Shown here piece by piece: positions 1 to 64,000 of a DNA stretch of 64,000 bases. The notes under the pieces are model-generated. The model did not search any database, was not told where the DNA came from, and was given only the letters and a program-made list of their open reading frames with translations. The position numbers and the translations under genes are program-made. Each line of letters starts with the position of its first letter. The stretch's first letter is position 1. Source of the stretch: Chloroflexota bacterium. GTDB lineage: Bacteria > Chloroflexota > Anaerolineae > Anaerolineales > Villigracilaceae. The stretch spans positions 1 to 64,000 of the forward strand of contig JAIOAQ010000009.1 in assembly GCA_019873735.1 (NCBI GenBank), written 5' to 3'.

Positions 1-861
1 CTGCCAGCGGTGATAGAAGACGTTCAGCAGCGGCACGAATTCCTCGGTCGCCTTGCGGCTGCCTTTGGCAGAAGGATGGTCGTCTTCAGACGGATAGTAG
101 AGCGTGTTGCGCGAACCCAGCACGTGTTCCACCCGGCCGTTGGCAAAGCGATGGTGCGCGTTTGGATCGGTGAGGATGTTGTAAAAATCGAAGACTGCCA
201 CGTTGTTGAGGGGGTAGTTGTTCTCGCGCAACCAGTCGTTAACCAGCCAGTTGTTGAAGGCGCGGGCATTGGCGGCAAAGGTGGGATCGGAAACCGGCGG
301 GGCGGTGATGACGATGAAGAGTTTGTCGGGACGGGTGGCAAAGTATTGCAGGATGGTGTTGTAGACGTACTTCGCGCCGCTGACGGTCATGTCCTCGTAG
401 TCGCCGGGCGGATCGTTGGGATTCCCGTCCAGGTTGGAGTTGGGGAAGCACGACTTGAACATGACGATCTGGTTCTCGCCGCCGGGGTCGGGCAGGGTGC
501 GCGTGTACGAGGAATTCTGCCCGCTCTCATTGAACAGGGCATTCATGTACGTCGGCGTACTGCCGCTGGCGAACCACTCGGTCCAGTTGGGGATGTCGGT
601 GCGGTCGCCGATAGCGTCGGGCCCCCAACCATAGTTGGTATCGCTGACGAAGTAATTGTTCTCACCCAGCGTGCGGCCGAGGTCGCCGTAGCCATCGGTC
701 AGCCAGTTCTCGCCGGTGGAGTGGTGGATGAAGATGAGTTTGACCACGCGGTCGGGCGGATTGGGGTTATCGGCCTGCGGGGCGGGGGCGGCCAGCGCCG
801 TCCCTGTGGTCAGGAACAGGATTGCCAGAAGGGCAAAGATGGAAATGGTTTTACGTTTCAT
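1..861 (-). CDS. Exported SGNH/GDSL-like hydrolase (3' end cut by window edge)
   Basis: The frame is open for 287 codons from the ATG at 861 to the first base, so the C-terminus lies outside the window. A ribosome site (AAGGAG) precedes the ATG. Residues 1-24 form a Sec signal peptide ending in a typical Ala-x-Ala site. The mature part starts with a beta strand running into IHHSTGENWL, has FKSCFPNS in the middle, the strand KLFIVITAPP, and DDHPSAKGS near the visible end, where the D-x-H of an SGNH catalytic site would be expected. This order fits a secreted SGNH-fold esterase, but substrate cannot be told. It is the last visible gene of the exported-protein group that starts at 10510. A frameshifted relative lies at 10641-10971. 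The family assignment is by eye and moderate; that it is a real, exported protein is firm. Confidence 0.72.
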   Translation of the reverse strand, partial: MKRKTISIFALLAILFLTTGTALAAPAPQADNPNPPDRVVKLIFIHHSTGENWLTDGYGDLGRTLGENNYFVSDTNYGWGPDAIGDRTDIPNWTEWFASGSTPTYMNALFNESGQNSSYTRTLPDPGGENQIVMFKSCFPNSNLDGNPNDPPGDYEDMTVSGAKYVYNTILQYFATRPDKLFIVITAPPVSDPTFAANARAFNNWLVNDWLRENNYPLNNVAVFDFYNILTDPNAHHRFANGRVEHVLGSRNTLYYPSEDDHPSAKGSRKATEEFVPLLNVFYHRWQ

Positions 862-887
862 GCTGCACTCTCCTTATTTTTCGATTT

Positions 888-3452
888 TCATTCTTGCTGC
901 AACGCGATCAGCAATTGGGCTTCTTCTCCGCCAATGACAGTAACATCCTCCTGCGTTACGCTTTCGTACCCGCTTGCCGTTACGGTCACGGAATAAAGGC
1001 GCGGCGCGGCCGGCAGGCTGAAGCGGCCTTGCGCGTCGGTGAAGACCACCTGCCCAACCACGATGGGATCAACCGAAAGCACCTGCACGCGGGCGTTCGC
1101 GACCGGCGGGCCACTGGCATCGGTCACGACCCCGCTGATCGTCCCTTGCGGGAAACCGCCAATGCGGAGGATGCCGTTGGCACGTTCGTCGCTCACATAC
1201 AGGTAGCCCGCCAAATCGAATGTCAGGTCAATGCCGTTCTCAAAACCTCCGGCAAAGCGTGTGATCCGCCCATCGGCCGAGATTCTGTGGACCGCATCAC
1301 CGGCGGTTGCATAGAAATATCCATCCGGGCCATGGGTGATCCCATGCACATCCTTGAGAAGCGCAAAAACGCTGCGGCTGCCGTCTGGCTTGATCTGAAT
1401 TATCTTATCCCCAAATGTAGGTGGATGATCCGCTGGCGCCTGAAGTTGGTCGGGAGCAACCACCACATACAGGCTGCCTTCAGGGTCAAGGGCCAGTGCC
1501 GTCGGAAAATGTAGCCCATCGGCAAACACGGAATATGAACCGTCTGGTTTGACCTGCAATATTTGTCCATTGGATGTATCGGAAACGAACAGAGTGCTAT
1601 CCGACGCCCGATAGGAGAGTCCGCTAGGATAGTTTGCCTCAATTAAAGTTTTCAGTCCAGGATCATTGAGGGCCCGAACGGCTACCCTGACAGGTGACAG
1701 TCCAGGAGCCGCTTCACTGGCGTACAACGTACTGTCAGGAGCAAATGCCAGATAGGGTATTGGAGGTTGGAAGGCTAGATAGTCCATGAACCAGGAAACC
1801 GTACCGGCTGGGTCTATCAACGTAGCCATGCCGCCATCATCATTTGCAGCGACCAACTCCCCACAGGGCGAGAAAGCCAGCCCCATTGGGGTAATGATCC
1901 CATTGCCCGAGACGATCTCACGAATCTGACCATCCGGTTTCACGGCCAGAACGCCGCCTTGACGCAGTTGGCCACCAACGATCTCGCCGGTATCCCGCCG
2001 CCATTCGATGCCGGAGAGACCATTGAACGGCAGCCGGGCGATTTCGGTTATAGAACCCGTATCATCCATCCGATGCAAAGTCCCAGCGGTACTGCGCTGG
2101 CCAGTCGCAAGGTAGATATTCCCTGCATCGTCGAAGGTCATTCCCCCGGAGGAAATACCGCCAATTTGATCCTTGTTCAATTTGGTAAGAGAGTAATCGT
2201 TCAAGGAAATTTCAAACACACCCGAAGACCCTGCCCCGATGAGGCGACCATCCGGAGAGGTGTGGATAGCAGTCATCTCAGGGATTCCATCCCTCACGCG
2301 CGTGATCTGTCCCGAAGGGGTGACCTGTAGGATGTAGGGGGCATCCGGGCAAGGCGATATGGCAATGTACATGTTTCCATCGGGGCCGAATCCGAACCCG
2401 CTGTCGCAATCGGACCGGATCAAGGGGGAATGAACGATGATCTTCACTGCCCCACTCGGTGTGACACGGGTAATCTTTCCATCGGGCATAAAATATAGAT
2501 ACACATTTCCCTGACCATCCATATCGCCCTGGTAGCCATCAACGTTGACAGCCAATGGAGTAGTTATCCCGTCATCATCCAATCGAAATAGTGTGAAGTT
2601 GCGCACTGCCAGCACTAGCATTTCTCCCTGCGGTGTCAGGATAATATCCAGAGGCATGTTGAAGGTGCCAGGCGCGACGAACCATTCGGCAGAAAAGCCC
2701 GGTTCAGCGAAAGTGAGCGGGGCCGGTTGCAGCGACCCGAACGGCGCGGGCGGCGCGATCTGATCGGCGCAAACGCGCGGTGGGAGTTCTGTCAAACCGC
2801 TTTCAGATTCCAATTCGTCGAGTTCGGCAATCTTCACCCTGCGGATTTCATCAATCGCATACCATCCGCTTTCACAGCAAACGCCATTCATCGGACGGAC
2901 ATTGAGCAATTCAAGGTTGGAAACATCCTCGAAGTAGTAGAGCGGCATCTTGATCTCGACCGCTTCACCCAGGGCGCTGCTGCTGCTTTCTACTCCGCCC
3001 ACGTCTTTCCATTCGCCGGTTGTCACCTCTCCCATATGGGGCTGCTGCCCCGTCCCCGGCCAGAAAGAGATGACGAAACTGCGCGCGCCGGAGCGCACAT
3101 CCAGGTCCACTTGAACGAAATCGCTGGCGGGACCGTGAGTCTCGATCAGAACGTAGAGGAAAGTGTCATTGGCAAAGGCGCGCACGGCAGCGATGTCGAA
3201 TCCGCCGCGAGCCGCATCGCCGGCCGGGTCGGTCAACAGTGCTTCATAACCTTCCCAATCCGACGGATCGCCATCTATGACAATCTGGGTGATCTTTGGC
3301 GCCGGTATAACAGTGACTGTCGCCGCGGGCGGCTGTGTTGGCGATACCAGCGGTTCAGCGGTTTGCGTGACCGCAGCGGGCCCGCAAGCCGCGATGAAGC
3401 ATATCGTCAATGCAAGAATTGACAGTAGGCGAGTACGTGCCCTGACTTTCAT
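888..3452 (-). CDS. NHL/SMP-30-like beta-propeller lipoprotein with CBM9-like and carboxypeptidase-regulatory-like domains
   Basis: About 854 residues. The ATG at 3452 is preferred over an in-frame GTG two codons upstream because GGAG lies 8 bases before it. A signal peptide ends in a lipobox with Cys23 (FIAACG), so it is probably a lipoprotein. Residues about 55-210 resemble a CBM9/DOMON-like sandwich (DGDPSDWEGY start). Residues about 240-750 contain repeated blades with motifs such as PDGRL, GPDGNMY and DPEGSLYVV, as in NHL or gluconolactonase-type propellers. The last 85 residues form a carboxypeptidase-regulatory-like beta sandwich (GTISGVVTDASG). Such proteins usually bind ligands or sit on the cell surface; no catalytic residues are evident. 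It lies between the amidohydrolase gene and the SGNH hydrolase gene with short gaps, as in an operon. Confidence 0.8.
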   Translation of the reverse strand: MKVRARTRLLSILALTICFIAACGPAAVTQTAEPLVSPTQPPAATVTVIPAPKITQIVIDGDPSDWEGYEALLTDPAGDAARGGFDIAAVRAFANDTFLYVLIETHGPASDFVQVDLDVRSGARSFVISFWPGTGQQPHMGEVTTGEWKDVGGVESSSSALGEAVEIKMPLYYFEDVSNLELLNVRPMNGVCCESGWYAIDEIRRVKIAELDELESESGLTELPPRVCADQIAPPAPFGSLQPAPLTFAEPGFSAEWFVAPGTFNMPLDIILTPQGEMLVLAVRNFTLFRLDDDGITTPLAVNVDGYQGDMDGQGNVYLYFMPDGKITRVTPSGAVKIIVHSPLIRSDCDSGFGFGPDGNMYIAISPCPDAPYILQVTPSGQITRVRDGIPEMTAIHTSPDGRLIGAGSSGVFEISLNDYSLTKLNKDQIGGISSGGMTFDDAGNIYLATGQRSTAGTLHRMDDTGSITEIARLPFNGLSGIEWRRDTGEIVGGQLRQGGVLAVKPDGQIREIVSGNGIITPMGLAFSPCGELVAANDDGGMATLIDPAGTVSWFMDYLAFQPPIPYLAFAPDSTLYASEAAPGLSPVRVAVRALNDPGLKTLIEANYPSGLSYRASDSTLFVSDTSNGQILQVKPDGSYSVFADGLHFPTALALDPEGSLYVVVAPDQLQAPADHPPTFGDKIIQIKPDGSRSVFALLKDVHGITHGPDGYFYATAGDAVHRISADGRITRFAGGFENGIDLTFDLAGYLYVSDERANGILRIGGFPQGTISGVVTDASGPPVANARVQVLSVDPIVVGQVVFTDAQGRFSLPAAPRLYSVTVTASGYESVTQEDVTVIGGEEAQLLIALQQE

Positions 3453-3469
3453 TTTCACTGCTCCTTTCC

Positions 3470-5206
3470 TTATGAAGACCGCTCGTATACAATCTTCCCG
3501 CCGACCAGGGTCAGGTCCACGGTACTGCTAAACAGATCCTCGGGCGAGAGGAGGGAGGGGTCGCCGGTCCAGACGACTATATCCGCGAGCTTGCCCGCTT
3601 CCAGCGTCCCTTTGATGTGTTCCTGGTGTCCGGAGTATGCGCCTTCGTAGGTGTGCGCCCGCAAGGCTTCGGCAAAGGTGAACGTTTGGTCGGAGCCGAT
3701 GACGTTTTGTTTGAAGGTGTAACGGGTCATGGCGCCGGCCAGGGTGGCCTGCGGCTGATAAAACGGGGTGGAGGGTGCGTCTGAACCGATGGCCACGTGG
3801 ACGCCGGATTGCATCCATTCTTTCGTCACCATAACGCGCTCCATTCGTTCGGCGCCAAAGATGTAGTTCCAGCCCTCCCCAAAAAGGTAGATGAAAGCGG
3901 GCTGTGTGCTGACGACAACGCCCAGATCTTTCATCGTTTGGGTAGCCTGTGCGGTGGTGAGGATGGCGTGTTCGAGCCGATGGCGCGGATCCGAGCGCGG
4001 GTTGGCGTTCATCGCGGCTTCATAGGCCTCCAGCGCCAGATCGGCGGCGGCATCGCCGACGCAGTGAACGCAGATTTGCAGGCCCGTGTCATGCAGACTG
4101 CGGATGGTGTCCTTGAACATCTTTGGGTCCCAGGTGGGCAAGCGCCACTCGGCGCCGTTGTGCGGCTCGTGGCAGTACGCGGTCGGTCCCTGCCCGTCAA
4201 TCAGGAACTTGAAGCCTCGGAAGCGCGTCACGCCATCGTCAATGTGTTCCACCTGGTCAACCTTTTCGAGGTCAGAAGGCCATTCCAGGGTGAGGTACAG
4301 ATCGTTGCGCAGGAAGAGTTTCCCTTCCTGCGAGAGTTCCTGATAGGCGCGCAGGTCCTCCAGCGCGCGGATGTTGTTGTCGTGGAACGTGGTCACGCCG
4401 ACGGAAGCCATGAGCGTCTGGGTATCGAGGATGGATTGTTTGATCATATCGGCCGTAATCGGCGGGGCGAAGCGTCGCACCACGTCCATGGCGCGGTGGT
4501 TGTAAAAGACCCCGGTCGGCTCGCCGTTCTTTTTCTCGATAATGCCTCCCTGCGGACTGGGCGTGCTGGCGGTGACGTCGGCAATCTGCAGCGCGACGCT
4601 GTTGGCCGTGCCCCAGTGGCCGCCGATGTGCATGATGAAGACCGGGTTGTCGGGCGAGACCGGATCCAGGTCCTCCTTCGTGGGAATGGACTTGTCGGCC
4701 AGAATCATGTAGTAGCCCATGACCCATTCGCCGGGCTGTTTCCCTCTGACGGCATCGGCCAGGGCATATTGCAGGGAAGCGACATCCTTCACATCAGGAA
4801 GGATGAAGGGGACGTAGTACGTGTTGTTCAACCCCACCGCGCGGAAATGCAGATGCGGGTCAATCAGACCGGGAGTCACGGTGCGCCCCTGCAGGTCTAT
4901 CTCGCGCGCACCCGGCGCCGCCATTGCCCGGACGGCCTCGTCCGTGCCGGTCGCCAGGATCTTATCCCCGGCAATGGCGACAGCCTGGGCCACTGTATTG
5001 GCGTCGTCCACGGTCAGGACATTGCCGTTGGTGAGAATGAGGTTGGCCATTGTCCCGGCGGGGAACGTAGGGGCAATGGGGACGGTTGGAGCCGGCACGG
5101 TGGTCAGCTCGACGCCGCGTCCGCAAGCCAGCACTGCGCCTCCCAGGGCAGCGCCGGCCATCTTGAGGAAATCGCGGCGGGACAGAGGGGAATGGTTGTG
5201 AGACAT
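3470..5206 (-). CDS. Tat-exported amidohydrolase (YtcJ-like, amidohydrolase_3 family)
   Basis: 578 residues, starting at an ATG preceded by AAGGA. The N-terminus carries a twin-arginine signal (SRRDFLK, Arg10-Arg11) followed by a hydrophobic stretch ending in LAC, so the protein is probably folded with its metal before export and may be a lipoprotein. The metal-binding HxH of the TIM-barrel amidohydrolases is at His118 and His120 (DPHLH). Later ligands are recognisable in HCVGDAA, RLEHAIL and GSDAPSTPF. The C-terminal part returns to the small beta sandwich (GKLADIVVWTGDP). Length fits the YtcJ group, which hydrolyses N-acyl or N-formyl amides; the substrate here is unknown. It follows the esterase gene at 5243 in the same direction. 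Confidence 0.88.
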   Translation of the reverse strand: MSHNHSPLSRRDFLKMAGAALGGAVLACGRGVELTTVPAPTVPIAPTFPAGTMANLILTNGNVLTVDDANTVAQAVAIAGDKILATGTDEAVRAMAAPGAREIDLQGRTVTPGLIDPHLHFRAVGLNNTYYVPFILPDVKDVASLQYALADAVRGKQPGEWVMGYYMILADKSIPTKEDLDPVSPDNPVFIMHIGGHWGTANSVALQIADVTASTPSPQGGIIEKKNGEPTGVFYNHRAMDVVRRFAPPITADMIKQSILDTQTLMASVGVTTFHDNNIRALEDLRAYQELSQEGKLFLRNDLYLTLEWPSDLEKVDQVEHIDDGVTRFRGFKFLIDGQGPTAYCHEPHNGAEWRLPTWDPKMFKDTIRSLHDTGLQICVHCVGDAAADLALEAYEAAMNANPRSDPRHRLEHAILTTAQATQTMKDLGVVVSTQPAFIYLFGEGWNYIFGAERMERVMVTKEWMQSGVHVAIGSDAPSTPFYQPQATLAGAMTRYTFKQNVIGSDQTFTFAEALRAHTYEGAYSGHQEHIKGTLEAGKLADIVVWTGDPSLLSPEDLFSSTVDLTLVGGKIVYERSS

Positions 5207-5242
5207 TTCAAGTTCCTTTCGCTAGAAACAACGGGCAACGGC

Positions 5243-6187
5243 TCAAGGCAGAGGATGAGCCAGGAAGAATTCCCAGATGAGGGCCGTCGCGGAGATTTCC
5301 ATATTCGGCTCGCCCATGCGCTGACTGACGGCTTCGCCGCCTGGCCAGGCATGTCCCCCGCCCCTGATGGTGTACAACTCGACCGACGTCCCTGCCTGGC
5401 AGGGCGCGTACACATCATGGATGATGCTCCCTGCTTCGCTGCGCTGCGGTTCGGCCGGACAACCGTCGAGGTCCGCCCAGAATTGGATGGCGTCGGCTAC
5501 GGAGATGAACTGCACCCCGCCGGGGGTCAGGCCGCCGTCATACGGATTTGGCTTGTCATCCGTACCGTGAAAGTGGATGACCGGCAACGGGCGCGACGGC
5601 CGGCAGGCTTGCTTATCCTCCAGCGCCTGCGTCGCGCTGACCGGGGCAATGGCGGCAATTTGATCGGCCATCTCACAGCCCAGGCGGTAGGTCAGGATGG
5701 CGCCGTTCGAGAAGCCGGTGGCGTAGATGCGCCTTGGATCAATGGCAAGCGAAGCGGAAATTTCCTCGATGACAGCGCGCACGAAACCGAGGTCGTCCAC
5801 GTTTTCGCGCGCCGCTTCCCCGCAGCAATGACCGCCGTTCCAGGACCTGTGGGGTTCGGCAGCGTTCGGGTAGGCGACGATGAAACCGGCGGCGTCGGAC
5901 TGGGCGTTGAAACCGCTGATGCGCATCATTTCATAGGCATCCAGGGTGATGCCGTGAAAGGCCAGCACCAGCGCCGCAGGTTGGGATGGATCGTAAGTCG
6001 AAGGGATATGCAGGACGTAGGAACGTTCCTCGCCTGCATAGGTCAGCATATGTTCCGAGTCACCGGCGGGCCAGGAGACGTCTGCCAGTTCAGTGGATGA
6101 AGGCGTGGGAGTGGTCTTGACGCAGGCCAACACAGCAAGGAGAAGAATACCCAAAAAGAGGCAAATCCCTTGCAAGTTTTTCTTCAT
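5243..6187 (-). CDS. Lipoprotein esterase of the PHB-depolymerase / LpqC-like family
   Basis: 314 residues from the ATG at 6187; an upstream in-frame extension exists but would remove the signal peptide, so it was rejected. The signal peptide ends at a lipobox with Cys22 (LAVLAC). The alpha/beta hydrolase core shows an oxyanion region LAFHG, the nucleophile elbow GFSNG, an acidic residue in HGTDD, and the catalytic His in GGGHAWPG. WNGGHCCGEAA is typical of the feruloyl-esterase / polyhydroxybutyrate-depolymerase group. It probably hydrolyses ester bonds in a polymer outside the cell; the substrate cannot be told. The gene sits between two exported-protein genes on the same strand. Confidence 0.88.
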   Translation of the reverse strand: MKKNLQGICLFLGILLLAVLACVKTTPTPSSTELADVSWPAGDSEHMLTYAGEERSYVLHIPSTYDPSQPAALVLAFHGITLDAYEMMRISGFNAQSDAAGFIVAYPNAAEPHRSWNGGHCCGEAARENVDDLGFVRAVIEEISASLAIDPRRIYATGFSNGAILTYRLGCEMADQIAAIAPVSATQALEDKQACRPSRPLPVIHFHGTDDKPNPYDGGLTPGGVQFISVADAIQFWADLDGCPAEPQRSEAGSIIHDVYAPCQAGTSVELYTIRGGGHAWPGGEAVSQRMGEPNMEISATALIWEFFLAHPLP

Positions 6188-6222
6188 TATCGTATCCGCT
6201 TTTCCTCCACATCCAAACCGAC

Positions 6223-9200
6223 TTACGGACCCTGGTAGCATATCTGAAAAGTAAGGCCCAGATTTTGCCCATCGCGGGTGCTCAGGGTCCACCCTTGCAG
6301 GCCGGGCGAATGATGCATCCGGTCGGTGCAGTCCCGCCGCGAGCCCCAGCCGTTGGCGTTCCAGTTGTCCCGCGGCAGGTAGTCCCGCACATCCCACCAC
6401 ACACGTCCGTCACCGGTGGAGATGCTCAAATTGACGACCAGCGTTTCATCGCCAGAGATGGGGAACCAGTAAGTGTCGTTGGCCGCCTCTGCGTTGTAGA
6501 AACTCAGAGAGCATCCGCTGTCGCGGTTGCAGACGCTCCAATCCGGATCGGTGAAACTCAGTTCTCCCACCCCCCGCCGCGCGCTCCCGGAGATGGCGTT
6601 GACCGTGAGGGTGTACTCGATGTCGTTGCGGTAATCCCAGGGGGCATAGAGAGCGAGGACGGTCACGCGGAGATTGTTGCCGCCCGGCACGTCGAAGGTG
6701 TTGTTGGTCATGTCGCTTTCAAGGATGCGGTCATCCGGGTTGACGACTACCCGATAGCCGCCGGCCATCTGCTGGCGGACGGCTTCGCTCACGCCGCCGA
6801 AGTTCAGGGTGATGGTCTGGTAGCGGCCCAAGGTGATATTGGGATACGAGCCGCCGATGTAGAGCGGCGTCCCATCCGGCAGATAGGTTTGGACCCCGAT
6901 GGCGCGCCGCTCGAGGACCCCCTCGCCGCGATTCTGGACGACAACGGATACCTGACCCGCGCCGCCGCCGGGGAGATAGCGCACGTCGGTGATCACCAGA
7001 TCCGGAACGGACGGGCAGACGGGCTGATGGAATAGCGCGCCGGAACGTTCGGGGGCTTCCAACACTTCGTTGAAGGGGTCGAGCAGCACGCAGGCGTCGA
7101 AGGGCGGGGCAAGGCGCATGTCGGGATGTTCCAGCACGATGCGCTGACCGGGTTCGAGAACGAAATTCGTCCAGGTATAGACGCCCAGCGACTCGCCCTC
7201 GCGGGTCTGCAACTCGACCGTCAGGTCGCGCCAGGGCCAGGTGGCCGCGCCGCCGTTGCGGATGTGCAATTGCAGACGGCCGGTATCTTCGTTGATGACG
7301 ACCTCCTCCAGTTGCAGCCACGGCAGCGGCTCCCCGCCTTCCACGCCGGAGCCGACCGGACTGCCGGGGGCCGGCCCCCAGCGGTAGGTGAGGCGGCAGC
7401 GGCCATCTTCGGAGGTAAGTGCGCCTTCGTTTTGTTCGTCGAACATCCAGGCGTTGGTGCTGTTGACCTCGTAGATGGCAGAGAGGCCCTCGCAGATGAG
7501 GTCGTCGCAGCCGGGGCTGTCGGAGTTCCGGCAGCGGCCGGAATCTTCGTCCATGATATTGAAGCCGAACTCAAATATCCCGTCAGCGGGGATGTCAACC
7601 ACCAGCCACGGCGCGCCGCTGAAATTCCAGGACGGATCGGAGGCCAGCGCGCTCAGGTCATAGGTGGTGTTGTGGGTGAAGCCGTGAGCCAGGTCCACGC
7701 CAGGGGCCAGGCTACCACCGTCGAAGGTGAGCCGGCGCTCGTTGGCGAAGAAGGCGCCATAGGGCGGGCCGACATCGCCATCCCGATCTTCGTAACGGCC
7801 GTCGCCGCCCAGGTCGAAGGTTTCGAGCGTGAGGAAGGTGATCATCACCTGGCGTTCGCAGTCCTCGGCCGGTTGTTCCAGCGTGACGACGCCGGAGTAA
7901 GATTCGGGGCCGTCCGGCAGGCCAACCCGATAGGCGGTCACGGCAAAGGTGTACGTGACGCCGCAGGGCGGGTTGAACCATTCATAGGGCAGGCCGCTCT
8001 CGCGCGCCTCGGCCGGCTCCACCCATTGCAACCCGCCGTTCAGGTAGATGCGGAAGCCGTCAATCGGCTCTTCGTCGGGGCGCGGCGTGTAATCCCAGCG
8101 CAGGGAGATGCGGCGCTCGTCCAGGCGGACGTTGGTGGGCGGGGTCATGTCGGGGTCGAGCCAGAGCGGAATGCCGCGCGGGGCGCTGCCGACGGGCGTG
8201 ATGCGGAATTCCACCAGGAAAGAGCCGTCGGGGCCGGCAGCGCCTTCGGCCAGGGTGACTCCCGTCCATCGTTCAGGAGGGATGGCGCCCTGCCAGCGGC
8301 CGAGATCGAGGGCTTCTGTGCCGCCGCCGGCAATGCCCACGCACGAAACATCGAGCGGCAGATCGCGGTTGCGCGGCCAGTAGAAGATCGGCGCAGAGTC
8401 GCCAGAGAGATGTTCAGCGAGCGCCCAATGCCCCGTGTCGTCCAGCGTGAACGATTCATCTGTGCTTTGGTCGCCGTCGCTATCGGGATACCAGCGCGGC
8501 GGCGTATCGCCCGCGCCGATGTAGCAATGCAACCCCTCATAGACCTCGCTGGTGCCGGCGCTCAGGAATTCCACGCGCAGGGCCAGCGGATCGCCGGGGA
8601 GGATTTGAGCAGGGGCCTGGAGGGGATCGGAGAGGGGAGCAAGGCGGCGCGCTTCCGGAAGGGGAGGTTCGCTGCCGGGCGGAGGCTCAGGCGGCGCGCC
8701 GCCGCCGGCAGGAGGCTCCTCCCCGCCTGGGATGACCAGTTCCTCACCGGGCGCGGGGCCGTCTGGCCCCAGGCCGGGGTTGGCCGCGGCCAATTCTTCG
8801 GGGGCGAGACCGTATGCTTCGGCGATGGATTCCAGCGTCTCGCCCTCGGCGACGGTATGGCGGCCGGCTTCCTCGCCTTGCGGGGCAAGCGCTTCCACCA
8901 TGATAGAAGCCTGGCCCTCGCTGCCATCGGCGGCGACGGCGCGCAGGATGACGACGTGGTTTCCTTCCGTATGCGGCGTCCAACGGCCGAAGAAGACCAG
9001 CGTTGCCGGAGTGGAGCCTGCGGGCGCCTCCTGCGCCGCCACGAAGGCATCGTCCACCCACAACTCGATGCGGCGCAGACCGCCGGTTTCGCGTGCCGTG
9101 GCATGGACGAGGACGCCCTCGCCGACGGTCACCTGCTCGTGGTTGACCGGGGCGTGAATCAGCACCAGCGGGCGGGAGGCCAGGGCGCGGGCGCGCCCCT

Positions 9201-9294
9201 GAAAGTACATCACGGCCGCGGCGAGCAGGCAAGCGCCGATGAGCAGCAGCGCTCCCAGCCATAAACCCGCGCGCGAACAACCTTTGCCTTTCAT
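6223..9294 (-). CDS. Large surface protein with membrane anchor, Ig-like, LysM and CARDB domains
   Basis: 1023 residues from the ATG at 9294, which has a strong GAGGAGG site; an upstream in-frame start lacks one. A single membrane segment lies at about residues 10-31, so most of the protein is outside. Residues about 42-135 form a bacterial Ig-like module, 145-189 a LysM domain (HTVAEGETLESIAEAYG), which usually binds peptidoglycan or N-acetylglucosamine polymers. A Pro/Gly-rich linker (about 190-240) leads to beta-rich regions including a fibronectin type III-like segment (about 400-500) and a CARDB adhesion-like domain (PDLVITDVRY onward, about 770-880). No enzymatic motif was seen. It is likely a wall-associated adhesin or scaffold. 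The next gene starts 35 bases downstream. Confidence 0.82.
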   Translation of the reverse strand: MKGKGCSRAGLWLGALLLIGACLLAAAVMYFQGRARALASRPLVLIHAPVNHEQVTVGEGVLVHATARETGGLRRIELWVDDAFVAAQEAPAGSTPATLVFFGRWTPHTEGNHVVILRAVAADGSEGQASIMVEALAPQGEEAGRHTVAEGETLESIAEAYGLAPEELAAANPGLGPDGPAPGEELVIPGGEEPPAGGGAPPEPPPGSEPPLPEARRLAPLSDPLQAPAQILPGDPLALRVEFLSAGTSEVYEGLHCYIGAGDTPPRWYPDSDGDQSTDESFTLDDTGHWALAEHLSGDSAPIFYWPRNRDLPLDVSCVGIAGGGTEALDLGRWQGAIPPERWTGVTLAEGAAGPDGSFLVEFRITPVGSAPRGIPLWLDPDMTPPTNVRLDERRISLRWDYTPRPDEEPIDGFRIYLNGGLQWVEPAEARESGLPYEWFNPPCGVTYTFAVTAYRVGLPDGPESYSGVVTLEQPAEDCERQVMITFLTLETFDLGGDGRYEDRDGDVGPPYGAFFANERRLTFDGGSLAPGVDLAHGFTHNTTYDLSALASDPSWNFSGAPWLVVDIPADGIFEFGFNIMDEDSGRCRNSDSPGCDDLICEGLSAIYEVNSTNAWMFDEQNEGALTSEDGRCRLTYRWGPAPGSPVGSGVEGGEPLPWLQLEEVVINEDTGRLQLHIRNGGAATWPWRDLTVELQTREGESLGVYTWTNFVLEPGQRIVLEHPDMRLAPPFDACVLLDPFNEVLEAPERSGALFHQPVCPSVPDLVITDVRYLPGGGAGQVSVVVQNRGEGVLERRAIGVQTYLPDGTPLYIGGSYPNITLGRYQTITLNFGGVSEAVRQQMAGGYRVVVNPDDRILESDMTNNTFDVPGGNNLRVTVLALYAPWDYRNDIEYTLTVNAISGSARRGVGELSFTDPDWSVCNRDSGCSLSFYNAEAANDTYWFPISGDETLVVNLSISTGDGRVWWDVRDYLPRDNWNANGWGSRRDCTDRMHHSPGLQGWTLSTRDGQNLGLTFQICYQGP

Positions 9295-9304
9295 TTCCGC
9301 CTCC

Positions 9305-10510
9305 TCAACCAAGCGTAACCGCGAACTCAAACCAGTCGGACCAGGGGCCGACATTGCCCGCCCCGTCCACGGCGCGCACGCGCCAGCGGTAGTACCAGCC
9401 GCATTCTACTGAGATGGTCGTCTGCTTGTCGTAAATGCCGCTAAAGGGACTGCCCGGCGCAGGCTGCCAGTTATTGTCGCCGGCGTGCCGCTGTACCTGC
9501 ACCTGGTACTCGGCGATGCCGCTCGCATCGTCCACCGGCAGCCAGACCAGGCTTTGCGAACCACGGCAGGACAGCGTCAGGCCATTGGCAGGCACCTGCA
9601 GGGTTGGCGCGGGCGGAGGCGTGGTATCGGCGGGCGGCGGAGAGGTGGGGGTGACGCACGAGCCTGTCACGGCGATATCCACGCTCCGGCGCTCCTCGCG
9701 GCCGTCGAGATGGATGACGGTCAGCGTGTAGCGCTGGTTGGAACACAGACAATCGCGGTAGGAGCCGTCGAAGGGCTGGTCAACGCCGCCGAAGACCACG
9801 CGGCTGACGTTCTCCACATGCCAGCGGAGGGTGGTACAGGCTCCGGCCGTAATCGTGGACGGGTCGGCCCAGAACTGGACGACCGCGCCGCCAGGCGGAG
9901 GCGGCGTCACGCCGCAACTGACCGGCGTCGGGCCGCCGCCAACCGGCGAAGGGCAGGCGATGGGCGGCGTGGGCGTCACGTCACAACTGACCGGCGTCGG
10001 GCCGCCGCCGACCGGCGAAGGGCAGGCGATGAGCGGCGTGGGCGTCACGTCACAACTGACCGGAGTCGGGCCGCCGCCAACCGGCGTGGGGCATCCGCCA
10101 GGCGGAGGCGGCGTGGATGCGCCAAAGGTGACGCGCGCCGAATCGGGCAGGCTGGCGGTTCCATCGGCGCTGAACGCCAGCGCCTGGATGGTATATTCGC
10201 CTTCGGCGGGAGGCGTCCACTCCAGGTTGAAAGTGGTCAGGTTCCCCTGCATGGGCGGATTATTGATCGTGGTCAAGAGAGCGCCGTTGATCCAGATTTC
10301 GATGCGGGAAATGCCGTTTGCCGAGGAGGCATGGCCTTCGATTTTGATGGGCTGAGGCGCGTCGAAGGCCAGGCCGTCGAGCGGCACGTCCAGCCAGACG
10401 GAAACGCCGCCCGTCGAAGCCGGCAGGTTGCAACTCGCCAGCAGGCTGACGAGGATGAGTAGCGTCAACAGGGAGTATTTGCGCCAAACGGGTACGGAAT
10501 TGGGTTTCAT
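9305..10510 (-). CDS. Exported lipoprotein with Ig-like and FN3-like domains and a Pro/Cys-rich repeat
   Basis: 401 residues; the ATG at 10510 has an AAAGGAG site. Signal peptide with lipobox Cys27 (LLASC). Residues about 35-130 form an Ig-like module related in style to that of the next gene (PL-GLAF..., RIEIWINGALL compared with RIELWVDDAFV). Residues about 135-210 consist of nearly three copies of a 23-residue unit (core CPSPVGGGPTPVSC) with two cysteines each. A second beta module follows (residues 215-290), then a fibronectin type III-like domain at the C-terminus (YQVQVQRHAGDN, YYRWRVRAVD). It is the first intact gene of the minus-strand exported-protein group and shares a 10-base gap with the next. 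No enzyme motif was seen. Confidence 0.8.
   Translation of the reverse strand: MKPNSVPVWRKYSLLTLLILVSLLASCNLPASTGGVSVWLDVPLDGLAFDAPQPIKIEGHASSANGISRIEIWINGALLTTINNPPMQGNLTTFNLEWTPPAEGEYTIQALAFSADGTASLPDSARVTFGASTPPPPGGCPTPVGGGPTPVSCDVTPTPLIACPSPVGGGPTPVSCDVTPTPPIACPSPVGGGPTPVSCGVTPPPPGGAVVQFWADPSTITAGACTTLRWHVENVSRVVFGGVDQPFDGSYRDCLCSNQRYTLTVIHLDGREERRSVDIAVTGSCVTPTSPPPADTTPPPAPTLQVPANGLTLSCRGSQSLVWLPVDDASGIAEYQVQVQRHAGDNNWQPAPGSPFSGIYDKQTTISVECGWYYRWRVRAVDGAGNVGPWSDWFEFAVTLG
9908..10105 (-). repeat. Tandem 69-bp coding repeat in the lipoprotein gene
   Basis: About 2.8 copies of a 69-bp unit, nearly identical at the DNA level, encode the 23-residue Pro/Gly/Cys-rich unit of the lipoprotein. 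Copies 1 and 2 differ at only a few positions, which points to recent slippage or unequal recombination. The array keeps the frame. Confidence 0.85.
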
Positions 10511-10512
10511 CT

Positions 10513-10625
10513 CACTTCTCCTTTCTTCCGGTCAACCCATGTCTGTACAAGCGCCAGGTCAAGGTCGTCTTTGGGAACAAAGGCTTCCGCGCCCGCGGCC
10601 AGCGCCGCCTCCTTCCAGGCCAGAT
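10513..10625 (-). pseudogene. Short open remnant, possible receiver-domain tail or end of the decayed SGNH gene
   Basis: The minus strand reads about 37 codons ending at a TGA that overlaps the Shine-Dalgarno region of the lipoprotein gene at 10510. It contains AALAAGAEAFVPKDDL, which looks like the alpha4-beta5 end of a response-regulator receiver domain (conserved Lys after F-V-x). An alternative is that it is a distorted version of the C-terminal KATEEFVPLLN segment of the SGNH-like protein at 1-861. No start codon or full domain is present, so it is a remnant either way. Confidence 0.35.
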
Positions 10626-10640
10626 GGCTTATCCTTTATT

Positions 10641-10971
10641 GGCGTTCTGTCACACGCCACACATGCTCAACGGCCGCTGTGCCATCTGCCAGGTTGGGAA
10701 TGCAGTCGTAGGCTACGTAGCCGCTAGCGTCGGGGCACCCAACCATAGTTGGGGTTGTCCACGAAAAAATTGTTCTCAACCGGCGTACGTCCCAAGTCGC
10801 CGTAGCCATCGGTCAGCCAGTCGTCGCCGGTGGAGTGAGGATGAAGATGAGTTTGACGATGTGATCGGGGAGAGATTTTCGGATTGCGGTGCGGGGATAG
10901 CAAGAGCGGCGCCGGTGATCAGGAAGAGAATGACCAGCAGAAAAGGCAACACAAGCACAAAACGCTTAATA
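10641..10971 (-). pseudogene. Decayed paralogue of the SGNH-like hydrolase at 1-861
   Basis: Reading the minus strand, the ribosome site GGAGAGTGCA is the same as upstream of the gene at 861, but the ATG is lost. A signal-peptide-like segment (about 10900-10958) is followed by DNA matching the intact gene closely: the part encoding KLIFIHHSTG, then DGYGDLGRT and NYGWG. At least two single-base indels put these into different frames, a stop codon (TAG) appears near 10733, and most of the middle of the gene is missing; a weak match to the later AACGGCCGGGTGGAACACG region resumes near 10650-10680. It is therefore an inactivated second copy lying at the promoter end of the exported-protein group, in the same orientation. 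Confidence 0.75.
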
Positions 10972-11137
10972 TTGCACTCTCCTGATGGTTCCCCCTATCT
11001 TCGACGCAACAGGGATTCGGCAGACCAAAATCATGCCTTACCCGCGCTTACAACGCTGCGCAGGCAAGGCATGGAAATCAGTCTCAACCGACTTCAAACG
11101 CCGGCTCTGCTCAACGCCTGGACTGTTTGACGTTTAC

Positions 11138-11165
11138 ATTATAGTAAATTCAACGGGAAATTCAA
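11138..11165 (-). promoter_or_regulatory. Promoter for the minus-strand exported-protein group
   Basis: TTGAAT, 16-base spacer, TATAAT on the minus strand. It lies about 170 bases upstream of the lost start codon of the decayed SGNH gene. No other good promoter was seen before the lipoprotein start at 10510, so it may now drive that whole group through the pseudogene. The rest of 10976-11137 shows no gene. Confidence 0.5.
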
Positions 11166-11182
11166 GCATCTCTGCCCGGCAA

Positions 11183-11839
11183 TTAAATCGGCGGATTATC
11201 CAGGCGGACGCCGTGACCGCGCACCGTGTCAATATATTGGTGGGTCGAATCCAACAACGCCAGGCGGTCACGCAAACGCCGGATCAGCGCATCCAGGGCC
11301 TGATCTGAAACACCCAACGCCTCTTCCTCGCCCCACACTGCTGCTACCAGCTCAGCACGGCTGACAACCTGTCCCTGGCGTTCGTACAAAAGCGATAACA
11401 GACGAAACTGCTGCACCGAAAGCGGCGGCGTGAGCAGTTGCTGATTAATCCAAACGCGGCGCGAACGTAAGTCAAGCATGAGCCTGCCCAGGCGTCCGCC
11501 CTGATCCGAAAGCGGCATAGTCGCATCCGAGGTCAGGAAAGTAAATTCCTGCGCCAGAGCCACCTGAATCACATCCCCATCCTGTAAGATGACCGAGGAC
11601 TTCAGGACGACGCCATTGCAATGAGTGCCGTTCTTGCTATCCAGGTCTTCCAACAGGACACCGTCTGGCGTGGGCGTCAGGCGGGCATGATAACGCGAAA
11701 CCTGCCGGTCGGGGATAATCACGTCACACGAGCCGTCACGCCCCAAAATCAACGTGTGCGACAAAGCCCAACGCTGTCCCTTGAGTGGGCCTTCCTGGGC
11801 TATCAGCAGTGGATAATCTTCCAGAGGATTCTGCATCAT
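11183..11839 (-). CDS. FHA domain plus winged-helix (OmpR-type) DNA-binding protein
   Basis: 218 residues. Two consecutive ATG codons at 11839 and 11836 follow a GAGG site; an in-frame extension further upstream has no ribosome site and overlaps the divergent promoter region. Residues about 12-100 are an FHA domain with the phosphothreonine-binding signature GRDGS...SRYH...DSKNGTHCNG. Residues about 120-215 are a trans_reg_C winged helix (LSVQQFRLLSLLYE, VSRAELVAAVWG, VDTVRGHGVRL-like end). It would bind a phosphorylated Thr on a partner and regulate transcription. The Ser/Thr kinase gene starts 118 bases away in the opposite direction, which suggests a kinase-regulator pair. Domain order is reversed relative to mycobacterial EmbR (winged helix first there). 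Confidence 0.88.
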   Translation of the reverse strand: MMQNPLEDYPLLIAQEGPLKGQRWALSHTLILGRDGSCDVIIPDRQVSRYHARLTPTPDGVLLEDLDSKNGTHCNGVVLKSSVILQDGDVIQVALAQEFTFLTSDATMPLSDQGGRLGRLMLDLRSRRVWINQQLLTPPLSVQQFRLLSLLYERQGQVVSRAELVAAVWGEEEALGVSDQALDALIRRLRDRLALLDSTHQYIDTVRGHGVRLDNPPI

Positions 11840-11957
11840 ACGCCTCAGCAGCAGGAGAAATATGCCAAAGACGTTTATAATATAGCAGAAAATTGTCAAT
11901 CTGTGCAGAAACGACGCCGAAAGAACTGCACACTTTGCCGCCATTCCGGAGACAGGT
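11840..11957. promoter_or_regulatory. Divergent promoter region between FHA regulator and Ser/Thr kinase
   Basis: An AT-rich core around 11872-11900 contains TATAAT on the plus strand (11876-11881) and, on the minus strand, TTGACA with TATAAA 14 bases later, a short spacer. Neither has both boxes at ideal spacing, so exact promoters are uncertain. Confidence 0.4.
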
Positions 11958-12953
11958 ATGCCCATCCCTCTCAAGACGGGAGAGGTGTTACGCGGGCGTT
12001 ATCAGATTCGCGAGCGCATTGGTCAGGGCGGTATGGGGAATATCTACCTGGCCGACGATTTGCGCCTGACAGGCCGTCAATGTGCGCTCAAAGAAGTCGA
12101 ATACGACCGCGCCCTTCCCAAAAAGACTCTGGAAGAGGCCCGCGCCCAATTCCTGCGCGAGGCAACGATTTTGGCGCGCCTGGACCACCCCAACCTGCCA
12201 AAGGTCTCCGACTTTTTCTCCGGCGATATGCGCGATTACCTGGTGATGGATTACGTCCCCGGCAAAGACCTGCGTATACTGGTACAGGAAGCACGTCAGC
12301 GGCGGGTCTTCCTGAACGAACAGCAGGTGCTGGGCTGGGCCGACCAAATCTGCGATGCTCTGACCTATCTACACGAACAAGATCCTCCCATCCTGCACCG
12401 CGATATCAAGCCAAGCAATCTCAAATTGATGCCCAACGGCCTGATCAAATTGGTGGACTTTGGGCTGGTCAAAGTGCTGGTGCCGGAAGAAGTGACCATC
12501 ACCATCATCCAGGGACAGGGGACCATCCTCTACACCCCCCTGGAACAATATGGCGGCGACAACACACATACCGACGCGCGCAGTGACCTGTTTGCCCTGG
12601 GGGCAACGCTTTACCACCTGCTGACCAACGAACCGCCTGCTGACGCGCGTACCCGCTTCCTGAATCCCGAAAGCCTGACACCGCCTCGACAGATCAACCC
12701 CAACCTGACAACCCGCACCGAAAAGGCCATCTTGTGGGCCATGGCGCTACATCCCGATGAACGCCCCGAGTCGGTAGAATCCTTCCGCAAATTCCTGTTT
12801 GGCAGCCGAGAGATTCCTACCCGGCCGGTACCCGGCCTTCGGCCGCAGCCGCCTTCTGTGTGGGATGTGCTGATGAGTCCGCCAGAGATTATCCTTGCCT
12901 GGCTCGTCAGCGGATTGTTGCTGCTGAGCCTGGTTGCCACCCTGGCGCGGTAA
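11958..12953 (+). CDS. Ser/Thr protein kinase with C-terminal membrane anchor
   Basis: 331 residues. Hanks-type kinase: glycine loop IGQGGMGNIY (21-30), ATP-binding Lys45 in CALKE, catalytic HRDIKPSN (147-154), metal-binding DFG (167-169), and the F-helix DARSDLFALG. The kinase domain ends near residue 280, a proline-rich linker follows, and a membrane helix occupies about 308-328 with only a few residues beyond, so there is no sensor domain outside the cell. It is expected to phosphorylate Ser/Thr of cytosolic partners, most obviously the divergently encoded FHA regulator or its partners. The gene converges on the GH13 gene with only 23 bases between stop codons. Confidence 0.92.
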   Translation: MPIPLKTGEVLRGRYQIRERIGQGGMGNIYLADDLRLTGRQCALKEVEYDRALPKKTLEEARAQFLREATILARLDHPNLPKVSDFFSGDMRDYLVMDYVPGKDLRILVQEARQRRVFLNEQQVLGWADQICDALTYLHEQDPPILHRDIKPSNLKLMPNGLIKLVDFGLVKVLVPEEVTITIIQGQGTILYTPLEQYGGDNTHTDARSDLFALGATLYHLLTNEPPADARTRFLNPESLTPPRQINPNLTTRTEKAILWAMALHPDERPESVESFRKFLFGSREIPTRPVPGLRPQPPSVWDVLMSPPEIILAWLVSGLLLLSLVATLAR

Positions 12954-12976
12954 AGATCATACGGCCGCCCGCCCCG

Positions 12977-15622
12977 TCAGTCTGTCACAGGCATGCGGGG
13001 CTTTCTTGTTTTTTGTGTGCCGGTCTTCTTGCCCGTCACACCTTTCCGGCCGGTCTTCCTCTTACCGTCTGCTTTCTGAACATCCCCAACCTCTCTGGTC
13101 GCAAAGAGTTCGTCAAATTTCGCCTGTACCGAGGCGGCCCCCGCGCCGCCCAGCGCCTGGCAAACCTGCGCCCAGCGTCCATCTTCATCGCTCACGAAAC
13201 GCCAGTCCAAAAAGACATGACACTGATAAGCCCCCAAGCCGACAAAAAGCCCTTTTTCCCACAACTCACGGCAGGAGCGAATGTATTCCAGGCGGGTCAC
13301 ATAGTCGGTAAAGATAGCGTAGCCATCCCGCGGCAGGGCCAACCCCTCTGCCAGAGATTGCCGGGCCAGTTTCCTGCTGGCCTTATCCATATACGCGACC
13401 GAGGTCTTCACCCAGCCGCTGGCCTCAGCATATTTGTTATGGTAGACCACCAAACCGCGCTCTTCCCCCAGTCGGTTCGAATATGCAAATACGTCCTCGT
13501 TCACATAGCCTTGCGGCGCGTAAAAGTCATACAGCAAGAAGTTCTCTGAGCCGGCAAACACCCGCCGCCGGTGCAAAAGCGGGAAAATGCGCCATTCGTG
13601 ACCACGCACCAGGCCTTCGTTGACCTGCTCGTCCCATTTTGGTTTGCGAAATTCCATGCCATACTTTTCACGATAGCCTTCAATTTGTCCGTGCCCAAAC
13701 ATCGGCAGGCCGGGCAGGGTGCACATCAGCGTGCAAACGCCAAAGTATTTATCGCCGTCGCCGAATTGCTCAATCGCCGTTCTTTCATCCGGATTATTCA
13801 TAAAGTTGACAAAACGCTTGATCACTTGCGGATCAAACTCCAGCACATTCTTCATCACCTGACGGTACTTGGCATTATCTTCATCGCGCAGCATGTGCAT
13901 AAAAGCAGAATTGTAGACGCGGTGCATGCCCAGCGTGCGCACAAAATAGCCTTCCATCAGCCAGAAGGCCTCGGCCAGCAAAAGCGTATCCGGCACCTCT
14001 GCCGCCACCCGATCTACCACCTCGCGCCAGAATTCGTTTGGCAGCGCGGCATCAAACTGTTCGCGCGTCATGCCATGTTCCGCGCGCGAGGGAATGGCGC
14101 CGCCCTGCCCCGGTTCAGGGAACCACAGACGCTGGATATGCTTGCGGGCCAGCGTCATGGCCGCATCAAAGCGAATGATGGGGAAATGACGCGCCACATG
14201 CAGAATGGTTTGAATTACCGCCTCGCGCACTTCGGCCTTCGAGTAATCTAACTGGGCCGTATCGTTCCAGGGCATGGAGGTGCCATCATTGCCGTGGTAA
14301 ATGTACCGTTCTTCGCCGGTTGCCCGGTCAAAGCGCTTGAAAACCACCGCTGCATCCGTCCGGTCATAATAGTGGTCTTCCAGGATAATCCCGGCGCGCG
14401 GGTCATCCGATAAGTCGCCGCTGGTAAAAGAGTAGGCGGGGAAAGGCGGATACGGCAGGGAAAGAAACCACTCTGGATGCGCCATCACCCATTCCGAGTC
14501 AATGCCCATGTGATTGGGCACCATATCGGCCGAAAGGCGAATGCCGCGCTGCCAGGCCCGCGCCCGCAGGTTTTCAAGCGCCGGCCAGCCGCCCAGATCG
14601 GCGGCAATTTCGTAGGAATGCAGGGAATAAGCCGAGGCCACCGCATCCGGGTCACCCAACCAGTTCTTGATGCGCTGGCTGGCGCGGCTGCGCTCCCACA
14701 GGCCGATCAGCCACAGGCCGGTAAAACCGCGTTCCGCCAGGATGTCCAGTTCTTCATCCGGGATATCGTTCAAAAACCTGATCCAGCGGCCGTACTTACG
14801 CGACAGTTGTTCCAGCCAGACGTAAGTGTTTTTGGCCATCAGCACCAGGCGCGGCATCCACTCGCGGTCTGGGCTGAAACGTTCATACTCGATTTCAGAG
14901 CGGTCGAAGGTCAAAACCGGCGCCGGGCCAGAGGCGCCGCCGGTTCCGCCCCGCCGTATTTCTTCGCGGATGAAGTCTAATCCGCGCAACAGGCGCTGGA
15001 CAAAATCCGGGCCCAGCAAATCGCCCCAGCGTTGCACCAGGTATTCCAACTGACCGGCCAGCGAATTGGGACTGACGCGCAGCGGCGCGGTCAACATCTC
15101 GGTCAGCGATTCACGGCCGGACCCGAGGCCTGGCTGCTGAGCGAGGAAGGTTTTCAGCCGCTCGATCAACGCCGTGTACGCAGTGGACATCAGCGGCCGG
15201 TCATCAAACAGTTCCTCTAAGTTCGAGGCTGCCGGGTTGAGATTGTGCAGGTGAAGCAACAAAAGTTCGGCCAATACTGCTTCACGCCTGGTTTGCAGGT
15301 ATTTCTCCACTTCCAGCCGGCCGCGATAGACCACCTCGGGCGGAAAGTCGTTGGTAAACGTCCACTGGGTTAAATGCACATGGTCAGCACCCAGGCCCTG
15401 GTCCAGGAATGAAACGGCCTGTGTCAGCATGTCGGGATGGGCTGAGACGTAATGTCGCAGTAAGATGCGCAGAACTTCGTCAATCAGCCCAAGGGCATAC
15501 AGATCGGCGGCCGAGACACCCATCCGCGCCGCGACCTGGCGCGCTTGCTGAAAATCAGGGAAGGTCAGACGTTCAAGGGCATATTGCTGACGAGCATGGC
15601 GTGAGAGGTGATATTCATTCAT
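12977..15622 (-). CDS. GH13 (alpha-amylase family) glycoside hydrolase or transferase with N-terminal extension
   Basis: 881 residues. About 240 residues of mostly helical N-terminal sequence precede a GH13 barrel. Region I is DMVPNHMG, region II IIRFDAAMTL with the nucleophile Asp, region III LLLAEAFW with the acid/base Glu. Region IV reads FMNNPDE, where the usual His of NHD is replaced by Pro while the stabilising Asp remains. A loop with YYDRTDAAVVFKRFD and GNDGTSMPWNDTAQLDY is typical of a large bacterial group of uncharacterised GH13 enzymes. The C-terminus is a Lys/Arg/Thr-rich tail of about 30 residues. No signal peptide is seen, so it acts in the cytosol, probably on glycogen-like or maltooligosaccharide substrates. 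Confidence 0.87.
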   Translation of the reverse strand: MNEYHLSRHARQQYALERLTFPDFQQARQVAARMGVSAADLYALGLIDEVLRILLRHYVSAHPDMLTQAVSFLDQGLGADHVHLTQWTFTNDFPPEVVYRGRLEVEKYLQTRREAVLAELLLLHLHNLNPAASNLEELFDDRPLMSTAYTALIERLKTFLAQQPGLGSGRESLTEMLTAPLRVSPNSLAGQLEYLVQRWGDLLGPDFVQRLLRGLDFIREEIRRGGTGGASGPAPVLTFDRSEIEYERFSPDREWMPRLVLMAKNTYVWLEQLSRKYGRWIRFLNDIPDEELDILAERGFTGLWLIGLWERSRASQRIKNWLGDPDAVASAYSLHSYEIAADLGGWPALENLRARAWQRGIRLSADMVPNHMGIDSEWVMAHPEWFLSLPYPPFPAYSFTSGDLSDDPRAGIILEDHYYDRTDAAVVFKRFDRATGEERYIYHGNDGTSMPWNDTAQLDYSKAEVREAVIQTILHVARHFPIIRFDAAMTLARKHIQRLWFPEPGQGGAIPSRAEHGMTREQFDAALPNEFWREVVDRVAAEVPDTLLLAEAFWLMEGYFVRTLGMHRVYNSAFMHMLRDEDNAKYRQVMKNVLEFDPQVIKRFVNFMNNPDERTAIEQFGDGDKYFGVCTLMCTLPGLPMFGHGQIEGYREKYGMEFRKPKWDEQVNEGLVRGHEWRIFPLLHRRRVFAGSENFLLYDFYAPQGYVNEDVFAYSNRLGEERGLVVYHNKYAEASGWVKTSVAYMDKASRKLARQSLAEGLALPRDGYAIFTDYVTRLEYIRSCRELWEKGLFVGLGAYQCHVFLDWRFVSDEDGRWAQVCQALGGAGAASVQAKFDELFATREVGDVQKADGKRKTGRKGVTGKKTGTQKTRKPRMPVTD

Positions 15623-15658
15623 CGGGCACCTGGTGAGAAGAGGGAGGCTTGTTTTCTC

Positions 15659-15688
15659 TTCAATGATAACCCATATTTCGAGTATACT
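15659..15688 (+). promoter_or_regulatory. Promoter of the membrane histidine kinase gene, possibly giving a leaderless mRNA
   Basis: TTCAAT, 18-base spacer, TATACT. The TATACT box ends only 9 bases before the ATG at 15698, and no Shine-Dalgarno sequence lies between. Transcription would start at or within a few bases of the start codon. Confidence 0.45.
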
Positions 15689-15697
15689 GTTGGTGTG

Positions 15698-17986
15698 ATG
15701 ACCGAGATTCAGCCCAATTGGTTTGCACTGGTTTTGCTTTCCATTCAGGCTGTCCTGTACCTGCCGGTTGCCGGGCGCGCGCTGCGGCGCCGGGTGGGAC
15801 AGGAAAAGGCTGCCTTGCTGGTGGGGATGTATGCAATGGTGGCCGCCGCTTTACAAGGTTTTGAGGCCATTCAGCGTGCCGGTCTTCTGCCGGGCATCGC
15901 GGCTGCTCTCGCAGAGAGAGTCCAGTGGTACGGCACGCTGGTGCTTGCCATTGTGCTTCTTTTCATCGTCCGCGATTTCCTGCGGCTGGAAAGCGGTACA
16001 GGCTGGCTGTGGGTGGGGGGATTCTGGCTGGTATTGCTGGCTGTGGTCAGGAGCAATCTGCTCAACTTGCCCGATGTCCTGTGGAGCAACGGTCAGTCCA
16101 TGATTCCCCGCGAGAACCTGGATTTTGGAATCGTGTTGATCGGCTGGATGGTCTTTCTATCGTCCGCCGTCCTGGTCACGCGGCGCGTCTTCCGGCGCAC
16201 GCCTCAACCCATGCACCGCAACCGGCTGGCCTACTGGGCACCTATCTTTCTACTCATCACCATTAATGACAGTCTCTTGCTGACAGGGTATACCGGCTGG
16301 GGCAACCCTCTGCGCCTGCTAACCGCCCACCTGGCGGCGTATGTGGTGCTTAATCATCACCTGCCCGATATCCGCCAAATCATACAAAAGACAGTGACCT
16401 TTGTGGTCAGCGCCATCCTGTGCAGCGTCTTCTATCTGGGCGGCTTGTTGCTGTTAGAGGATGCGCTTGCCACCGCGCCGGATTACGATCCGCGCCTGGT
16501 TCAGGCAGGGGTGGCGCTGATTACCGGGGTTCTGTTCATCAGCCTGCTTGGTCCGATTCAACGGCTGACAGGCCGCTTGTTCCCTGTTGAGCAATACAAC
16601 ATGGGCCAAACCCTGCGCGAATACAGCCTGAGCATCAGCAACATCCTCGACATGGAACGTCTGGCAACGGTGGCCGTCGGTCTCATCATGGAGGCCATGG
16701 AAATTGAGCGCGGCTTCCTTTTCCTGGTGGATACCGAAACCGGCGAAGACGGGCAAAAGATTTACCGGCTAAGAGCCATCCGTTCCCCCGGCGAGCGGCC
16801 GATTCGCATGGCAAAGTTGGCCGAATCCAACCCGCTGGTACACGCCATCTTGCAGGACAAAAGCCCCATCCTTCAGTACGATATTGACCTGGCTCCCGCC
16901 TTTCGCAACCTCACCGCTCAGGAACGCGAATGGCTCAACGCTCTCAAGGCAGAGGTCTACGCGCCGGTTTTTGCCAAAGGAGAATGGATTGGCCTGCTGG
17001 CGCTGGGCGCCAAACTTTCAGGCAACCGCTACACCGAAACCGACCTGGTGACGCTTAGCACGTTGGCCAATCAAACCGCCGTGGCGCTGGAAAATGCCCG
17101 CCTGGTGGAAAATTTGGTGCGCCTCAACCAGGAATTGCGTCAGGCAGGCCGGGCCTTGGATCAGGCGCACCGCAACCTGGAAAGGCTTGACCGCACCAAG
17201 TCGGATTTCATCAGCATCGCCTCGCACGAACTGCGCACGCCATTAACCGTTATGCGCGGTTACACCGAGATGCTGCTGGAAGACGAACAGATACAGAAGA
17301 ACCCTTATCACCTGCAGATGATCAAGAGCCTGCACGAAGGCACATTGCGTCTGCATGAGATCATGGACTCGATGTTTGACATCGCCGAAATTGACACCCG
17401 CAATCTGCGCCTGCATATCCAGCCGGTAGATGTGGGCGAATTAATTCGCGGCGTCAGTTCTGGACTGGGTAAGAGCATTGCAGAACGCAAACAAAAACTG
17501 TTCATTGACTTGCCTGCCCTGCCGCTGGTGATGGCCGACCCAAACATCCTGCGTAAAGTCTTCTACCACCTCATTCAAAACGCCATCAAATTCACACCCG
17601 ATGGCGGGCGGATTGGCGTTCACGGGCGCGTGGTCATGCCGCGCAGTGAACTGCCTGACGGCGGAATCGAAATCGTTGTCAGCGATACCGGCATTGGCGT
17701 AGACCCCAACTTTCGCGAAATCATCTTCACCAAGTTCTACCAGACCGACGAATCGCTCAACAAACACTCCACCAGCAAATCGCGTTTCAAAGGCAGCGGC
17801 GCCGGGCTGGGGCTGGCGCTTTCGCGCGGCATTGTTGAAGCACACGGCGGGAAAATCTGGGTCGAAAGCCCCGGCTACGATGAAATCAACTTCCCAGGCA
17901 GCCACTTTCACGTTCTGTTGCCGCTCCGGCGGCTGCAAAACGGCGAGACCGTGCGCATGGGCAGCGCCCTGAAGATGACCCTCTGA
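15698..17986 (+). CDS. Membrane sensor histidine kinase with GAF domain
   Basis: 762 residues from the ATG at 15698; the in-frame extension further upstream overlaps the divergent GH13 start and is not used. Residues about 1-300 contain eight or so hydrophobic segments, a membrane input module. A GAF domain follows (about 330-470), then a coiled linker, the HisKA dimerisation helix with phospho-acceptor His in SHELRTPLTVMRGY, and a HATPase domain with N box (HLIQNAIKFTPDGG), G1 (DTGIGVD) and G2 (GSGAGLGLALS). It would autophosphorylate on His in response to an unknown signal. No response-regulator gene is adjacent, so it is an orphan kinase. The start is divergent from the GH13 gene, 75 bases away. 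Confidence 0.9.
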   Translation: MTEIQPNWFALVLLSIQAVLYLPVAGRALRRRVGQEKAALLVGMYAMVAAALQGFEAIQRAGLLPGIAAALAERVQWYGTLVLAIVLLFIVRDFLRLESGTGWLWVGGFWLVLLAVVRSNLLNLPDVLWSNGQSMIPRENLDFGIVLIGWMVFLSSAVLVTRRVFRRTPQPMHRNRLAYWAPIFLLITINDSLLLTGYTGWGNPLRLLTAHLAAYVVLNHHLPDIRQIIQKTVTFVVSAILCSVFYLGGLLLLEDALATAPDYDPRLVQAGVALITGVLFISLLGPIQRLTGRLFPVEQYNMGQTLREYSLSISNILDMERLATVAVGLIMEAMEIERGFLFLVDTETGEDGQKIYRLRAIRSPGERPIRMAKLAESNPLVHAILQDKSPILQYDIDLAPAFRNLTAQEREWLNALKAEVYAPVFAKGEWIGLLALGAKLSGNRYTETDLVTLSTLANQTAVALENARLVENLVRLNQELRQAGRALDQAHRNLERLDRTKSDFISIASHELRTPLTVMRGYTEMLLEDEQIQKNPYHLQMIKSLHEGTLRLHEIMDSMFDIAEIDTRNLRLHIQPVDVGELIRGVSSGLGKSIAERKQKLFIDLPALPLVMADPNILRKVFYHLIQNAIKFTPDGGRIGVHGRVVMPRSELPDGGIEIVVSDTGIGVDPNFREIIFTKFYQTDESLNKHSTSKSRFKGSGAGLGLALSRGIVEAHGGKIWVESPGYDEINFPGSHFHVLLPLRRLQNGETVRMGSALKMTL

Positions 17987-18087
17987 TTGAGACCATCCGG
18001 CGGCTATCTGCTACCTATCAACTCACAATAAAAGCAAGACAGGCAGCCTTCGTTTGCCATAAAATAGGAACGCGAACGGAGGCTGAA

Positions 18088-19566
18088 ATGAACATCCTCT
18101 TAATTTACCCCGAATTCCCCGATACCTTCTGGAGTTTCAAGCACGCCCTCAAGTTCATCCGCAAGCACGCCTCAAACCCGCCGCTTGGGCTGTTAACCGT
18201 GGCCGCCATGCTCCCGGCCCAATGGGAAAAACGGCTGGTAGATTTGAACGTGCGCCCTTTGAAAGACTCTGATCTGTCATGGGCCGATTATGCCTTCATC
18301 AGCGCCATGACCGTCCAGCGCGCCTCCACCCGGCAGGTCATTGCCCGCTGCAAAGCCGCCGGGTTAAAGATTGTAGCCGGCGGGCCTCTCTTCACTTCTG
18401 AGCCGGACCAGTTTCCAGATGTAGATCACCTTGTCCTGAACGAGGCCGAGGCCACCCTCCCCCGTTTCTTACAGGACCTGGAAGCGGGTTCGGCCCAACG
18501 CGTATACACCTCCGACGAATTTCCCGACATCCGCCAGACGCCAATCCCGCTGTGGGAACTGGCCGACCTGAAGCGTTACGCCACCATGCCGGTACAATAC
18601 TCGCGCGGCTGCCCGTATGATTGCGAGTTCTGCAACGTCACCGCGCTGTTTGGCCGCCGGCCGCGTCTCAAAACCACAACGCAGATCCTGAACGAATTGG
18701 ACAGTCTCTATCGGCTGGGATGGCGTGAGAGCGTCTTCTTTGTAGATGACAATTTGATGGGCAACAAGAAGCAACTCAAGGCCGACCTCTTGCCGGCGCT
18801 GATTGAATGGCGCAAAGGAAAGAGCGGCATGCCCTTCAACACCGAAATTTCCATCAACCTGGCCGATGACGAGGAACTGATGGATTTGATGTTCCAGGCC
18901 GGTTTCGACACGGTCTTCATCGGCATCGAAACACCGTCCGAGGCCAGCCTGAACGAATGTAACAAGAAGCAAAACCTCGGCCGTGACCTGGTCGCCGATG
19001 TGAAGCGCATCCAGCGCGCCGGCCTGCAGGTACAGGGCGGCTTCATCATTGGCTTCGATAGTGACACGCCCTCCATCTTCCAGCGGCAAATCGAATTCGT
19101 TCAGAGAAGCGGCATCGTCACCGCCATGGTCGGCCTGTTACAGGCTCCCCTGGGAACACGGCTATACGAAAGACTGAAACGCGAAAACCGCATCATCGGC
19201 TCCTTTTCCGGTGACAATGTAGACGGCGCCACCAACATCATCCCCCGCATGAACTTTGAGACGCTGCGCCAGGGATACCGCACGGTGGTCAATCATTTAT
19301 ACAAGCCCCGCCACTACTACGAACGCGTGATCACTTTCCTAAAAGAATATAAAATGCCGCGTGTGCACATCCCCATCAACGGCGAATACGTCCGCGCCCT
19401 TTTCCGGTCCATTTTGCAACTTGGCATTCTAGGGAAGGAACGCCTGTATTACTGGAAACTCTTTTTCTGGACACTGCTCCACCGCCCGCGGCTATTCCCG
19501 CTGGCAATCACTTTTGCCATCTACGGCCATCACTTCCGGCGGGTATGTGAGTTGCATATTTCATAG
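18088..19566 (+). CDS. B12-binding radical SAM protein (DUF4070 type)
   Basis: 492 residues; GGAGG lies just before the ATG. Residues about 1-140 form a cobalamin-binding Rossmann-like domain, though the classic DxHxxG motif is not evident. The radical SAM Fe-S motif is CPYDCEFC at about residues 175-182 (CxxxCxxC), followed by the GRRPR and FVDDNLMGNK segments common in the family. The C-terminal 130 residues match the DUF4070 type (YERLKRENRI, HLYKPRHYYERV). Relatives include methyltransferases and enzymes of hopanoid and other lipid modification, but the substrate cannot be assigned here. It stands alone between a histidine kinase and a convergent hydrolase. Confidence 0.9.
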   Translation: MNILLIYPEFPDTFWSFKHALKFIRKHASNPPLGLLTVAAMLPAQWEKRLVDLNVRPLKDSDLSWADYAFISAMTVQRASTRQVIARCKAAGLKIVAGGPLFTSEPDQFPDVDHLVLNEAEATLPRFLQDLEAGSAQRVYTSDEFPDIRQTPIPLWELADLKRYATMPVQYSRGCPYDCEFCNVTALFGRRPRLKTTTQILNELDSLYRLGWRESVFFVDDNLMGNKKQLKADLLPALIEWRKGKSGMPFNTEISINLADDEELMDLMFQAGFDTVFIGIETPSEASLNECNKKQNLGRDLVADVKRIQRAGLQVQGGFIIGFDSDTPSIFQRQIEFVQRSGIVTAMVGLLQAPLGTRLYERLKRENRIIGSFSGDNVDGATNIIPRMNFETLRQGYRTVVNHLYKPRHYYERVITFLKEYKMPRVHIPINGEYVRALFRSILQLGILGKERLYYWKLFFWTLLHRPRLFPLAITFAIYGHHFRRVCELHIS

Positions 19567-19613
19567 GTGGGGCTGCCCTGCTGCAGGCGGGAGGCTATCG
19601 TTGACAGGGGCAA

Positions 19614-20441
19614 TCAACGGGGCATGAGCGAGGCGAGAAACTCGTCCACCGCCTGGTTGAACGCTTGCGGCTGTTCCAGGGTCAGGGCGTGCGAGGCGGC
19701 CGGCAGGAGGCGCCTCTGTGCGCCAGGGACTCGCTTGACGATCTCCTCGGCATGACGCCGAACCATCCTGGCGTCCCCTTCGCCGACCACGACCAGCGTG
19801 GGGCAGCGGATGGTCTCCAACGGCTGCAAGTCGAAATGGTAGATGGCGTCCCAAATCTTTTCGTATTCCTTTGCTTCGATTTGCAGCATACAGTCTCGCA
19901 TCAAATGAAGCGTGCGCGGTTCGCCGTGGAGCCAGCCCCGGCCGAGCGTCAGCCCGGCCAGCCAGAAGGAAAAGCGGACGAAGTGTTCCACGCCCAGGCT
20001 GCGAATGGTCCAGAGCATGAGCCGCCGGGGGACAAGCACATAGCGCAGCAATTTTTCGTTCCAGGTCAGGCTCATCGAGACGGTCGCACCCGCCAGAATC
20101 AGCGCCCGCGCCCGCTGCGGGTAGCGGACGGCAAATACCTGGGCAATACTTCCTCCCCACGAAAGGCCGCACAGGACAGCCGACTCGATTCCGAGACCGT
20201 CCATCAGCGCAGCCAGGTCGTCGGCGTAGGTTTCCATCCTGTACTGGGTTTGCTGCGAAGCCCCTGTTTTGCCGTGTCCGCGCAAGTCGTAGCGAATCAG
20301 GCGGTAACCGGAGGCAAAATGCTCCCATTGGGGCTGCCACAGGCGGCAATCGCCAAAAGCGCCGTGGATGAAAATGACAGCCGGCCCATGGCCGCGTTGC
20401 TCGTAATAGTGTTCCAGACCGTTGCACAGAATGACAGGCAT
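19614..20441 (-). CDS. Alpha/beta-fold hydrolase
   Basis: 275 residues with the standard lid-type alpha/beta hydrolase layout: oxyanion HG in FIHGAFGD, nucleophile elbow GLSWGG, acid in VVGEGDARM, and the catalytic His in AASHAL near the C-terminus. No signal peptide, so it is cytosolic. Similar proteins act on esters, lactones or C-C bonds; the substrate is unknown. It converges on the radical SAM gene with 47 bases between them. The upstream side is the repeat-rich intergenic region. Confidence 0.88.
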   Translation of the reverse strand: MPVILCNGLEHYYEQRGHGPAVIFIHGAFGDCRLWQPQWEHFASGYRLIRYDLRGHGKTGASQQTQYRMETYADDLAALMDGLGIESAVLCGLSWGGSIAQVFAVRYPQRARALILAGATVSMSLTWNEKLLRYVLVPRRLMLWTIRSLGVEHFVRFSFWLAGLTLGRGWLHGEPRTLHLMRDCMLQIEAKEYEKIWDAIYHFDLQPLETIRCPTLVVVGEGDARMVRRHAEEIVKRVPGAQRRLLPAASHALTLEQPQAFNQAVDEFLASLMPR

Positions 20442-20525
20442 CGAATTAAGCCATCCTCTTCTTTCGGCGCATTCATTTTACCCCAAAGCCTCGCAGGGCG
20501 GCCTTGCGGGCCGCCAATCCTATTT

Positions 20526-20589
20526 CAACGCAAAGACGCCAGGGCGCAAAGCCCTTTTCCCACCCTCGCGACTCTGCGCTTTTGCGTTA
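20526..20589. repeat. Imperfect palindrome of the CGCAAAG type
   Basis: The left half reads AACGCAAAGACGCCAGGG then CGCAAAG; the right half reads CTCTGCGCTTTTGCGTT, nearly its complement. Motifs of this style (AACGCAAAGACGC) recur in intergenic DNA of many unrelated bacteria. Function unknown. Confidence 0.6.
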
Positions 20590-20674
20590 GAAACACCCTT
20601 TTTGCAGTAGGGTCATAATTTTTGCCAGGTTGATGAAACTTAAGAAAATAATTCGGTATCTTTCCATCTCCAGC

Positions 20675-20726
20675 GGTGGGATCAATCCCCCGCCTCAGTT
20701 CGTGAAAGTCGGCTGGAAGCCGACTC
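20675..20726 (-). repeat. Inverted single copy of the hairpin repeat found at 20877-21196
   Basis: Read on the minus strand it runs AGTCGGCTTCCAGCCGACTT, then CACGAACTGAGGCGGGGGATTGATCCCACC in the same order as the tandem array: first the AGTCGGCT...AGCCGACT hairpin, then the GGGGAATYGATTCCCC hairpin. It shows that the repeat is dispersed, not only tandem. Confidence 0.7.
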
Positions 20727-20876
20727 CGAATCCGCTTCGCGCGGCACTCTTTCGGGTGAGCCCCAGCGGATGGCGGCGCAGGCGGCCCGGGTTTGGCCTT
20801 TTCCTCGCTGCCTGGAGGTAAGCCGCAAAAGACGGGATTACGGAAATAATTCTTAAGCCTCATAAGCCTGGGCTAC

Positions 20877-21196
20877 GAACTGAGGCGGGGAATCGATTCC
20901 CCGCCGCTGGGACAAAGGGCTGCTTTGCCCTGGCTGCGCAACTCAGAGACTTGCGCCACATCGCTGCCAAGCGGAGTCGGCTTGAGCCGACTTCCATGAA
21001 CTGAGCCGGGGAATTGATTCCCCGGCGAGGTGGGGCAAATCGCCGACTTGCTGTGCAACTCAGAGACTTGCGCCACATCGCAACCGGGCGGAGTCGGCTT
21101 GAGCCGACTTCCATGAACTGAGCCGGGGAATTGATTCCCCGGCGACGCGGGGCAAATCGCCGACTTGCTGCGCAACTCAGAGACTTGCGCCACATC
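20877..21196. repeat. Tandem array, about 2.7 copies of a 117-121 bp unit with two hairpins
   Basis: Units begin at 20877, 20998 and 21115. Each contains a palindrome CCGGGGAATTGATTCCCCGG (first copy slightly different) and an AGTCGGCTTGAGCCGACT palindrome, joined by the constant stretch CAACTCAGAGACTTGCGCC. Copies two and three are almost identical; the first is more diverged. The last unit lacks the second hairpin. A frame can be read across it but the repeats make its peptide meaningless. Confidence 0.85.
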
Positions 21197-21230
21197 AGCC
21201 AACCCGATTCCTTTTTCCCCGCGCGCAAGG

Positions 21231-21236
21231 TATAAT
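21231..21236 (+). promoter_or_regulatory. Minus-10 box before the E1 gene
   Basis: TATAAT 32 bases before the E1 start; the hexamer 17 bases upstream (TTCCTT) is a poor minus-35. No clear Shine-Dalgarno sequence precedes the E1 ATG. Confidence 0.4.
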
Positions 21237-21268
21237 CAGATAAATCCCCTCCAAAAAATGGTGCCGGC

Positions 21269-23680
21269 ATGAGCAAATCCTCCCTTCCCCTTCCTCCTGC
21301 AGACATTCTCCATGATTACCGCATCGCCTACCGTTCGCGGCAGGTGTCCATCGTTGGGCGGCGCGAGGTGCTTTCGGGCAAGGCCAAATTCGGCATCTTC
21401 GGCGACGGCAAGGAGGTGCCGCAGGTGGCCATGGCGCGCGCCTTCCGCAAAGGCGACTGGCGCTCCGGCTACTACCGCGACCAGACCTGGGTGATGGCGC
21501 TCGGCGTCCTGGACGTGCAGGCTTACTTCGCCCAACTCTACGCCCACGCCGACCTCGAAGCCGACCCGGCCACCGCCGGCCGCTCGATGGTCGGCCATTT
21601 CGTCTCCCGCTACATCAACCCCGATGGCTCCTGGAAAGACCAGACCCAACTCTACAACATCGCCGCCGATGTCTCGCCGACGGCGGCGCAGATGCCGCGC
21701 CTGGTCGGCCTGGCCTACGCCTCGGTGCTGTACCGTCACGCCGAGCCGCTCAAAACGTTCACCCAGTTCTCCCACAACGGCGACGAGGTCGCCTGGGGCA
21801 CCATCGGCAACGCCTCCACCGCCGAAGGCATGTTCTGGGAGGCGGTCAACGCCATCGGCGTGTTGAAGGCTCCGGCGGTCATCTCTGTCTTCGACGACGG
21901 CTACGGCATCTCGGTCCCCAACCAGTTCCAGATGGTCAAAGAAAACATCTACGCCATCCTGAAAGGCTTCGAGCGCGTCCCCTGCCCGGCCGAAGAATGC
22001 GACCGCGGCTACGACCTGTACAGCGTCCCGGCCTGGGATTACCGCGCCCTGCTGATCACCTATCAGGCCGCCGCCGAGACGGCCCGCGAGTACCACATCC
22101 CGGCCCTCGTCCACGTCACCGACGTCACCCAGCCGCTCGGTCACTCCACCTCCGGCTCGCACGAACGCTACAAGTCGCCTGAACGCCTGGCCTGGGAGGC
22201 CGAATGGGACTGCATCAAGAAGATGCGCGAATGGATGCTGGAGAATGGGATTGCAGACGAGGCGACGCTGACGAAACTGGAGGAAGAAGAACGCCAGTAC
22301 GTGGAGGAGGCCCGCAAACGCGCCTGGGAGGCCTACCGCGCCCCGCTCGAAGCGGAACGCCGCCGGGTGCTGGACCTGTTAACGGAAGCGGCCCGGGGGT
22401 CGCCTCACGCCGCGGACCTGGAGCAGGCGCGGGGTCGGCTCGAAGCGGAACCGAATCCCACCCGCCGGGAAATTGTCCAGACCGTCCACGAGGCGCTGGT
22501 CCTGACCCGCGGCGAATCCTCCCCCGCCCGTAAACAATTGCTTGACTGGCGTCTCGATCTGGAACGGCTGCAGGACGACCGTTATCATTCCTTCCTCTAC
22601 TCCCCGCTGGCCGATTCGGCCCTGCGCGTGCCGGAAGTAAAACCCGAATATTTGGAGAACGCCAACCTGGTGATGGGCTTCGAGGTCATCAACGCCGCCT
22701 TCGACGCTGCCCTGGCGCGTGAACCGCGTCTGGTGGCCTTTGGCGAGGACGTGGGCAAACTGGGCGACGTGAACCAGGGCTTTCGCGGCCTGCAGGAGAA
22801 ATACGGTTCGCTGCGGGTGACCGACACCGGCATCCGCGAGGCGACCATCCTGGGGCAGGCGATTGGCATGGCAATGCGCGGCCTGCGCCCGATTTGCGAA
22901 ATTCAGTATCTCGATTATCTGCTCTACGCCTTGCAGTTGATGTCGGATGACCTGGCGACGCTGTTGTGGCGCACGAAGGGCGGACAGAAGGCCCCGGTCA
23001 TCGTGCGGACGCGCGGTCACCGCCTGGAGGGCATCTGGCACTCCGGTTCGCCGATGGCGGGCATCATTCACCTGGTGCGCGGGATGCACGTGCTGGTGCC
23101 GCGCGATATGACCCGCGCCGCCGGCTTTTACAACACCCTGCTGCTGGCCGAGGAGCCGGCCCTGGTGGTGGAGGTGCTGAACGGCTACCGCGTCAAGGAG
23201 CGCATGCCCGCCAACATCGGCGAGTTGACCGTGCCGCTGGGCGTGCCGGAGGTGCTGCGCGAGGGCCGCGACGTGACCATCGTCACCTACGGCGCGTGTG
23301 TGCGCATTGCCCTGGCGGCGGCGGAGAAACTGGCCGGGGTGGGGATCGAGGCCGAGGTGATTGACGTGCAGTCGCTGCTGCCTTTCGACATTCACGGGCG
23401 CATCGTCGAATCGCTCAAGAAGACGGCCCGCGTCCTGTTCGTGGACGAGGACGTGCCGGGCGGGACGACTGCCTACATGCTGCGCGAGGTCTTGGAGGTG
23501 CAGGGCGGCTATCAGTGGCTGGATTCGGCTCCCCGCACGCTGCCGGGCGCGGCCCATCGTCCGGCGGCGGGCAACGACGGCGATTACTGGTCGAAGCCCA
23601 ACGCCGAGGCGATTTTCGACGCGGTCTATGAGATGATGCGCGAGGCGAAGCCGGTGTTGCCAGTGATCAGTGATCAGTAA
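21269..23680 (+). CDS. Fused E1 alpha-beta subunit of a 2-oxoacid dehydrogenase complex
   Basis: 803 residues combining both E1 chains, as in the fused type known from other bacteria. The alpha part (about 1-370) has [15 protein letters not shown] and [10 protein letters not shown], the thiamine-diphosphate region, with Asn where many relatives have Asp in GDG. The beta part (about 455-795) starts with [29 protein letters not shown] and includes [14 protein letters not shown] and the C-terminal transketolase domain ([19 protein letters not shown]). With the E2 at 24256 it would decarboxylate a branched-chain 2-oxoacid or pyruvate to an acyl-CoA; no E3 gene lies nearby. The last five codons (VISDQ) are made of a 7-bp repeat array, suggesting that the original C-terminus was altered by an insertion. 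Confidence 0.9.
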
Positions 23681-23710
23681 ACAGTGATCAGTGAACAGTG
23701 ATCGGTGAAC
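23661..23710 (+). repeat. Left heptamer array flanking the four-helix-bundle gene
   Basis: Seven consecutive 7-bp units of the form CAGTGAT or one-base variants (CAGTAAA, CAGTGAA, CGGTGAA). It contains the E1 stop codon. A matching array in the opposite orientation lies at 24193-24242. Confidence 0.85.
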
Positions 23711-23726
23711 GTGGAAGGAGGTAAGG

Positions 23727-24188
23727 ATGAGTGGGTTGAAGCATGCCCAAAGTTTTCGGGAGTTGGTGGTGTATCAGAAAAGCAGGCAACTGGCGCAGGA
23801 GATTCTGGCGCTGACGGCCTCTTTTCCGCAGGAGGAGAAGTTTTCCCTGACCGATCAGATTCGCCGCTCGTCGCGCGCCATTGGCGCCAACCTGGCCGAG
23901 GCCTGGGCCAAACGCCGCTATGAAAAGCATTTCCTGAGCAAATTGACCGACGCCGACGGCGAGCAGATGGAAACCCAACACTGGCTCCAGGTTGCCCTCG
24001 ATTGTGGCTATATTGACCGTCCGAGACACGATCAACTGGTTGCCGCTTGCATGGAAATCGGCCGGATGCTGGGCGGCATGATGGACAAAGCCGCTCTCTT
24101 TTGCGGCGAACTTCCCGCCTCTCTCCGCGAATCCCCCGCCGCCTACCTGACCGATGTCGCTGACTTCTTCACCAGCGACGACGACTGA
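23727..24188 (+). CDS. Four-helix-bundle protein of the S23 / intervening-sequence family
   Basis: 153 residues; GGAGG lies five bases before the ATG. It has the family pattern: FRELVVYQKSRQLAQEI at the start, FPQEEKFSLTDQIRRSSRAIGANLAEAWAKR in the middle, then ADGEQMETQHWL, all amphipathic helices. The family was first seen in intervening sequences of 23S rRNA genes, and is related in fold to the Avd protein of diversity-generating retroelements. No reverse transcriptase or rRNA is near. The gene sits between E1 and E2 of one enzyme complex and is enclosed by inverted 7-bp repeat arrays, so it looks like an inserted cassette and not a part of the dehydrogenase. Molecular role unknown. Confidence 0.9.
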   Translation: MSGLKHAQSFRELVVYQKSRQLAQEILALTASFPQEEKFSLTDQIRRSSRAIGANLAEAWAKRRYEKHFLSKLTDADGEQMETQHWLQVALDCGYIDRPRHDQLVAACMEIGRMLGGMMDKAALFCGELPASLRESPAAYLTDVADFFTSDDD

Positions 24189-24192
24189 CTTG

Positions 24193-24242
24193 CTCACTGC
24201 TCACTGAAACTGATAACTGATCACTGATAACTGATAACTGAA
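24193..24242 (-). repeat. Right heptamer array flanking the four-helix-bundle gene
   Basis: Read on the minus strand: seven units of CAGTTAT / CAGTGAT / CAGTGAG type, one of them a base short. Orientation is opposite to the left array, so the two form inverted ends of a segment of about 580 bp. It stops a few bases before the E2 ribosome site. Confidence 0.85.
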
Positions 24243-24255
24243 CCGCGGAGGTATT

Positions 24256-25530
24256 ATGCCCACAAAATTCCTTGTCCCCCGCCTGGGTGAAGGCGTTGAT
24301 GAAGTGACCATCGTCAAATGGCTGAAAAGCGAAGGCGAAGCGGTCAACGAACTGGAACCGCTGGTCGAGGTCGAGACCGACAAGGTGGTGACCGAGGTGC
24401 CCAGCCCGGCCAGCGGCGTCGTCTTGAAAATCGAGATTCCCGAGGGCAGCCCGGCCCGCGTCGGCCAGGTGATGGCCTGGATCGGGCAACCCGGCGAAAG
24501 CCTCGCCGCGCAGGCCGAAGCCGGGAAACAGGCGGCCAGCCTGCCGGCGCAGGTCGAAGCCGATGCGCAAAAACCGATGGAAGCGGCTTTGCCCGCGGCT
24601 GGAACGCCCTCCGGCGGGCTACCGACCGGCGGCGCGGCGGGTTTCCTCTCGCCGGTGGTGCGCAAGATGGCCGCCGAGCACGGCATAGACCTCTCGCAGG
24701 TGCGCGGCACCGGCCTGGGCGGGCGAATCACCAAACAGGATGTGTTGCAGTTTTTGGAGAGCAGAGCGCAGAAAGCCGAGGGCGTGCAACCTGCCCCAAC
24801 GGCTGTGCAGGCCGCTCCCGCCGTCACGCCTGCGCCGGGCGACCAATTTATCCGCCATTCCACCATCCGCAAGCAGATCGCCGAGCGGATGGTGGCCAGC
24901 AAACGCATCTCGCCGCACGTGCTGACCGTGATGGAAGCCGACCTGTCGCGGGTCATCGCCCACCGCGCCGCCAACAAAGCGCTCTTCGCTCGCGACGGCG
25001 TCCACCTGACCTTCACGGCCTACTTCGTGGCTGCCCTGGCCGCCGCGCTGAAGGCCCATCCGCTGGTCAACTCCACCTGGACGGAGGAGGGCCTGATCCT
25101 GCACGGCGACATCCACATCGGCATGGCCACCTCGCTCGGCGCGGAGGGGCTGATCGTGCCGGTCATCCGTCACGCCGACCGGCTCTCTCTGCTGGGCATT
25201 GCCCGGGCGGTCAACGACCTGGCCGAGCGGGCGCGGACCAAGCGTCTGCAGCCGGAAGAAGTGCGGGACGCCACCTTCACCCTCACCAATCACGGCACAG
25301 CCGGTTCCCTCTTTGCCATGCCGATCATCAGCCAGCCGCAATGCGGCATCCTCGGCACCGGAACAATTCAGAAGCGCCCGGTGGTGATCACCGACGCCGA
25401 CGGCAACGACGCCATCGCCATCCGCCCCATGGTGTACCTGTCCTTCGTCTTCGATCACCGCATCCTGGACGGGGCAAGCGCCGACGCCTTCCTGGCGGCG
25501 GTCAAGGAGACGCTGGAAGGGTGGAAGTAA
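24256..25530 (+). CDS. Dihydrolipoamide acyltransferase (E2) of a 2-oxoacid dehydrogenase complex
   Basis: 424 residues; GGAGG precedes the ATG. One lipoyl domain at about 1-78 with the lipoylated Lys43 in ETDKVV, an Ala/Pro-rich linker, a peripheral subunit-binding domain (about 130-165, SPVVRKMAAEHGIDLSQVRG), a second linker, and the acyltransferase core ending with His401 and Asp405 in FDHRILDG. It transfers the acyl group from E1-bound thiamine diphosphate to CoA. It belongs with the fused E1 upstream; the two are separated only by the repeat-flanked four-helix-bundle cassette. It converges on pyrH with 14 bases between. Confidence 0.93.
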   Translation: MPTKFLVPRLGEGVDEVTIVKWLKSEGEAVNELEPLVEVETDKVVTEVPSPASGVVLKIEIPEGSPARVGQVMAWIGQPGESLAAQAEAGKQAASLPAQVEADAQKPMEAALPAAGTPSGGLPTGGAAGFLSPVVRKMAAEHGIDLSQVRGTGLGGRITKQDVLQFLESRAQKAEGVQPAPTAVQAAPAVTPAPGDQFIRHSTIRKQIAERMVASKRISPHVLTVMEADLSRVIAHRAANKALFARDGVHLTFTAYFVAALAAALKAHPLVNSTWTEEGLILHGDIHIGMATSLGAEGLIVPVIRHADRLSLLGIARAVNDLAERARTKRLQPEEVRDATFTLTNHGTAGSLFAMPIISQPQCGILGTGTIQKRPVVITDADGNDAIAIRPMVYLSFVFDHRILDGASADAFLAAVKETLEGWK

Positions 25531-25544
25531 CTGCTAGAAGTAAC

Positions 25545-26261
<717 letters not shown>

Positions 26262-26282
26262 TCAAGTCTCCTTATCATTTAG

Positions 26283-26309
26283 AAAAAAGGCCAACCGTTT
26301 GGTTGGCCT
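26283..26309 (-). terminator. Hairpin with U-run between tsf and pyrH
   Basis: Nine-bp perfect stem (AGGCCAACC / GGTTGGCCT), four-base loop, followed on the minus strand by six T residues. It lies only about 20 bases before the pyrH start, leaving no space for a new promoter after it, so pyrH must be read by partial readthrough or from a promoter inside tsf. Confidence 0.75.
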
Positions 26310-26316
26310 GAAAGTT

Positions 26317-26922
26317 TTATTCACCGATTCTCTCGCCGAGTTCCCAGCGCTGGAAGCGCCGGATGACAATATTTTCGCCCAGCGCGGCAATCTGTTCCAG
26401 CAGCAGTTTTTCAATTGGGGTTTTCTCGTCGCGGATGTACACCTGGCGCAGCAAGCAAACCTCATCCTTAAATTTTTCGAGTCGACCGGCCGCGATGCGT
26501 TCAAGCATATTTTCGGGCTTGCCTTCTTCCCGCGCCCGGGCGCGAGCAATTTCCGCCTCGTGTTCCAGCACATCTGCCGGAATCTCATCTTCTTTGATGT
26601 AGAGCGGAGCAGCAGCCGCAATTTGCAAGGCAATCTCGTGCGCAAACTTGCGGAAGTTTTCAGAGCGGGCAACGAAATCGGTCTCACAGTTGACTTCCAC
26701 CATGACGCCCACACGGCCATTGCCATGCGAATACAGTTCAATGATGCCTTGCGAGGCCTCGCGGTCTGCGCGCTTGGCAGCCGTAGCCATGCCTTTCTCG
26801 CGCAAAAAGTCCACCGCCTTTTGAAAATCGCCATTGGCCGCTTCAAGCGCCTTGCGGCAATCCAGGATTCCCACGCCGGTAGCAGAGCGCAGTTCTTTCA
26901 CCATTTCAGCAGTAATTTCCAT
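26317..26922 (-). CDS. tsf: Elongation factor Ts
   Basis: 201 residues, the short form of EF-Ts. The N-terminal UBA-like segment VKELRSATGVGILDCRKALEAANGDFQKAVDFLREKG-type is clear (seen at residues 9-45), followed by the core with NCETDFVARSE (around 80-90) and EIALQIAAAAP. It recycles EF-Tu by exchanging GDP. Two bases separate it from the rpsB stop codon, so the two are translated from one mRNA. Confidence 0.96.
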   Translation of the reverse strand: MEITAEMVKELRSATGVGILDCRKALEAANGDFQKAVDFLREKGMATAAKRADREASQGIIELYSHGNGRVGVMVEVNCETDFVARSENFRKFAHEIALQIAAAAPLYIKEDEIPADVLEHEAEIARARAREEGKPENMLERIAAGRLEKFKDEVCLLRQVYIRDEKTPIEKLLLEQIAALGENIVIRRFQRWELGERIGE

Positions 26923-26924
26923 GT

Positions 26925-27890
26925 CTACTCTTCCTCAGATTCGTCGTTGTCTTTGGCCTCTACAGCCGTTTCATTCAGCAACTGCTCGACAATTTGTTCG
27001 GGCAGTTCATCATCTTCAATTTCTTCCTCAATATCTTCATCTTCTTCATCAATGGCTGACGGGCGGCTTAATTTTGCCAGCGTAGCCGTACCAAGCAAGG
27101 CTTCATCTTCGATCTCTTCGTCATCCTCAATGATGCGTGCCGGCTTGCGCGCGGGTGCAGCAACGGCCTGACCGGCTTCTGCGCTCTCCTCAAGAACATC
27201 ATCCTTGCGCATGGCTTTGCCTTCAAGCACTGCATCTGCAATTTTACCCACCAGCAATTTAATGGCACGAATGGCATCATCGTTGGAGGGGATGACATAA
27301 TCCACGCCCCGCGGGTCACAATTGGTATCTACCAGGGCGACGATCGGGATATTGAGCAAGCGCGCCTCGTGGACAGCGCCATCCTCGCGGCCCACATCAA
27401 TGACGAAGAGCAAGTCGGGCAGGCGCTTCATCGAACGAATGCCGGAAAGGCGCGTCCGCAGACGGGTGACCTCGCGCTGGATCAAGAGGGACTCTTTCTT
27501 GGTCAGGTGGCTGAGTTCGCCCGTCTCGAGCATGCGTTCCAGGCGCTCCAGTTGCTGCACACGCTGGGAAATTGTGCTCCAGTTGGTGAGCATGCCCCCC
27601 ATCCAGTGTTCATTGACGTATGGCATGCCGCAGCGCGTGGCCTCTTCGGCAATCGTCTCCTGAGCCTGACGCTTTGTGCCAACAAAGAGGACAATTCCTC
27701 CGTTGGCGACTGTGTTGCGGACCACAGCATACGCTTGGTTAAGGAGTTTAACCGTCTGCTGCAAGTCAATAATATGAATGCCGTTCCGCTCAGTGAAGAT
27801 GTACGGCTTCATGTGGGGGTCCCACTTGTTGGTGCGGTGACCAAAATGGACACCACTTTCAAGCAGGGCCTTCATAGAAATAACGGCCAT
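26925..27890 (-). CDS. rpsB: 30S ribosomal protein S2 with long acidic C-terminal tail
   Basis: 321 residues from the ATG at 27890, chosen because GGAGG lies upstream; an in-frame upstream extension has no S2 similarity. Typical S2 motifs: [35 protein letters not shown] at the start (residues 7-41), [12 protein letters not shown], and [11 protein letters not shown]...ALVDTNCDP. The S2 fold ends near residue 225. About 95 further residues are very acidic, with several DEE/EED runs, longer than in most bacteria. Confidence 0.96.
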
Positions 27891-28057
27891 GATTGGAAAC
27901 CTCCTTCGCGTTTGGCCTCCGCCTCCTTCATTCCCGCCGGTTACTGTGTCCATCTGGTCCACAGCACGCACCGGCAAGTCTGGAGGCGTGTGAGATTGGG
28001 GCAATTCATGCCTGCCCCTGGGCAGGATAGCCCCTGGTCTATGCCAGAAGCGGCGGG

Positions 28058-28086
28058 ATTATACCACAAAAAATTGCTCAAAAAAC
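28058..28086 (-). promoter_or_regulatory. Promoter of the rpsB-tsf(-pyrH) operon
   Basis: TATAAT on the minus strand at 28063-28058, preceded 17 bases upstream by the weak hexamer GTTTTT. The leader to the rpsB start would be about 160 bases. The box comes directly after the terminator hairpin of the DUF2917 gene. Confidence 0.45.
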
Positions 28087-28117
28087 AGATGCACCCTGTC
28101 TGCTCCCAGGGTGCATC
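28080..28117 (-). terminator. Rho-independent terminator after the DUF2917 gene
   Basis: Eleven-bp perfect stem (GATGCACCCTG / CAGGGTGCATC) with an eight-base loop, followed on the minus strand by GTTTTTTG. It isolates the DUF2917 gene from rpsB. Confidence 0.85.
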
Positions 28118-28167
28118 TCAGTAGCCGAGCGCCCATGTACACTCGGAGGAGAAAGCGTTGCAAACAA

Positions 28168-28398
28168 TTAGATGACGCGTACGACTGCGTCGCGCATGGC
28201 TTCTACCAGTACGGGGCCGCGCTTGACCTGGTCAAAACGCTCGCCTGCGAAGAGAATATAATCACGGCGGTCATTGGGTTGGGTCAGCCACAAAATGCCT
28301 TTTTCGCAGACGATGGTGGTACCGGGTTTGCAATTGGTAATGCGTTCAACGCCGCGGCGGCGGAGTTCAACAGTTGTGTTTTTCAAAGCAGCATTCAT
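28168..28398 (-). CDS. Small DUF2917 family protein
   Basis: 76 residues from the ATG at 28398 with GGAGG five bases upstream; a TTG four codons earlier lies inside that site and was rejected. The sequence has the family's core: KPGTTIVCEKGILWLTQPNDRRDYIL followed by AGERF (the first run spans residues about 24-49), a small beta-barrel of cupin-like length. Function of the family is unknown. It is transcribed away from the MocR-type regulator at 28566, which suggests that it is that regulator's target. Confidence 0.8.
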   Translation of the reverse strand: MNAALKNTTVELRRRGVERITNCKPGTTIVCEKGILWLTQPNDRRDYILFAGERFDQVKRGPVLVEAMRDAVVRVI

Positions 28399-28483
28399 CT
28401 TTACCTCCAAAACTTACAAACGATTGATTTACACCCTTATTTTCTACAATATGACAAAAAAGTACAGATGCAGATTATTGAAT

Positions 28484-28511
28484 TTGTATTCATAACAGTT
28501 TGGTGTATAAT
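28484..28511 (+). promoter_or_regulatory. Promoter of the MocR gene with possible operators
   Basis: TTGTAT, 16-base spacer, TATAAT (28506-28511). Around it, AACTGTA is repeated directly at 28513-28519 and 28538-28544, and AGTACAG (28461-28467) is the complement of CTGTACT (28515-28521). These spaced repeats in the divergent region fit MocR operators, which often bind two direct half-sites. Confidence 0.5.
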
Positions 28512-28565
28512 CAACTGTACTGGTCAAAAATTGGACAAACTGTATGCTAATAGATTGCATAAGCA

Positions 28566-30008
28566 ATGAAAAGTAAAACTTCTCAACTAATCTATGAGCA
28601 AATTGCCAACCGCCTGACGGAATTGATCGAGCGTGGGACATATCGTCCCGGGCAGCGCCTGCCATCGGTCCGGCAAATGAGCCGCCGGCAGGCAGTCAGC
28701 ATCAGCACGGTTTTACAGGCCTATCGGCTGTTGGAAAGTCGGGGTTTGATTGAGGCACGTCCGCAGTCGGGCTACTATGTCTGTGCGCCATCCAGAAACA
28801 GTCTGCCCGAACCCGAGATTTCATCTCCGGGGCCAGATCCATGCCGGGTCAGTCTGCAAGAGTTAATTCTTATGGTGCTGCGCGATACCCTCAATCCCAA
28901 CCTGGCGCACCTGGGTGCAGCATTGCCCAATATTGAACTGCTGCCGGTGGAAAGAATCAACCGCATTATGGCTGCCTTATCCCGCCAAAGCGGAAGAGAA
29001 TTGCACGAATACCAATTCCCGCCGGGGTTGGAATCGCTGCGAATAGAAATCGCCAGACGGTCTGCAATGTATGGGTGCAGCCTGTCACCAAACGATATTG
29101 TCATCACCTCGGGCGGCAACGAGGCGATTGATCTATGCCTGCGGGCGGTCTGCTGGCCTGGTGACATTGTCGCCATCGAAACGCCAATGTATTTCGGAAC
29201 ACTCCAGGCGCTGGAAACACACGGCCTGCGCGCTCTGGAGATTCCAACCCATCCACGCGACGGCATCAGCCTGGAAGCGCTTCAGTTTGCTATTGAACAC
29301 AATCCTGTAAAAGCCGTGCTGGTGATTTCAAATTTCAACAATCCCTTAGGTTCGTCCATCCCTGACGAGAAGAAAAAAGAATTGGTGCAATTGCTGGAAC
29401 GTTACGACATTCCACTGATCGAGAATGATGTCTCTGGGGAAATTTACTTCACCCAAGAGCGGCCGACGGTATGCAAAGCCTTTGACCGCAAGGGCCTGGT
29501 GATGTTGTGTTCCTCTTTCTCAAAGGACATCAGTCCTGCCTTGCGGGTAGGCTGGACGGCTGCAGGAAAGTTCAAATCTCAAGTGGAATGGCTCAAATTT
29601 ACGTCTACCGGGGCGGCTACCGCCACTTTACCGCAGGCAACCATTGCCGAATTTCTCAAAAGCGGGGGCTATGACGCTCACCTGCGGCGCATTCGCAGGG
29701 AGTATGCTCGCAATGTGAGTTTGATGTCTCAAACTGTGATGCGTTATTTTCCCGAAGGGACACGGGTCACACGTCCAATGGGCGGTTTTGTCGTCTGGGT
29801 GCAATTGCCGGATACGGTCGATTCGCTGGAATTGTACAAGCGGGCGCTTGCGGGTGGGATAGCAATTACGCCAGGGTATGTCTTCTCGCCTACCAATCAG
29901 TTCCCTCACTTTATCCGCCTGAACGCTGCCGAGTGGACATATGCGACCGAGCGCGCGCTCGAAAAGTTGGGGGAAATGGTCAAAGAGTTAACAGAGTCCG
30001 CGGCGTAG
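28566..30008 (+). CDS. MocR-type regulator: GntR winged helix fused to a class I aminotransferase domain
   Basis: 480 residues. Residues about 8-75 are a GntR-type winged helix (YEQIANRLTELIERG, LPSVRQMSRRQAVSISTVLQAY). Residues about 100-475 form a fold type I PLP domain with NFNNPLGSS and the PLP-binding Lys in SSFSKDISPALRVGW. MocR proteins use PLP or an amino acid as effector and usually control a divergent gene. Here that gene would be the DUF2917 gene starting 167 bases away. Full aminotransferase activity is possible but not expected. It converges on dnaA with a shared hairpin between. Confidence 0.92.
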   Translation: MKSKTSQLIYEQIANRLTELIERGTYRPGQRLPSVRQMSRRQAVSISTVLQAYRLLESRGLIEARPQSGYYVCAPSRNSLPEPEISSPGPDPCRVSLQELILMVLRDTLNPNLAHLGAALPNIELLPVERINRIMAALSRQSGRELHEYQFPPGLESLRIEIARRSAMYGCSLSPNDIVITSGGNEAIDLCLRAVCWPGDIVAIETPMYFGTLQALETHGLRALEIPTHPRDGISLEALQFAIEHNPVKAVLVISNFNNPLGSSIPDEKKKELVQLLERYDIPLIENDVSGEIYFTQERPTVCKAFDRKGLVMLCSSFSKDISPALRVGWTAAGKFKSQVEWLKFTSTGAATATLPQATIAEFLKSGGYDAHLRRIRREYARNVSLMSQTVMRYFPEGTRVTRPMGGFVVWVQLPDTVDSLELYKRALAGGIAITPGYVFSPTNQFPHFIRLNAAEWTYATERALEKLGEMVKELTESAA

Positions 30009-30014
30009 TGTAGC

Positions 30015-30051
30015 AAAAATTGAGGAGCCTCGCAGGTATCTGCGAGGCTCC
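30015..30051 (-). terminator. Terminator hairpin between MocR gene and dnaA
   Basis: Twelve-bp perfect stem (GGAGCCTCGCAG / CTGCGAGGCTCC), loop GTAT. On the minus strand it is followed by TCAATTTTTG, so it terminates dnaA; on the plus strand there is no T-run, though it may still slow readthrough. Confidence 0.8.
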
Positions 30052-30055
30052 TGAT

Positions 30056-31399
30056 CTATGCCACTGCCGCCGGGCTGTACAACTGCCGGCGGATCTCCAC
30101 AACGCGGCGGCGCAAGCGATCGTCGCGTTCGAGCAAATCCGAGATTTTTTCAATGGCATACATGACGGTCGTATGATCGCGCCCGCCCAGAGCCTGGCCG
30201 ATTTGCGGCAAGGATGCGTTTGCTTCCTCCCGCAGCAGGTACATGGCTACCTGACGCGGCAGGGCAACTTCACGCGAGCGGTCGCGTCCCAGCAACTTTT
30301 CGGTGGGCATGTTAAACGAACGGGCCACCAAATCTAAGACATGTTCAGGGCGCACATCACCGCGCGGGGGCAGCAAGTCGGCCAGAGCCATTTCGGCCAC
30401 CTGCCCGCTGATGGGCATGCCGCTCAATTCGGAAAAAGCCATCACCCGATTGAGCGCCCCCTCCAATTCGCGAATGTTGGACTGTACGCGGTTGGCAATC
30501 AGGTTCAAAATTTCATCCGGCACATAGCGGCCGTTCCGTTCGGCCTTAGCACGCAAAATGGCCAGGCGTGTCTCCAAATCGGGGGGCTGAATATCGGCGG
30601 TCAATCCCCATTCAAAGCGGGAACGCAAACGTTCTTCCAGGGTGACCAGCGACTTTGGCGGCCTATCGGATGAGACGATAATCTGCTTATCTTGCCCGTG
30701 GAGATGATTGAAGGTATGAAAGAACTCTTCCTGGGTTGATTCCTTGCCGGCGATGAATTGAATGTCGTCAATCAGCAGGACATCAATCGAGCGGTATTTT
30801 TCGCGGAATGCGGGGGTGGTATGGGTGCGGATGGCGTTGATCAGGTCGTTGGTAAATTCTTCTGAAGAGACATACAGGACATTCAGTCCCTGCTCCTGGC
30901 AAGCGTTGCCGGTGGCCTGCAGCAGGTGGGTTTTGCCCAGCCCAACGCCGCCATACAGGAAAAGCGGGTTATAGGCGCGCGCCGGTCTCTCTACCACCGC
31001 CTGAGCGGCTGCATGCGCCAAGCGGTTGCCCGACCCAACCACAAAGGTATCAAAGGTATAACGCGGGTTCAGGGTTGGGTTGCGCGGCCGGGGGGCGGGT
31101 TGAGGCTGGGGGTCCGCCTCGCCCGCCTCGGGTTCAGAAGGAAGCGAAAACTCTCCCGATTGGACAACGAAGCAAACGTCAACGTTCAACCCCAATACCT
31201 CTTTGAGTAATCGAATCACCGTGCCCGACAAGCGGCTCTCCAGCCAATCACGGGCATAGGCATTGCGCACCCCAACAGTGAGAACGTTGCCCTGTAAGGA
31301 AAGCGCATACGTATCGCGCACCCAGGTGTCAAAGGATGCCTTGGGCATTTCGAGTTCAAGTTGTCCCAGTACCGATTGCCAAGCCTGCTCTGCGTTCAT
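30056..31399 (-). CDS. dnaA: Chromosomal replication initiator DnaA
   Basis: 447 residues; TTGGAG precedes the ATG. Domain I at about 1-80 (WQSVLGQLELEMPKASFDTWV), a Pro-rich domain II, the AAA+ domain III from about 110 with Walker A GGVGLGKTHLL and Walker B LLIDDIQFIAGKE, and domain IV with the signature GGRDHTTVMYAIEKI near the C-terminus. It melts the origin and starts replication. The neighbouring genes are not dnaN or recF, unlike in many bacteria. The 474-bp region upstream may hold the origin. Confidence 0.97.
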   Translation of the reverse strand: MNAEQAWQSVLGQLELEMPKASFDTWVRDTYALSLQGNVLTVGVRNAYARDWLESRLSGTVIRLLKEVLGLNVDVCFVVQSGEFSLPSEPEAGEADPQPQPAPRPRNPTLNPRYTFDTFVVGSGNRLAHAAAQAVVERPARAYNPLFLYGGVGLGKTHLLQATGNACQEQGLNVLYVSSEEFTNDLINAIRTHTTPAFREKYRSIDVLLIDDIQFIAGKESTQEEFFHTFNHLHGQDKQIIVSSDRPPKSLVTLEERLRSRFEWGLTADIQPPDLETRLAILRAKAERNGRYVPDEILNLIANRVQSNIRELEGALNRVMAFSELSGMPISGQVAEMALADLLPPRGDVRPEHVLDLVARSFNMPTEKLLGRDRSREVALPRQVAMYLLREEANASLPQIGQALGGRDHTTVMYAIEKISDLLERDDRLRRRVVEIRRQLYSPAAVA

Positions 31400-31873
31400 C
31401 TTTGCTCCAAGAGGTGGGATTTAGCGATAGGAAACCAAGCCGCGTGGAAAGCCCAGCGGATTAGCACAAATCGGTAATTCTATTGTGATCTAACTATAAA
31501 CAGGGTATTGGACGTGCCTCCAAGCACACATCCTATCTCAGCGTCGCCATTCATTCTAGCAGAAAATCGGGCGGCTGACTACACGGCAAACCTACGCTAT
31601 CTTAAAAAATTCCAGATTTTTAAGACAAGTGAATGTTAAAACAAAGCGCAACAGCCAAACTGAGCAAGCAAAAATTGGAACATGTGTTTTAGCCACTTCT
31701 CGTTATCTCCCCCTCAGGAACCCCCATATATAGGATTTTTTTAAGAAAACACCCTTTGTTTACCACATCTATCAATTGGGGCTTTTGCAACAACATCTGT
31801 GCGGCAGGCAAATGACGCGCGCAATTCTGCGATTCGTCAATGTAAAAAAGAGATTAAGAAGGTTAACAAAGGG
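31400..31873. other. Gene-free region upstream of dnaA (origin candidate)
   Basis: No coding sequence. Bases about 31590-31880 are AT-rich relative to the surroundings. Features seen: an inverted repeat CTTAAAAA...TTTTTAAG (31600-31624), an AT-rich stretch with ATATATAGGATTTTTTTAAG (about 31727-31746), and GGTTAACAAAGGGTTAAACC near the kinase stop codon. No perfect DnaA box (TTATNCACA) was found on either strand. It contains the dnaA promoter, not clearly identifiable. Confidence 0.4.
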
Positions 31874-33550
31874 TTAAACCGCAGTATTGCGCGGCACCCA
31901 TGCCAGGATGGTCGTTCCTTCCCCTACGGTGGAAGCAATATCCACTTCTCCCCCAACGCTGTGGGCGCGCGTTTGCATGTTTGCCAGCCCATGGCCGATT
32001 GTGAGATTCATCTTCTCCAGGTCAAAGCCACGCCCATCATCACGGATTTCCATCAGCACGCGTTCATCGGTAGCAAAGACGGCCACCTCAACGCGTTTGG
32101 CATTGGCATGTTTGGCAATATTTGCCAGCGCCTCCTGACAGATGTGAAACAGGGTCAGGGCATGGGTGGGAGGCAAATCGCTCAACGGGTCTTTCGGACA
32201 GGTCAGGTGGGTTTCGGCCAGGGTGTTCGAACGGAACTCGGTCAGCAGGCGTTTGATGCCGTCTACCAGGCCTTCGCCGCCCATCTGGCGGGGACGTAAG
32301 TCAAGGATATAGGCGCGAATATCGCGAATGGTCTGGTTCAACGCAACAATGGCCTGCTGAATGCGTTCTTTGGCTGCCTGGGGATTTTCGTCAATTAAGA
32401 GACTGAGATTCTCAAGCGACAATCCAACCCCGAAAATGGACTGGATCACACCGTCATGCAAATCCATGCCAATCCGTTCGCGCTCTTCCAGCACGGCCGA
32501 GCGGCGGGCATTGCTGTGCAAGCGGGCATTTTCAATGGCCAGGCCGGCCCAATGCCCAACAGCATTGAGCAATTGCACATCACGCTCATCAAAAGGAGAG
32601 CGGCTGCGCGTGACCATGCTCAAAACGCCCATCGTGCTCTCGCCAGATTTGAGCGGGATGCAGACCAACTGCCGGAAACCGGCCTCCACCACCGCATCGC
32701 GTAGATAACGGACATCATTGGCCAGGTCATTGCTGACAATCGTCTCGCCGGTTTGAGCCACCAGACCCACAATGCCCTCGCCAACCGAGAAACGGCTGCG
32801 AGTCCAGAAAGCCTCTGCCGCCTGACCACGATGGAGCACCAGGCTAAGCGTGCGCTTATCATCTTCCAGCAAGAAGAGTTCGCCCGCTTCAACCTTCAGG
32901 TAATTGATGACCAGCCCCAGCGTCCGATTGAGAATCTCTTCCATCTCAAGCGAGGAAGTCAAAGCGGCCGCAATGTTGTTCAGCAATTCCATGTCTTCGG
33001 TGCGGCGCATCAAGACGGCGTCTCTGGCGCAGATTTCCTCATACTGACGGGCATTTTTGATGGCCGTTGCCGCATAGGCCGCCAGCATTTCGATGATGAG
33101 TTCATCATCGGCCGTAAAACGATCGGAACCGATTTTCTCCGTCAGATAAATCTGCCCCAACTGCTTGCCGCCGCTGCGAATCGGCACCCCCAGAAACGAA
33201 CGCATGGGCGGATGTCCCGGCGGGAAACCCGCACTGCGCGGGTCCAGCGTCAGGTCGGGCAAATTGATGGTGTCGGTAGCATTCATCAAGACGCCGATTA
33301 GGCCCAAGCCTTTTGGCGGATGAGGCATGCGCCGGATTTCGTCTTCGCTGATTCCGTGCGTGATAAACTGCTTGAGATTGCCGTCGTCATCCAACACCCC
33401 CACCGCGGCATAACGCGCCTCGGCCTGCTCACATGCCGTGGCAGCAATCCGTTCCAACAGCGATTCCAGCGAAATATCCTGGACCAGTTCCAGGCTGGCG
33501 CGGTGCAGTGCAATCAACCGGTCCTGCAATTGTTCGCGCGTTAAGAGCAT
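31874..33550 (-). CDS. NarL-type sensor histidine kinase with two GAF domains
   Basis: 558 residues from the ATG at 33550; a GTG three codons upstream overlaps the GAGGTG ribosome site. Two GAF domains occupy about 20-175 and 205-350. The HisKA_3 dimerisation helix has the acceptor His in EERERIGMDLHDGVIQSIFG (about 360-380), and the HATPase domain shows HICQEALANIAKHANAK and DDGRGFD...GHGLANMQTRA. No membrane segment, so it is a soluble sensor. It lies upstream of dnaA on the same strand and divergent from the mevalonate operon. No NarL-type response regulator is adjacent. Confidence 0.92.
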   Translation of the reverse strand: MLLTREQLQDRLIALHRASLELVQDISLESLLERIAATACEQAEARYAAVGVLDDDGNLKQFITHGISEDEIRRMPHPPKGLGLIGVLMNATDTINLPDLTLDPRSAGFPPGHPPMRSFLGVPIRSGGKQLGQIYLTEKIGSDRFTADDELIIEMLAAYAATAIKNARQYEEICARDAVLMRRTEDMELLNNIAAALTSSLEMEEILNRTLGLVINYLKVEAGELFLLEDDKRTLSLVLHRGQAAEAFWTRSRFSVGEGIVGLVAQTGETIVSNDLANDVRYLRDAVVEAGFRQLVCIPLKSGESTMGVLSMVTRSRSPFDERDVQLLNAVGHWAGLAIENARLHSNARRSAVLEERERIGMDLHDGVIQSIFGVGLSLENLSLLIDENPQAAKERIQQAIVALNQTIRDIRAYILDLRPRQMGGEGLVDGIKRLLTEFRSNTLAETHLTCPKDPLSDLPPTHALTLFHICQEALANIAKHANAKRVEVAVFATDERVLMEIRDDGRGFDLEKMNLTIGHGLANMQTRAHSVGGEVDIASTVGEGTTILAWVPRNTAV

Positions 33551-33650
33551 GGAATTCACCTCAATCAGGACTATTATATCCGATTAAAGCAAGTCTGATA
33601 GGTTTTGCCAGCAGTGGAGTCTATAATTTTTATGGAGTTTTTAGAAGACA
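33551..33650. promoter_or_regulatory. Divergent promoter region, histidine kinase / mevalonate operon
   Basis: TATAAT is present on the plus strand at 33622-33627, ahead of mvaA, and on the minus strand at 33578-33573, ahead of the kinase. Both lack a good minus-35 hexamer at normal spacing, which could mean dependence on an activator. Confidence 0.5.
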
Positions 33651-34943
33651 ATGACCCAGACATCCCGTATACCCGGCTTTTACAATCAAGACCTTGAAAA
33701 ACGGCGCGAACTGGCAGCCCAGGCAGCGGCTCTGACTCGCGAGGACCTGCTCCCGTATCTGACAGGCGGTCTCAGCCCGGAGCAGGCCGGGCACATGGTA
33801 GAAAACGCGATCGGCACCCATGCTCTGCCGTTAGGACTGGGATTGAACTTTGTCGTCAACGGACGCGAAGTCCTGGTGCCGATGGCGATTGAGGAGCCTT
33901 CTGTGATTGCAGGCGCTTCGTTCATGGCCAAACTGGCGCGTGCTGGCGGCGGCTTTCAGGCCACCGCTTCCGAGCCAAACATGATCGGGCAAATCCAAAT
34001 CCTCAACCTGGCCGATATTTACGCCGCCAGGCTGGCCATTTACGAACACAAAGCCGAACTGCTTTCTGCGGTTGACGAGATCGATCCTCTTCTAAAAAAA
34101 CTGGGCGGCGGCGCACGCGACCTGGAAGTCCGCATCTTTGAGGCCTCGCCCATTGGGCCATTCCTGGTAGTGCATCTCATTTACGATGTGCGGGACGCCA
34201 TGGGAGCCAATGCCATCAACACCGCCTGCGAAAGGCTTGCCCCGCGCCTTGAGCAAATCACCGGCGGACGCGTACACCTGCGCATCCTGTCAAATCTGGC
34301 CGACCAACGGCTGGCGCGCGCCCGCTGCACCATCCCGCTCAACGAACTGGCCTTTGAAGAATACAGCGGCGAGCAGGTACGCGATGGCATCATCGCGGCC
34401 TGGGCCTTTGCTGCCGCCGATCCTTACCGGGCGGCGACCCACAACAAAGGCATCATGAACGGCGTGGATGCCGTGGTCATTGCTACCGGCAATGACTGGC
34501 GCGCCATCGAAGCCGGTGCGCACGCTTACGCGGCCCGCTCCGGGCGCTATACCAGCCTGAGCACATGGGGCAAAGATGCCGCCGGCAACCTGGTTGGCAC
34601 GCTGGAAATGCCCATGGCAGTGGGCATTGTCGGCGGCGCAACCAAAGTTCACCCTGCGGCCCAGGCAGCCATCAAACTGATGGGCATCCAAACCGCGGCC
34701 GAACTGGCCGAAATCATCGTCTCGGTTGGGCTGGCCCAAAATCTGGCCGCTCTGCGCGCCCTGGCCACAGAAGGCATCCAGCGCGGACACATGTCCCTGC
34801 ATGCCCGGCAGGTAGCCATTGCTGCCGGCGCCAGGGGCGAACAAATCGAAAAACTCGCGGCTCAACTGGTAGCCGAAAAAACGGTCAGGATAGACCGGGC
34901 CGAAGAAATCCTGAGACAATGGAATCAAGGACACAACGATTGA
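33651..34943 (+). CDS. mvaA: Class II (degradative-type) hydroxymethylglutaryl-CoA reductase
   Basis: 430 residues. All catalytic residues of the class II enzymes are in place and close to Pseudomonas mevalonii numbering: Glu82 in EEPS, Lys266 in HNKGIMNG, Asp282 in GNDWRA, and His380 in [10 protein letters not shown]. The substrate-binding [12 protein letters not shown] is at 51-62. It interconverts HMG-CoA and mevalonate. Despite the class name, its operon with HMG-CoA synthase points to mevalonate synthesis for isoprenoids. First gene of the four-gene operon. Confidence 0.95.
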
Positions 34944-34995
34944 GAATTTCATAGTTTTGCAGTATTCATCAACCACATTGGAGCAAAAAAATACT

Positions 34996-36057
34996 ATGCC
35001 AGAAAACACCCTCCTCAAACCTGTAAAACCCGTTGGCATTGTTGGGTACGGCGCGTATGTGCCGCGTTACCGTATCCCCGCCAAAGAAATCGCCCGCATT
35101 TGGACCGGCGGTAAAGACAGCGTGCCGATCAAAGAGAAAGCCGTACCCGGATTGGATGAAGACGTGGCCACCATGTCTATCGAGGCGGCCCGCAATGCCC
35201 TGCTGCGCGCCCCGGTAAACCCGCAGGAAATTCGCGCCGTGTGGGTTGGTTCGGAATCGCATCCTTATGCCGTTAAGCCCACCTCCACCATTGTGGCCGA
35301 GGCGATTGGAGCAGCGCCCAATGTCCAGGCCGGCGACTGGGAATTTGCCTGCAAAGCCGGAACAGAGGCCATGGTAGCCGCCATCGGCCTGGTCGGCTCT
35401 GGCATGGCACATTACGCCATGGCCATCGGCATGGACACGGCGCAGGGCCGTCCCGGCGACGCGCTGGAATACACGGCCGGCGCAGGCGGCGCGGCCTACT
35501 TGCTTGGCCCGGCAGAAGAGTCGCTGGCAGTTATCAATGCTACATTCTCATATGTCACCGATACACCCGACTTCTGGCGCCGCCCCGAACAGAAATACCC
35601 CCAGCACGGCTTGCGCTTTACCGGCGAGCCGGCCTATTTCAAACACATCACCGAAGCCGGCAAAACGCTGATGGAAGCCAGCGGCACAACTGCCAAAGAC
35701 TATCGCTATGCCGTTTTCCATCAACCCAACACCAAGTTCCCGCAACGCGTGGCCGGCATCCTTGGCTTTACCAAAGAGCAAATCGCCCCCGGCCTGCTCG
35801 TGCCGGTCATCGGCAACACTTATGCCGGCGCGGCCGTCATCGGCCTGACTGCCATCCTAGACATTGCCGAACCAGGCGACCGCATTCTGATGGTCTCCTT
35901 CGGATCTGGAGCCGGCTCGGATGCCTTTGACATCCTCGTCACCGAGGCAATCAAAGAACGTCAGGGGCGGGCGCCCAAAACACAGGATTACATTGCCCGC
36001 CGCACAGAGATTGACTACGGCACCTACGTGCGTTTCCGCGATAAACTGGCAAAGTAA
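34996..36057 (+). CDS. Hydroxymethylglutaryl-CoA synthase, archaeal type
   Basis: 353 residues from the ATG at 34996 with TTGGAGC upstream; the same site precedes the next gene. Length and sequence match the archaeal HMG-CoA synthases and not the eukaryotic/Gram-positive type. The nucleophile is Cys119 in [12 protein letters not shown], and His242 is in [12 protein letters not shown]. It condenses acetyl-CoA with acetoacetyl-CoA. In archaea this enzyme forms a complex with an acetoacetyl-CoA thiolase and a DUF35 protein, and exactly these two genes follow. Confidence 0.93.
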
Positions 36058-36072
36058 GGCATTGGAGCAAAA

Positions 36073-37230
36073 ATGACAGACGTTATCATCGCGGGTATCG
36101 GGCAAACGCCCGTCGGTGAACACTGGGAAATATCCCTGCGTTCCCTGGCCGTCAAGGCCATGCTGGCCGCCATAAACGATGCGGGCGGCCTGCGCCCACA
36201 GGCGCTTTTCGTGGGCAACATGCTGGCGCCTGCCGTCTCGCGTCAGGCCCACCTGGGCGACCTGCTGGCCGATTTTGCCGGTCTAACCGGCATAGAAGCC
36301 GTGTTGGTAGAGGCCTCGGGGGCCTCAGGCGCGGCTGCGCTGCGTCAGGGTTACCTGGCGGTGGCTTCTGGAGCAGTGGATACAGCCCTGATTGTCGGTG
36401 TGGAAAAAGTGACCGATTACGTCGGTCCCGAGGTGGATGCCGCCCTGGCAACGGCTTCTGACAGCGATTTTGAGGCAGTGCAAGGCGTCACCCCGGCGGC
36501 ACTGGCCGCGCTCCTGATGCGCCGCTACATGTATGAATTCGATGTCCCGCCAGATGGCCTGGCCGGTTTTGCCCTCACGGCGCATGAAAACGCGGCAGGC
36601 AATCCGCACGCCATGTTCCAGAAAGCCATCTCGCTGGAAGCCTACCAACAGGCCGAGATGATCAGCGAGCCGCTCAACATGCTTGATGTGGCGCCAAATG
36701 CAGATGGCGCCGCGGCCGTCCTGCTCACTCGAAGCGATTTGCTTCCCCGTGCTTACGCCCAGCCACAGGTCAAAATTGCCGGGTCGGCGCTTGCCTCCGA
36801 TACACTGGCCTTGCATGACCGCAGCGATTTGCTGGCCTTTGACGCGGTGCGCATCTCTGTGGAACAGGCCTTACGCCGAGCCGGGCTGACACGTGAGCAG
36901 GTAGATTTCTTTGAATATCACGACGCCTTCTCGATTTATGCTGCCCTCTCTCTGGAGGCTTCGGGCTTTGCCGCGCGCGGCCAGGGCTGGAAGATGGCAC
37001 AAGACGGTTCCATTTCGCGGACCGGAAGTCTGCCCTGCGCGACCCTGGGCGGACTCAAGGCCCGCGGCAACCCTGGCGGCGCCTCGGGCGTGTACCAGGC
37101 AGTCGAAGCCGCGATCCAGTTACGGGGTCAGGCCGGAACCGCCCAGGTGGCAAATGCCAAAGTTGGATTAATTCAGTCGCTGGGAGGTCCGGCAGCCACT
37201 GCCGTGACGCATGTCTTACAAACCGTCTAA
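36073..37230 (+). CDS. Thiolase-fold protein of the archaeal acetoacetyl-CoA thiolase group, with altered active site
   Basis: 385 residues, SCP2/archaeal thiolase fold throughout (FFEYHDAFSIYAALSLEASGF, GGLKARGNPGG). By eye against the family, the nucleophilic Cys of the VEAACASG-type motif is Gly83 here (VEASGASG), the His of GHPxGATG is Asn333 (GNPGGASG), and the His of the C-terminal HNxGG is replaced by Gln-Ser (IQSLGG). The His in EYHDAF is kept. With these changes normal thiolase chemistry seems unlikely, so it may be a structural partner of the HMG-CoA synthase or bind acyl-CoA without condensing it. The reading frame is intact and the gene is 15 bases from the synthase, so decay is not evident. 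Confidence 0.88.
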   Translation: MTDVIIAGIGQTPVGEHWEISLRSLAVKAMLAAINDAGGLRPQALFVGNMLAPAVSRQAHLGDLLADFAGLTGIEAVLVEASGASGAAALRQGYLAVASGAVDTALIVGVEKVTDYVGPEVDAALATASDSDFEAVQGVTPAALAALLMRRYMYEFDVPPDGLAGFALTAHENAAGNPHAMFQKAISLEAYQQAEMISEPLNMLDVAPNADGAAAVLLTRSDLLPRAYAQPQVKIAGSALASDTLALHDRSDLLAFDAVRISVEQALRRAGLTREQVDFFEYHDAFSIYAALSLEASGFAARGQGWKMAQDGSISRTGSLPCATLGGLKARGNPGGASGVYQAVEAAIQLRGQAGTAQVANAKVGLIQSLGGPAATAVTHVLQTV

Positions 37231-37318
37231 CAAAATTGTCAGGCGGTCTGATAGTTCCTGATAGTCCTGAATGGTTAAAGTTAGCCTGCACATATTCTGA
37301 AAAGGAGCGTTTACCTTT

Positions 37319-37726
37319 ATGGAAATTCCACGCCATTGGCGACTCAAACAACAGCGTTATTCTCTGGTTGGCGAAACCTGTCCCCATTGTGAGGCAAAGA
37401 TCTTCCCGCCGCGCGATGTGTGTCCCACTTGCGGCGGCGAGGCCAAAACGCAGTACACGTTTAGCGGTAAAGGAGAGGTCTTTTCTTACACCACGATTTA
37501 TGAGGCCCCCAGCGGCTATGACGAAACCGCGCCCTACACGGTGGCGTTGGTCAAGTTAGAAGAAGGCCCCATCATTACCGCCCAACTGACCGACCTGGGC
37601 GACCAGCCGGTGGAAATCGGCATGCCGGTAGAGATGGTCACGCGTAAACTGCGCTCGGAAAACGAGGACCGCGGCATTCTGATTTACGGGTACAAGTTTC
37701 GCCCCGTGTTGAGCCGGGCTGCATAG
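37319..37726 (+). CDS. DUF35 protein: rubredoxin-like Zn ribbon plus OB fold
   Basis: 135 residues; AAAAGGAG precedes the ATG. The Zn ribbon uses Cys21, Cys24, Cys35 and Cys38 (CPHC, CPTC). The OB fold follows with GKGEVFSYTTIYEAP and IITAQLTDL. In archaea DUF35 proteins hold thiolase and HMG-CoA synthase together and form a shared CoA-binding site that passes acetoacetyl-CoA between them. Its place as the last gene of the operon fits that role here. A strong terminator follows. Confidence 0.92.
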   Translation: MEIPRHWRLKQQRYSLVGETCPHCEAKIFPPRDVCPTCGGEAKTQYTFSGKGEVFSYTTIYEAPSGYDETAPYTVALVKLEEGPIITAQLTDLGDQPVEIGMPVEMVTRKLRSENEDRGILIYGYKFRPVLSRAA

Positions 37727-37737
37727 AGAGTCATGCG

Positions 37738-37765
37738 AAAACGCCGCCTGCGGGCGGCGTTTTTT
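37738..37765 (+). terminator. Terminator of the mevalonate operon
   Basis: Stem AACGCCGCC / GGCGGCGTT with loop TGCG, followed by a run of T residues. Adjacent A residues before the stem could extend it and allow some function on the other strand for the convergent AlkZ-like gene. Confidence 0.9.
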
Positions 37766-37813
37766 CGCGTATGGACAAAGCCGGTTGTCCGGCAAGCCTT
37801 TGGGCTGGCTTTC

Positions 37814-38674
37814 TCAGCCCAATAATTCGGGCAGCGCCAGCCACTCACCCGGCTGACCGTCACAGGTGACAGCCTCAACAAGAATGCGGGACTGCACCAG
37901 AGATTTCAAAGCACGCCTCACCAGTTCTGGCGGCCAACCAAAGAGGCGGCTTACATCTTTTGCCTGTGCAGCGCCCAGCGAGCGGAAATAAAGTTCAATC
38001 AACTTTTGACGGGCTTCGGCTTCGCCAATGGCGCGGGCGCGCTCGGGCAAATCGGGATAGTGGCGGGCAACAATTTCGTAAATGAAAGCATATCGCCAGG
38101 CTCCTACCGGCGCTACACCAATGGGGAGGATGGCAAATGCAGCCTGCAATTGCTCTAAGGCGCGGTTGAACTCTGCTTCAGCCGCCGGAGCGGACAGGCG
38201 CGCCGCTTTGCGCAGAGAAATCGTATCGAGCGGCCCTTCAGACAGGATGGCGGCGTAGATGTTTTTAGCAGCCAGAGTCAGGTGTCCCTGCTCATAAGCC
38301 AGCAGGTAGTCTTCTTCTGGCGAGCCGTAATTCTCGCTCAAAGCATAAAAGTAGGGGACAATGTCCAGGGAAATCAGGGTTGCTTTTCGGCGCAGCACTT
38401 TGGCATAGTACCAGATACGCCTGCCAAGCGCCTCGTCCTTCCAGCGCCAGGTAATGTGACCAGGGTCATCGTGGGCATCTGGGACCGGCCGGTCGCCTGC
38501 CACTGCCATCCACAGGCTGGGGAGCAGAATACCCTTGATAGGCCAGAAAAAGACAAAGCCGCGCCGGTTGACAAAATCCAGTGCCTGAGCCGGGGAAGCA
38601 ATTGGGGAAGCGGGCGGCAGGCAAAAAGTGCGGGCGCGATACGCCTGCAAGCATTTCGGGTCAAGCAATGGCAT
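37814..38674 (-). CDS. AlkZ-related winged-helix protein
   Basis: 286 residues. The N-terminal half has the AlkZ-related signature RRGFVFFWPIKGILLPSLW and GDRPVPDAHDDPGHITWRWKD (within residues 37-80). The rest is helical with winged-helix-like segments (FGWPPELVRRALKSLVQSRIL). AlkZ/YcaQ glycosylases unhook DNA crosslinks, but this shorter group lacks an assigned activity. The QxQ motif of catalytic AlkZ is not visible. It converges on the mevalonate operon. The gene could encode a DNA-binding protein without glycosylase activity. Confidence 0.7.
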   Translation of the reverse strand: MPLLDPKCLQAYRARTFCLPPASPIASPAQALDFVNRRGFVFFWPIKGILLPSLWMAVAGDRPVPDAHDDPGHITWRWKDEALGRRIWYYAKVLRRKATLISLDIVPYFYALSENYGSPEEDYLLAYEQGHLTLAAKNIYAAILSEGPLDTISLRKAARLSAPAAEAEFNRALEQLQAAFAILPIGVAPVGAWRYAFIYEIVARHYPDLPERARAIGEAEARQKLIELYFRSLGAAQAKDVSRLFGWPPELVRRALKSLVQSRILVEAVTCDGQPGEWLALPELLG

Positions 38675-38736
38675 AGATCCGTCCGAAAAACCTTAACACC
38701 ACACCTGCCCTGAGAGGCGGCGTCAGGAAGCAGAAT

Positions 38737-40107
38737 CTAGTCTGAGGCAGGCTGCGAAAGCCGCCGGGCAGCAATTTGAGCCCGGATTTCGGCATGACGT
38801 TCACGCCCAAGCGGGTAAAAAACGGCAAACAAAATACCCATCAGCAGGAAAAAGGAAGGCACCGGCCCCATCAGCGCCTGAATGCCGTGAATGGCCTGTA
38901 CGGGTTGCACCGGATCGTTGGCGCGAAAGTGGGTTAACTTCAGCACCAATGGAATCATCGGCACGGCAATGGAGGAGGCGATTTTCCTCAGCAGCGTTAC
39001 CAGGCTGTAGAACATTCCCTCGTGACGTTGACCCGTCTCATACTCATCCCACTCGACCGCGTCCGGAATCATCGACCAGGGCAGGACGTGTACGGCTCCG
39101 ATCCCGACCCCGGCCAGCGCGGCCAGTGTAAAGACGACCGGCAACCCCCAGGAAGGATTCACCACAATCATCGTGATGATGACGCCAGAAAGAAAGATCA
39201 TGCCGGCAATATAAGCCACCCGCTTATCCCAGCGCCGCGAGGCCCATTCCCAGGCAGGTAGGGTGAACAGCGCCACAATGAAAACCGTGCCGGCAATCAG
39301 TTCGCTGACATCTTCCAAGCCCATGCGATACTTCAAAAAGTACAGCAGAATGCCTTGAATGAACTCAATTGCCGTCCACGTAAAAAGGAAAATGCCAACT
39401 GCAAAAATGAACGGCCGGTTACGGCGAGCGGCGCGCAACGAATCGCGCAGGGTGGGCTGCGCCTGTGACAGGTACTCTGGCCGTTCCCGCGTGCCGAGGA
39501 AGGTCAGTAAAAGCGGCAGTCCGCTCATCAGGCCAAAGGCAGTACCCACCAGCATGACACGACCGGCATTGGACGGATTCATTGAACCGATAATCGCTAG
39601 CGGGAGGGTAAAAGCCATCAGCCCGCCAATAATCGAAAAGGCCATACGAAAACTGGTGAGGGTCGTCCGTTCGTCATAATCAGGGGTCAGTTCGGGGGTC
39701 AGGGCAAAATAAGGCATGTATACAAACGTAGCCATAGTTTCAAAGACGAAGTAAGCCGCGGCGTAGTAGGCCATGAGCGCATACTGACTCTCAAAAGGCG
39801 GACGCCACCACATGGCAGCAAACGCCAGAGCAAAGGGCAGCCAGCCAAACAGCAAAAAAGGCCGGCGGCGGCCCCAGCGCGAGCGCGTCCGGTCAGAAAT
39901 ATAGCCAATAATCGGATCGTTAATCCAGTCCCAGGAACGTCCCAAAAAGGCAGCGGCCGCAGCCAGGAGAGGGTCCAGGCCAACCACATCGGTCAGAAAC
40001 ATAACGAACAGGACGCCAATAGTGGTATCGGTCAGGCTAAAACCCAGGTCGCCCGCGCCATAAAGCAGTTTTGTACGGGTTGGAAGGCGGTCTTGCGGGT
40101 CGGTCAT
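38737..40107 (-). CDS. MFS transporter, GPH (glycoside-pentoside-hexuronide) cation symporter family
   Basis: 456 residues from the ATG at 40107 (GAGGAG site); an upstream in-frame extension is not membrane-like and was rejected. Twelve hydrophobic segments. The family marks are near the N-terminus: KLLYGAGDLGFSL, then DWINDPIIGYISDRTRSRWGRRRPFLLFG. It is expected to import a sugar or glycoside with a cation. There is no glycosidase gene next to it to indicate the substrate. It lies 13 bases downstream of the GNAT-like gene and is probably co-transcribed. Confidence 0.9.
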   Translation of the reverse strand: MTDPQDRLPTRTKLLYGAGDLGFSLTDTTIGVLFVMFLTDVVGLDPLLAAAAAFLGRSWDWINDPIIGYISDRTRSRWGRRRPFLLFGWLPFALAFAAMWWRPPFESQYALMAYYAAAYFVFETMATFVYMPYFALTPELTPDYDERTTLTSFRMAFSIIGGLMAFTLPLAIIGSMNPSNAGRVMLVGTAFGLMSGLPLLLTFLGTRERPEYLSQAQPTLRDSLRAARRNRPFIFAVGIFLFTWTAIEFIQGILLYFLKYRMGLEDVSELIAGTVFIVALFTLPAWEWASRRWDKRVAYIAGMIFLSGVIITMIVVNPSWGLPVVFTLAALAGVGIGAVHVLPWSMIPDAVEWDEYETGQRHEGMFYSLVTLLRKIASSIAVPMIPLVLKLTHFRANDPVQPVQAIHGIQALMGPVPSFFLLMGILFAVFYPLGRERHAEIRAQIAARRLSQPASD

Positions 40108-40120
40108 TTTTGCTCCTCGG

Positions 40121-41233
40121 TTAAAGTTTGCGGTGGTAATTACGATGGCGCTTAATCCACTGCACGCCAATGGCTTCCATATCATTCCGGCTTTTGAAAT
40201 TGGTTTCGTCCACTTGAATGATCTCAATGTGCTTGAAACCGAATTCGTGCACACTCTTGGCGAGTTCTGTGTACAGCAAGGCGTTGGCGCCCAGGCCGCG
40301 CAATTCCGGCAAAATACCGATGCCGTTTACATTAACCCACTCTGCCCGCCTGCGTTCCTGCAGGATATAGGCCCAGCCCAACGGCCACAGGCGGCCTTTG
40401 GAGCGGCGCAACGCTGCTGAAACGTCATGATAGGCAATGATAAAGCCGACCACCTCATCCCCTCGCATGACCAGTTTCAACAGGCGCGGGTCGGCCACAG
40501 TGATAATTGAGTCCACAATCAAGTTGAACTCTTCTTCGGTCGGGGGAAAGTATTCGTGGTTGTTGACAAAAGCCCTTTGGTGTACCAGCGCGGCTTTAGG
40601 CGCCCAACGGCGGACTTCTGCAACCGTTGTGAAACTCTTAATCCAAAAACCGCTTCGCCGCTTGACCCAGTCGGCAATGCGGTAGAAACGCTCAGGCAGT
40701 TCATAAGAGCCAGGCAGATAGCCGGAAAGATGATCGCGGTCTTTGGCAAAGCCGGCATTCTGAATCAGGGCATCGTAGTAAGGGAAGTTATAAGGGACAT
40801 TGAGCGCCGGCGGATATTGGAAGCCGTCCACTAAGGTCCCGCCGCTATCAGAACCGAGCAAACCGCGCGGGCCAATGATCTCGTCCAGGCCGCGCGCCCT
40901 GGCCCAATCGAAGCCGGCGGCAAACAGTTCAGTAGCCACGCGATTGTCGTCTATGCAATCGAAAAAAGCAAAAAAGGCGGTGCGGCGCTGGCAATGCTGA
41001 TTATGCCGGCGGTTATGCAGAATGGCCACGCGTCCCAGCACGTCACGACCCGATTCAGCGATAAAGAACTCGGCCACAGAATGCCGATAAAAAGGATGGT
41101 TGCCAAAAATATCGCGTTTTTCTGTGATCAGCGGCGGCACCCAAAAAGGGGAATGCTCGTAAAGGTGGAAGGGAAAGGCAAAAAACGTATTGCGATCACG
41201 GGGGTTGGAAACGTCAAGGCGTCGAATCGGCAT
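40121..41233 (-). CDS. GNAT-like N-acetyltransferase family protein
   Basis: 370 residues from the ATG at 41233, placed 8 bases after GGAGAG; another ATG two codons upstream is too close to that site. It begins PIRRLDVSNPRDRNTFFAFPF and has a C-terminal GNAT-like segment with GIGILPELRGLGANALLYTELAK, where RGLGAN fits the acetyl-CoA pyrophosphate loop. The N-terminal half (HSVAEFFIAESGRDVLGRVAIL) may be a second, degenerate GNAT fold. Substrate unknown. It starts near the branched-chain transporter promoter but reads away from it. Confidence 0.75.
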   Translation of the reverse strand: MPIRRLDVSNPRDRNTFFAFPFHLYEHSPFWVPPLITEKRDIFGNHPFYRHSVAEFFIAESGRDVLGRVAILHNRRHNQHCQRRTAFFAFFDCIDDNRVATELFAAGFDWARARGLDEIIGPRGLLGSDSGGTLVDGFQYPPALNVPYNFPYYDALIQNAGFAKDRDHLSGYLPGSYELPERFYRIADWVKRRSGFWIKSFTTVAEVRRWAPKAALVHQRAFVNNHEYFPPTEEEFNLIVDSIITVADPRLLKLVMRGDEVVGFIIAYHDVSAALRRSKGRLWPLGWAYILQERRRAEWVNVNGIGILPELRGLGANALLYTELAKSVHEFGFKHIEIIQVDETNFKSRNDMEAIGVQWIKRHRNYHRKL

Positions 41234-41582
41234 GTGCATCTCTCCGGGCAAGCGCACTCAAGTTTAGCCGATTTTTTGGCAGAAAGATAGTCTCAAGACA
41301 TCAGGTCAACCTGGTAATCTATACAATTTGACATTTGTAATACCAGATTTGTGAGAAACACCACCCATTTTGAGTAGCACGTATAGAAAAAACTCATTGA
41401 CAAGCCTCTTCTGTACTGCTAGAATTCATTCAGGTTTATTATTGGTCGTGCCAAGCACCTTTATAAAGTAGGACTTTCCTGAATACTTCATTCTCCGGTG
41501 GTACCACACTCAAGCACGGGCTTCGAGTGTTTAAAACCATGAACGGTTACCGTTCAAATTTACCTTTCAGGAGGAGAAAGTA
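41234..41582. other. Intergenic leader region before the branched-chain amino-acid transporter
   Basis: No gene. It contains the promoter at 41397-41425 and a leader of about 150 bases with two small hairpins: ACACTC...GAGTGT with an inner AAGC/GCTT pairing (about 41506-41530) and GAACGGTTACCGTTC (41541-41555). The ribosome site is GGAGGAG. A regulatory RNA is possible but matches no class I recognise. Confidence 0.5.
41397..41425 (+). promoter_or_regulatory. Strong sigma-70-type promoter of the branched-chain transporter operon
   Basis: Perfect TTGACA (41397-41402), 17-base spacer, TAGAAT (41420-41425), with an extended TGC just before the minus-10. It is the best promoter seen in the window. 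Confidence 0.8.
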
Positions 41583-42758
41583 ATGAAACGTACTACACTA
41601 AGCAAGTGGTCTGGCTTGATTGTAGCACTCATCTTGCTGGCTTCCAGTCTGCTCAGCGGCTGCCAGCAAGAAAAAGTGCTCAAGATTGGTTTCATCACCG
41701 AGCAGACCGGCGTAGATGCATATGTTGGCCCCGCATCCGTACCCGCTCTGCAAGACCGGATTGATGAAATCAATGCCAAGGGCGGCATCGGCGGCTACAA
41801 GCTGCAACTGATTGTCTACGACACCCGCTCCGAGGTGACAGATGCTGTAGCCGTGACCAAACGCCTGATTGACCAGGACAAGGTAGTGGCCATCATCGGC
41901 CCGTCGTGGTCAGCCGCGGCTATTCCGATTGCCGACATCGTGGACGCCGCCAAAGTACCCGCCATTGCTACAACTGCATCCAATGTCAATGTGACGGTCA
42001 AAGAGGACGGCACGTTGCACCCCTATATGTTCCGGGTGTGCTTCATTGACCCCTATCAGGGCTATGCCCAGGCGGATTTTGCTTACAACAAACTCGGCCT
42101 CCGCAAGGCTGCCCTCTTGACGGATGTGGCATCCCCCTATACGGTCGGCCTGCATCAGTTCTTTGAGAATCACTTTAAGGAACTGGGCGGTGAAATCGTG
42201 GCCAAGGAAGGCTACACTCAAGGGGACACCGAGTTCCGCGCTCAGTTGGCTAAAATCAAGGACTCTGGTGCTGACCTTCTGGTGATGGATGCTTATACCT
42301 ATAAGGATGTCGGCCTGGCCGCCCAGCAAGCCGAGGCGCTTGGCCTGGACATCCAGATTATGGCGGGTGATGGCGTCTTCGTCCCGGAACTCCTTGAAAT
42401 GGCCGGCCCGCAACTGGAAGGTGCCATTGTGACCACCGGCGTTTCAGAAGAATCGCCTGAGTTTGCCGAGTTCAACGCGGCCTTTGAAGCCAAGCATGGA
42501 GTCAAGGCCAACATCTACACCTACTACGGCCTGGATGCCCTGATGGCAATTGAATACGCCATTGGCGAAGCCGCCAAGAAAGGCCCCGTCACCCCCACCG
42601 CTGTGCGCGATGCCCTGGAGACCATGAAAGACGTGCAACTCTTTACGAGTGTCGTCACCATGGAACCGGACACCCACAACCCTCACAACAAACCCCTGCT
42701 GATCATGACCATCAAGAACGGCAAGTGGGAACTTCTGGAAACCTTCCAACCGCAATAA
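41583..42758 (+). CDS. livJ: Branched-chain amino-acid ABC transporter substrate-binding lipoprotein
   Basis: 391 residues. Signal peptide with lipobox Cys (LLSGC, Cys25). The mature part is a type I periplasmic-binding fold: KIGFITEQTGVDAYVGPASVPALQDRIDEINAKGG-style start (seen in residues 32-66), DQDKVVAIIGPSWSAA, and the C-terminal DALMAIEYAIGEA. It captures an amino acid or related ligand at the cell surface. Promoter and leader lie upstream. A strong hairpin follows the stop codon, before the permease genes, consistent with excess production of the binding protein. Confidence 0.92.
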   Translation: MKRTTLSKWSGLIVALILLASSLLSGCQQEKVLKIGFITEQTGVDAYVGPASVPALQDRIDEINAKGGIGGYKLQLIVYDTRSEVTDAVAVTKRLIDQDKVVAIIGPSWSAAAIPIADIVDAAKVPAIATTASNVNVTVKEDGTLHPYMFRVCFIDPYQGYAQADFAYNKLGLRKAALLTDVASPYTVGLHQFFENHFKELGGEIVAKEGYTQGDTEFRAQLAKIKDSGADLLVMDAYTYKDVGLAAQQAEALGLDIQIMAGDGVFVPELLEMAGPQLEGAIVTTGVSEESPEFAEFNAAFEAKHGVKANIYTYYGLDALMAIEYAIGEAAKKGPVTPTAVRDALETMKDVQLFTSVVTMEPDTHNPHNKPLLIMTIKNGKWELLETFQPQ

Positions 42759-42768
42759 ACCAAAGCGT

Positions 42769-42812
42769 AAGTTGGGGTGTTTGCATACTGCAAACACCCC
42801 AACTTTAATTTT
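42769..42812 (+). terminator. Attenuator hairpin between the binding-protein and permease genes
   Basis: Seventeen-bp perfect stem (arms 42769-42785 and 42789-42805), three-base loop, followed by TTAATTTT. It would stop part of the transcripts after livJ and lower expression of the downstream genes. Confidence 0.85.
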
Positions 42813-42865
42813 CCAGACAGCAGCCCGCATTGCTGTCCACCAGCCTTTTTATAAAGGAATGACCA

Positions 42866-43741
42866 ATGGAATTATTCATTCAACAATTGGTAAGCGGTAT
42901 TTCAATTGGAGCCATTTATTCTTTGCTGGCCGTGGGCTATGCCCTGGTTTATAGCGTGTACAACTTCACAAACTGGGCTTTTGACGCTTTCATGGCCTTT
43001 GGGGCGTTCATCGCCTTTACTTCCATCAGTTCCCTGTTCCTGCCTTTTTGGGCAGCGGGGGCCATTTCTATTGTGCTGACCATTATTCTTGCTGTTTCGG
43101 CAGAAAAACTGGCCTACAGCCCGCTGCGGGCACGGAAGGCCCCGCGCCTGTTCATGATGATTTCGGCCATGGGCGTCAACCTGGCCATCGTCAACATCAT
43201 CAACCTGATTTATGGCGGAACCTTCCGCAAATTCCCGGTAGATGCGCTGCAGCCCATTTTCATCGGCAACGTCTCTATCGGGCGGACAGACCTGGTAGCC
43301 GGCGGGATTTCATTTGTCGTCCTGGCCTTGCTATGGGCTTTCCTGTATCGAACCAGGTGGGGATTGGGCGTGCGTGCCAGCAGCATTGACATCCTGACAG
43401 CCTCCTTAATGGGAATCAACAACAACGGCGTGGCCATTGTTGTCTTTACGCTGACCGGTATCCTGTCCTCCGTCGCGGGCATCTTCTATGGCATCAAGTA
43501 TGCTGTCTATCCCATGATGGGTATGGTGACCATCAAGGCCATGATCGCCAGTATCGTGGGCGGACTTGGCAGCCTGCCGGCCGCGATCGTTGGCAGCATG
43601 ATTCTGGGGATTCTGGAAACGATGGTCTCGGGGTATATCTCGTCAACGTATCGCGACCTGTTCTCCTTCCTCTTCTTGATAGTCATCCTGCTCTTCTTCC
43701 CGAACGGCCTGATGGGCAAAAGCGTGGAAGAAAAACTATAA
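42866..43741 (+). CDS. livH: Branched-chain amino-acid ABC transporter permease (LivH type)
   Basis: 291 residues with eight or so membrane segments. Family marks: SGISIGAIYSLLAVGYALVYSVYNFTNWAF at the start (residues 9-38), GVRASSIDILTASLMGINNN (the cytoplasmic coupling loop), and MIASIVGGLGSLPAAIVG. One of two permeases forming the channel. It follows the attenuator and precedes the second permease by 15 bases. Confidence 0.93.
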   Translation: MELFIQQLVSGISIGAIYSLLAVGYALVYSVYNFTNWAFDAFMAFGAFIAFTSISSLFLPFWAAGAISIVLTIILAVSAEKLAYSPLRARKAPRLFMMISAMGVNLAIVNIINLIYGGTFRKFPVDALQPIFIGNVSIGRTDLVAGGISFVVLALLWAFLYRTRWGLGVRASSIDILTASLMGINNNGVAIVVFTLTGILSSVAGIFYGIKYAVYPMMGMVTIKAMIASIVGGLGSLPAAIVGSMILGILETMVSGYISSTYRDLFSFLFLIVILLFFPNGLMGKSVEEKL

Positions 43742-43756
43742 GGAGGCTACAGAACC

Positions 43757-44707
43757 ATGGGTTATTTGATTGCAATTGTCATCCTGTGTGGCATCAACAT
43801 TGTGGCAGCCCTGGGCGTTGCCATTCTGACCGGCTACACAGGATTGTTCACAATCGGCCATGCCGGTTTCATGGCGCTTGGCGGGTACATGAGCGCCATT
43901 ATGGTCAAAGAACTCAACGTGCCGTACCCGCTGGCATTGCTGATTGGCGGCGCATTTGCCGGGATATGCAGTTTTATCATTGGCTACCCGGCCTTTCGCA
44001 GCCGGTTGCGCGGCGACTATTTCGCGATTGCAACGTTAGGTTTCTCAGAAGCCATACGGCTCTTGTTAAACAACACCAGAGGTCTGGGACAGAGTCTTCA
44101 AGACTCCACCAGCAGTTTTGGACAAGGCGCTTCATCCTTGCTTATCAAACTTGGCGGCGCATTTGGGTACATGAATCTTCCCAACGTGACCAATGTTTGG
44201 GTGGTTGTGGTCACAGTTGCGCTTGCGATGTTCTTTGCTCACATGTATGTGACTTCCCAATACGGCAAGAACAGCATTGCTATCAGCCAGGATGAGGTTG
44301 CCGCGGAAATGATGGGCGTCAACCTGCTGAAAACCAAACTGATTTCGCTTTTCATCAGCGCCTTTTACGCTGGCGTTGCAGGTGGCCTGCTGGGCTTCTA
44401 TTTTGCCTATCTCAGCCCGTCCCTGTTCACCATCACAAAGTCATCTGACCTGCTGGCGGCGGTAGTATTCGGCGGCATCCAATCATTGATTGGACCATTC
44501 ATCACAGCCTTTGTTTTGATTGGCGTGCCTGAACTCCTGCGCACTTTCGCCGAATGGCGCTTAATCATCTATGGTTTTCTGTTTGTCATCGTGATGATCT
44601 TCCGCCCACAGGGCCTGTTGGGGTACGTTGAGATGAATTTCAGTTTCCTGGGCAGGTGGTGGAATGCCATCTTCCGGCGCAAACATACCCCATCGCAGAA
44701 AGGATAG
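43757..44707 (+). CDS. livM: Branched-chain amino-acid ABC transporter permease (LivM type)
   Basis: 316 residues. Hydrophobic throughout, with [27 protein letters not shown] near the N-terminus, [24 protein letters not shown], the coupling loop [24 protein letters not shown], and [16 protein letters not shown]. Second permease of the transporter. The ribosome site is GGAGG. It ends five bases before the first ATPase gene. Confidence 0.93.
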
Positions 44708-44712
44708 CCGCC

Positions 44713-45513
44713 ATGAGCGAAGAAATTCTCAGCATCAAAAACCTGACTGTTGATTTCGGCGGCGTCCGGGCTGTCAATGATGTCTCCTTGAGCCTGCGAA
44801 AAGGAGAATTCATCGGCCTGATTGGCCCAAACGGAGCAGGCAAAACAACGATTTTCAACTTAATTACCAATGCCTTTCAACCGACCTCGGGTGAGATCAT
44901 TTTCAAAGGCCAGAGCATCTTAGGGAAGTCTCCCGACCAGATTTGCCGCTTGGGCATCAGCCGAACTTTCCAAAACATTCGCCTGTTCCCGCAAATGACC
45001 GCCTACGAGAATGTGGAACTGGGGCTGCACAGCACCCCGCGCTATTCTCTGGCCGAGGCTTTCATCCGCACCCCCCGCGCGGCGCGCATTGAGGCCGAGA
45101 CGCGCAAACGGGCGCACGAATTGCTTGAAATGGTGAACCTGAGTCAACACGCCAATGCGCGCGCTTCCAGCCTCCCTTATGGCTTACAGCGCCGCCTGGA
45201 ACTGGCACGCGCCATGGCCACATCCCCCGAACTGCTCCTGCTGGACGAACCGGCAGCCGGTATGAACGAAGACGAATGCAAGGAACTGGTGCAACTCATC
45301 CGCCAAATTCACAACACCATGGGATACACCATGATCATGATTGAGCACCACATGAACGTCGTCATGGACCTATGCCGGGACTCGCTCATCTACGTACTCA
45401 ACCTGGGTTCCCTTCTGGCCGTTGGTAGTCCGGCCGAAATACAAAACAACCCCGACGTCATCCGCGCTTATCTGGGAGAGAGGAAAAATGGCCGAGACAA
45501 CGCCCATGCTTGA
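44713..45513 (+). CDS. livG: Branched-chain amino-acid ABC transporter ATPase (LivG type)
   Basis: 266 residues from the ATG at 44713; an upstream in-frame start lies inside livM. Walker [11 protein letters not shown]-loop with FQNIRLFP, a signature region where the usual LSxGQ is [14 protein letters not shown], Walker [13 protein letters not shown], and the H-loop IEHHMNVV. The altered signature (YGLQRR) is common in LivG. It powers transport with LivF. Its end overlaps livF by 26 bases. Confidence 0.94.
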
Positions 45514-46216
45514 TATCAAAGATTTGGTCGTCCATTACGGCGGCATTTGCGCTCTCAACGGCGTCAACCTACACGTTGGACAAGGCGAAATCGTCGCCGT
45601 GATCGGGGCCAATGGCGCAGGAAAATCCACCCTGATGAAAACCATCGTGGCCGTCAAGAGTTATACCTCCGGCACCATCATGTACAAGGGCATGCCTCTG
45701 CCCAAAGAGTCCTACAAAGTCGTCTCAACCGGAATTACTCTTGTTCCAGAAGGCCGGCGCATTTTTGCCCCCTTGACCGTGCGCGAAAATCTGCTTGCGG
45801 GTGCATATACCCGTTGGGACCGTCAACACATCAACCAAACCATGGAAGAGGTCTTTGCCCTCTTCCCACGTCTCAAAGAACGCATCAATCAACGCGGCGG
45901 CACACTCTCTGGCGGCGAACAGCAAATGCTGGCTGTAGGACGCGCCCTGATGGCCAAACCAGATCTGCTTATGCTGGACGAGCCATCCCTGGGCCTGGCT
46001 CCTATCGTCATTGACATGATGTTTGAGACCATCACCCGCCTGAACCGCGAGATGGGCCTGACCATTCTGCTGGTCGAGCAGAACGCCTCCATCGCGCTGG
46101 AACTGTGTCACCGCGCCTATGTTTTGAAAACCGGTGAAATCAGCATGGAAGGCACCGGCAAGGAATTGCTGGAAGACCCGCGCGTCCAGGCCAGTTACCT
46201 GGGCATCACTTCCTGA
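45488..46216 (+). CDS. livF: Branched-chain amino-acid ABC transporter ATPase (LivF type)
   Basis: 242 residues from the ATG at 45488, inside the 3' end of livG and preceded by GGGAGAGAGG. Walker A GANGAGKST, Q-loop VPEGRRIF, signature LSGGEQQMLAVGRAL, Walker B LLMLDEPSLGLAP, H-loop VEQNAS. Last gene of the five-gene transporter operon. A hairpin follows that is shared with the convergent CDGSH gene. Confidence 0.95.
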   Translation: MAETTPMLDIKDLVVHYGGICALNGVNLHVGQGEIVAVIGANGAGKSTLMKTIVAVKSYTSGTIMYKGMPLPKESYKVVSTGITLVPEGRRIFAPLTVRENLLAGAYTRWDRQHINQTMEEVFALFPRLKERINQRGGTLSGGEQQMLAVGRALMAKPDLLMLDEPSLGLAPIVIDMMFETITRLNREMGLTILLVEQNASIALELCHRAYVLKTGEISMEGTGKELLEDPRVQASYLGITS

Positions 46217-46246
46217 CGCTAAAAATTGACCCCAGGATTGACATCA

Positions 46247-46289
46247 CAAGAGAACGGATAGCGGTTCACGCATCCGTTCTCTTGTTGGT
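46247..46289. terminator. Shared hairpin between livF and the CDGSH gene
   Basis: Thirteen-bp perfect stem (CAAGAGAACGGAT / ATCCGTTCTCTTG), 12-base loop, then TTGGTTT on the plus strand. The right arm and loop overlap the last codons of the CDGSH gene, so that gene's C-terminus is partly fixed by the terminator. Confidence 0.7.
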
Positions 46290-46484
46290 TTCCTCCCCCT
46301 CGCCGTTGGGGACAACTGTCACCACCGCCGGCCCCACGTTATTGGGCAAAGTCTTATGCACGCCATCACAAAAAGGCCACTCCTTAGAGGCCCCGCAGCG
46401 GCAGATAGAAATGCGTTCGCCCGGCTTGATTTCGATACTGGTACGCAAGTGACCAAAGCGGTCTTCAGTGGTATGCTTAGGCAT
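46266..46484 (-). CDS. CDGSH-type iron-sulfur protein
   Basis: 72 residues from the ATG at 46484 with GAGGAGG upstream. The 2Fe-2S ligands of the CDGSH type are present as Cys28, Cys30, Cys39 and His43 (CRCGASKEWPFCDGVH). A single CDGSH motif and no membrane segment: a small cytosolic redox or cluster-transfer protein. Its biological role is unknown. It converges on the transporter operon. Confidence 0.93.
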   Translation of the reverse strand: MPKHTTEDRFGHLRTSIEIKPGERISICRCGASKEWPFCDGVHKTLPNNVGPAVVTVVPNGEGEETNKRTDA

Positions 46485-46571
46485 GAGAACCTCCTCGCTT
46501 TTGAATGCAGAATCGCCTGCCATTCGCTCAGCAAGTACCAAGAGAAGCGGCCGGCAAGGAACTGTCTACTC

Positions 46572-46678
46572 TTAACCCTCCCGCCGGTTAGAACGGGGCT
46601 GGCAGCGGATGCTGGCAATCATGGAGACGCCTCCTGGTTTGGACATTGCGCCAAAACCTGCAGGAGGGCAGGCAGTTA
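46572..46678 (-). repeat. Dispersed small repeat, copy A
   Basis: About 107 bp, read on the minus strand as TAACTGCCTGCCCTCCTGC... to ...CGGCGGGAGGGTTAA. It matches copy B at 50172-50277 along its full length, including the internal GGTTTTGGCGCAATGT and ATCTCCATG / GTCTCCATG parts. The ends are inverted repeats of AACCCTCCCGCNGGTT type. No protein is encoded. Confidence 0.85.
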
Positions 46679-46740
46679 GGTTGGCAAAGTCAAAATAAGG
46701 AATGGCAGGCGCCTATCGAATTTCTGATAATTATAGCAAA

Positions 46741-47562
46741 ATGAGGTCACTTCTTTTTCCCCATCAAACGCCAGGCGCAGAAGTGCAAACACAGCACGGC
46801 GGCTGGCGGCTGTCCATCCCCGCAGGGACGGCGAATGCTTACCGTCTGGCGCAATTGGATGACTACTGGCGGCTCCCGCGTCCACGTTTTGCCTGGCAGC
46901 CGCCGATGAACATTGCCCTGCGGGCGCGCGTCTCTGCCCCCCACCTGCCCGGGACCTGGGGCTTTGGTCTGTGGAATGACCCTTTTGGGATTTCGCTGGG
47001 CTTTGGGGGACACCCCTTGCGCTTCCCCTGCCTGCCCAATGCTGCCTGGTTTTTCCACGCCTCGCCCGAAAATCATCTCTCCTTCCGCGACGACCAGCCG
47101 GGGAACGGCTTCCTGGCACAGGTTTTTCGCTCACCGCCCTGGCCAGACTGGATGCTGATGCCCGCCCTGATCGGCGTACCCCTTTTGGCTATACGCAGCG
47201 TCTCGCGCCTGATACGGCGGCTTGCCGGCAAAATAATCCGCGAACAGGCAGAAATGTGCGCCGCACCTCTGGAGACGCGGCGCACATCTGAACCCATCAG
47301 CCTGGACGTCACCCAATGGCACGCATACAGCCTCGAGTGGAGTCCGAACCGTATTGTCTTCCGGGTAGATCATGTCCCGGTCCTGGCAACCTCCCTTGTC
47401 CCGCGCCCGCCGCTCGGTCTGGTCATCTGGATAGACAACCAGTACGCGGCCTGGCATCCAGATGGCAGGTTTGGATTCGGTGTGCTGGAAAATCCGGCCG
47501 CCTGGCTAGAGATCGAGAATCTGTCTCTAAACGCTTCAGGCCCACCAGCCGGCCCAGCCTAA
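46741..47562 (+). CDS. GH16-like (concanavalin-fold) protein of unknown function
   Basis: 273 residues if started at the ATG at 46741; an ATG at 46702 is possible but adds an AT-rich stretch and neither start has a well-spaced ribosome site. The beta-rich sequence has WGFGLWNDPFG and, near the C-terminus, WHAYSLEWSPNRIVFRVDHVPV followed by PLGLVIWIDNQY, as in GH16-like and LamG-like sandwiches. The ExDxxE catalytic motif of GH16 was not seen, so enzymatic activity is doubtful. A hydrophobic patch at about 135-150 (MLMPALIGVPLL) is odd for this fold. No signal peptide. The end overlaps the convergent UbiA gene by 27 bases. Confidence 0.65.
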   Translation: MRSLLFPHQTPGAEVQTQHGGWRLSIPAGTANAYRLAQLDDYWRLPRPRFAWQPPMNIALRARVSAPHLPGTWGFGLWNDPFGISLGFGGHPLRFPCLPNAAWFFHASPENHLSFRDDQPGNGFLAQVFRSPPWPDWMLMPALIGVPLLAIRSVSRLIRRLAGKIIREQAEMCAAPLETRRTSEPISLDVTQWHAYSLEWSPNRIVFRVDHVPVLATSLVPRPPLGLVIWIDNQYAAWHPDGRFGFGVLENPAAWLEIENLSLNASGPPAGPA

Positions 47563-48558
47563 AACATGCAAGAGGGTATCTACCAGGATGCCCAGGATAA
47601 GCAGGAGCGTGAAGCGCCGGTTGTGCATGAAGGCAAAACCGGAGAACCAAATCGGCCAGGCCGGATACCCCTCGGGCGGCCCTTCGGGACGGGGTTTGGA
47701 AAGAACCGTCAGCGCGATGATGGCCAGTTTCGCCGCGAAGAAGATGATGAGTAAAACAGGGGTAAAGAAGCGCGGCACAAAAATCAGGTAAAGCACAATC
47801 AGGTAGGCCAGGAGAATGCTGGCCATGGTCAGGTAACGCGCGGCGGTTTGACCAATGAAGACCGGCAAGGTGGTGACTTTGCGCTCTTTGTCGGAAAGCA
47901 TTTTGTCAATGTGCTTGCCCATGTTGATGCTTGCCACGCTCAGGCCAACCGGAATGGCCGCCAGGATGACATTCCAATCGAAAGCGCGCGTTAACACGTA
48001 GTAAACGCCGCCAATCATGACCGGCCCCCAGATGATAAAGATGAAAAATTCGCCCAGGGCCAGGTGCTTGAGCGGCCAGGTGTAGAAAAGCAGAGAAAGC
48101 GCCCCAAAAGCGAACAGGCCAATCACCCAGGGATCAAAGCGGGTGTAGAACAGGGCATACACGCCCGCCAGCACAGCCAGCGCGCCGCTGACCACGAAGT
48201 AGGTCAATTGGGTGCGCTTATCATGCAGGTTGTGAACCAGCGGATGCGCGCCGTACTCGGTGCGGAAGTAGTTATCGGTGTCCACGCCGCGCACGTAATC
48301 GGTGTAGTCGTTCAGGATGTTGTTGGTGCCGTGGGCGATGAACAGCCCCAGCGTCACAATCAGCCAGGGCAAAAACTCAAACTGCCCGGCACGCCAGGCA
48401 AATAAGCCGGCAATCATGCACGAGAAAAGGGTCACGGTGGTGACGGCGGCGCGGGTCAGGATGAACCATTTGGAAATGACATCCAGGCTATCCCACTGTG
48501 CCTTGTCCACCTTCTGCAGGGCAATCAGGGCGTTCTTCCACATGGTGAAGTTAATCAT
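47536..48558 (-). CDS. UbiA-family prenyltransferase (paralogue 1)
   Basis: 340 residues from the ATG at 48558 (GGAGGAG site). Eight to nine membrane segments. The first Asp-rich motif is NDYTDYVRGVDTD and the second is GKHIDKMLSDK, the two Mg-prenyl-diphosphate sites of the family. Style resembles MenA-like enzymes that prenylate aromatic quinone precursors, but no menaquinone gene is near and the acceptor is unknown. A close relative lies at 50381-51415, with the same N-terminal pattern (MW+NALI and KW), on the other side of a PLP-enzyme gene. Confidence 0.88.
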   Translation of the reverse strand: MINFTMWKNALIALQKVDKAQWDSLDVISKWFILTRAAVTTVTLFSCMIAGLFAWRAGQFEFLPWLIVTLGLFIAHGTNNILNDYTDYVRGVDTDNYFRTEYGAHPLVHNLHDKRTQLTYFVVSGALAVLAGVYALFYTRFDPWVIGLFAFGALSLLFYTWPLKHLALGEFFIFIIWGPVMIGGVYYVLTRAFDWNVILAAIPVGLSVASINMGKHIDKMLSDKERKVTTLPVFIGQTAARYLTMASILLAYLIVLYLIFVPRFFTPVLLIIFFAAKLAIIALTVLSKPRPEGPPEGYPAWPIWFSGFAFMHNRRFTLLLILGILVDTLLHVLGWAGWWA

Positions 48559-48884
48559 GGCATCTCCTCCGAAGTTTTTTGGTATTTTCAATTATGACAC
48601 AAAATTCAATCTCAGGAGGTCTTTTTCGCCTGGGGTGGACAGTTCCTCCGGCTGCACAAACTGATAGTCTTCATTTGAGATGTTGGCAAAAGCAATTTGC
48701 CACGAATAAAACGAATCCAGCGCAAATGCCAGGCAAATTCGCGTTCTTTCATCGTGGCTCATCTTCCGATGCGATGGTCCATCAACACTCAACAGGGAGA
48801 CAATCCACAAACTTTACCAGCCCAAAGTCGGTTATACTTTGCAAAATCCCAGACTGCTTGTTCAGCCACTCAGGAGAAGAAACC
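48559..48884. other. Intergenic region between UbiA 1 and the PLP enzyme
   Basis: Divergent region. It holds a possible small minus-strand frame (48592-48762) and a TATACT box at 48833-48838, 46 bases before the plus-strand start, without a good minus-35. Confidence 0.4.
48592..48762 (-). CDS. Possible small protein upstream of UbiA 1
   Basis: 56 residues from the ATG at 48762, ending 33 bases before the UbiA start. The peptide (LDSFYSWQIAFANISNED, FVQPEELSTPGEKD) looks protein-like and does not overlap another gene, but GGAAG touches the ATG without proper spacing. It may be a small protein, a leader, or a remnant. Confidence 0.25.
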   Translation of the reverse strand: MSHDERTRICLAFALDSFYSWQIAFANISNEDYQFVQPEELSTPGEKDLLRLNFVS

Positions 48885-50090
48885 ATGAAAGACCTGCAGC
48901 GCAAATCCTTCCAAACCCGCGCCGTGCACGCTGGCGAGCGCGCCCCGGCTGCGGATTACACGCCGGTTGCCACCCCCATCTGGCCTACCGTTGGTTACAT
49001 TTACGAAAGCATGGATGACCTGGACGCGGTTTTTGCCAAGACCAAACCCGGCCAGATCTACCTGCGCTACACCAGCCCCACTGCCATGGCCTTTGAAGAA
49101 GCCGTCGCCAGCCTGGAAGGCGCCGAAGCCGCCCAGGCATATGCATCTGGCATGGCGGCCATTCATGCCGCCCTGCTGGCCGCCGGGGCCAAAGCCGGAA
49201 AATCGGTGGTCGCCGCGCTGGACGTTTACGGCGCAACCTTCACGCTCCTCAGCAACCTGTTCACCACACTGGGTGTGAACACCCGCCTGGTAGACGCCAC
49301 CAACCTGGCCGAAGTAGAAACGGCGCTTAAAGAAACCCAGGCCGTCATCCTGCTAGTTGAGACCATCTCCAATCCCCTGCTCAAGGTGGCCGACATCCCT
49401 GCCCTGGCAAAACTGGCTCATGAAAACGGGGCTTCTCTTCTGGTGGACAATACCTTTGCCTCCCCGTATCTCTTCCGGCCGCTGGAGCATGGCGCCGATT
49501 ACGTCATCCACAGCGCCACCAAGTACCTCTCCGGTCACGGCGATGTTCTGGCCGGCATCGTCGCGACTTCAAAAGCCAACAAAGACCGGCTCTTTGAGTT
49601 GAACAAACTGACCGGCGGCACACTGGCCCCCTTCGAAGCCTGGCTGGCCCTGCGCGGCCTGAAGACCCTGCCGCTGCGTATGCGCCAGCAATGCCAGAAC
49701 GCCCAGCGCGTGGCCGAATGGCTCAAAACGCATCCGAAGATTGCCAACGTCATTTACCCCGGCTTGCCCGAACACCCCCAGCACACCCTGGCCAAAGGCC
49801 TGTTCTCCGGCAAAGGCTACGGCGGCGTGCTCTCCTTTGAGATTGCCGGCGCCGACCGCGTCCGAGCTTTTCGATTTATGGAAGCCTTGCAACTCTGTCT
49901 GCCGGCCACGTCGCTGGGCGACATCTACTCGCTCATCGTCCACCCGGCTTCATCGTCTCACCGCACACTCAGCGCCGAGGAACGCGCCCGCGTTGGCATC
50001 CCGGAAGGTCTGTTAAGACTCTCAACCGGTATTGAAGACTCAGATGACATTCTGGCAGACCTGGAGCAGGCGCTGGCAAAAACAGGATAA
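48885..50090 (+). CDS. PLP-dependent Cys/Met metabolism enzyme (methionine gamma-lyase / cystathionine gamma-synthase type)
   Basis: 401 residues from the ATG at 48885, which has an AGGAGA site. Fold type I gamma family: TRAVHAGERAP start, ASGMAAIHAALLA, VETISNPLLKVADI, and the PLP Lys in HSATKYLSGHGDVLAG. The end has SLGDIYSLIVHPASSSH and LLRLSTGIEDSDD. The family includes methionine gamma-lyase, cystathionine gamma-lyase and O-acetylhomoserine sulfhydrylase; I cannot separate these by eye. It stands between the two UbiA genes, which are on the opposite strand. Confidence 0.9.
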   Translation: MKDLQRKSFQTRAVHAGERAPAADYTPVATPIWPTVGYIYESMDDLDAVFAKTKPGQIYLRYTSPTAMAFEEAVASLEGAEAAQAYASGMAAIHAALLAAGAKAGKSVVAALDVYGATFTLLSNLFTTLGVNTRLVDATNLAEVETALKETQAVILLVETISNPLLKVADIPALAKLAHENGASLLVDNTFASPYLFRPLEHGADYVIHSATKYLSGHGDVLAGIVATSKANKDRLFELNKLTGGTLAPFEAWLALRGLKTLPLRMRQQCQNAQRVAEWLKTHPKIANVIYPGLPEHPQHTLAKGLFSGKGYGGVLSFEIAGADRVRAFRFMEALQLCLPATSLGDIYSLIVHPASSSHRTLSAEERARVGIPEGLLRLSTGIEDSDDILADLEQALAKTG

Positions 50091-50171
50091 ACGGTTCCCC
50101 TCGACCCCAGAGCGGATTCTGTTATTCTGATAAATACTCCCAACCCCGATTCGGGCACGCCAAAATACCGG

Positions 50172-50277
50172 TAACTGCCTACCCTCCCGCAGGTTTTGGC
50201 GCAATGTACAAGCCAGAAGACATCTCCATGACTCTGGCATTGCTTGCCGGCCCCGTTCTAACCTGCGGGAGGGTTAA
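50172..50277 (+). repeat. Dispersed small repeat, copy B
   Basis: About 106 bp, full-length match to copy A (46572-46678) in the opposite orientation. Ends: TAACTGCCTACCCTCCCGCAG on the left, ACCTGCGGGAGGGTTAA on the right, giving terminal inverted repeats of about 14 bp around CCCTCCCGCAGGT. Confidence 0.85.
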
Positions 50278-50304
50278 GGGGAGGCAATCACAAATACCGG
50301 CAAT

Positions 50305-50345
50305 AAACGTTTCAGGCGGCTGTTCGTTCGCCGCCTGAAACGTTT
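50305..50345. terminator. Long perfect hairpin between convergent genes
   Basis: Sixteen-bp perfect stem (50305-50320 with 50330-50345), nine-base loop. No strong T-run follows on the plus strand. It probably ends transcripts from both convergent genes. Confidence 0.65.
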
Positions 50346-50380
50346 GGTCACAATCTTTCTATTACTACAACCAGGGGGCT

Positions 50381-51415
50381 TCAGCCCACCCAGAAATTGG
50401 GCAAAACCAACCGCAAGACAATATCGGCAATCAGCCCGAGCATGAACCACATGCCAAAAGCACGGTTATTGACAAAAGCCTGGGGAGCAAAGTAGAGCGG
50501 CCAGCCGCCCTGCCCCTCGGGAAAGCCTTCGGGACGCGTCTCAGGCTTGGGACGCAGAAACTGGGGGTAGATTTTCAAAAACTGCGGCACGGCCAGAAAA
50601 ACCAGTAGCATGACCGGCGTAAAGTAACGGACAACAATCAGGTAAAGCACCAACAGATAGGGCGCCACCATCATCGCCAGCACCGCGTAGCGGGCGGCCT
50701 TCTCGCCGATGACGACCGGCAGGGTGTAGATCTTCTTGGCCTTGTCAATCTCGCGCTTGTCAATGTGCTTGCCGAAGATGACCGTCGTCACGCCCAGCAC
50801 ATAGGGCAGGCTGGCCCAGACCACGTTCCAGTTCCAGGAGCCGGCCAGAACGTAGTAGCCGCCGCCGATCATCAGCGGACCCCAGACGATCAGCACCGCC
50901 AGTTCGCCCAGTGCCCAGCCCTTCATCGGCCAGGTGTAGAAGAGGACGAAAACCATGCCCAGGCCAAGCAGCAGCCAGATGACCGGGTCCCAGCCATTCA
51001 GGAAGAGCAGGAACAGGCCACAGGTCAGCGCGAACAGACCGGTGACGGCAAAGTAGGTCAGGTGCTGGCGCTTGGTCAGCAGACCATGCGCCACCGGCTG
51101 AGGGCCGTACATCGTGCGGAAGTAATTGTCCTTGTCCACGCCGCGCACATAATCGGTAAAGTCGTTGAAGATGTTGTTCGAAGCATGGGCCAGGACCAGG
51201 CCAAGGGTCAGGACAAGCCACGCCAGGGGGTTGAGCGAATACCCATCATGCAGGGCAAAAAGTCCGGCCAGGACGGCCGAAAGGAAGGTCATCACCAGCA
51301 CGGCTGCGCGGGTAGCAATCAGCCATTTGGAGACCAAATCGAGCGCATCCCACTCTTCTTTGGAAACATCCGGGATGACTTGTAAGGCCTTGCGCCACAT
51401 TGCAAAATTAACCAT
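50381..51415 (-). CDS. UbiA-family prenyltransferase (paralogue 2)
   Basis: 344 residues from the ATG at 51415; a GTG three codons upstream overlaps the GGAG site. Eight to nine membrane segments; Asp-rich motifs NDFTDYVRGVDKD and GKHIDKREIDKAK. It is clearly a paralogue of the UbiA gene at 47536-48558, with the same unusual N-terminal lead of about 30 residues before the first membrane helix (MWRKALQ..., DLVSKW). Both should attach a polyprenyl chain to an aromatic or other acceptor. It starts about 310 bases from the divergent hdr operon. Confidence 0.88.
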   Translation of the reverse strand: MVNFAMWRKALQVIPDVSKEEWDALDLVSKWLIATRAAVLVMTFLSAVLAGLFALHDGYSLNPLAWLVLTLGLVLAHASNNIFNDFTDYVRGVDKDNYFRTMYGPQPVAHGLLTKRQHLTYFAVTGLFALTCGLFLLFLNGWDPVIWLLLGLGMVFVLFYTWPMKGWALGELAVLIVWGPLMIGGGYYVLAGSWNWNVVWASLPYVLGVTTVIFGKHIDKREIDKAKKIYTLPVVIGEKAARYAVLAMMVAPYLLVLYLIVVRYFTPVMLLVFLAVPQFLKIYPQFLRPKPETRPEGFPEGQGGWPLYFAPQAFVNNRAFGMWFMLGLIADIVLRLVLPNFWVG

Positions 51416-51724
51416 AAAAATCACTCCTTTGTTTTTTGGCAGCGTCGCCGTTTATTTTTTGCTACAACTACCTGCCCCCGCAGGTTTTGCCGCTTCCGTT
51501 CTACCCTGCGGGGGGCTTAATTGCTGCCTGTTTATCGGCGGGGGGGGAATTATACCCGAAAGAAAAAGCCCTTTTCAGCCCGTTTTAATTTGGGAAATTT
51601 GTCACGTAATAGAATGACTATTCCCACTGGAATTAAAGAGGGAAACAAAACATACTATGCACAGGCCTTTAAGACCTGCGCGCCTTTTGGCGCGGGAAAT
51701 TTTACTTCGAGGTGGAGCAATGCT
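51416..51724. other. Divergent region upstream of the hdr-mvh operon
   Basis: No gene. It holds the shortened repeat copy C (51466-51520), a run of ten G residues (51538-51547), an AT-rich stretch with TAGAAT at 51610-51615, and a hairpin CGCGCC / GGCGCG around 51678-51694, just upstream of the hdrC ribosome site GAGGTGGAG. The operon promoter is probably here but its boxes are not clear. Confidence 0.5.
51466..51520 (+). repeat. Dispersed small repeat, shortened copy C
   Basis: About 55 bp. It keeps both ends of copies A and B (CCTGCCCCCGCAGGTTTTG at the left, TTCTACCCTGCGGGGGGCTTAA-like at the right, overlapping the CCGTTCTA junction) but lacks the middle 50 bp, as expected of an internal deletion. 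Confidence 0.7.
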
Positions 51725-52321
51725 ATGACTGAAGCAGTATCTGTTCTTGCCCATCCCTCAACCCCAACCGGGGCCGAGGACCTGTCTCTTCTGCATGAAG
51801 TAGCCTTGCGCACCCCCGGCGAATCGCATGTTGAAATGTGCATTCAATGCGGAACCTGCGGCGGCTCTTGCCCCTCTGCCGCAGCCATGGATCACACCCC
51901 GCGTGCCATCTTTGCCATGCTGCGAGCCGGAATGCGCGACGAAGTGCTGAAGAGCAACACCCCCTGGATGTGCGTCTCCTGCTATTTCTGCACGGTGCGC
52001 TGCCCGCAGGACATTCACATCACCGATGTGATGTACACGCTGAAGAACATGTCGTTACAGGCCAAGCAGTATGACACCACGGCGGCGGATTTCTCGAAAA
52101 CGTTTATCGCCATGGTGGAAGACTACGGCCGCAGTTTCGAAATCGGCCTGGCGGGAATCCACAACTTGAAGCACTTTGCCACCCGCCTGCCCAATATGGC
52201 CCCCATGGCTATCGGCATGTTGACCAAAAAGGGGATGTCGCCTCTTCCGCCGAAGCCGATTAAGGGCATGGATCAACTCAAAAAGATCCTCAAACGCGCC
52301 AAAGAACTGGAGGCCGCATGA
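51725..52321 (+). CDS. hdrC: Heterodisulfide reductase subunit C-like protein
   Basis: 198 residues from the ATG at 51725 with GAGGTGGAG upstream. Two 4Fe-4S clusters: Cys39, 42, 45, 49 (CIQCGTCGGSC) and Cys83, 86, 89, 93 (CVSCYFCTVRC). The rest is helical, with a basic C-terminal stretch. HdrC carries electrons between HdrA and HdrB. It starts the long hdr-mvh-hyp operon, and its stop codon overlaps the hdrB start (ATGA). Confidence 0.93.
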   Translation: MTEAVSVLAHPSTPTGAEDLSLLHEVALRTPGESHVEMCIQCGTCGGSCPSAAAMDHTPRAIFAMLRAGMRDEVLKSNTPWMCVSCYFCTVRCPQDIHITDVMYTLKNMSLQAKQYDTTAADFSKTFIAMVEDYGRSFEIGLAGIHNLKHFATRLPNMAPMAIGMLTKKGMSPLPPKPIKGMDQLKKILKRAKELEAA

Positions 52322-53316
52322 GCGACTACATTTTCTACCCCGGCTGCTCAATGGAAAGCAGCGCCAAAGCATATTACGCTTCTGTCATGGCGGTCTGCAA
52401 ACCATTGGGCATCGAACTGAAAGAAATTGAGGACTGGAACTGCTGCGGCGCAACCGAGTATCTGTCCCTCGATGTCACGCCGGCTTACGCTTTGATTGCC
52501 CGCAATCTGGCGCTGGCCGAAAAGCAGGCCAACGGCTCGAAGACGGTCATTGCACCTTGCTCGGCTTGCTACCTCAACCTTGCCAAAGCAGACCACTACA
52601 TGCACGAAGACCCGGCATTTGGCGCAAAAATCAACGAAGCGCTGGCTGCCGGCGGTCTGCATTACGATGCCGGCACCCTGGCTATCCGCCACCTGCTGGA
52701 TGTGGTCATCAATGAAATCGGGCTGGACAAGGTCAAGGAAAAAGTCACCAAACCGCTCAAGGGTCTGCGCGTGGCGCCCTACCTGGGCTGCATGCTGCCG
52801 CGTCCTGACTACAACACGCGCTACTCCGACAGCGAACATCCAGACGAATTAGACCAACTGCTGGCCGCCCTGGGCGCCGAAGTGATTGACTTCCCGCTCA
52901 AGACCCACTGCTGCGGCGGTCACATGACCCAAATCGGGCCGGATACCGCCTTCGAACTGATCCGCCGCCTGATCGCCTCGGCCGACCAGTACAAAGCAGA
53001 TGTGATCGTCACCGTCTGCCCGATGTGCCAGATGAACCTGGATGCCTTCCAGGGGCAAATGAACAGTTACTTCAAAACCAATTACAAGATACCGGTACTC
53101 TTCTTCACCCAACTGATGGGCATCGCCTTTGGGGAAAAGCCCGAAAAACTGGGCTTTGGCTCGGAATTCGTCAGCGCCCGCCAGGCCATGAGCCGCATCG
53201 GCGTCGAGACCCCCGAACCGGTCGAACAGGCGCCGCGTGCGCGCAAGGCCGAAGGTCTGCCCATGCCACCCCCGCTGAAGAAGGGTGGTTCAACCAGTAC
53301 CGAGGAGGAGGCATAG
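52318..53316 (+). CDS. hdrB: Heterodisulfide reductase subunit B-like protein
   Basis: 332 residues. Two CCG domains: first with Cys10, Cys42-Cys43, Cys81 and Cys84; second with Cys158, Cys198-Cys199, Cys234 and Cys237. These bind the noncubane Fe-S clusters that cleave a disulfide in methanogen HdrB. Both full motifs are kept, so a disulfide or similar two-electron substrate is plausible. This does not look like a methanogen, so the natural substrate is not CoM-S-S-CoB and remains unknown. The last 35 residues are a Pro-rich low-complexity tail. Confidence 0.93.
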   Translation: MSDYIFYPGCSMESSAKAYYASVMAVCKPLGIELKEIEDWNCCGATEYLSLDVTPAYALIARNLALAEKQANGSKTVIAPCSACYLNLAKADHYMHEDPAFGAKINEALAAGGLHYDAGTLAIRHLLDVVINEIGLDKVKEKVTKPLKGLRVAPYLGCMLPRPDYNTRYSDSEHPDELDQLLAALGAEVIDFPLKTHCCGGHMTQIGPDTAFELIRRLIASADQYKADVIVTVCPMCQMNLDAFQGQMNSYFKTNYKIPVLFFTQLMGIAFGEKPEKLGFGSEFVSARQAMSRIGVETPEPVEQAPRARKAEGLPMPPPLKKGGSTSTEEEA

Positions 53317-53319
53317 TCC

Positions 53320-55344
53320 ATGAGCGACGAAAAGAAACCCCAGGAACGCGTTGGCGTTTATGTTTGCCACTGCGGCACCAACATCGCCGGCGTTGTCAAC
53401 GTTGCCGAGGTCAGCGAGTGGGCCGGCCGCGAAATGGCCAAAGAGGGCGTGGTGGTTGCCCGCGATTACAAGTTCATGTGCTCCAGCCTGGGGCAGGAAC
53501 TGATTCAGAAAGACATCAAAGAACACGGCCTGACCCGCGTGGTGGTCGCCGCCTGCTCGCCGCACCTGCACGAAAAGACCTTCCGCACCGCCTGCAACGG
53601 CGGCGGGCTGAACCCCTATCTGTGCGAACTGGTCTCCATCCGTGAGCAGGTCTCATGGGTGCACACCGATAAGAGTGCGGCTACCGAAAAGGCCAAAGCC
53701 ATCGTCGCCGGCGGCGTCCGACGCGTGGTCCACCACGAGCCGCTTGAACCGCTGCACGTTCCCATCCATCCTGCCACGCTGGTGGTAGGCGGCGGCATCG
53801 CCGGCATTCAGGCCGCTCTCGAAATCGCCGAGGCCGGTTACCCCGTCTATCTGGTCGAGCGCGAACCCACCATCGGCGGCCACATGGCCCAGTTCGACAA
53901 GACCTTCCCCACCCTCGACTGCTCGGCCTGTATCCTCACTCCCAAGATGGTGGACGCAGGCAATCACCCCAACATCACCCTGCTGACCTACTCCGAAGTG
54001 GAAAAGGTGGACGGGTATGTTGGCAATTTTGTGGTCACCATCCGCAAGCGCGCCCGCTCGGTCAACGAGGAACTCTGCACCGGCTGCGGCATCTGCTGGG
54101 AGAAATGCCCCAAGAAAGTCATTGACGATAAATTCGAGGCCGGATTGGGCTACCGCAAGGCCGTCTACGTCCCCTTCCCTCAGGCAGTGCCAAAGTATCC
54201 GGTCATTGATCGCGAGAACTGCACCTACTACCAGAAAGGCACCTGCAAAGCCTGCGAGAAGTTCTGCCCCACCGGCGCAATTGACTTTGCCCAGGAAGAC
54301 CAGGTCATGACCGTAGAGGTGGGCAACATCCTGCTGGCAACCGGCTGGCAACTCTTTGACGCCCGCAAGATTCCGAACTACGGCTACGGCCGGCTGGCCA
54401 ACGTCTTCACCAGCCTTGAGTTTGAGCGTCTTTCGAACGCAGCCGGACCGACAGGCGGCAACATCGTCCTGCGCGACGGCAAGACCGTGCCAAAGTCGGT
54501 GGCCATCGTCCACTGTGTGGGCAGCCGCGACAAAAACTACAACAACTACTGCTCGGCCATCTGCTGTATGCAGAGCCTGAAATTTGCCCACCTGGTGAAG
54601 GAAAAGACCGGCGCAACGGTGTACAACTTCTACATTGACATCCGCACGCCCGGCAAAGGCTACGATGAGTTCTACCAGCGCCTCATCGAAGAAGGCACGC
54701 TCTTTGTGCGCGGCAAAGTTGCCGAAATTACCGACGCTGCCCGCAACCCCGGTGAAGAAGGCAAACTCATCGTCCAGGTAGAAGATACCCTGGTCGGCAA
54801 ACAGCGCCGCATCCCGGTGGATATGGTCATCCTCTCGGCTGGCCTCGAACCGCAGCCCGACGCCAAAGAAGTGGCCAAGAAATTTGGCATCTCCTGCTCG
54901 GCCGACGGCTTCTACATTGAGCGTCACCCGAAACTTGACCCGGTTGCCACCATGACCGAGGGCATCTACCTGGCCGGTTGTGTCCAGGGCCCCAAAGATA
55001 TCCCCTCCAGCGTGGCTCAGGGAGCCGCGGCCGCGGCCCGCATCGTGGGCAAGATTCAGCAAAAGGAAATCGCCCTCGAACCGGTACGCGCCACTGTCAA
55101 CCAGGAACAATGCTCGGGCTGCCGCATCTGCAACAACCTGTGCCCCTTCAATGCCATCCTCTTCCACGAGGACCGCATGGTGAGCGAGGTCAACCCCGCT
55201 CTGTGCCAGGGCTGCGGCACCTGCGTCGCCGCCTGCCCGGCGGGCGCCATCAGCGGCACCGGCTTCTCGAACGAGCAAATCCTCTCGCAAATTGAGGGCC
55301 TGTTGATGCTCAACCTTTCGTCTAAGGAGGCAGCCGCTGCCTAG
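53320..55344 (+). CDS. hdrA: Heterodisulfide reductase subunit A-like flavoprotein
   Basis: 674 residues. N-terminal Fe-S part (VGVYVCHCGTNI, Cys16 and Cys18; further Cys54, 79, 102), FAD-binding GGGIAGIQAAL (157-167), Cys201 and Cys204 in LDCSACI, an inserted ferredoxin (Cys253, 256, 259, 263; then 301, 309, 312, 316), and a C-terminal pair of 4Fe-4S motifs (CSGCRICNNLC and CQGCGTCVAAC). HdrA holds the bifurcating FAD. Length and order match the canonical HdrA of methanogens and relatives. Three bases from hdrB. Confidence 0.95.
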   Translation: MSDEKKPQERVGVYVCHCGTNIAGVVNVAEVSEWAGREMAKEGVVVARDYKFMCSSLGQELIQKDIKEHGLTRVVVAACSPHLHEKTFRTACNGGGLNPYLCELVSIREQVSWVHTDKSAATEKAKAIVAGGVRRVVHHEPLEPLHVPIHPATLVVGGGIAGIQAALEIAEAGYPVYLVEREPTIGGHMAQFDKTFPTLDCSACILTPKMVDAGNHPNITLLTYSEVEKVDGYVGNFVVTIRKRARSVNEELCTGCGICWEKCPKKVIDDKFEAGLGYRKAVYVPFPQAVPKYPVIDRENCTYYQKGTCKACEKFCPTGAIDFAQEDQVMTVEVGNILLATGWQLFDARKIPNYGYGRLANVFTSLEFERLSNAAGPTGGNIVLRDGKTVPKSVAIVHCVGSRDKNYNNYCSAICCMQSLKFAHLVKEKTGATVYNFYIDIRTPGKGYDEFYQRLIEEGTLFVRGKVAEITDAARNPGEEGKLIVQVEDTLVGKQRRIPVDMVILSAGLEPQPDAKEVAKKFGISCSADGFYIERHPKLDPVATMTEGIYLAGCVQGPKDIPSSVAQGAAAAARIVGKIQQKEIALEPVRATVNQEQCSGCRICNNLCPFNAILFHEDRMVSEVNPALCQGCGTCVAACPAGAISGTGFSNEQILSQIEGLLMLNLSSKEAAAA

Positions 55345-55358
55345 GGCTGAAAACGACT

Positions 55359-55838
55359 ATGAGTGAAGAAACCAAATCCTTTGAACCTACGATCATTGGC
55401 TTCACCTGCAACTGGTGTTCCTACCGCGCCGCCGACATGGCCGGCACGGCGCGCATGAAGTACGCCCCGAACGTGCGCCTCATCCGCCTGATGTGCTCCG
55501 GCCGCCTCGACCCGACCTTCGTCTTCAAGGCCTTCGCCAACGGCGCCGATGGCGTCCTCGTCTCGGGCTGCCATCCCGGTGACTGCCACTACATCAACCA
55601 AAACTACAAGATGCTGCGCCGCTTCCACCTGATGAAGCGCGTCCTGGCCCAAATGGGCATCGAACCCGAGCGCATCAAACTGCTGTGGGCCAGCGCCGCC
55701 GAAGGCGCCATCTTTGCCGAGGAAGTGAATAAATTCGTGGAACAGGTGCGGGCGCTCGGACCGTTGAACTGGCATCCCGGCAACGGCGCGGCCTCCACCG
55801 TCCACACACCCATGTCCGCTGAGGAGGTGCCAGCATGA
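55359..55838 (+). CDS. mvhD: Hydrogenase iron-sulfur subunit D (MvhD type)
   Basis: 159 residues. A 2Fe-2S protein with Cys17, Cys20, Cys46, Cys71 and Cys76 (TCNWCSYRAAD, MCSGRLD, GCHPGDCHY). In MvhADG complexes it connects the hydrogenase to HdrA. All positions are ordinary Cys codons; no selenocysteine. Its stop overlaps the mvhG start by four bases. Confidence 0.94.
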   Translation: MSEETKSFEPTIIGFTCNWCSYRAADMAGTARMKYAPNVRLIRLMCSGRLDPTFVFKAFANGADGVLVSGCHPGDCHYINQNYKMLRRFHLMKRVLAQMGIEPERIKLLWASAAEGAIFAEEVNKFVEQVRALGPLNWHPGNGAASTVHTPMSAEEVPA

Positions 55839-56821
55839 GCAAGCCGAAATTCGCAATGTACTGGGCGGCGTCCTGCGGCGGCTGCGAAATCGCCGTCCTC
55901 AACATCCACGAAAAAATCCTGGATGTGGATGCCAACTTCGAGGTCGTCTTCTGGCCGGTGGCCATGGATGCCAAGTACAAAGACGTCGAAGCCATGGAAG
56001 ACGGCTCGATCCTGTTGACCCTCTTCAACGGCGGCATCCGCAACGACGAAAACGAACACATCGCCAAACTGCTGCGCAAGAAATCGCAGATCCTGGTCGC
56101 CTTTGGCTCCTGCGCCTGCGAAGGCTGCATCCCCGGCCTGGCAAACTTCTCGCCCATCCAGCAAGTGGTGGACACCGCCTTCAGCACCGTCTCAACCGAC
56201 AACCCGGAAAACGTCCGCCCGCAGCCATCGTATGACATGCCCGAAGGCACGATTCACATCCCCACCCTCTATCCGGTCCTGCGCACCCTCGATCAGGTGG
56301 TGGATGTGGACTACTACATGCCCGGCTGCCCGCCCGAATCGCACCAGATTGCGGCGGTGATTGACCTGGTCATCCAGGTGCTGCAAGGCAAAGCGCAACT
56401 GCCGCCCAAAGGCTCGGTCATCGGCGCCGGCGGCTCCACCGTTTGCGACGAGTGCAAACGCAAGCGCAACGAAAAAACCATCAAAGAATTCGGCCGTATT
56501 CAACTTATGCACGCCGACCCCGAACTGTGCCTGCTCGAACAGGGCATCCCCTGCAACGGTCCGGCCACCCGCAGCGGCTGCAACGCCCGCTGCCCCAGCG
56601 CCGGGGCGCAGTGCATCGGCTGCTACGGTCCGGCCGAGGGCGTGGTAGATTACGGCGCCCGCCTGGTCTCCGCCTTTGCCTCGGTCATTGACAGCAACGA
56701 TCCGGCCGAAATTGACCGCATCCTCGACGGCCTGGTGGACCCCGCCGGGCAGTTCTACCGCTTCAACCTGGCCGGCTCGCTCCTGCGCGCCGCCAAGCCA
56801 GCCTGGAAGTCGGGCGACTAA
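55835..56821 (+). CDS. mvhG: [NiFe] hydrogenase small subunit, F420-non-reducing type
   Basis: 328 residues. Proximal-cluster Cys14 and Cys17 in SCGGCE, then FGSCACEGC and MPGCPPES; the C-terminal half has more Cys-rich segments (CNGPATRSGCNARC, CIGCYGP) for the medial and distal clusters. No Tat signal, so the enzyme is cytosolic, as expected of group 3c. It passes electrons from the NiFe site to MvhD. Confidence 0.94.
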   Translation: MSKPKFAMYWAASCGGCEIAVLNIHEKILDVDANFEVVFWPVAMDAKYKDVEAMEDGSILLTLFNGGIRNDENEHIAKLLRKKSQILVAFGSCACEGCIPGLANFSPIQQVVDTAFSTVSTDNPENVRPQPSYDMPEGTIHIPTLYPVLRTLDQVVDVDYYMPGCPPESHQIAAVIDLVIQVLQGKAQLPPKGSVIGAGGSTVCDECKRKRNEKTIKEFGRIQLMHADPELCLLEQGIPCNGPATRSGCNARCPSAGAQCIGCYGPAEGVVDYGARLVSAFASVIDSNDPAEIDRILDGLVDPAGQFYRFNLAGSLLRAAKPAWKSGD

Positions 56822-56836
56822 TTTGGAGGTAGAGAA

Positions 56837-58309
56837 ATGACACAGCGAATTACGATTGACCCCATCACCCGCCTGGAAGGCCACGGCAAGATTGAAATCT
56901 TCCTCAACGACGAGGGCGAGGTCGCCAACACCTACTTCCAGATCCCCGAACTGCGCGGCTTCGAGCGCTTTGTCGTCGGCCGGCCGGTGGAGGAAATGCC
57001 CCTGCTCACCAACCGCATCTGTGGCGTCTGCCCCGAAGCGCACCACATGGCCGCCGCCAAGGCCGTGGACGCGGTCTATCATGTAGAAGTGCCGCGCACC
57101 GGCAAAATGCTGCGCGAACTGCTCTACAGCGCCTTCTACTGCACCGACCACACCACCCACTTCTACGCCCTGGCCGGCCCCGACTTCGTCATGGGCCCCG
57201 ATGCCCCCGTCGCCGAGCGCAACATCCTGGGCGTGATCCACAAGGTGGGGCTGGAAATCGGCGGCAAGGTCATCCAGATGCGCAAGTACGGCCACACCGT
57301 GGTCGAAATGATCGGCGGCCGCAAAGTGCACCCCTGCACCTCCATCCCCGGCGGCCTGACCAAGGGCATCACCGAAGAACAGCGCAAGGAAATCGAAGAG
57401 ATGGGCCGCTGGGCGATCGAATTTGCCCAGTTCAGCCTGAAACTCTTCAGCGACATCGTCCTGGGCAACAAGACCTACCTCGACCTCATCCTGGGCGACA
57501 TTTACACCCATCAGACCTACTACATGGGCCTGGTGGACGAGAACAATCACGTCAACTTCTACGACGGCAAAGTGCGCGTCGTCGGCCCGGATGGCAAGGA
57601 ACTGGTCAAGTACGCCCCGCATGAGTACACCGAAAACGTCGCCGAACACGTCGAACCGTGGACCTATCTCAAGTTCCCGTATCTGAAGAAGGTCGGCTGG
57701 AAAGGCTTTGTGGACGGACCCGATTCCGGCGTCTACTGCGCCACGCCGCTCTCGCGCCTCAACGCCGCCGACGGCATGGCCACCCCGCGCGCTCAGGAAG
57801 AGTACGAGAAGATGTACAAGACCCTGGGCGGCAAGCCGGTTCACCAGCGCCTGGCGACCCACTGGGCGCGCCTCATCGAACTGCTCTACGCCGCCGAGCG
57901 CTGGGTAGAACTGGCCACCGACCCGGAGATCACCTCGCCGAACTACCACACCATCCCGACCGAAAAACCGACCGAGGGCGTGGGCATCGTCGAGGCGCCG
58001 CGCGGCACCCTGACGCATCACTACTGGACCGACGAACGCGGCGTGGTGACCAAGGCCAACCTCATCGTCGGCACCACCAACAACTACGCCCCCATCACCA
58101 TGTCCATCCAGAAGGCAGCCAAGAGCCTCATCAAGAAAGGCACCGTCATCAACGAGGGCCTGCTCAACATGGTCGAAATGGCCTTCCGCGCCTACGACCC
58201 CTGCTTTGGCTGCGCCACCCACTCCCTGCCCGGCCAGATGCCGCTCGAAGTCACCATCCGCAACGCCCAGGGCGAAATCGTGGACGTGCTCAAGCAGTTT
58301 GTGGATTAG
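56837..58309 (+). CDS. mvhA: [NiFe] hydrogenase large subunit, group 3c (MvhA type)
   Basis: 490 residues. NiFe ligands: L1 motif RICGVCPEAHH (Cys62, Cys65) and L2 motif DPCFGCATH (Cys456, Cys459). After His462 there are 28 more residues, the C-terminal peptide removed by the maturation protease after nickel insertion; a protease gene follows at 58448. Sequence matches the F420-non-reducing group that works with Hdr. It oxidises H2 or, in reverse, makes it. Confidence 0.95.
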   Translation: MTQRITIDPITRLEGHGKIEIFLNDEGEVANTYFQIPELRGFERFVVGRPVEEMPLLTNRICGVCPEAHHMAAAKAVDAVYHVEVPRTGKMLRELLYSAFYCTDHTTHFYALAGPDFVMGPDAPVAERNILGVIHKVGLEIGGKVIQMRKYGHTVVEMIGGRKVHPCTSIPGGLTKGITEEQRKEIEEMGRWAIEFAQFSLKLFSDIVLGNKTYLDLILGDIYTHQTYYMGLVDENNHVNFYDGKVRVVGPDGKELVKYAPHEYTENVAEHVEPWTYLKFPYLKKVGWKGFVDGPDSGVYCATPLSRLNAADGMATPRAQEEYEKMYKTLGGKPVHQRLATHWARLIELLYAAERWVELATDPEITSPNYHTIPTEKPTEGVGIVEAPRGTLTHHYWTDERGVVTKANLIVGTTNNYAPITMSIQKAAKSLIKKGTVINEGLLNMVEMAFRAYDPCFGCATHSLPGQMPLEVTIRNAQGEIVDVLKQFVD

Positions 58310-58342
58310 GGAAGATTCGCCCTTCCCTTCCTGCGCTCTCTG

Positions 58343-58381
58343 TACATCGTCTCATAGTCCACCCGGCTATGAGACGATGTA
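58343..58381 (+). terminator. Hairpin between mvhA and the maturation protease gene
   Basis: Fifteen-bp perfect stem (58343-58357 with 58367-58381), nine-base loop, followed by TTTGTGG. It may be a partial terminator or an mRNA-stability element that raises the level of structural subunits over accessory proteins. Confidence 0.6.
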
Positions 58382-58447
58382 TTTGTGGTAGACTCCCTTT
58401 CCGGGCTATCCAACCGCCCGACGATCAAACTATTCGACGATCCGACT

Positions 58448-58951
58448 ATGAAGACTTTAATCATTGGCCTCGGCAACCCCATCCTCGGCGACGACGGCGT
58501 CGGCTGGGAGGTGGCGCGCCGGCTGGAGGAACATTTTGCCGGTCAACGCCCCGACCTGGAGTTCGACTACCTCTCCCTCGGCGGCCTCAGCCTGATGGAA
58601 CGGATGATCGGCTACCGGCGCGTCCTCCTCATCGACTCGCTTACCACCGGCACGCGCCCCCTCGGCGAGGTCACTACTTTTACCCTCGACGATCTGGCCG
58701 ACCTCTCCTCCGGTCACACCACCGCCGCGCATGACACCTCCCTCAAAACAGCCCTGGCGACCGGCCGCAAACTGGGCGCAGACCTGCCCGAGGACAGGCA
58801 CGTGTACATCGTCGCCATCGAAGCCCGCCAGGTGCATGACCTGCAAGAAGGCCTCACCCCGCCGATTGCCGCCGCCGTCCCGCCAGCCGTACAAGCCGCC
58901 CTCGACCTGCTGGCACAAATCAACAACCATGCAAGTCAAGAGGGCGAATAG
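58448..58951 (+). CDS. Hydrogenase maturation protease
   Basis: 167 residues from the ATG at 58448; an in-frame extension upstream runs into the hairpin and was rejected. It has the HycI/HyaD-type start LIIGLGNPILGDDGVGWEVA and GGLSLMERMIGYRRVLLIDS, with the nickel-binding Glu and Asp at these positions and His in HDTSLKTAL. It removes the C-terminal peptide of MvhA. Direct context supports this. Confidence 0.92.
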   Translation: MKTLIIGLGNPILGDDGVGWEVARRLEEHFAGQRPDLEFDYLSLGGLSLMERMIGYRRVLLIDSLTTGTRPLGEVTTFTLDDLADLSSGHTTAAHDTSLKTALATGRKLGADLPEDRHVYIVAIEARQVHDLQEGLTPPIAAAVPPAVQAALDLLAQINNHASQEGE

Positions 58952-59071
58952 CAGGCGGCTTTATTCTCACAAAAACTATCTGATTTACAGGAAATTTATC
59001 GCCCAAAGCAGTGACTTTCCTAACTTCATTTTGCAGCCGTTCAACGATACAGTAAAGCCGCGAGGCTGATC

Positions 59072-59419
59072 ATGCACGAACTGCCCATCACGCAAAACAT
59101 CCTTGAGATTGCCCTGCGCCACGCCGAACAGGCCGGCGCCAGCGAAATCAAGCGCATTGACATCCTGATCGGACAATACTCCTCCTTCGTAGATGATTCC
59201 ATCCAGTTCTACTGGAAAATCATCGCCGCAGGGACCATCGCCGAAAATGCCGTCCTGCACTTCCAGCGCGTCCCGGTCGAATTCACCTGCCAGGACTGCG
59301 GCGCGGTCTACGAACCACAAGAAGATACCTTTGCCTGCCCCCGCTGCCTCAGCCCGCGCGTCCGCGTGACGCGCGGCGAGGAACTGCGCGTCGAAAGCAT
59401 CGAAATCGAAACGCCGTAG
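59072..59419 (+). CDS. hypA: Hydrogenase nickel-insertion protein HypA
   Basis: 115 residues. The Ni-binding N-terminus MHELPIT has His2; the Zn site is formed by two CxxC pairs (CQDC and CPRC). HypA delivers nickel with HypB. It starts the maturation gene series 120 bases after the protease gene. That gap holds no gene. Confidence 0.95.
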   Translation: MHELPITQNILEIALRHAEQAGASEIKRIDILIGQYSSFVDDSIQFYWKIIAAGTIAENAVLHFQRVPVEFTCQDCGAVYEPQEDTFACPRCLSPRVRVTRGEELRVESIEIETP

Positions 59420-59461
59420 CCGCTGCCACAAACAAAAATCGTATCTCGCGAAAGGCTCGCC

Positions 59462-60118
59462 ATGTCTCAAAAAATCACCGTCGTCGAAAACATCCTCTCC
59501 GCCAATGACCAGATCGCCCAGAAAAACCGCGCCGCCTTCGACGCCGCCGGCGTATTCGTCGTCAACATGATGGCCTCTCCCGGCGCCGGCAAGACCACCT
59601 TCATCCTCAAAACCCTCGAGGCCCTGCAGGGACGCCTGCGCATGGGCGTCATCGAAGGCGACCTGGCGACCTCGATAGACGCCGAAAAAGCCCTGGCCGC
59701 CGGCATCCCCGCCGTGCAAATCAACACCGGCGGCGACTGTCACCTGGACGCCGTCATGCTTGCCGGCGCCATCCCCGCCCTGCCGCTCGACCAACTCGAC
59801 CTGGTCATCGTCGAAAATGTCGGCAACCTCATCTGCCCGGCCAGTTTCAACCTCGGCACGCACATGAACCTGCTGATTGCCTCCATCCCCGAAGGCGACG
59901 ACAAACCCTACAAATACCCCACCATGTACCGCGGCGTCCAGGCGCTCATCATCAGCAAAATTGATCTGCTGCCCTACGTGCCTTTCGACATGGACTACTT
60001 CCGCCAGGGTGTGGAAATGCTCAACCCCGGGCTGGTCACCTTCCCCGTCTCGGCCCGCACCGGCGAAGGCATGCAGGCCTGGGCCGACTGGCTGGTAGAA
60101 CGAGTCAAGGCAAAGTAA
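59462..60118 (+). CDS. hypB: Hydrogenase nickel-insertion GTPase HypB
   Basis: 218 residues. SIMIBI-class GTPase with P-loop SPGAGKTT (39-46), the metal-switch GGDCHLDA, ENVGNLICPA and a SKIDLLPYV base-recognition motif. It lacks the N-terminal CxxCGC site and the His-rich stretch of some HypB proteins, so it probably has only the nucleotide-dependent metal site. It works with HypA. Confidence 0.95.
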   Translation: MSQKITVVENILSANDQIAQKNRAAFDAAGVFVVNMMASPGAGKTTFILKTLEALQGRLRMGVIEGDLATSIDAEKALAAGIPAVQINTGGDCHLDAVMLAGAIPALPLDQLDLVIVENVGNLICPASFNLGTHMNLLIASIPEGDDKPYKYPTMYRGVQALIISKIDLLPYVPFDMDYFRQGVEMLNPGLVTFPVSARTGEGMQAWADWLVERVKAK

Positions 60119-60128
60119 CCCTGCACCC

Positions 60129-62465
60129 ATGAAGACCCACCGCATCCACATCACCGGCATCGTCCAGGGAGTCGGATTCCGTCCCTTCGTCTACGGACTG
60201 GCAACCCGACTCGGCCTGCGCGGCTGGGTCAACAACACCTCCGCCGGCGTGGACATCGAAGTCCAGGGCGCTGAAGAAGCCCTGCAGGCCTTCACCGCCG
60301 CCCTGCGGCAAGAAGCCCCGCCCCTGGCGCGCCTGGACTCGCTCGAAGTGACCGAGATCGAGCGCCCGCCCTTCACCCAATTCGAAATCCGCGCCTCGGA
60401 GGCCATTGCCGGTGCCTTCCAGCCGATCGCCGCCGATGTCGCCCTCTGCGCCGACTGCGAGCGCGAACTCTTCGACCCCGCCGACCGGCGCTACCTCTAC
60501 CCCTTCATCAACTGCACCAACTGCGGACCGCGCTTCACCATCATCCAGGACCTGCCCTACGACCGTCCCCAGACCACCATGCGCGCCTTTCCGCTCTGCC
60601 CGGACTGCGCCCGCGAATACCACGACCCGCTCGACCGGCGCTTCCACGCCCAGCCGGTCGCCTGTCCCGTCTGCGGGCCGCAGATCTGGCTGGAGCAGCC
60701 GAGCCGCGGCCGCCTGGCCGAAAACCTCGAGGCGCTTCTCGCCGCCCGCCGCCTCTTGCGGCAGGGCCAGATTCTCGCCATCAAAGGGTTGGGCGGATTC
60801 CACCTCGCCTGCGACGCCGCCAACCCCGCCGCCGTAGAGACCCTGCGCCGGCGCAAAGGACGCCAGGGCAAACCCTTTGCCCTGATGGCCGCCGACTTGA
60901 CGACCGTGGAACGGTACTGCCACATCAGCCCGGAAGAGCGCCGCCTGCTGACCGGCCGCGAAAAACCCATCCTCCTGCTGAACCGCCGCCCCGAAGCCGG
61001 CCTGGCCGAAAGCGTGGCCCCCGGCATGGATACGCTCGGCTTCATGCTGCCCTACACCCCTCTGCACCGCCTGCTGCTCGACCAAAACGACCCCACCCTC
61101 GCCGCCGAAGCCGTCCCTCCCGTCCTGGTGATGACCAGCGGCAATTTCAGCGAGGAACCCATCGCCACCGACAACGGCGAGGCCCTCGAGCGCCTGGCTC
61201 CTCTGGCCGACGTCTTCCTTCTCCACAACCGCGACATCCACATCCGCTGTGACGACTCGGTTGTAAGAATCGACCACGGGCCGCAAACCGCGGAGGACGA
61301 TCCTGCCATCGTCCACCGCCCACCGTCCACCATCTATCTCCGCCGCAGCCGCGGCTACGCCCCCTACCCCGTTCATCTGCCGTTCGAGACGCGCCCGACC
61401 CTGGCCGTAGGCGGCGAACTGAAAAACACCTTCTGCCTGACGCGCGAAAAATACGCCTTCCTCTCCCACCACATCGGCGACATGGAGAACGCCGAAACCT
61501 ACGCCTCCTTCGAACAGGGCGTCGAACACCTCAGCCGCCTCTTCCGGGTCACGCCGGAACGGGTGGCCTGCGACCTGCACCCCGGCTACTTCACCACCTC
61601 CTGGGCCGAACAAAACGCCGCCGCCCGGCTCGTGCGCGTCCAGCACCATCACGCCCACATCGCCGCCTGCATGGCCGACAACGGCCTGGAAAACCGCCCC
61701 CTCATCGGCCTGGCCTACGACGGCACCGGCTACGGGCCGGACGGGGCCATTTGGGGCGGCGAAATCCTGATCGCCGATTACCGCGCCTATGAACGCGCCG
61801 CCCACCTCGAATACCTGCCCCTCCCCGGCGGCGACGCCGCCATCCGCCACCCCTGGCGCATCGCCCTCGGCTACGCATCCGCCCTCGGCCTGGACGTGAG
61901 CCGCCTGCCCTTCTTGCAAGCGATCGAAGCGCAAGCCGCCGCCGTCGTCCGCAAACAGGCCGAGAGACGGCTCAACGCCCCGCCGACCTCCAGCCTGGGA
62001 CGCCTGTTCGACGCCGTCGCCGCCCTGGCAGGCGTGCGCGCCGACGTCACCTACGAAGCCCAGGCCGCCATCGAACTGGAAGTCCTCTCCCGCCCCTACG
62101 CCGCCCAGGCGGCCGCCTTCCCCTGGAGCCTGCAAGAGACGGGCGAGGGGCTGGTCATCGGCCTGGGCGACCTGCTGGCGGCGGTCATCGCCGCCGTCGA
62201 AGCCGGCGCGCCCGCCGGAGAAATCGGCGCCCGCTTCCACCGCGCCGTCGCCGACTTCAGCCTGGAGGTCTGCCGCCGCATCCGCCGGCGCGCCGGCCTG
62301 AGCGCCGTTGCGCTCTCCGGCGGCGTGTGGCAGAATCAACTCTTGCTCAACCTGACCCGCGCCGCCCTGCAGGCCGAGGGATTCACCGTCTTCTTCCACC
62401 GCCAAACCCCGCCCAACGACGGCGGACTGGCGCTCGGTCAGGCCGCGGTGGCCAATCACCTGTGA
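60129..62465 (+). CDS. hypF: Carbamoyltransferase HypF
   Basis: 778 residues. Domains in order: acylphosphatase (about 1-90, ITGIVQGVGFRPFV), two Zn fingers (CADC...CTNC and CPDC...CPVC, about 105-185), a YrdC-like domain (about 200-390), and a Kae1-like domain (VQHHHAHIAACMADNG, YDGTGYGPDG, SGGVWQNQLLL). It makes the cyanide ligands of the NiFe site from carbamoyl phosphate, with HypE. Ten bases after hypB. Confidence 0.96.
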   Translation: MKTHRIHITGIVQGVGFRPFVYGLATRLGLRGWVNNTSAGVDIEVQGAEEALQAFTAALRQEAPPLARLDSLEVTEIERPPFTQFEIRASEAIAGAFQPIAADVALCADCERELFDPADRRYLYPFINCTNCGPRFTIIQDLPYDRPQTTMRAFPLCPDCAREYHDPLDRRFHAQPVACPVCGPQIWLEQPSRGRLAENLEALLAARRLLRQGQILAIKGLGGFHLACDAANPAAVETLRRRKGRQGKPFALMAADLTTVERYCHISPEERRLLTGREKPILLLNRRPEAGLAESVAPGMDTLGFMLPYTPLHRLLLDQNDPTLAAEAVPPVLVMTSGNFSEEPIATDNGEALERLAPLADVFLLHNRDIHIRCDDSVVRIDHGPQTAEDDPAIVHRPPSTIYLRRSRGYAPYPVHLPFETRPTLAVGGELKNTFCLTREKYAFLSHHIGDMENAETYASFEQGVEHLSRLFRVTPERVACDLHPGYFTTSWAEQNAAARLVRVQHHHAHIAACMADNGLENRPLIGLAYDGTGYGPDGAIWGGEILIADYRAYERAAHLEYLPLPGGDAAIRHPWRIALGYASALGLDVSRLPFLQAIEAQAAAVVRKQAERRLNAPPTSSLGRLFDAVAALAGVRADVTYEAQAAIELEVLSRPYAAQAAAFPWSLQETGEGLVIGLGDLLAAVIAAVEAGAPAGEIGARFHRAVADFSLEVCRRIRRRAGLSAVALSGGVWQNQLLLNLTRAALQAEGFTVFFHRQTPPNDGGLALGQAAVANHL

Positions 62466-62500
62466 TACACTTTTAGCGTTGTCTTACAAGGAGCATACCC

Positions 62501-62756
62501 ATGTGTCTTGGCATCCCGGCAAAAATCACCGAAATCTACCAGCAAGGTTCGCTGAAAATGGCAAAAGTGGACTTCGGCGGCGTCTCCAAAGAAATCTGCC
62601 TTGAATACGTCCCCGAAGCCCAGGTAGGCGATTACTGCCTCATTCACGTCGGCTTCGCCATCAGCCTGATGGACGAAGAAGAAGCCCAGGAAACCCTCAA
62701 ACTCATCGGCGAGGTCGCCGCCATCGAGGACGAACTCGCCGGTCAGGCAGACTCCG

Positions 62757-62770
<14 letters not shown>
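62501..62770 (+). CDS. hypC: Hydrogenase assembly chaperone HypC
   Basis: 89 residues. Cys2 in MCLGIPAKI is the conserved residue that carries the Fe(CN)2CO unit. It partners with HypD and the large subunit. Preceded by AAGGAG; the stop overlaps the hypD start by 14 bases. Confidence 0.96.
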
Positions 62771-63851
<1,081 letters not shown>

Positions 63852-63876
63852 ACCCGCAAAAGGTATCGAGGAAACG

Positions 63877-64000
63877 ATGCAAACGGACGATCTGGATTTT
63901 GAAGGTTACACCTGCCCGCTGCCGATTCAGCAGCGCGAGACGGTAGTGCTGGGACACGGCTCTGGCGGGAAACTGAGCCACGACCTGTTGACGCGCCTCT
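63877..64000 (+). CDS. hypE: Hydrogenase maturation protein HypE (3' end cut by window edge)
   Basis: 41 codons from the ATG at 63877, with GAGGAAAC upstream; the rest lies beyond the edge. The start (VVLGHGSGGKLSHDLL) matches the AIRS-type N-terminus of HypE, which dehydrates the carbamoyl group to cyanide. Its place after hypD is the usual order. Confidence 0.9.
   Translation, partial: MQTDDLDFEGYTCPLPIQQRETVVLGHGSGGKLSHDLLTRL

Follow-up and report, generated by a model that had tools for sequence, protein, structure and literature searches.

The HMG-CoA operon described here raises the question of what a thiolase contributes to an HMG-CoA synthase complex once it has lost the residues with which thiolases work. 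The thiolase/HMG-CoA synthase (HMGCS)/DUF35 complex is cited as an example of an intermediate being passed directly from one enzyme to the next. In the window, by which we mean the whole 64,000-nucleotide stretch of Chloroflexota DNA that was analyzed, the gene order is HMGR-HMGCS-thiolase-DUF35. The thiolase, HMGCS, and DUF35 genes thus lie together, an arrangement conserved in relatives:

33651 to 34943, + strand: class II HMG-CoA reductase, HMGR (PF00368; TIGR00532, 411 bits)
34996 to 36057, + strand: HMGCS, archaeal type (TIGR00748, 541 bits), with catalytic Glu87, Cys119, and His242 intact
36073 to 37230, + strand: predicted thiolase-fold pseudoenzyme subunit P0001, 385 aa, in an open, full-length frame
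36319 to 36321, + strand: codon 83 of P0001, Gly (GGG) replacing the nucleophilic Cys, aligned with the Cys of EAACASG/EAACGSG
36919 to 36921, + strand: codon 283, the His of HDAF, kept by alignment
37036 to 37038, + strand: codon 322, the sole Cys of P0001, a derived state of the window's clade where intact copies have Ile/Val
37069 to 37071, + strand: codon 333, Asn (AAC) replacing the GHP His by alignment
37177 to 37179, + strand: codon 369, Ser replacing the Asn of the QNIGG motif by alignment
37319 to 37726, + strand: DUF35/ChsH2-like protein with zinc ribbon and OB fold (PF12172, PF01796), four zinc Cys intact

For HMGCS, the ATG start at 34996 was preferred to a TTG at 34957. A DnaA gene (30056 to 31399, − strand) precedes the HMGR gene by 2.3 kb, and beyond the DUF35 gene, on the opposite strand, lies a gene for a DNA glycosylase related to AlkZ (37814 to 38674, −).

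P0001 aligned end to end with its best solved relatives, the Pyrococcus thiolase 7YVY (E = 4e-99) and the thiolase of 6ESQ (E = 4e-67). Its AF2 model (mean pLDDT, 91.7) matched 6ESQ/6ET9 in Foldseek at a TM score of 0.95, predicting a thiolase fold. A preliminary description of this locus, made from the sequence alone, had reported a full-length frame with the thiolase fold kept, the nucleophilic Cys replaced by Gly83, and the GHP His replaced by Asn333; each of these points was borne out. Among 135 intact sequences of the same subfamily, Cys83 and His283 were present in all and His333 in 134. The further claim that the HN of a C-terminal HNxGG had become QS held for its second residue (Asn369 to Ser); the motif of intact subfamily members is Q-N (AQNIGG), so Gln368 of P0001 is normal. 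A shifted Cys or His was ruled out: the catalytic residues were not seen to realign at other conserved positions, and the sole Cys, Cys322, is off the nucleophile position and aligns with Ile/Val of intact copies. Sequencing or assembly error and a local pseudogene were likewise ruled out, since nearly all close relatives carry the same losses: at 65 to 76% identity, Gly83 was found in nearly all (one has Glu), and His333 was absent from all, with mostly Phe in its place. Without the nucleophilic Cys, P0001 does not qualify as a catalytic thiolase (EC 2.3.1.9/16); nor, with Gly83 and Asn333, does it match the thiolase subunit of the known complex, which has a nucleophilic Cys (Cys85 in 6ESQ) and a second active-site His. 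Because the nucleophilic Cys and the GHP His are both missing, the first condensation by the known mechanism would be impossible. From these residues we infer that P0001 is catalytically dead, and we use "dead" in this sense throughout.

Like the archaeal complex of Methanothermococcus thermolithotrophicus (6ESQ/6ET9), the window encodes the same three families together, and neither the catalytic residues of HMGCS nor the zinc ligands of DUF35 have been lost; unlike in that complex, the thiolase lacks the two catalytic residues. Residues of all three proteins contribute to the CoA site of 6ESQ (PMC6392133), and thiolase and synthase are linked through DUF35 (PMC6392133; PMC12329534; PMC6996347). 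Given this three-protein site and bridge, an unreactive thiolase may remain necessary for positioning DUF35 and completing the CoA site of HMGCS. We favor, with a probability of roughly 0.7, the reading that the dead thiolase is a scaffold pseudoenzyme that keeps DUF35 and the shared CoA site in place for HMGCS while acetoacetyl-CoA is made in trans. P0001 would belong to the thiolase/HMGCS/DUF35 complex as a pseudoenzyme subunit that has given up acetyl-CoA condensation, its fold retained as the platform that DUF35 and the shared CoA site require, enabling HMGCS. Acetoacetyl-CoA would be produced here by one of three canonical thiolases or by an intact paralogue with 51% identity and would reach the complex from solution, direct thiolase-to-synthase hand-over having been abandoned. 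Complex formation, inactivity, and in-trans supply are all elements of this reading that we infer.

The substitutions are common to other Chloroflexota, a comparison that the preliminary description had proposed: of the 53 families of the class (Anaerolineae) that were sampled, 19 have dead operon thiolases. Counted by genome, in a sample that is to a large part metagenome assembled and whose members are not independent of each other, the Cys site of dead operon copies holds Asp (30), Gly (28), Glu (5), Asn (2), Ala (1), or Gln (1). Every sampled operon-keeping genome of two families in the window's order (f1 and f2) has a dead copy beside HMGCS, and nearly all f1/f2 genomes with a dead copy have an intact copy elsewhere too. 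Dead operon copies also occur in two groups of archaea, with Ser (L055) or Gly (L058 and L060). Several individual loci deserve mention. An operon thiolase of family f28 (L105, genome G059) has an intact Cys and Asn for the GHP His and is possibly an intermediate of catalytic loss. The operon of G289 (L160, family f3), a genome without a canonical thiolase, holds an intact thiolase from the clade that is located in trans in f1/f2, possibly through re-capture of an intact copy. One locus labeled Phycisphaerales (L036) is a 4-kb contig with a Chloroflexota operon and looks misbinned, and another (L057) is frameshifted close to codon 83, probably through a sequencing error.

Trees, built with short searches, were used to count losses. 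The thiolase tree, with motif columns excluded, gave 8 changes of state between intact and dead, a figure that takes in archaeal rows and non-operon proteins with Thr or Pro at the Cys site. The HMGCS tree of operon rows gave 9 changes, and a thinned HMGCS tree gave 10. The majority of dead copies fall in one large clade, with others amid intact relatives (e.g., in families f56, f9, f16, f21, f45, and f52). One ancestral loss was nonetheless rejected, as an AU test on HMGCS excluded the grouping of all dead copies in one clade (p = 7.6e-6). When only well-supported branches are counted, no more than 3 changes are required, and the exact number is uncertain. Catalytic loss therefore appears, from these sequence comparisons, to have happened several times independently; intact archaeal homologues suggest that the direction was loss rather than gain. 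What the preliminary description proposed as a new form of the complex is a recurrent condition and not one genome's quirk.

Around the dead thiolases, the partner proteins keep their key residues: the HMGCS triad Glu87/Cys119/His242 was intact in 77/77 dead operons, and the zinc Cys of DUF35 were 100% conserved. The thiolases themselves had a median pairwise dN/dS of 0.089 (275 pairs), compared to 0.056 for intact operon copies (125 pairs). Positions fixed in intact copies and released in dead ones were 83, 122, 128, 141, 145, 285, 333, 335, and 374, together with neighbors in the same motifs, all within the regions of the catalytic motifs, while ∼46 other positions were near-invariant in both, in conservation groups that mix families unevenly. 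The pattern indicates, at the sequence level, that catalysis was released and the remainder of the protein kept. With catalytic residues gone and the protein under purifying selection, the dead thiolase fits the definition of a pseudoenzyme. Five positions (14, 51, 64, 181, and 354) were conserved in operon copies only and are interface candidates, all weak.

Were the dead copy instead functionless and on its way to being lost, faster evolution would be no surprise, and dead copies do evolve faster than intact ones at matched HMGCS identity: at ∼70% HMGCS identity, dead thiolases are 53% identical to each other and intact ones 67%. However, a dN/dS of ∼0.09 contradicts decay, frames are full length and stop-free in almost all genomes, and loss of the gene was seen only where HMGCS had also been lost; two f1 genomes (G367 and G298) have neither. 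We regard decay as highly improbable. The scaffold reading gains from the conserved placement beside the single HMGCS across relatives; the home genome itself has one HMGCS and one close DUF35. Against it, the DUF35 gene has relocated out of the operon in many f1/f2 genomes (e.g., G027, G061, G213, and G243), to several kilobases or farther from the dead thiolase though still in the genome.

If catalysis has been given up, acetoacetyl-CoA would come from another enzyme, and the preliminary description had suggested a search for one. The home genome has three canonical thiolases, each retaining its Cys, NEAF, and GHP motifs, as well as the intact paralogue of the same subfamily, a standalone gene (C5:80603-81745) that reads EAACGSG/HDAF/GHP/AQNIGG. 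The sample comprised 155 genomes. An intact operon copy was present in every one of the 42 that lack a canonical thiolase (TIGR01930), and the 113 with one had 67 dead and 46 intact operon copies; a dead operon was thus never seen without a canonical thiolase in the same genome. By genome, with kinship uncorrected, the association had a Fisher p of 3e-13, but it is phylogenetically clumped; by family, dead operons occurred in 0/7 without a canonical thiolase versus 18/46 with one (p = 0.08). Once kinship is allowed for, the link between a dead operon copy and another thiolase is no more than suggestive. Each of three archaeal dead-operon genomes also had a canonical thiolase. This pattern is the one expected if the operon copy may lose catalysis only when acetoacetyl-CoA is supplied from elsewhere.

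The intact paralogue could act more directly, by forming a mixed oligomer with the dead subunit so that the complex retains thiolase sites. An intact, vertically inherited copy of the same subfamily is present in nearly every f1/f2 genome with a dead copy, and the G289 operon holds an intact copy from the paralogue's clade. However, many dead-operon genomes are without an intact subfamily copy (e.g., G034, G035, G012, G232, and G270). Pairing is on this ground not a general requirement, and a general need for the intact paralogue was rejected; we consider the mixed oligomer unlikely.

A different chemistry, the other option named in the preliminary description, would make the dead thiolase a repurposed catalyst, its pocket kept for a Cys-free reaction such as aldol/retro-aldol chemistry (as in Ltp2 and Sal) or malonyl-CoA decarboxylation. 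The Ltp2-ChsH2(DUF35) and Sal-Shy(DUF35) aldolases (6OK1, 9MYR) are likewise Cys-less thiolase folds with a DUF35 partner. Sal, an aldolase acting with DUF35, has Gly at the same nucleophile site as P0001 and, according to the authors of that study, cannot carry out thiolytic cleavage (PMC12329534). TbSLP (5AB4-7), also a thiolase fold without the nucleophilic Cys although with no associated DUF35, carries out very slow malonyl-CoA decarboxylation (PMC12329534). ST0096 (4YZO), a thiolase fold with Ser at the nucleophile site in our alignment, may be another such case. Retention of His283 in 73/89 dead copies and the presence of ∼28 derived, near-fixed positions in the window's clade, Cys322 included, would also suit such a catalyst. 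In contrast to P0001, however, Ltp2 and Sal have catalytic Tyr/Cys or Tyr/Tyr and serve steroid side-chain cleavage rather than HMG-CoA synthesis. Their YD(C/H)(F/Y) motif is HDAF in the window, and Tyr283 with Cys or His at 285 was found in 0/89 dead copies, which rules out an aldolase of the Sal/Ltp2 motif. Residues at 83, 283, 285, and 333 differ greatly from one dead lineage to another, unlike what one conserved new chemistry would produce, and dead copies have no conserved Cys elsewhere save Cys322 in one clade. The adjoining HMGCS is intact, moreover, and would still require acetoacetyl-CoA. A repurposed catalyst is in our judgment doubtful.

The comparative evidence instead favors a structural partner with acetoacetyl-CoA from elsewhere: losses are recurrent with differing residues, HMGCS and DUF35 are intact, the thiolase is under purifying selection, the dead gene is missing where HMGCS is missing, and another thiolase is present in every dead case examined. 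The window's own clade adds a complication. Among relatives of at least 65% identity, the pocket is derived and near-fixed at Gly83, Phe/Asn333, Gln144, Ala145, Cys322, Ser369, Pro373, and Ala374 (the window protein has Asn333 and Leu144). Such positions are not drifting, which counts against a pure scaffold and would suit a new function too. Because several of them, Cys322 included, are derived and fixed, we allow, at a low probability, that the dead thiolase of this clade acquired a role beyond scaffolding, such as docking or sensing of an acyl-CoA (e.g., acetoacetyl-CoA) or a non-thiolytic reaction feeding HMGCS.

Other Cys-less thiolase folds were encountered outside the operon. Standalone relatives with Thr (ATATGA; L151, L154, and L178 to L181) or Pro (NGPASG; L182 and L183) at the Cys site keep both His and are, as judged from sequence, two further Cys-less groups. 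In the home genome, contig C2 at ∼65.8 to 72.3 kb (L006:5806-12290) encodes two DUF35 proteins along with two distinct thiolase-fold proteins that lack the nucleophilic Cys (PRK06066-like and PRK06065-like), a pair of CoA-transferase-like subunits, and an acyl-CoA dehydrogenase, a predicted additional Cys-less thiolase/DUF35 system.

By analogy, the nearest precedent for the scaffold reading is the PhlABC acyltransferase of Pseudomonas protegens (5M3K/5MG5), a three-part complex of the same architecture with one condensing subunit dead; its noncatalytic subunits are thought to be necessary for assembly (PMC6392133). It is a mirror image: in PhlABC, the dead subunit is the HMGCS-like PhlA (Gly115 and Cys83; Cys and Glu lost), and the thiolase-like PhlC is active via Cys88 (PMC6392133), whereas the window shows the reverse, an HMGCS with its Cys and Glu beside a thiolase without its Cys. 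Our literature search, thin on subscription papers, found no earlier report of catalytically dead thiolases in an HMG-CoA operon.

Taken together, these data suggest that the dead thiolase probably persists as a structural component of the complex with which isoprenoid synthesis begins. The annotation of the operon thiolase as acetyl-CoA acetyltransferase would then be wrong in many genomes. If thiolase activity has repeatedly been lost while the protein stays, the complex may have been held together over evolutionary time by assembly and CoA binding rather than by channeling, and the intact and dead versions in related genomes would form a natural series for testing the worth of channeling.
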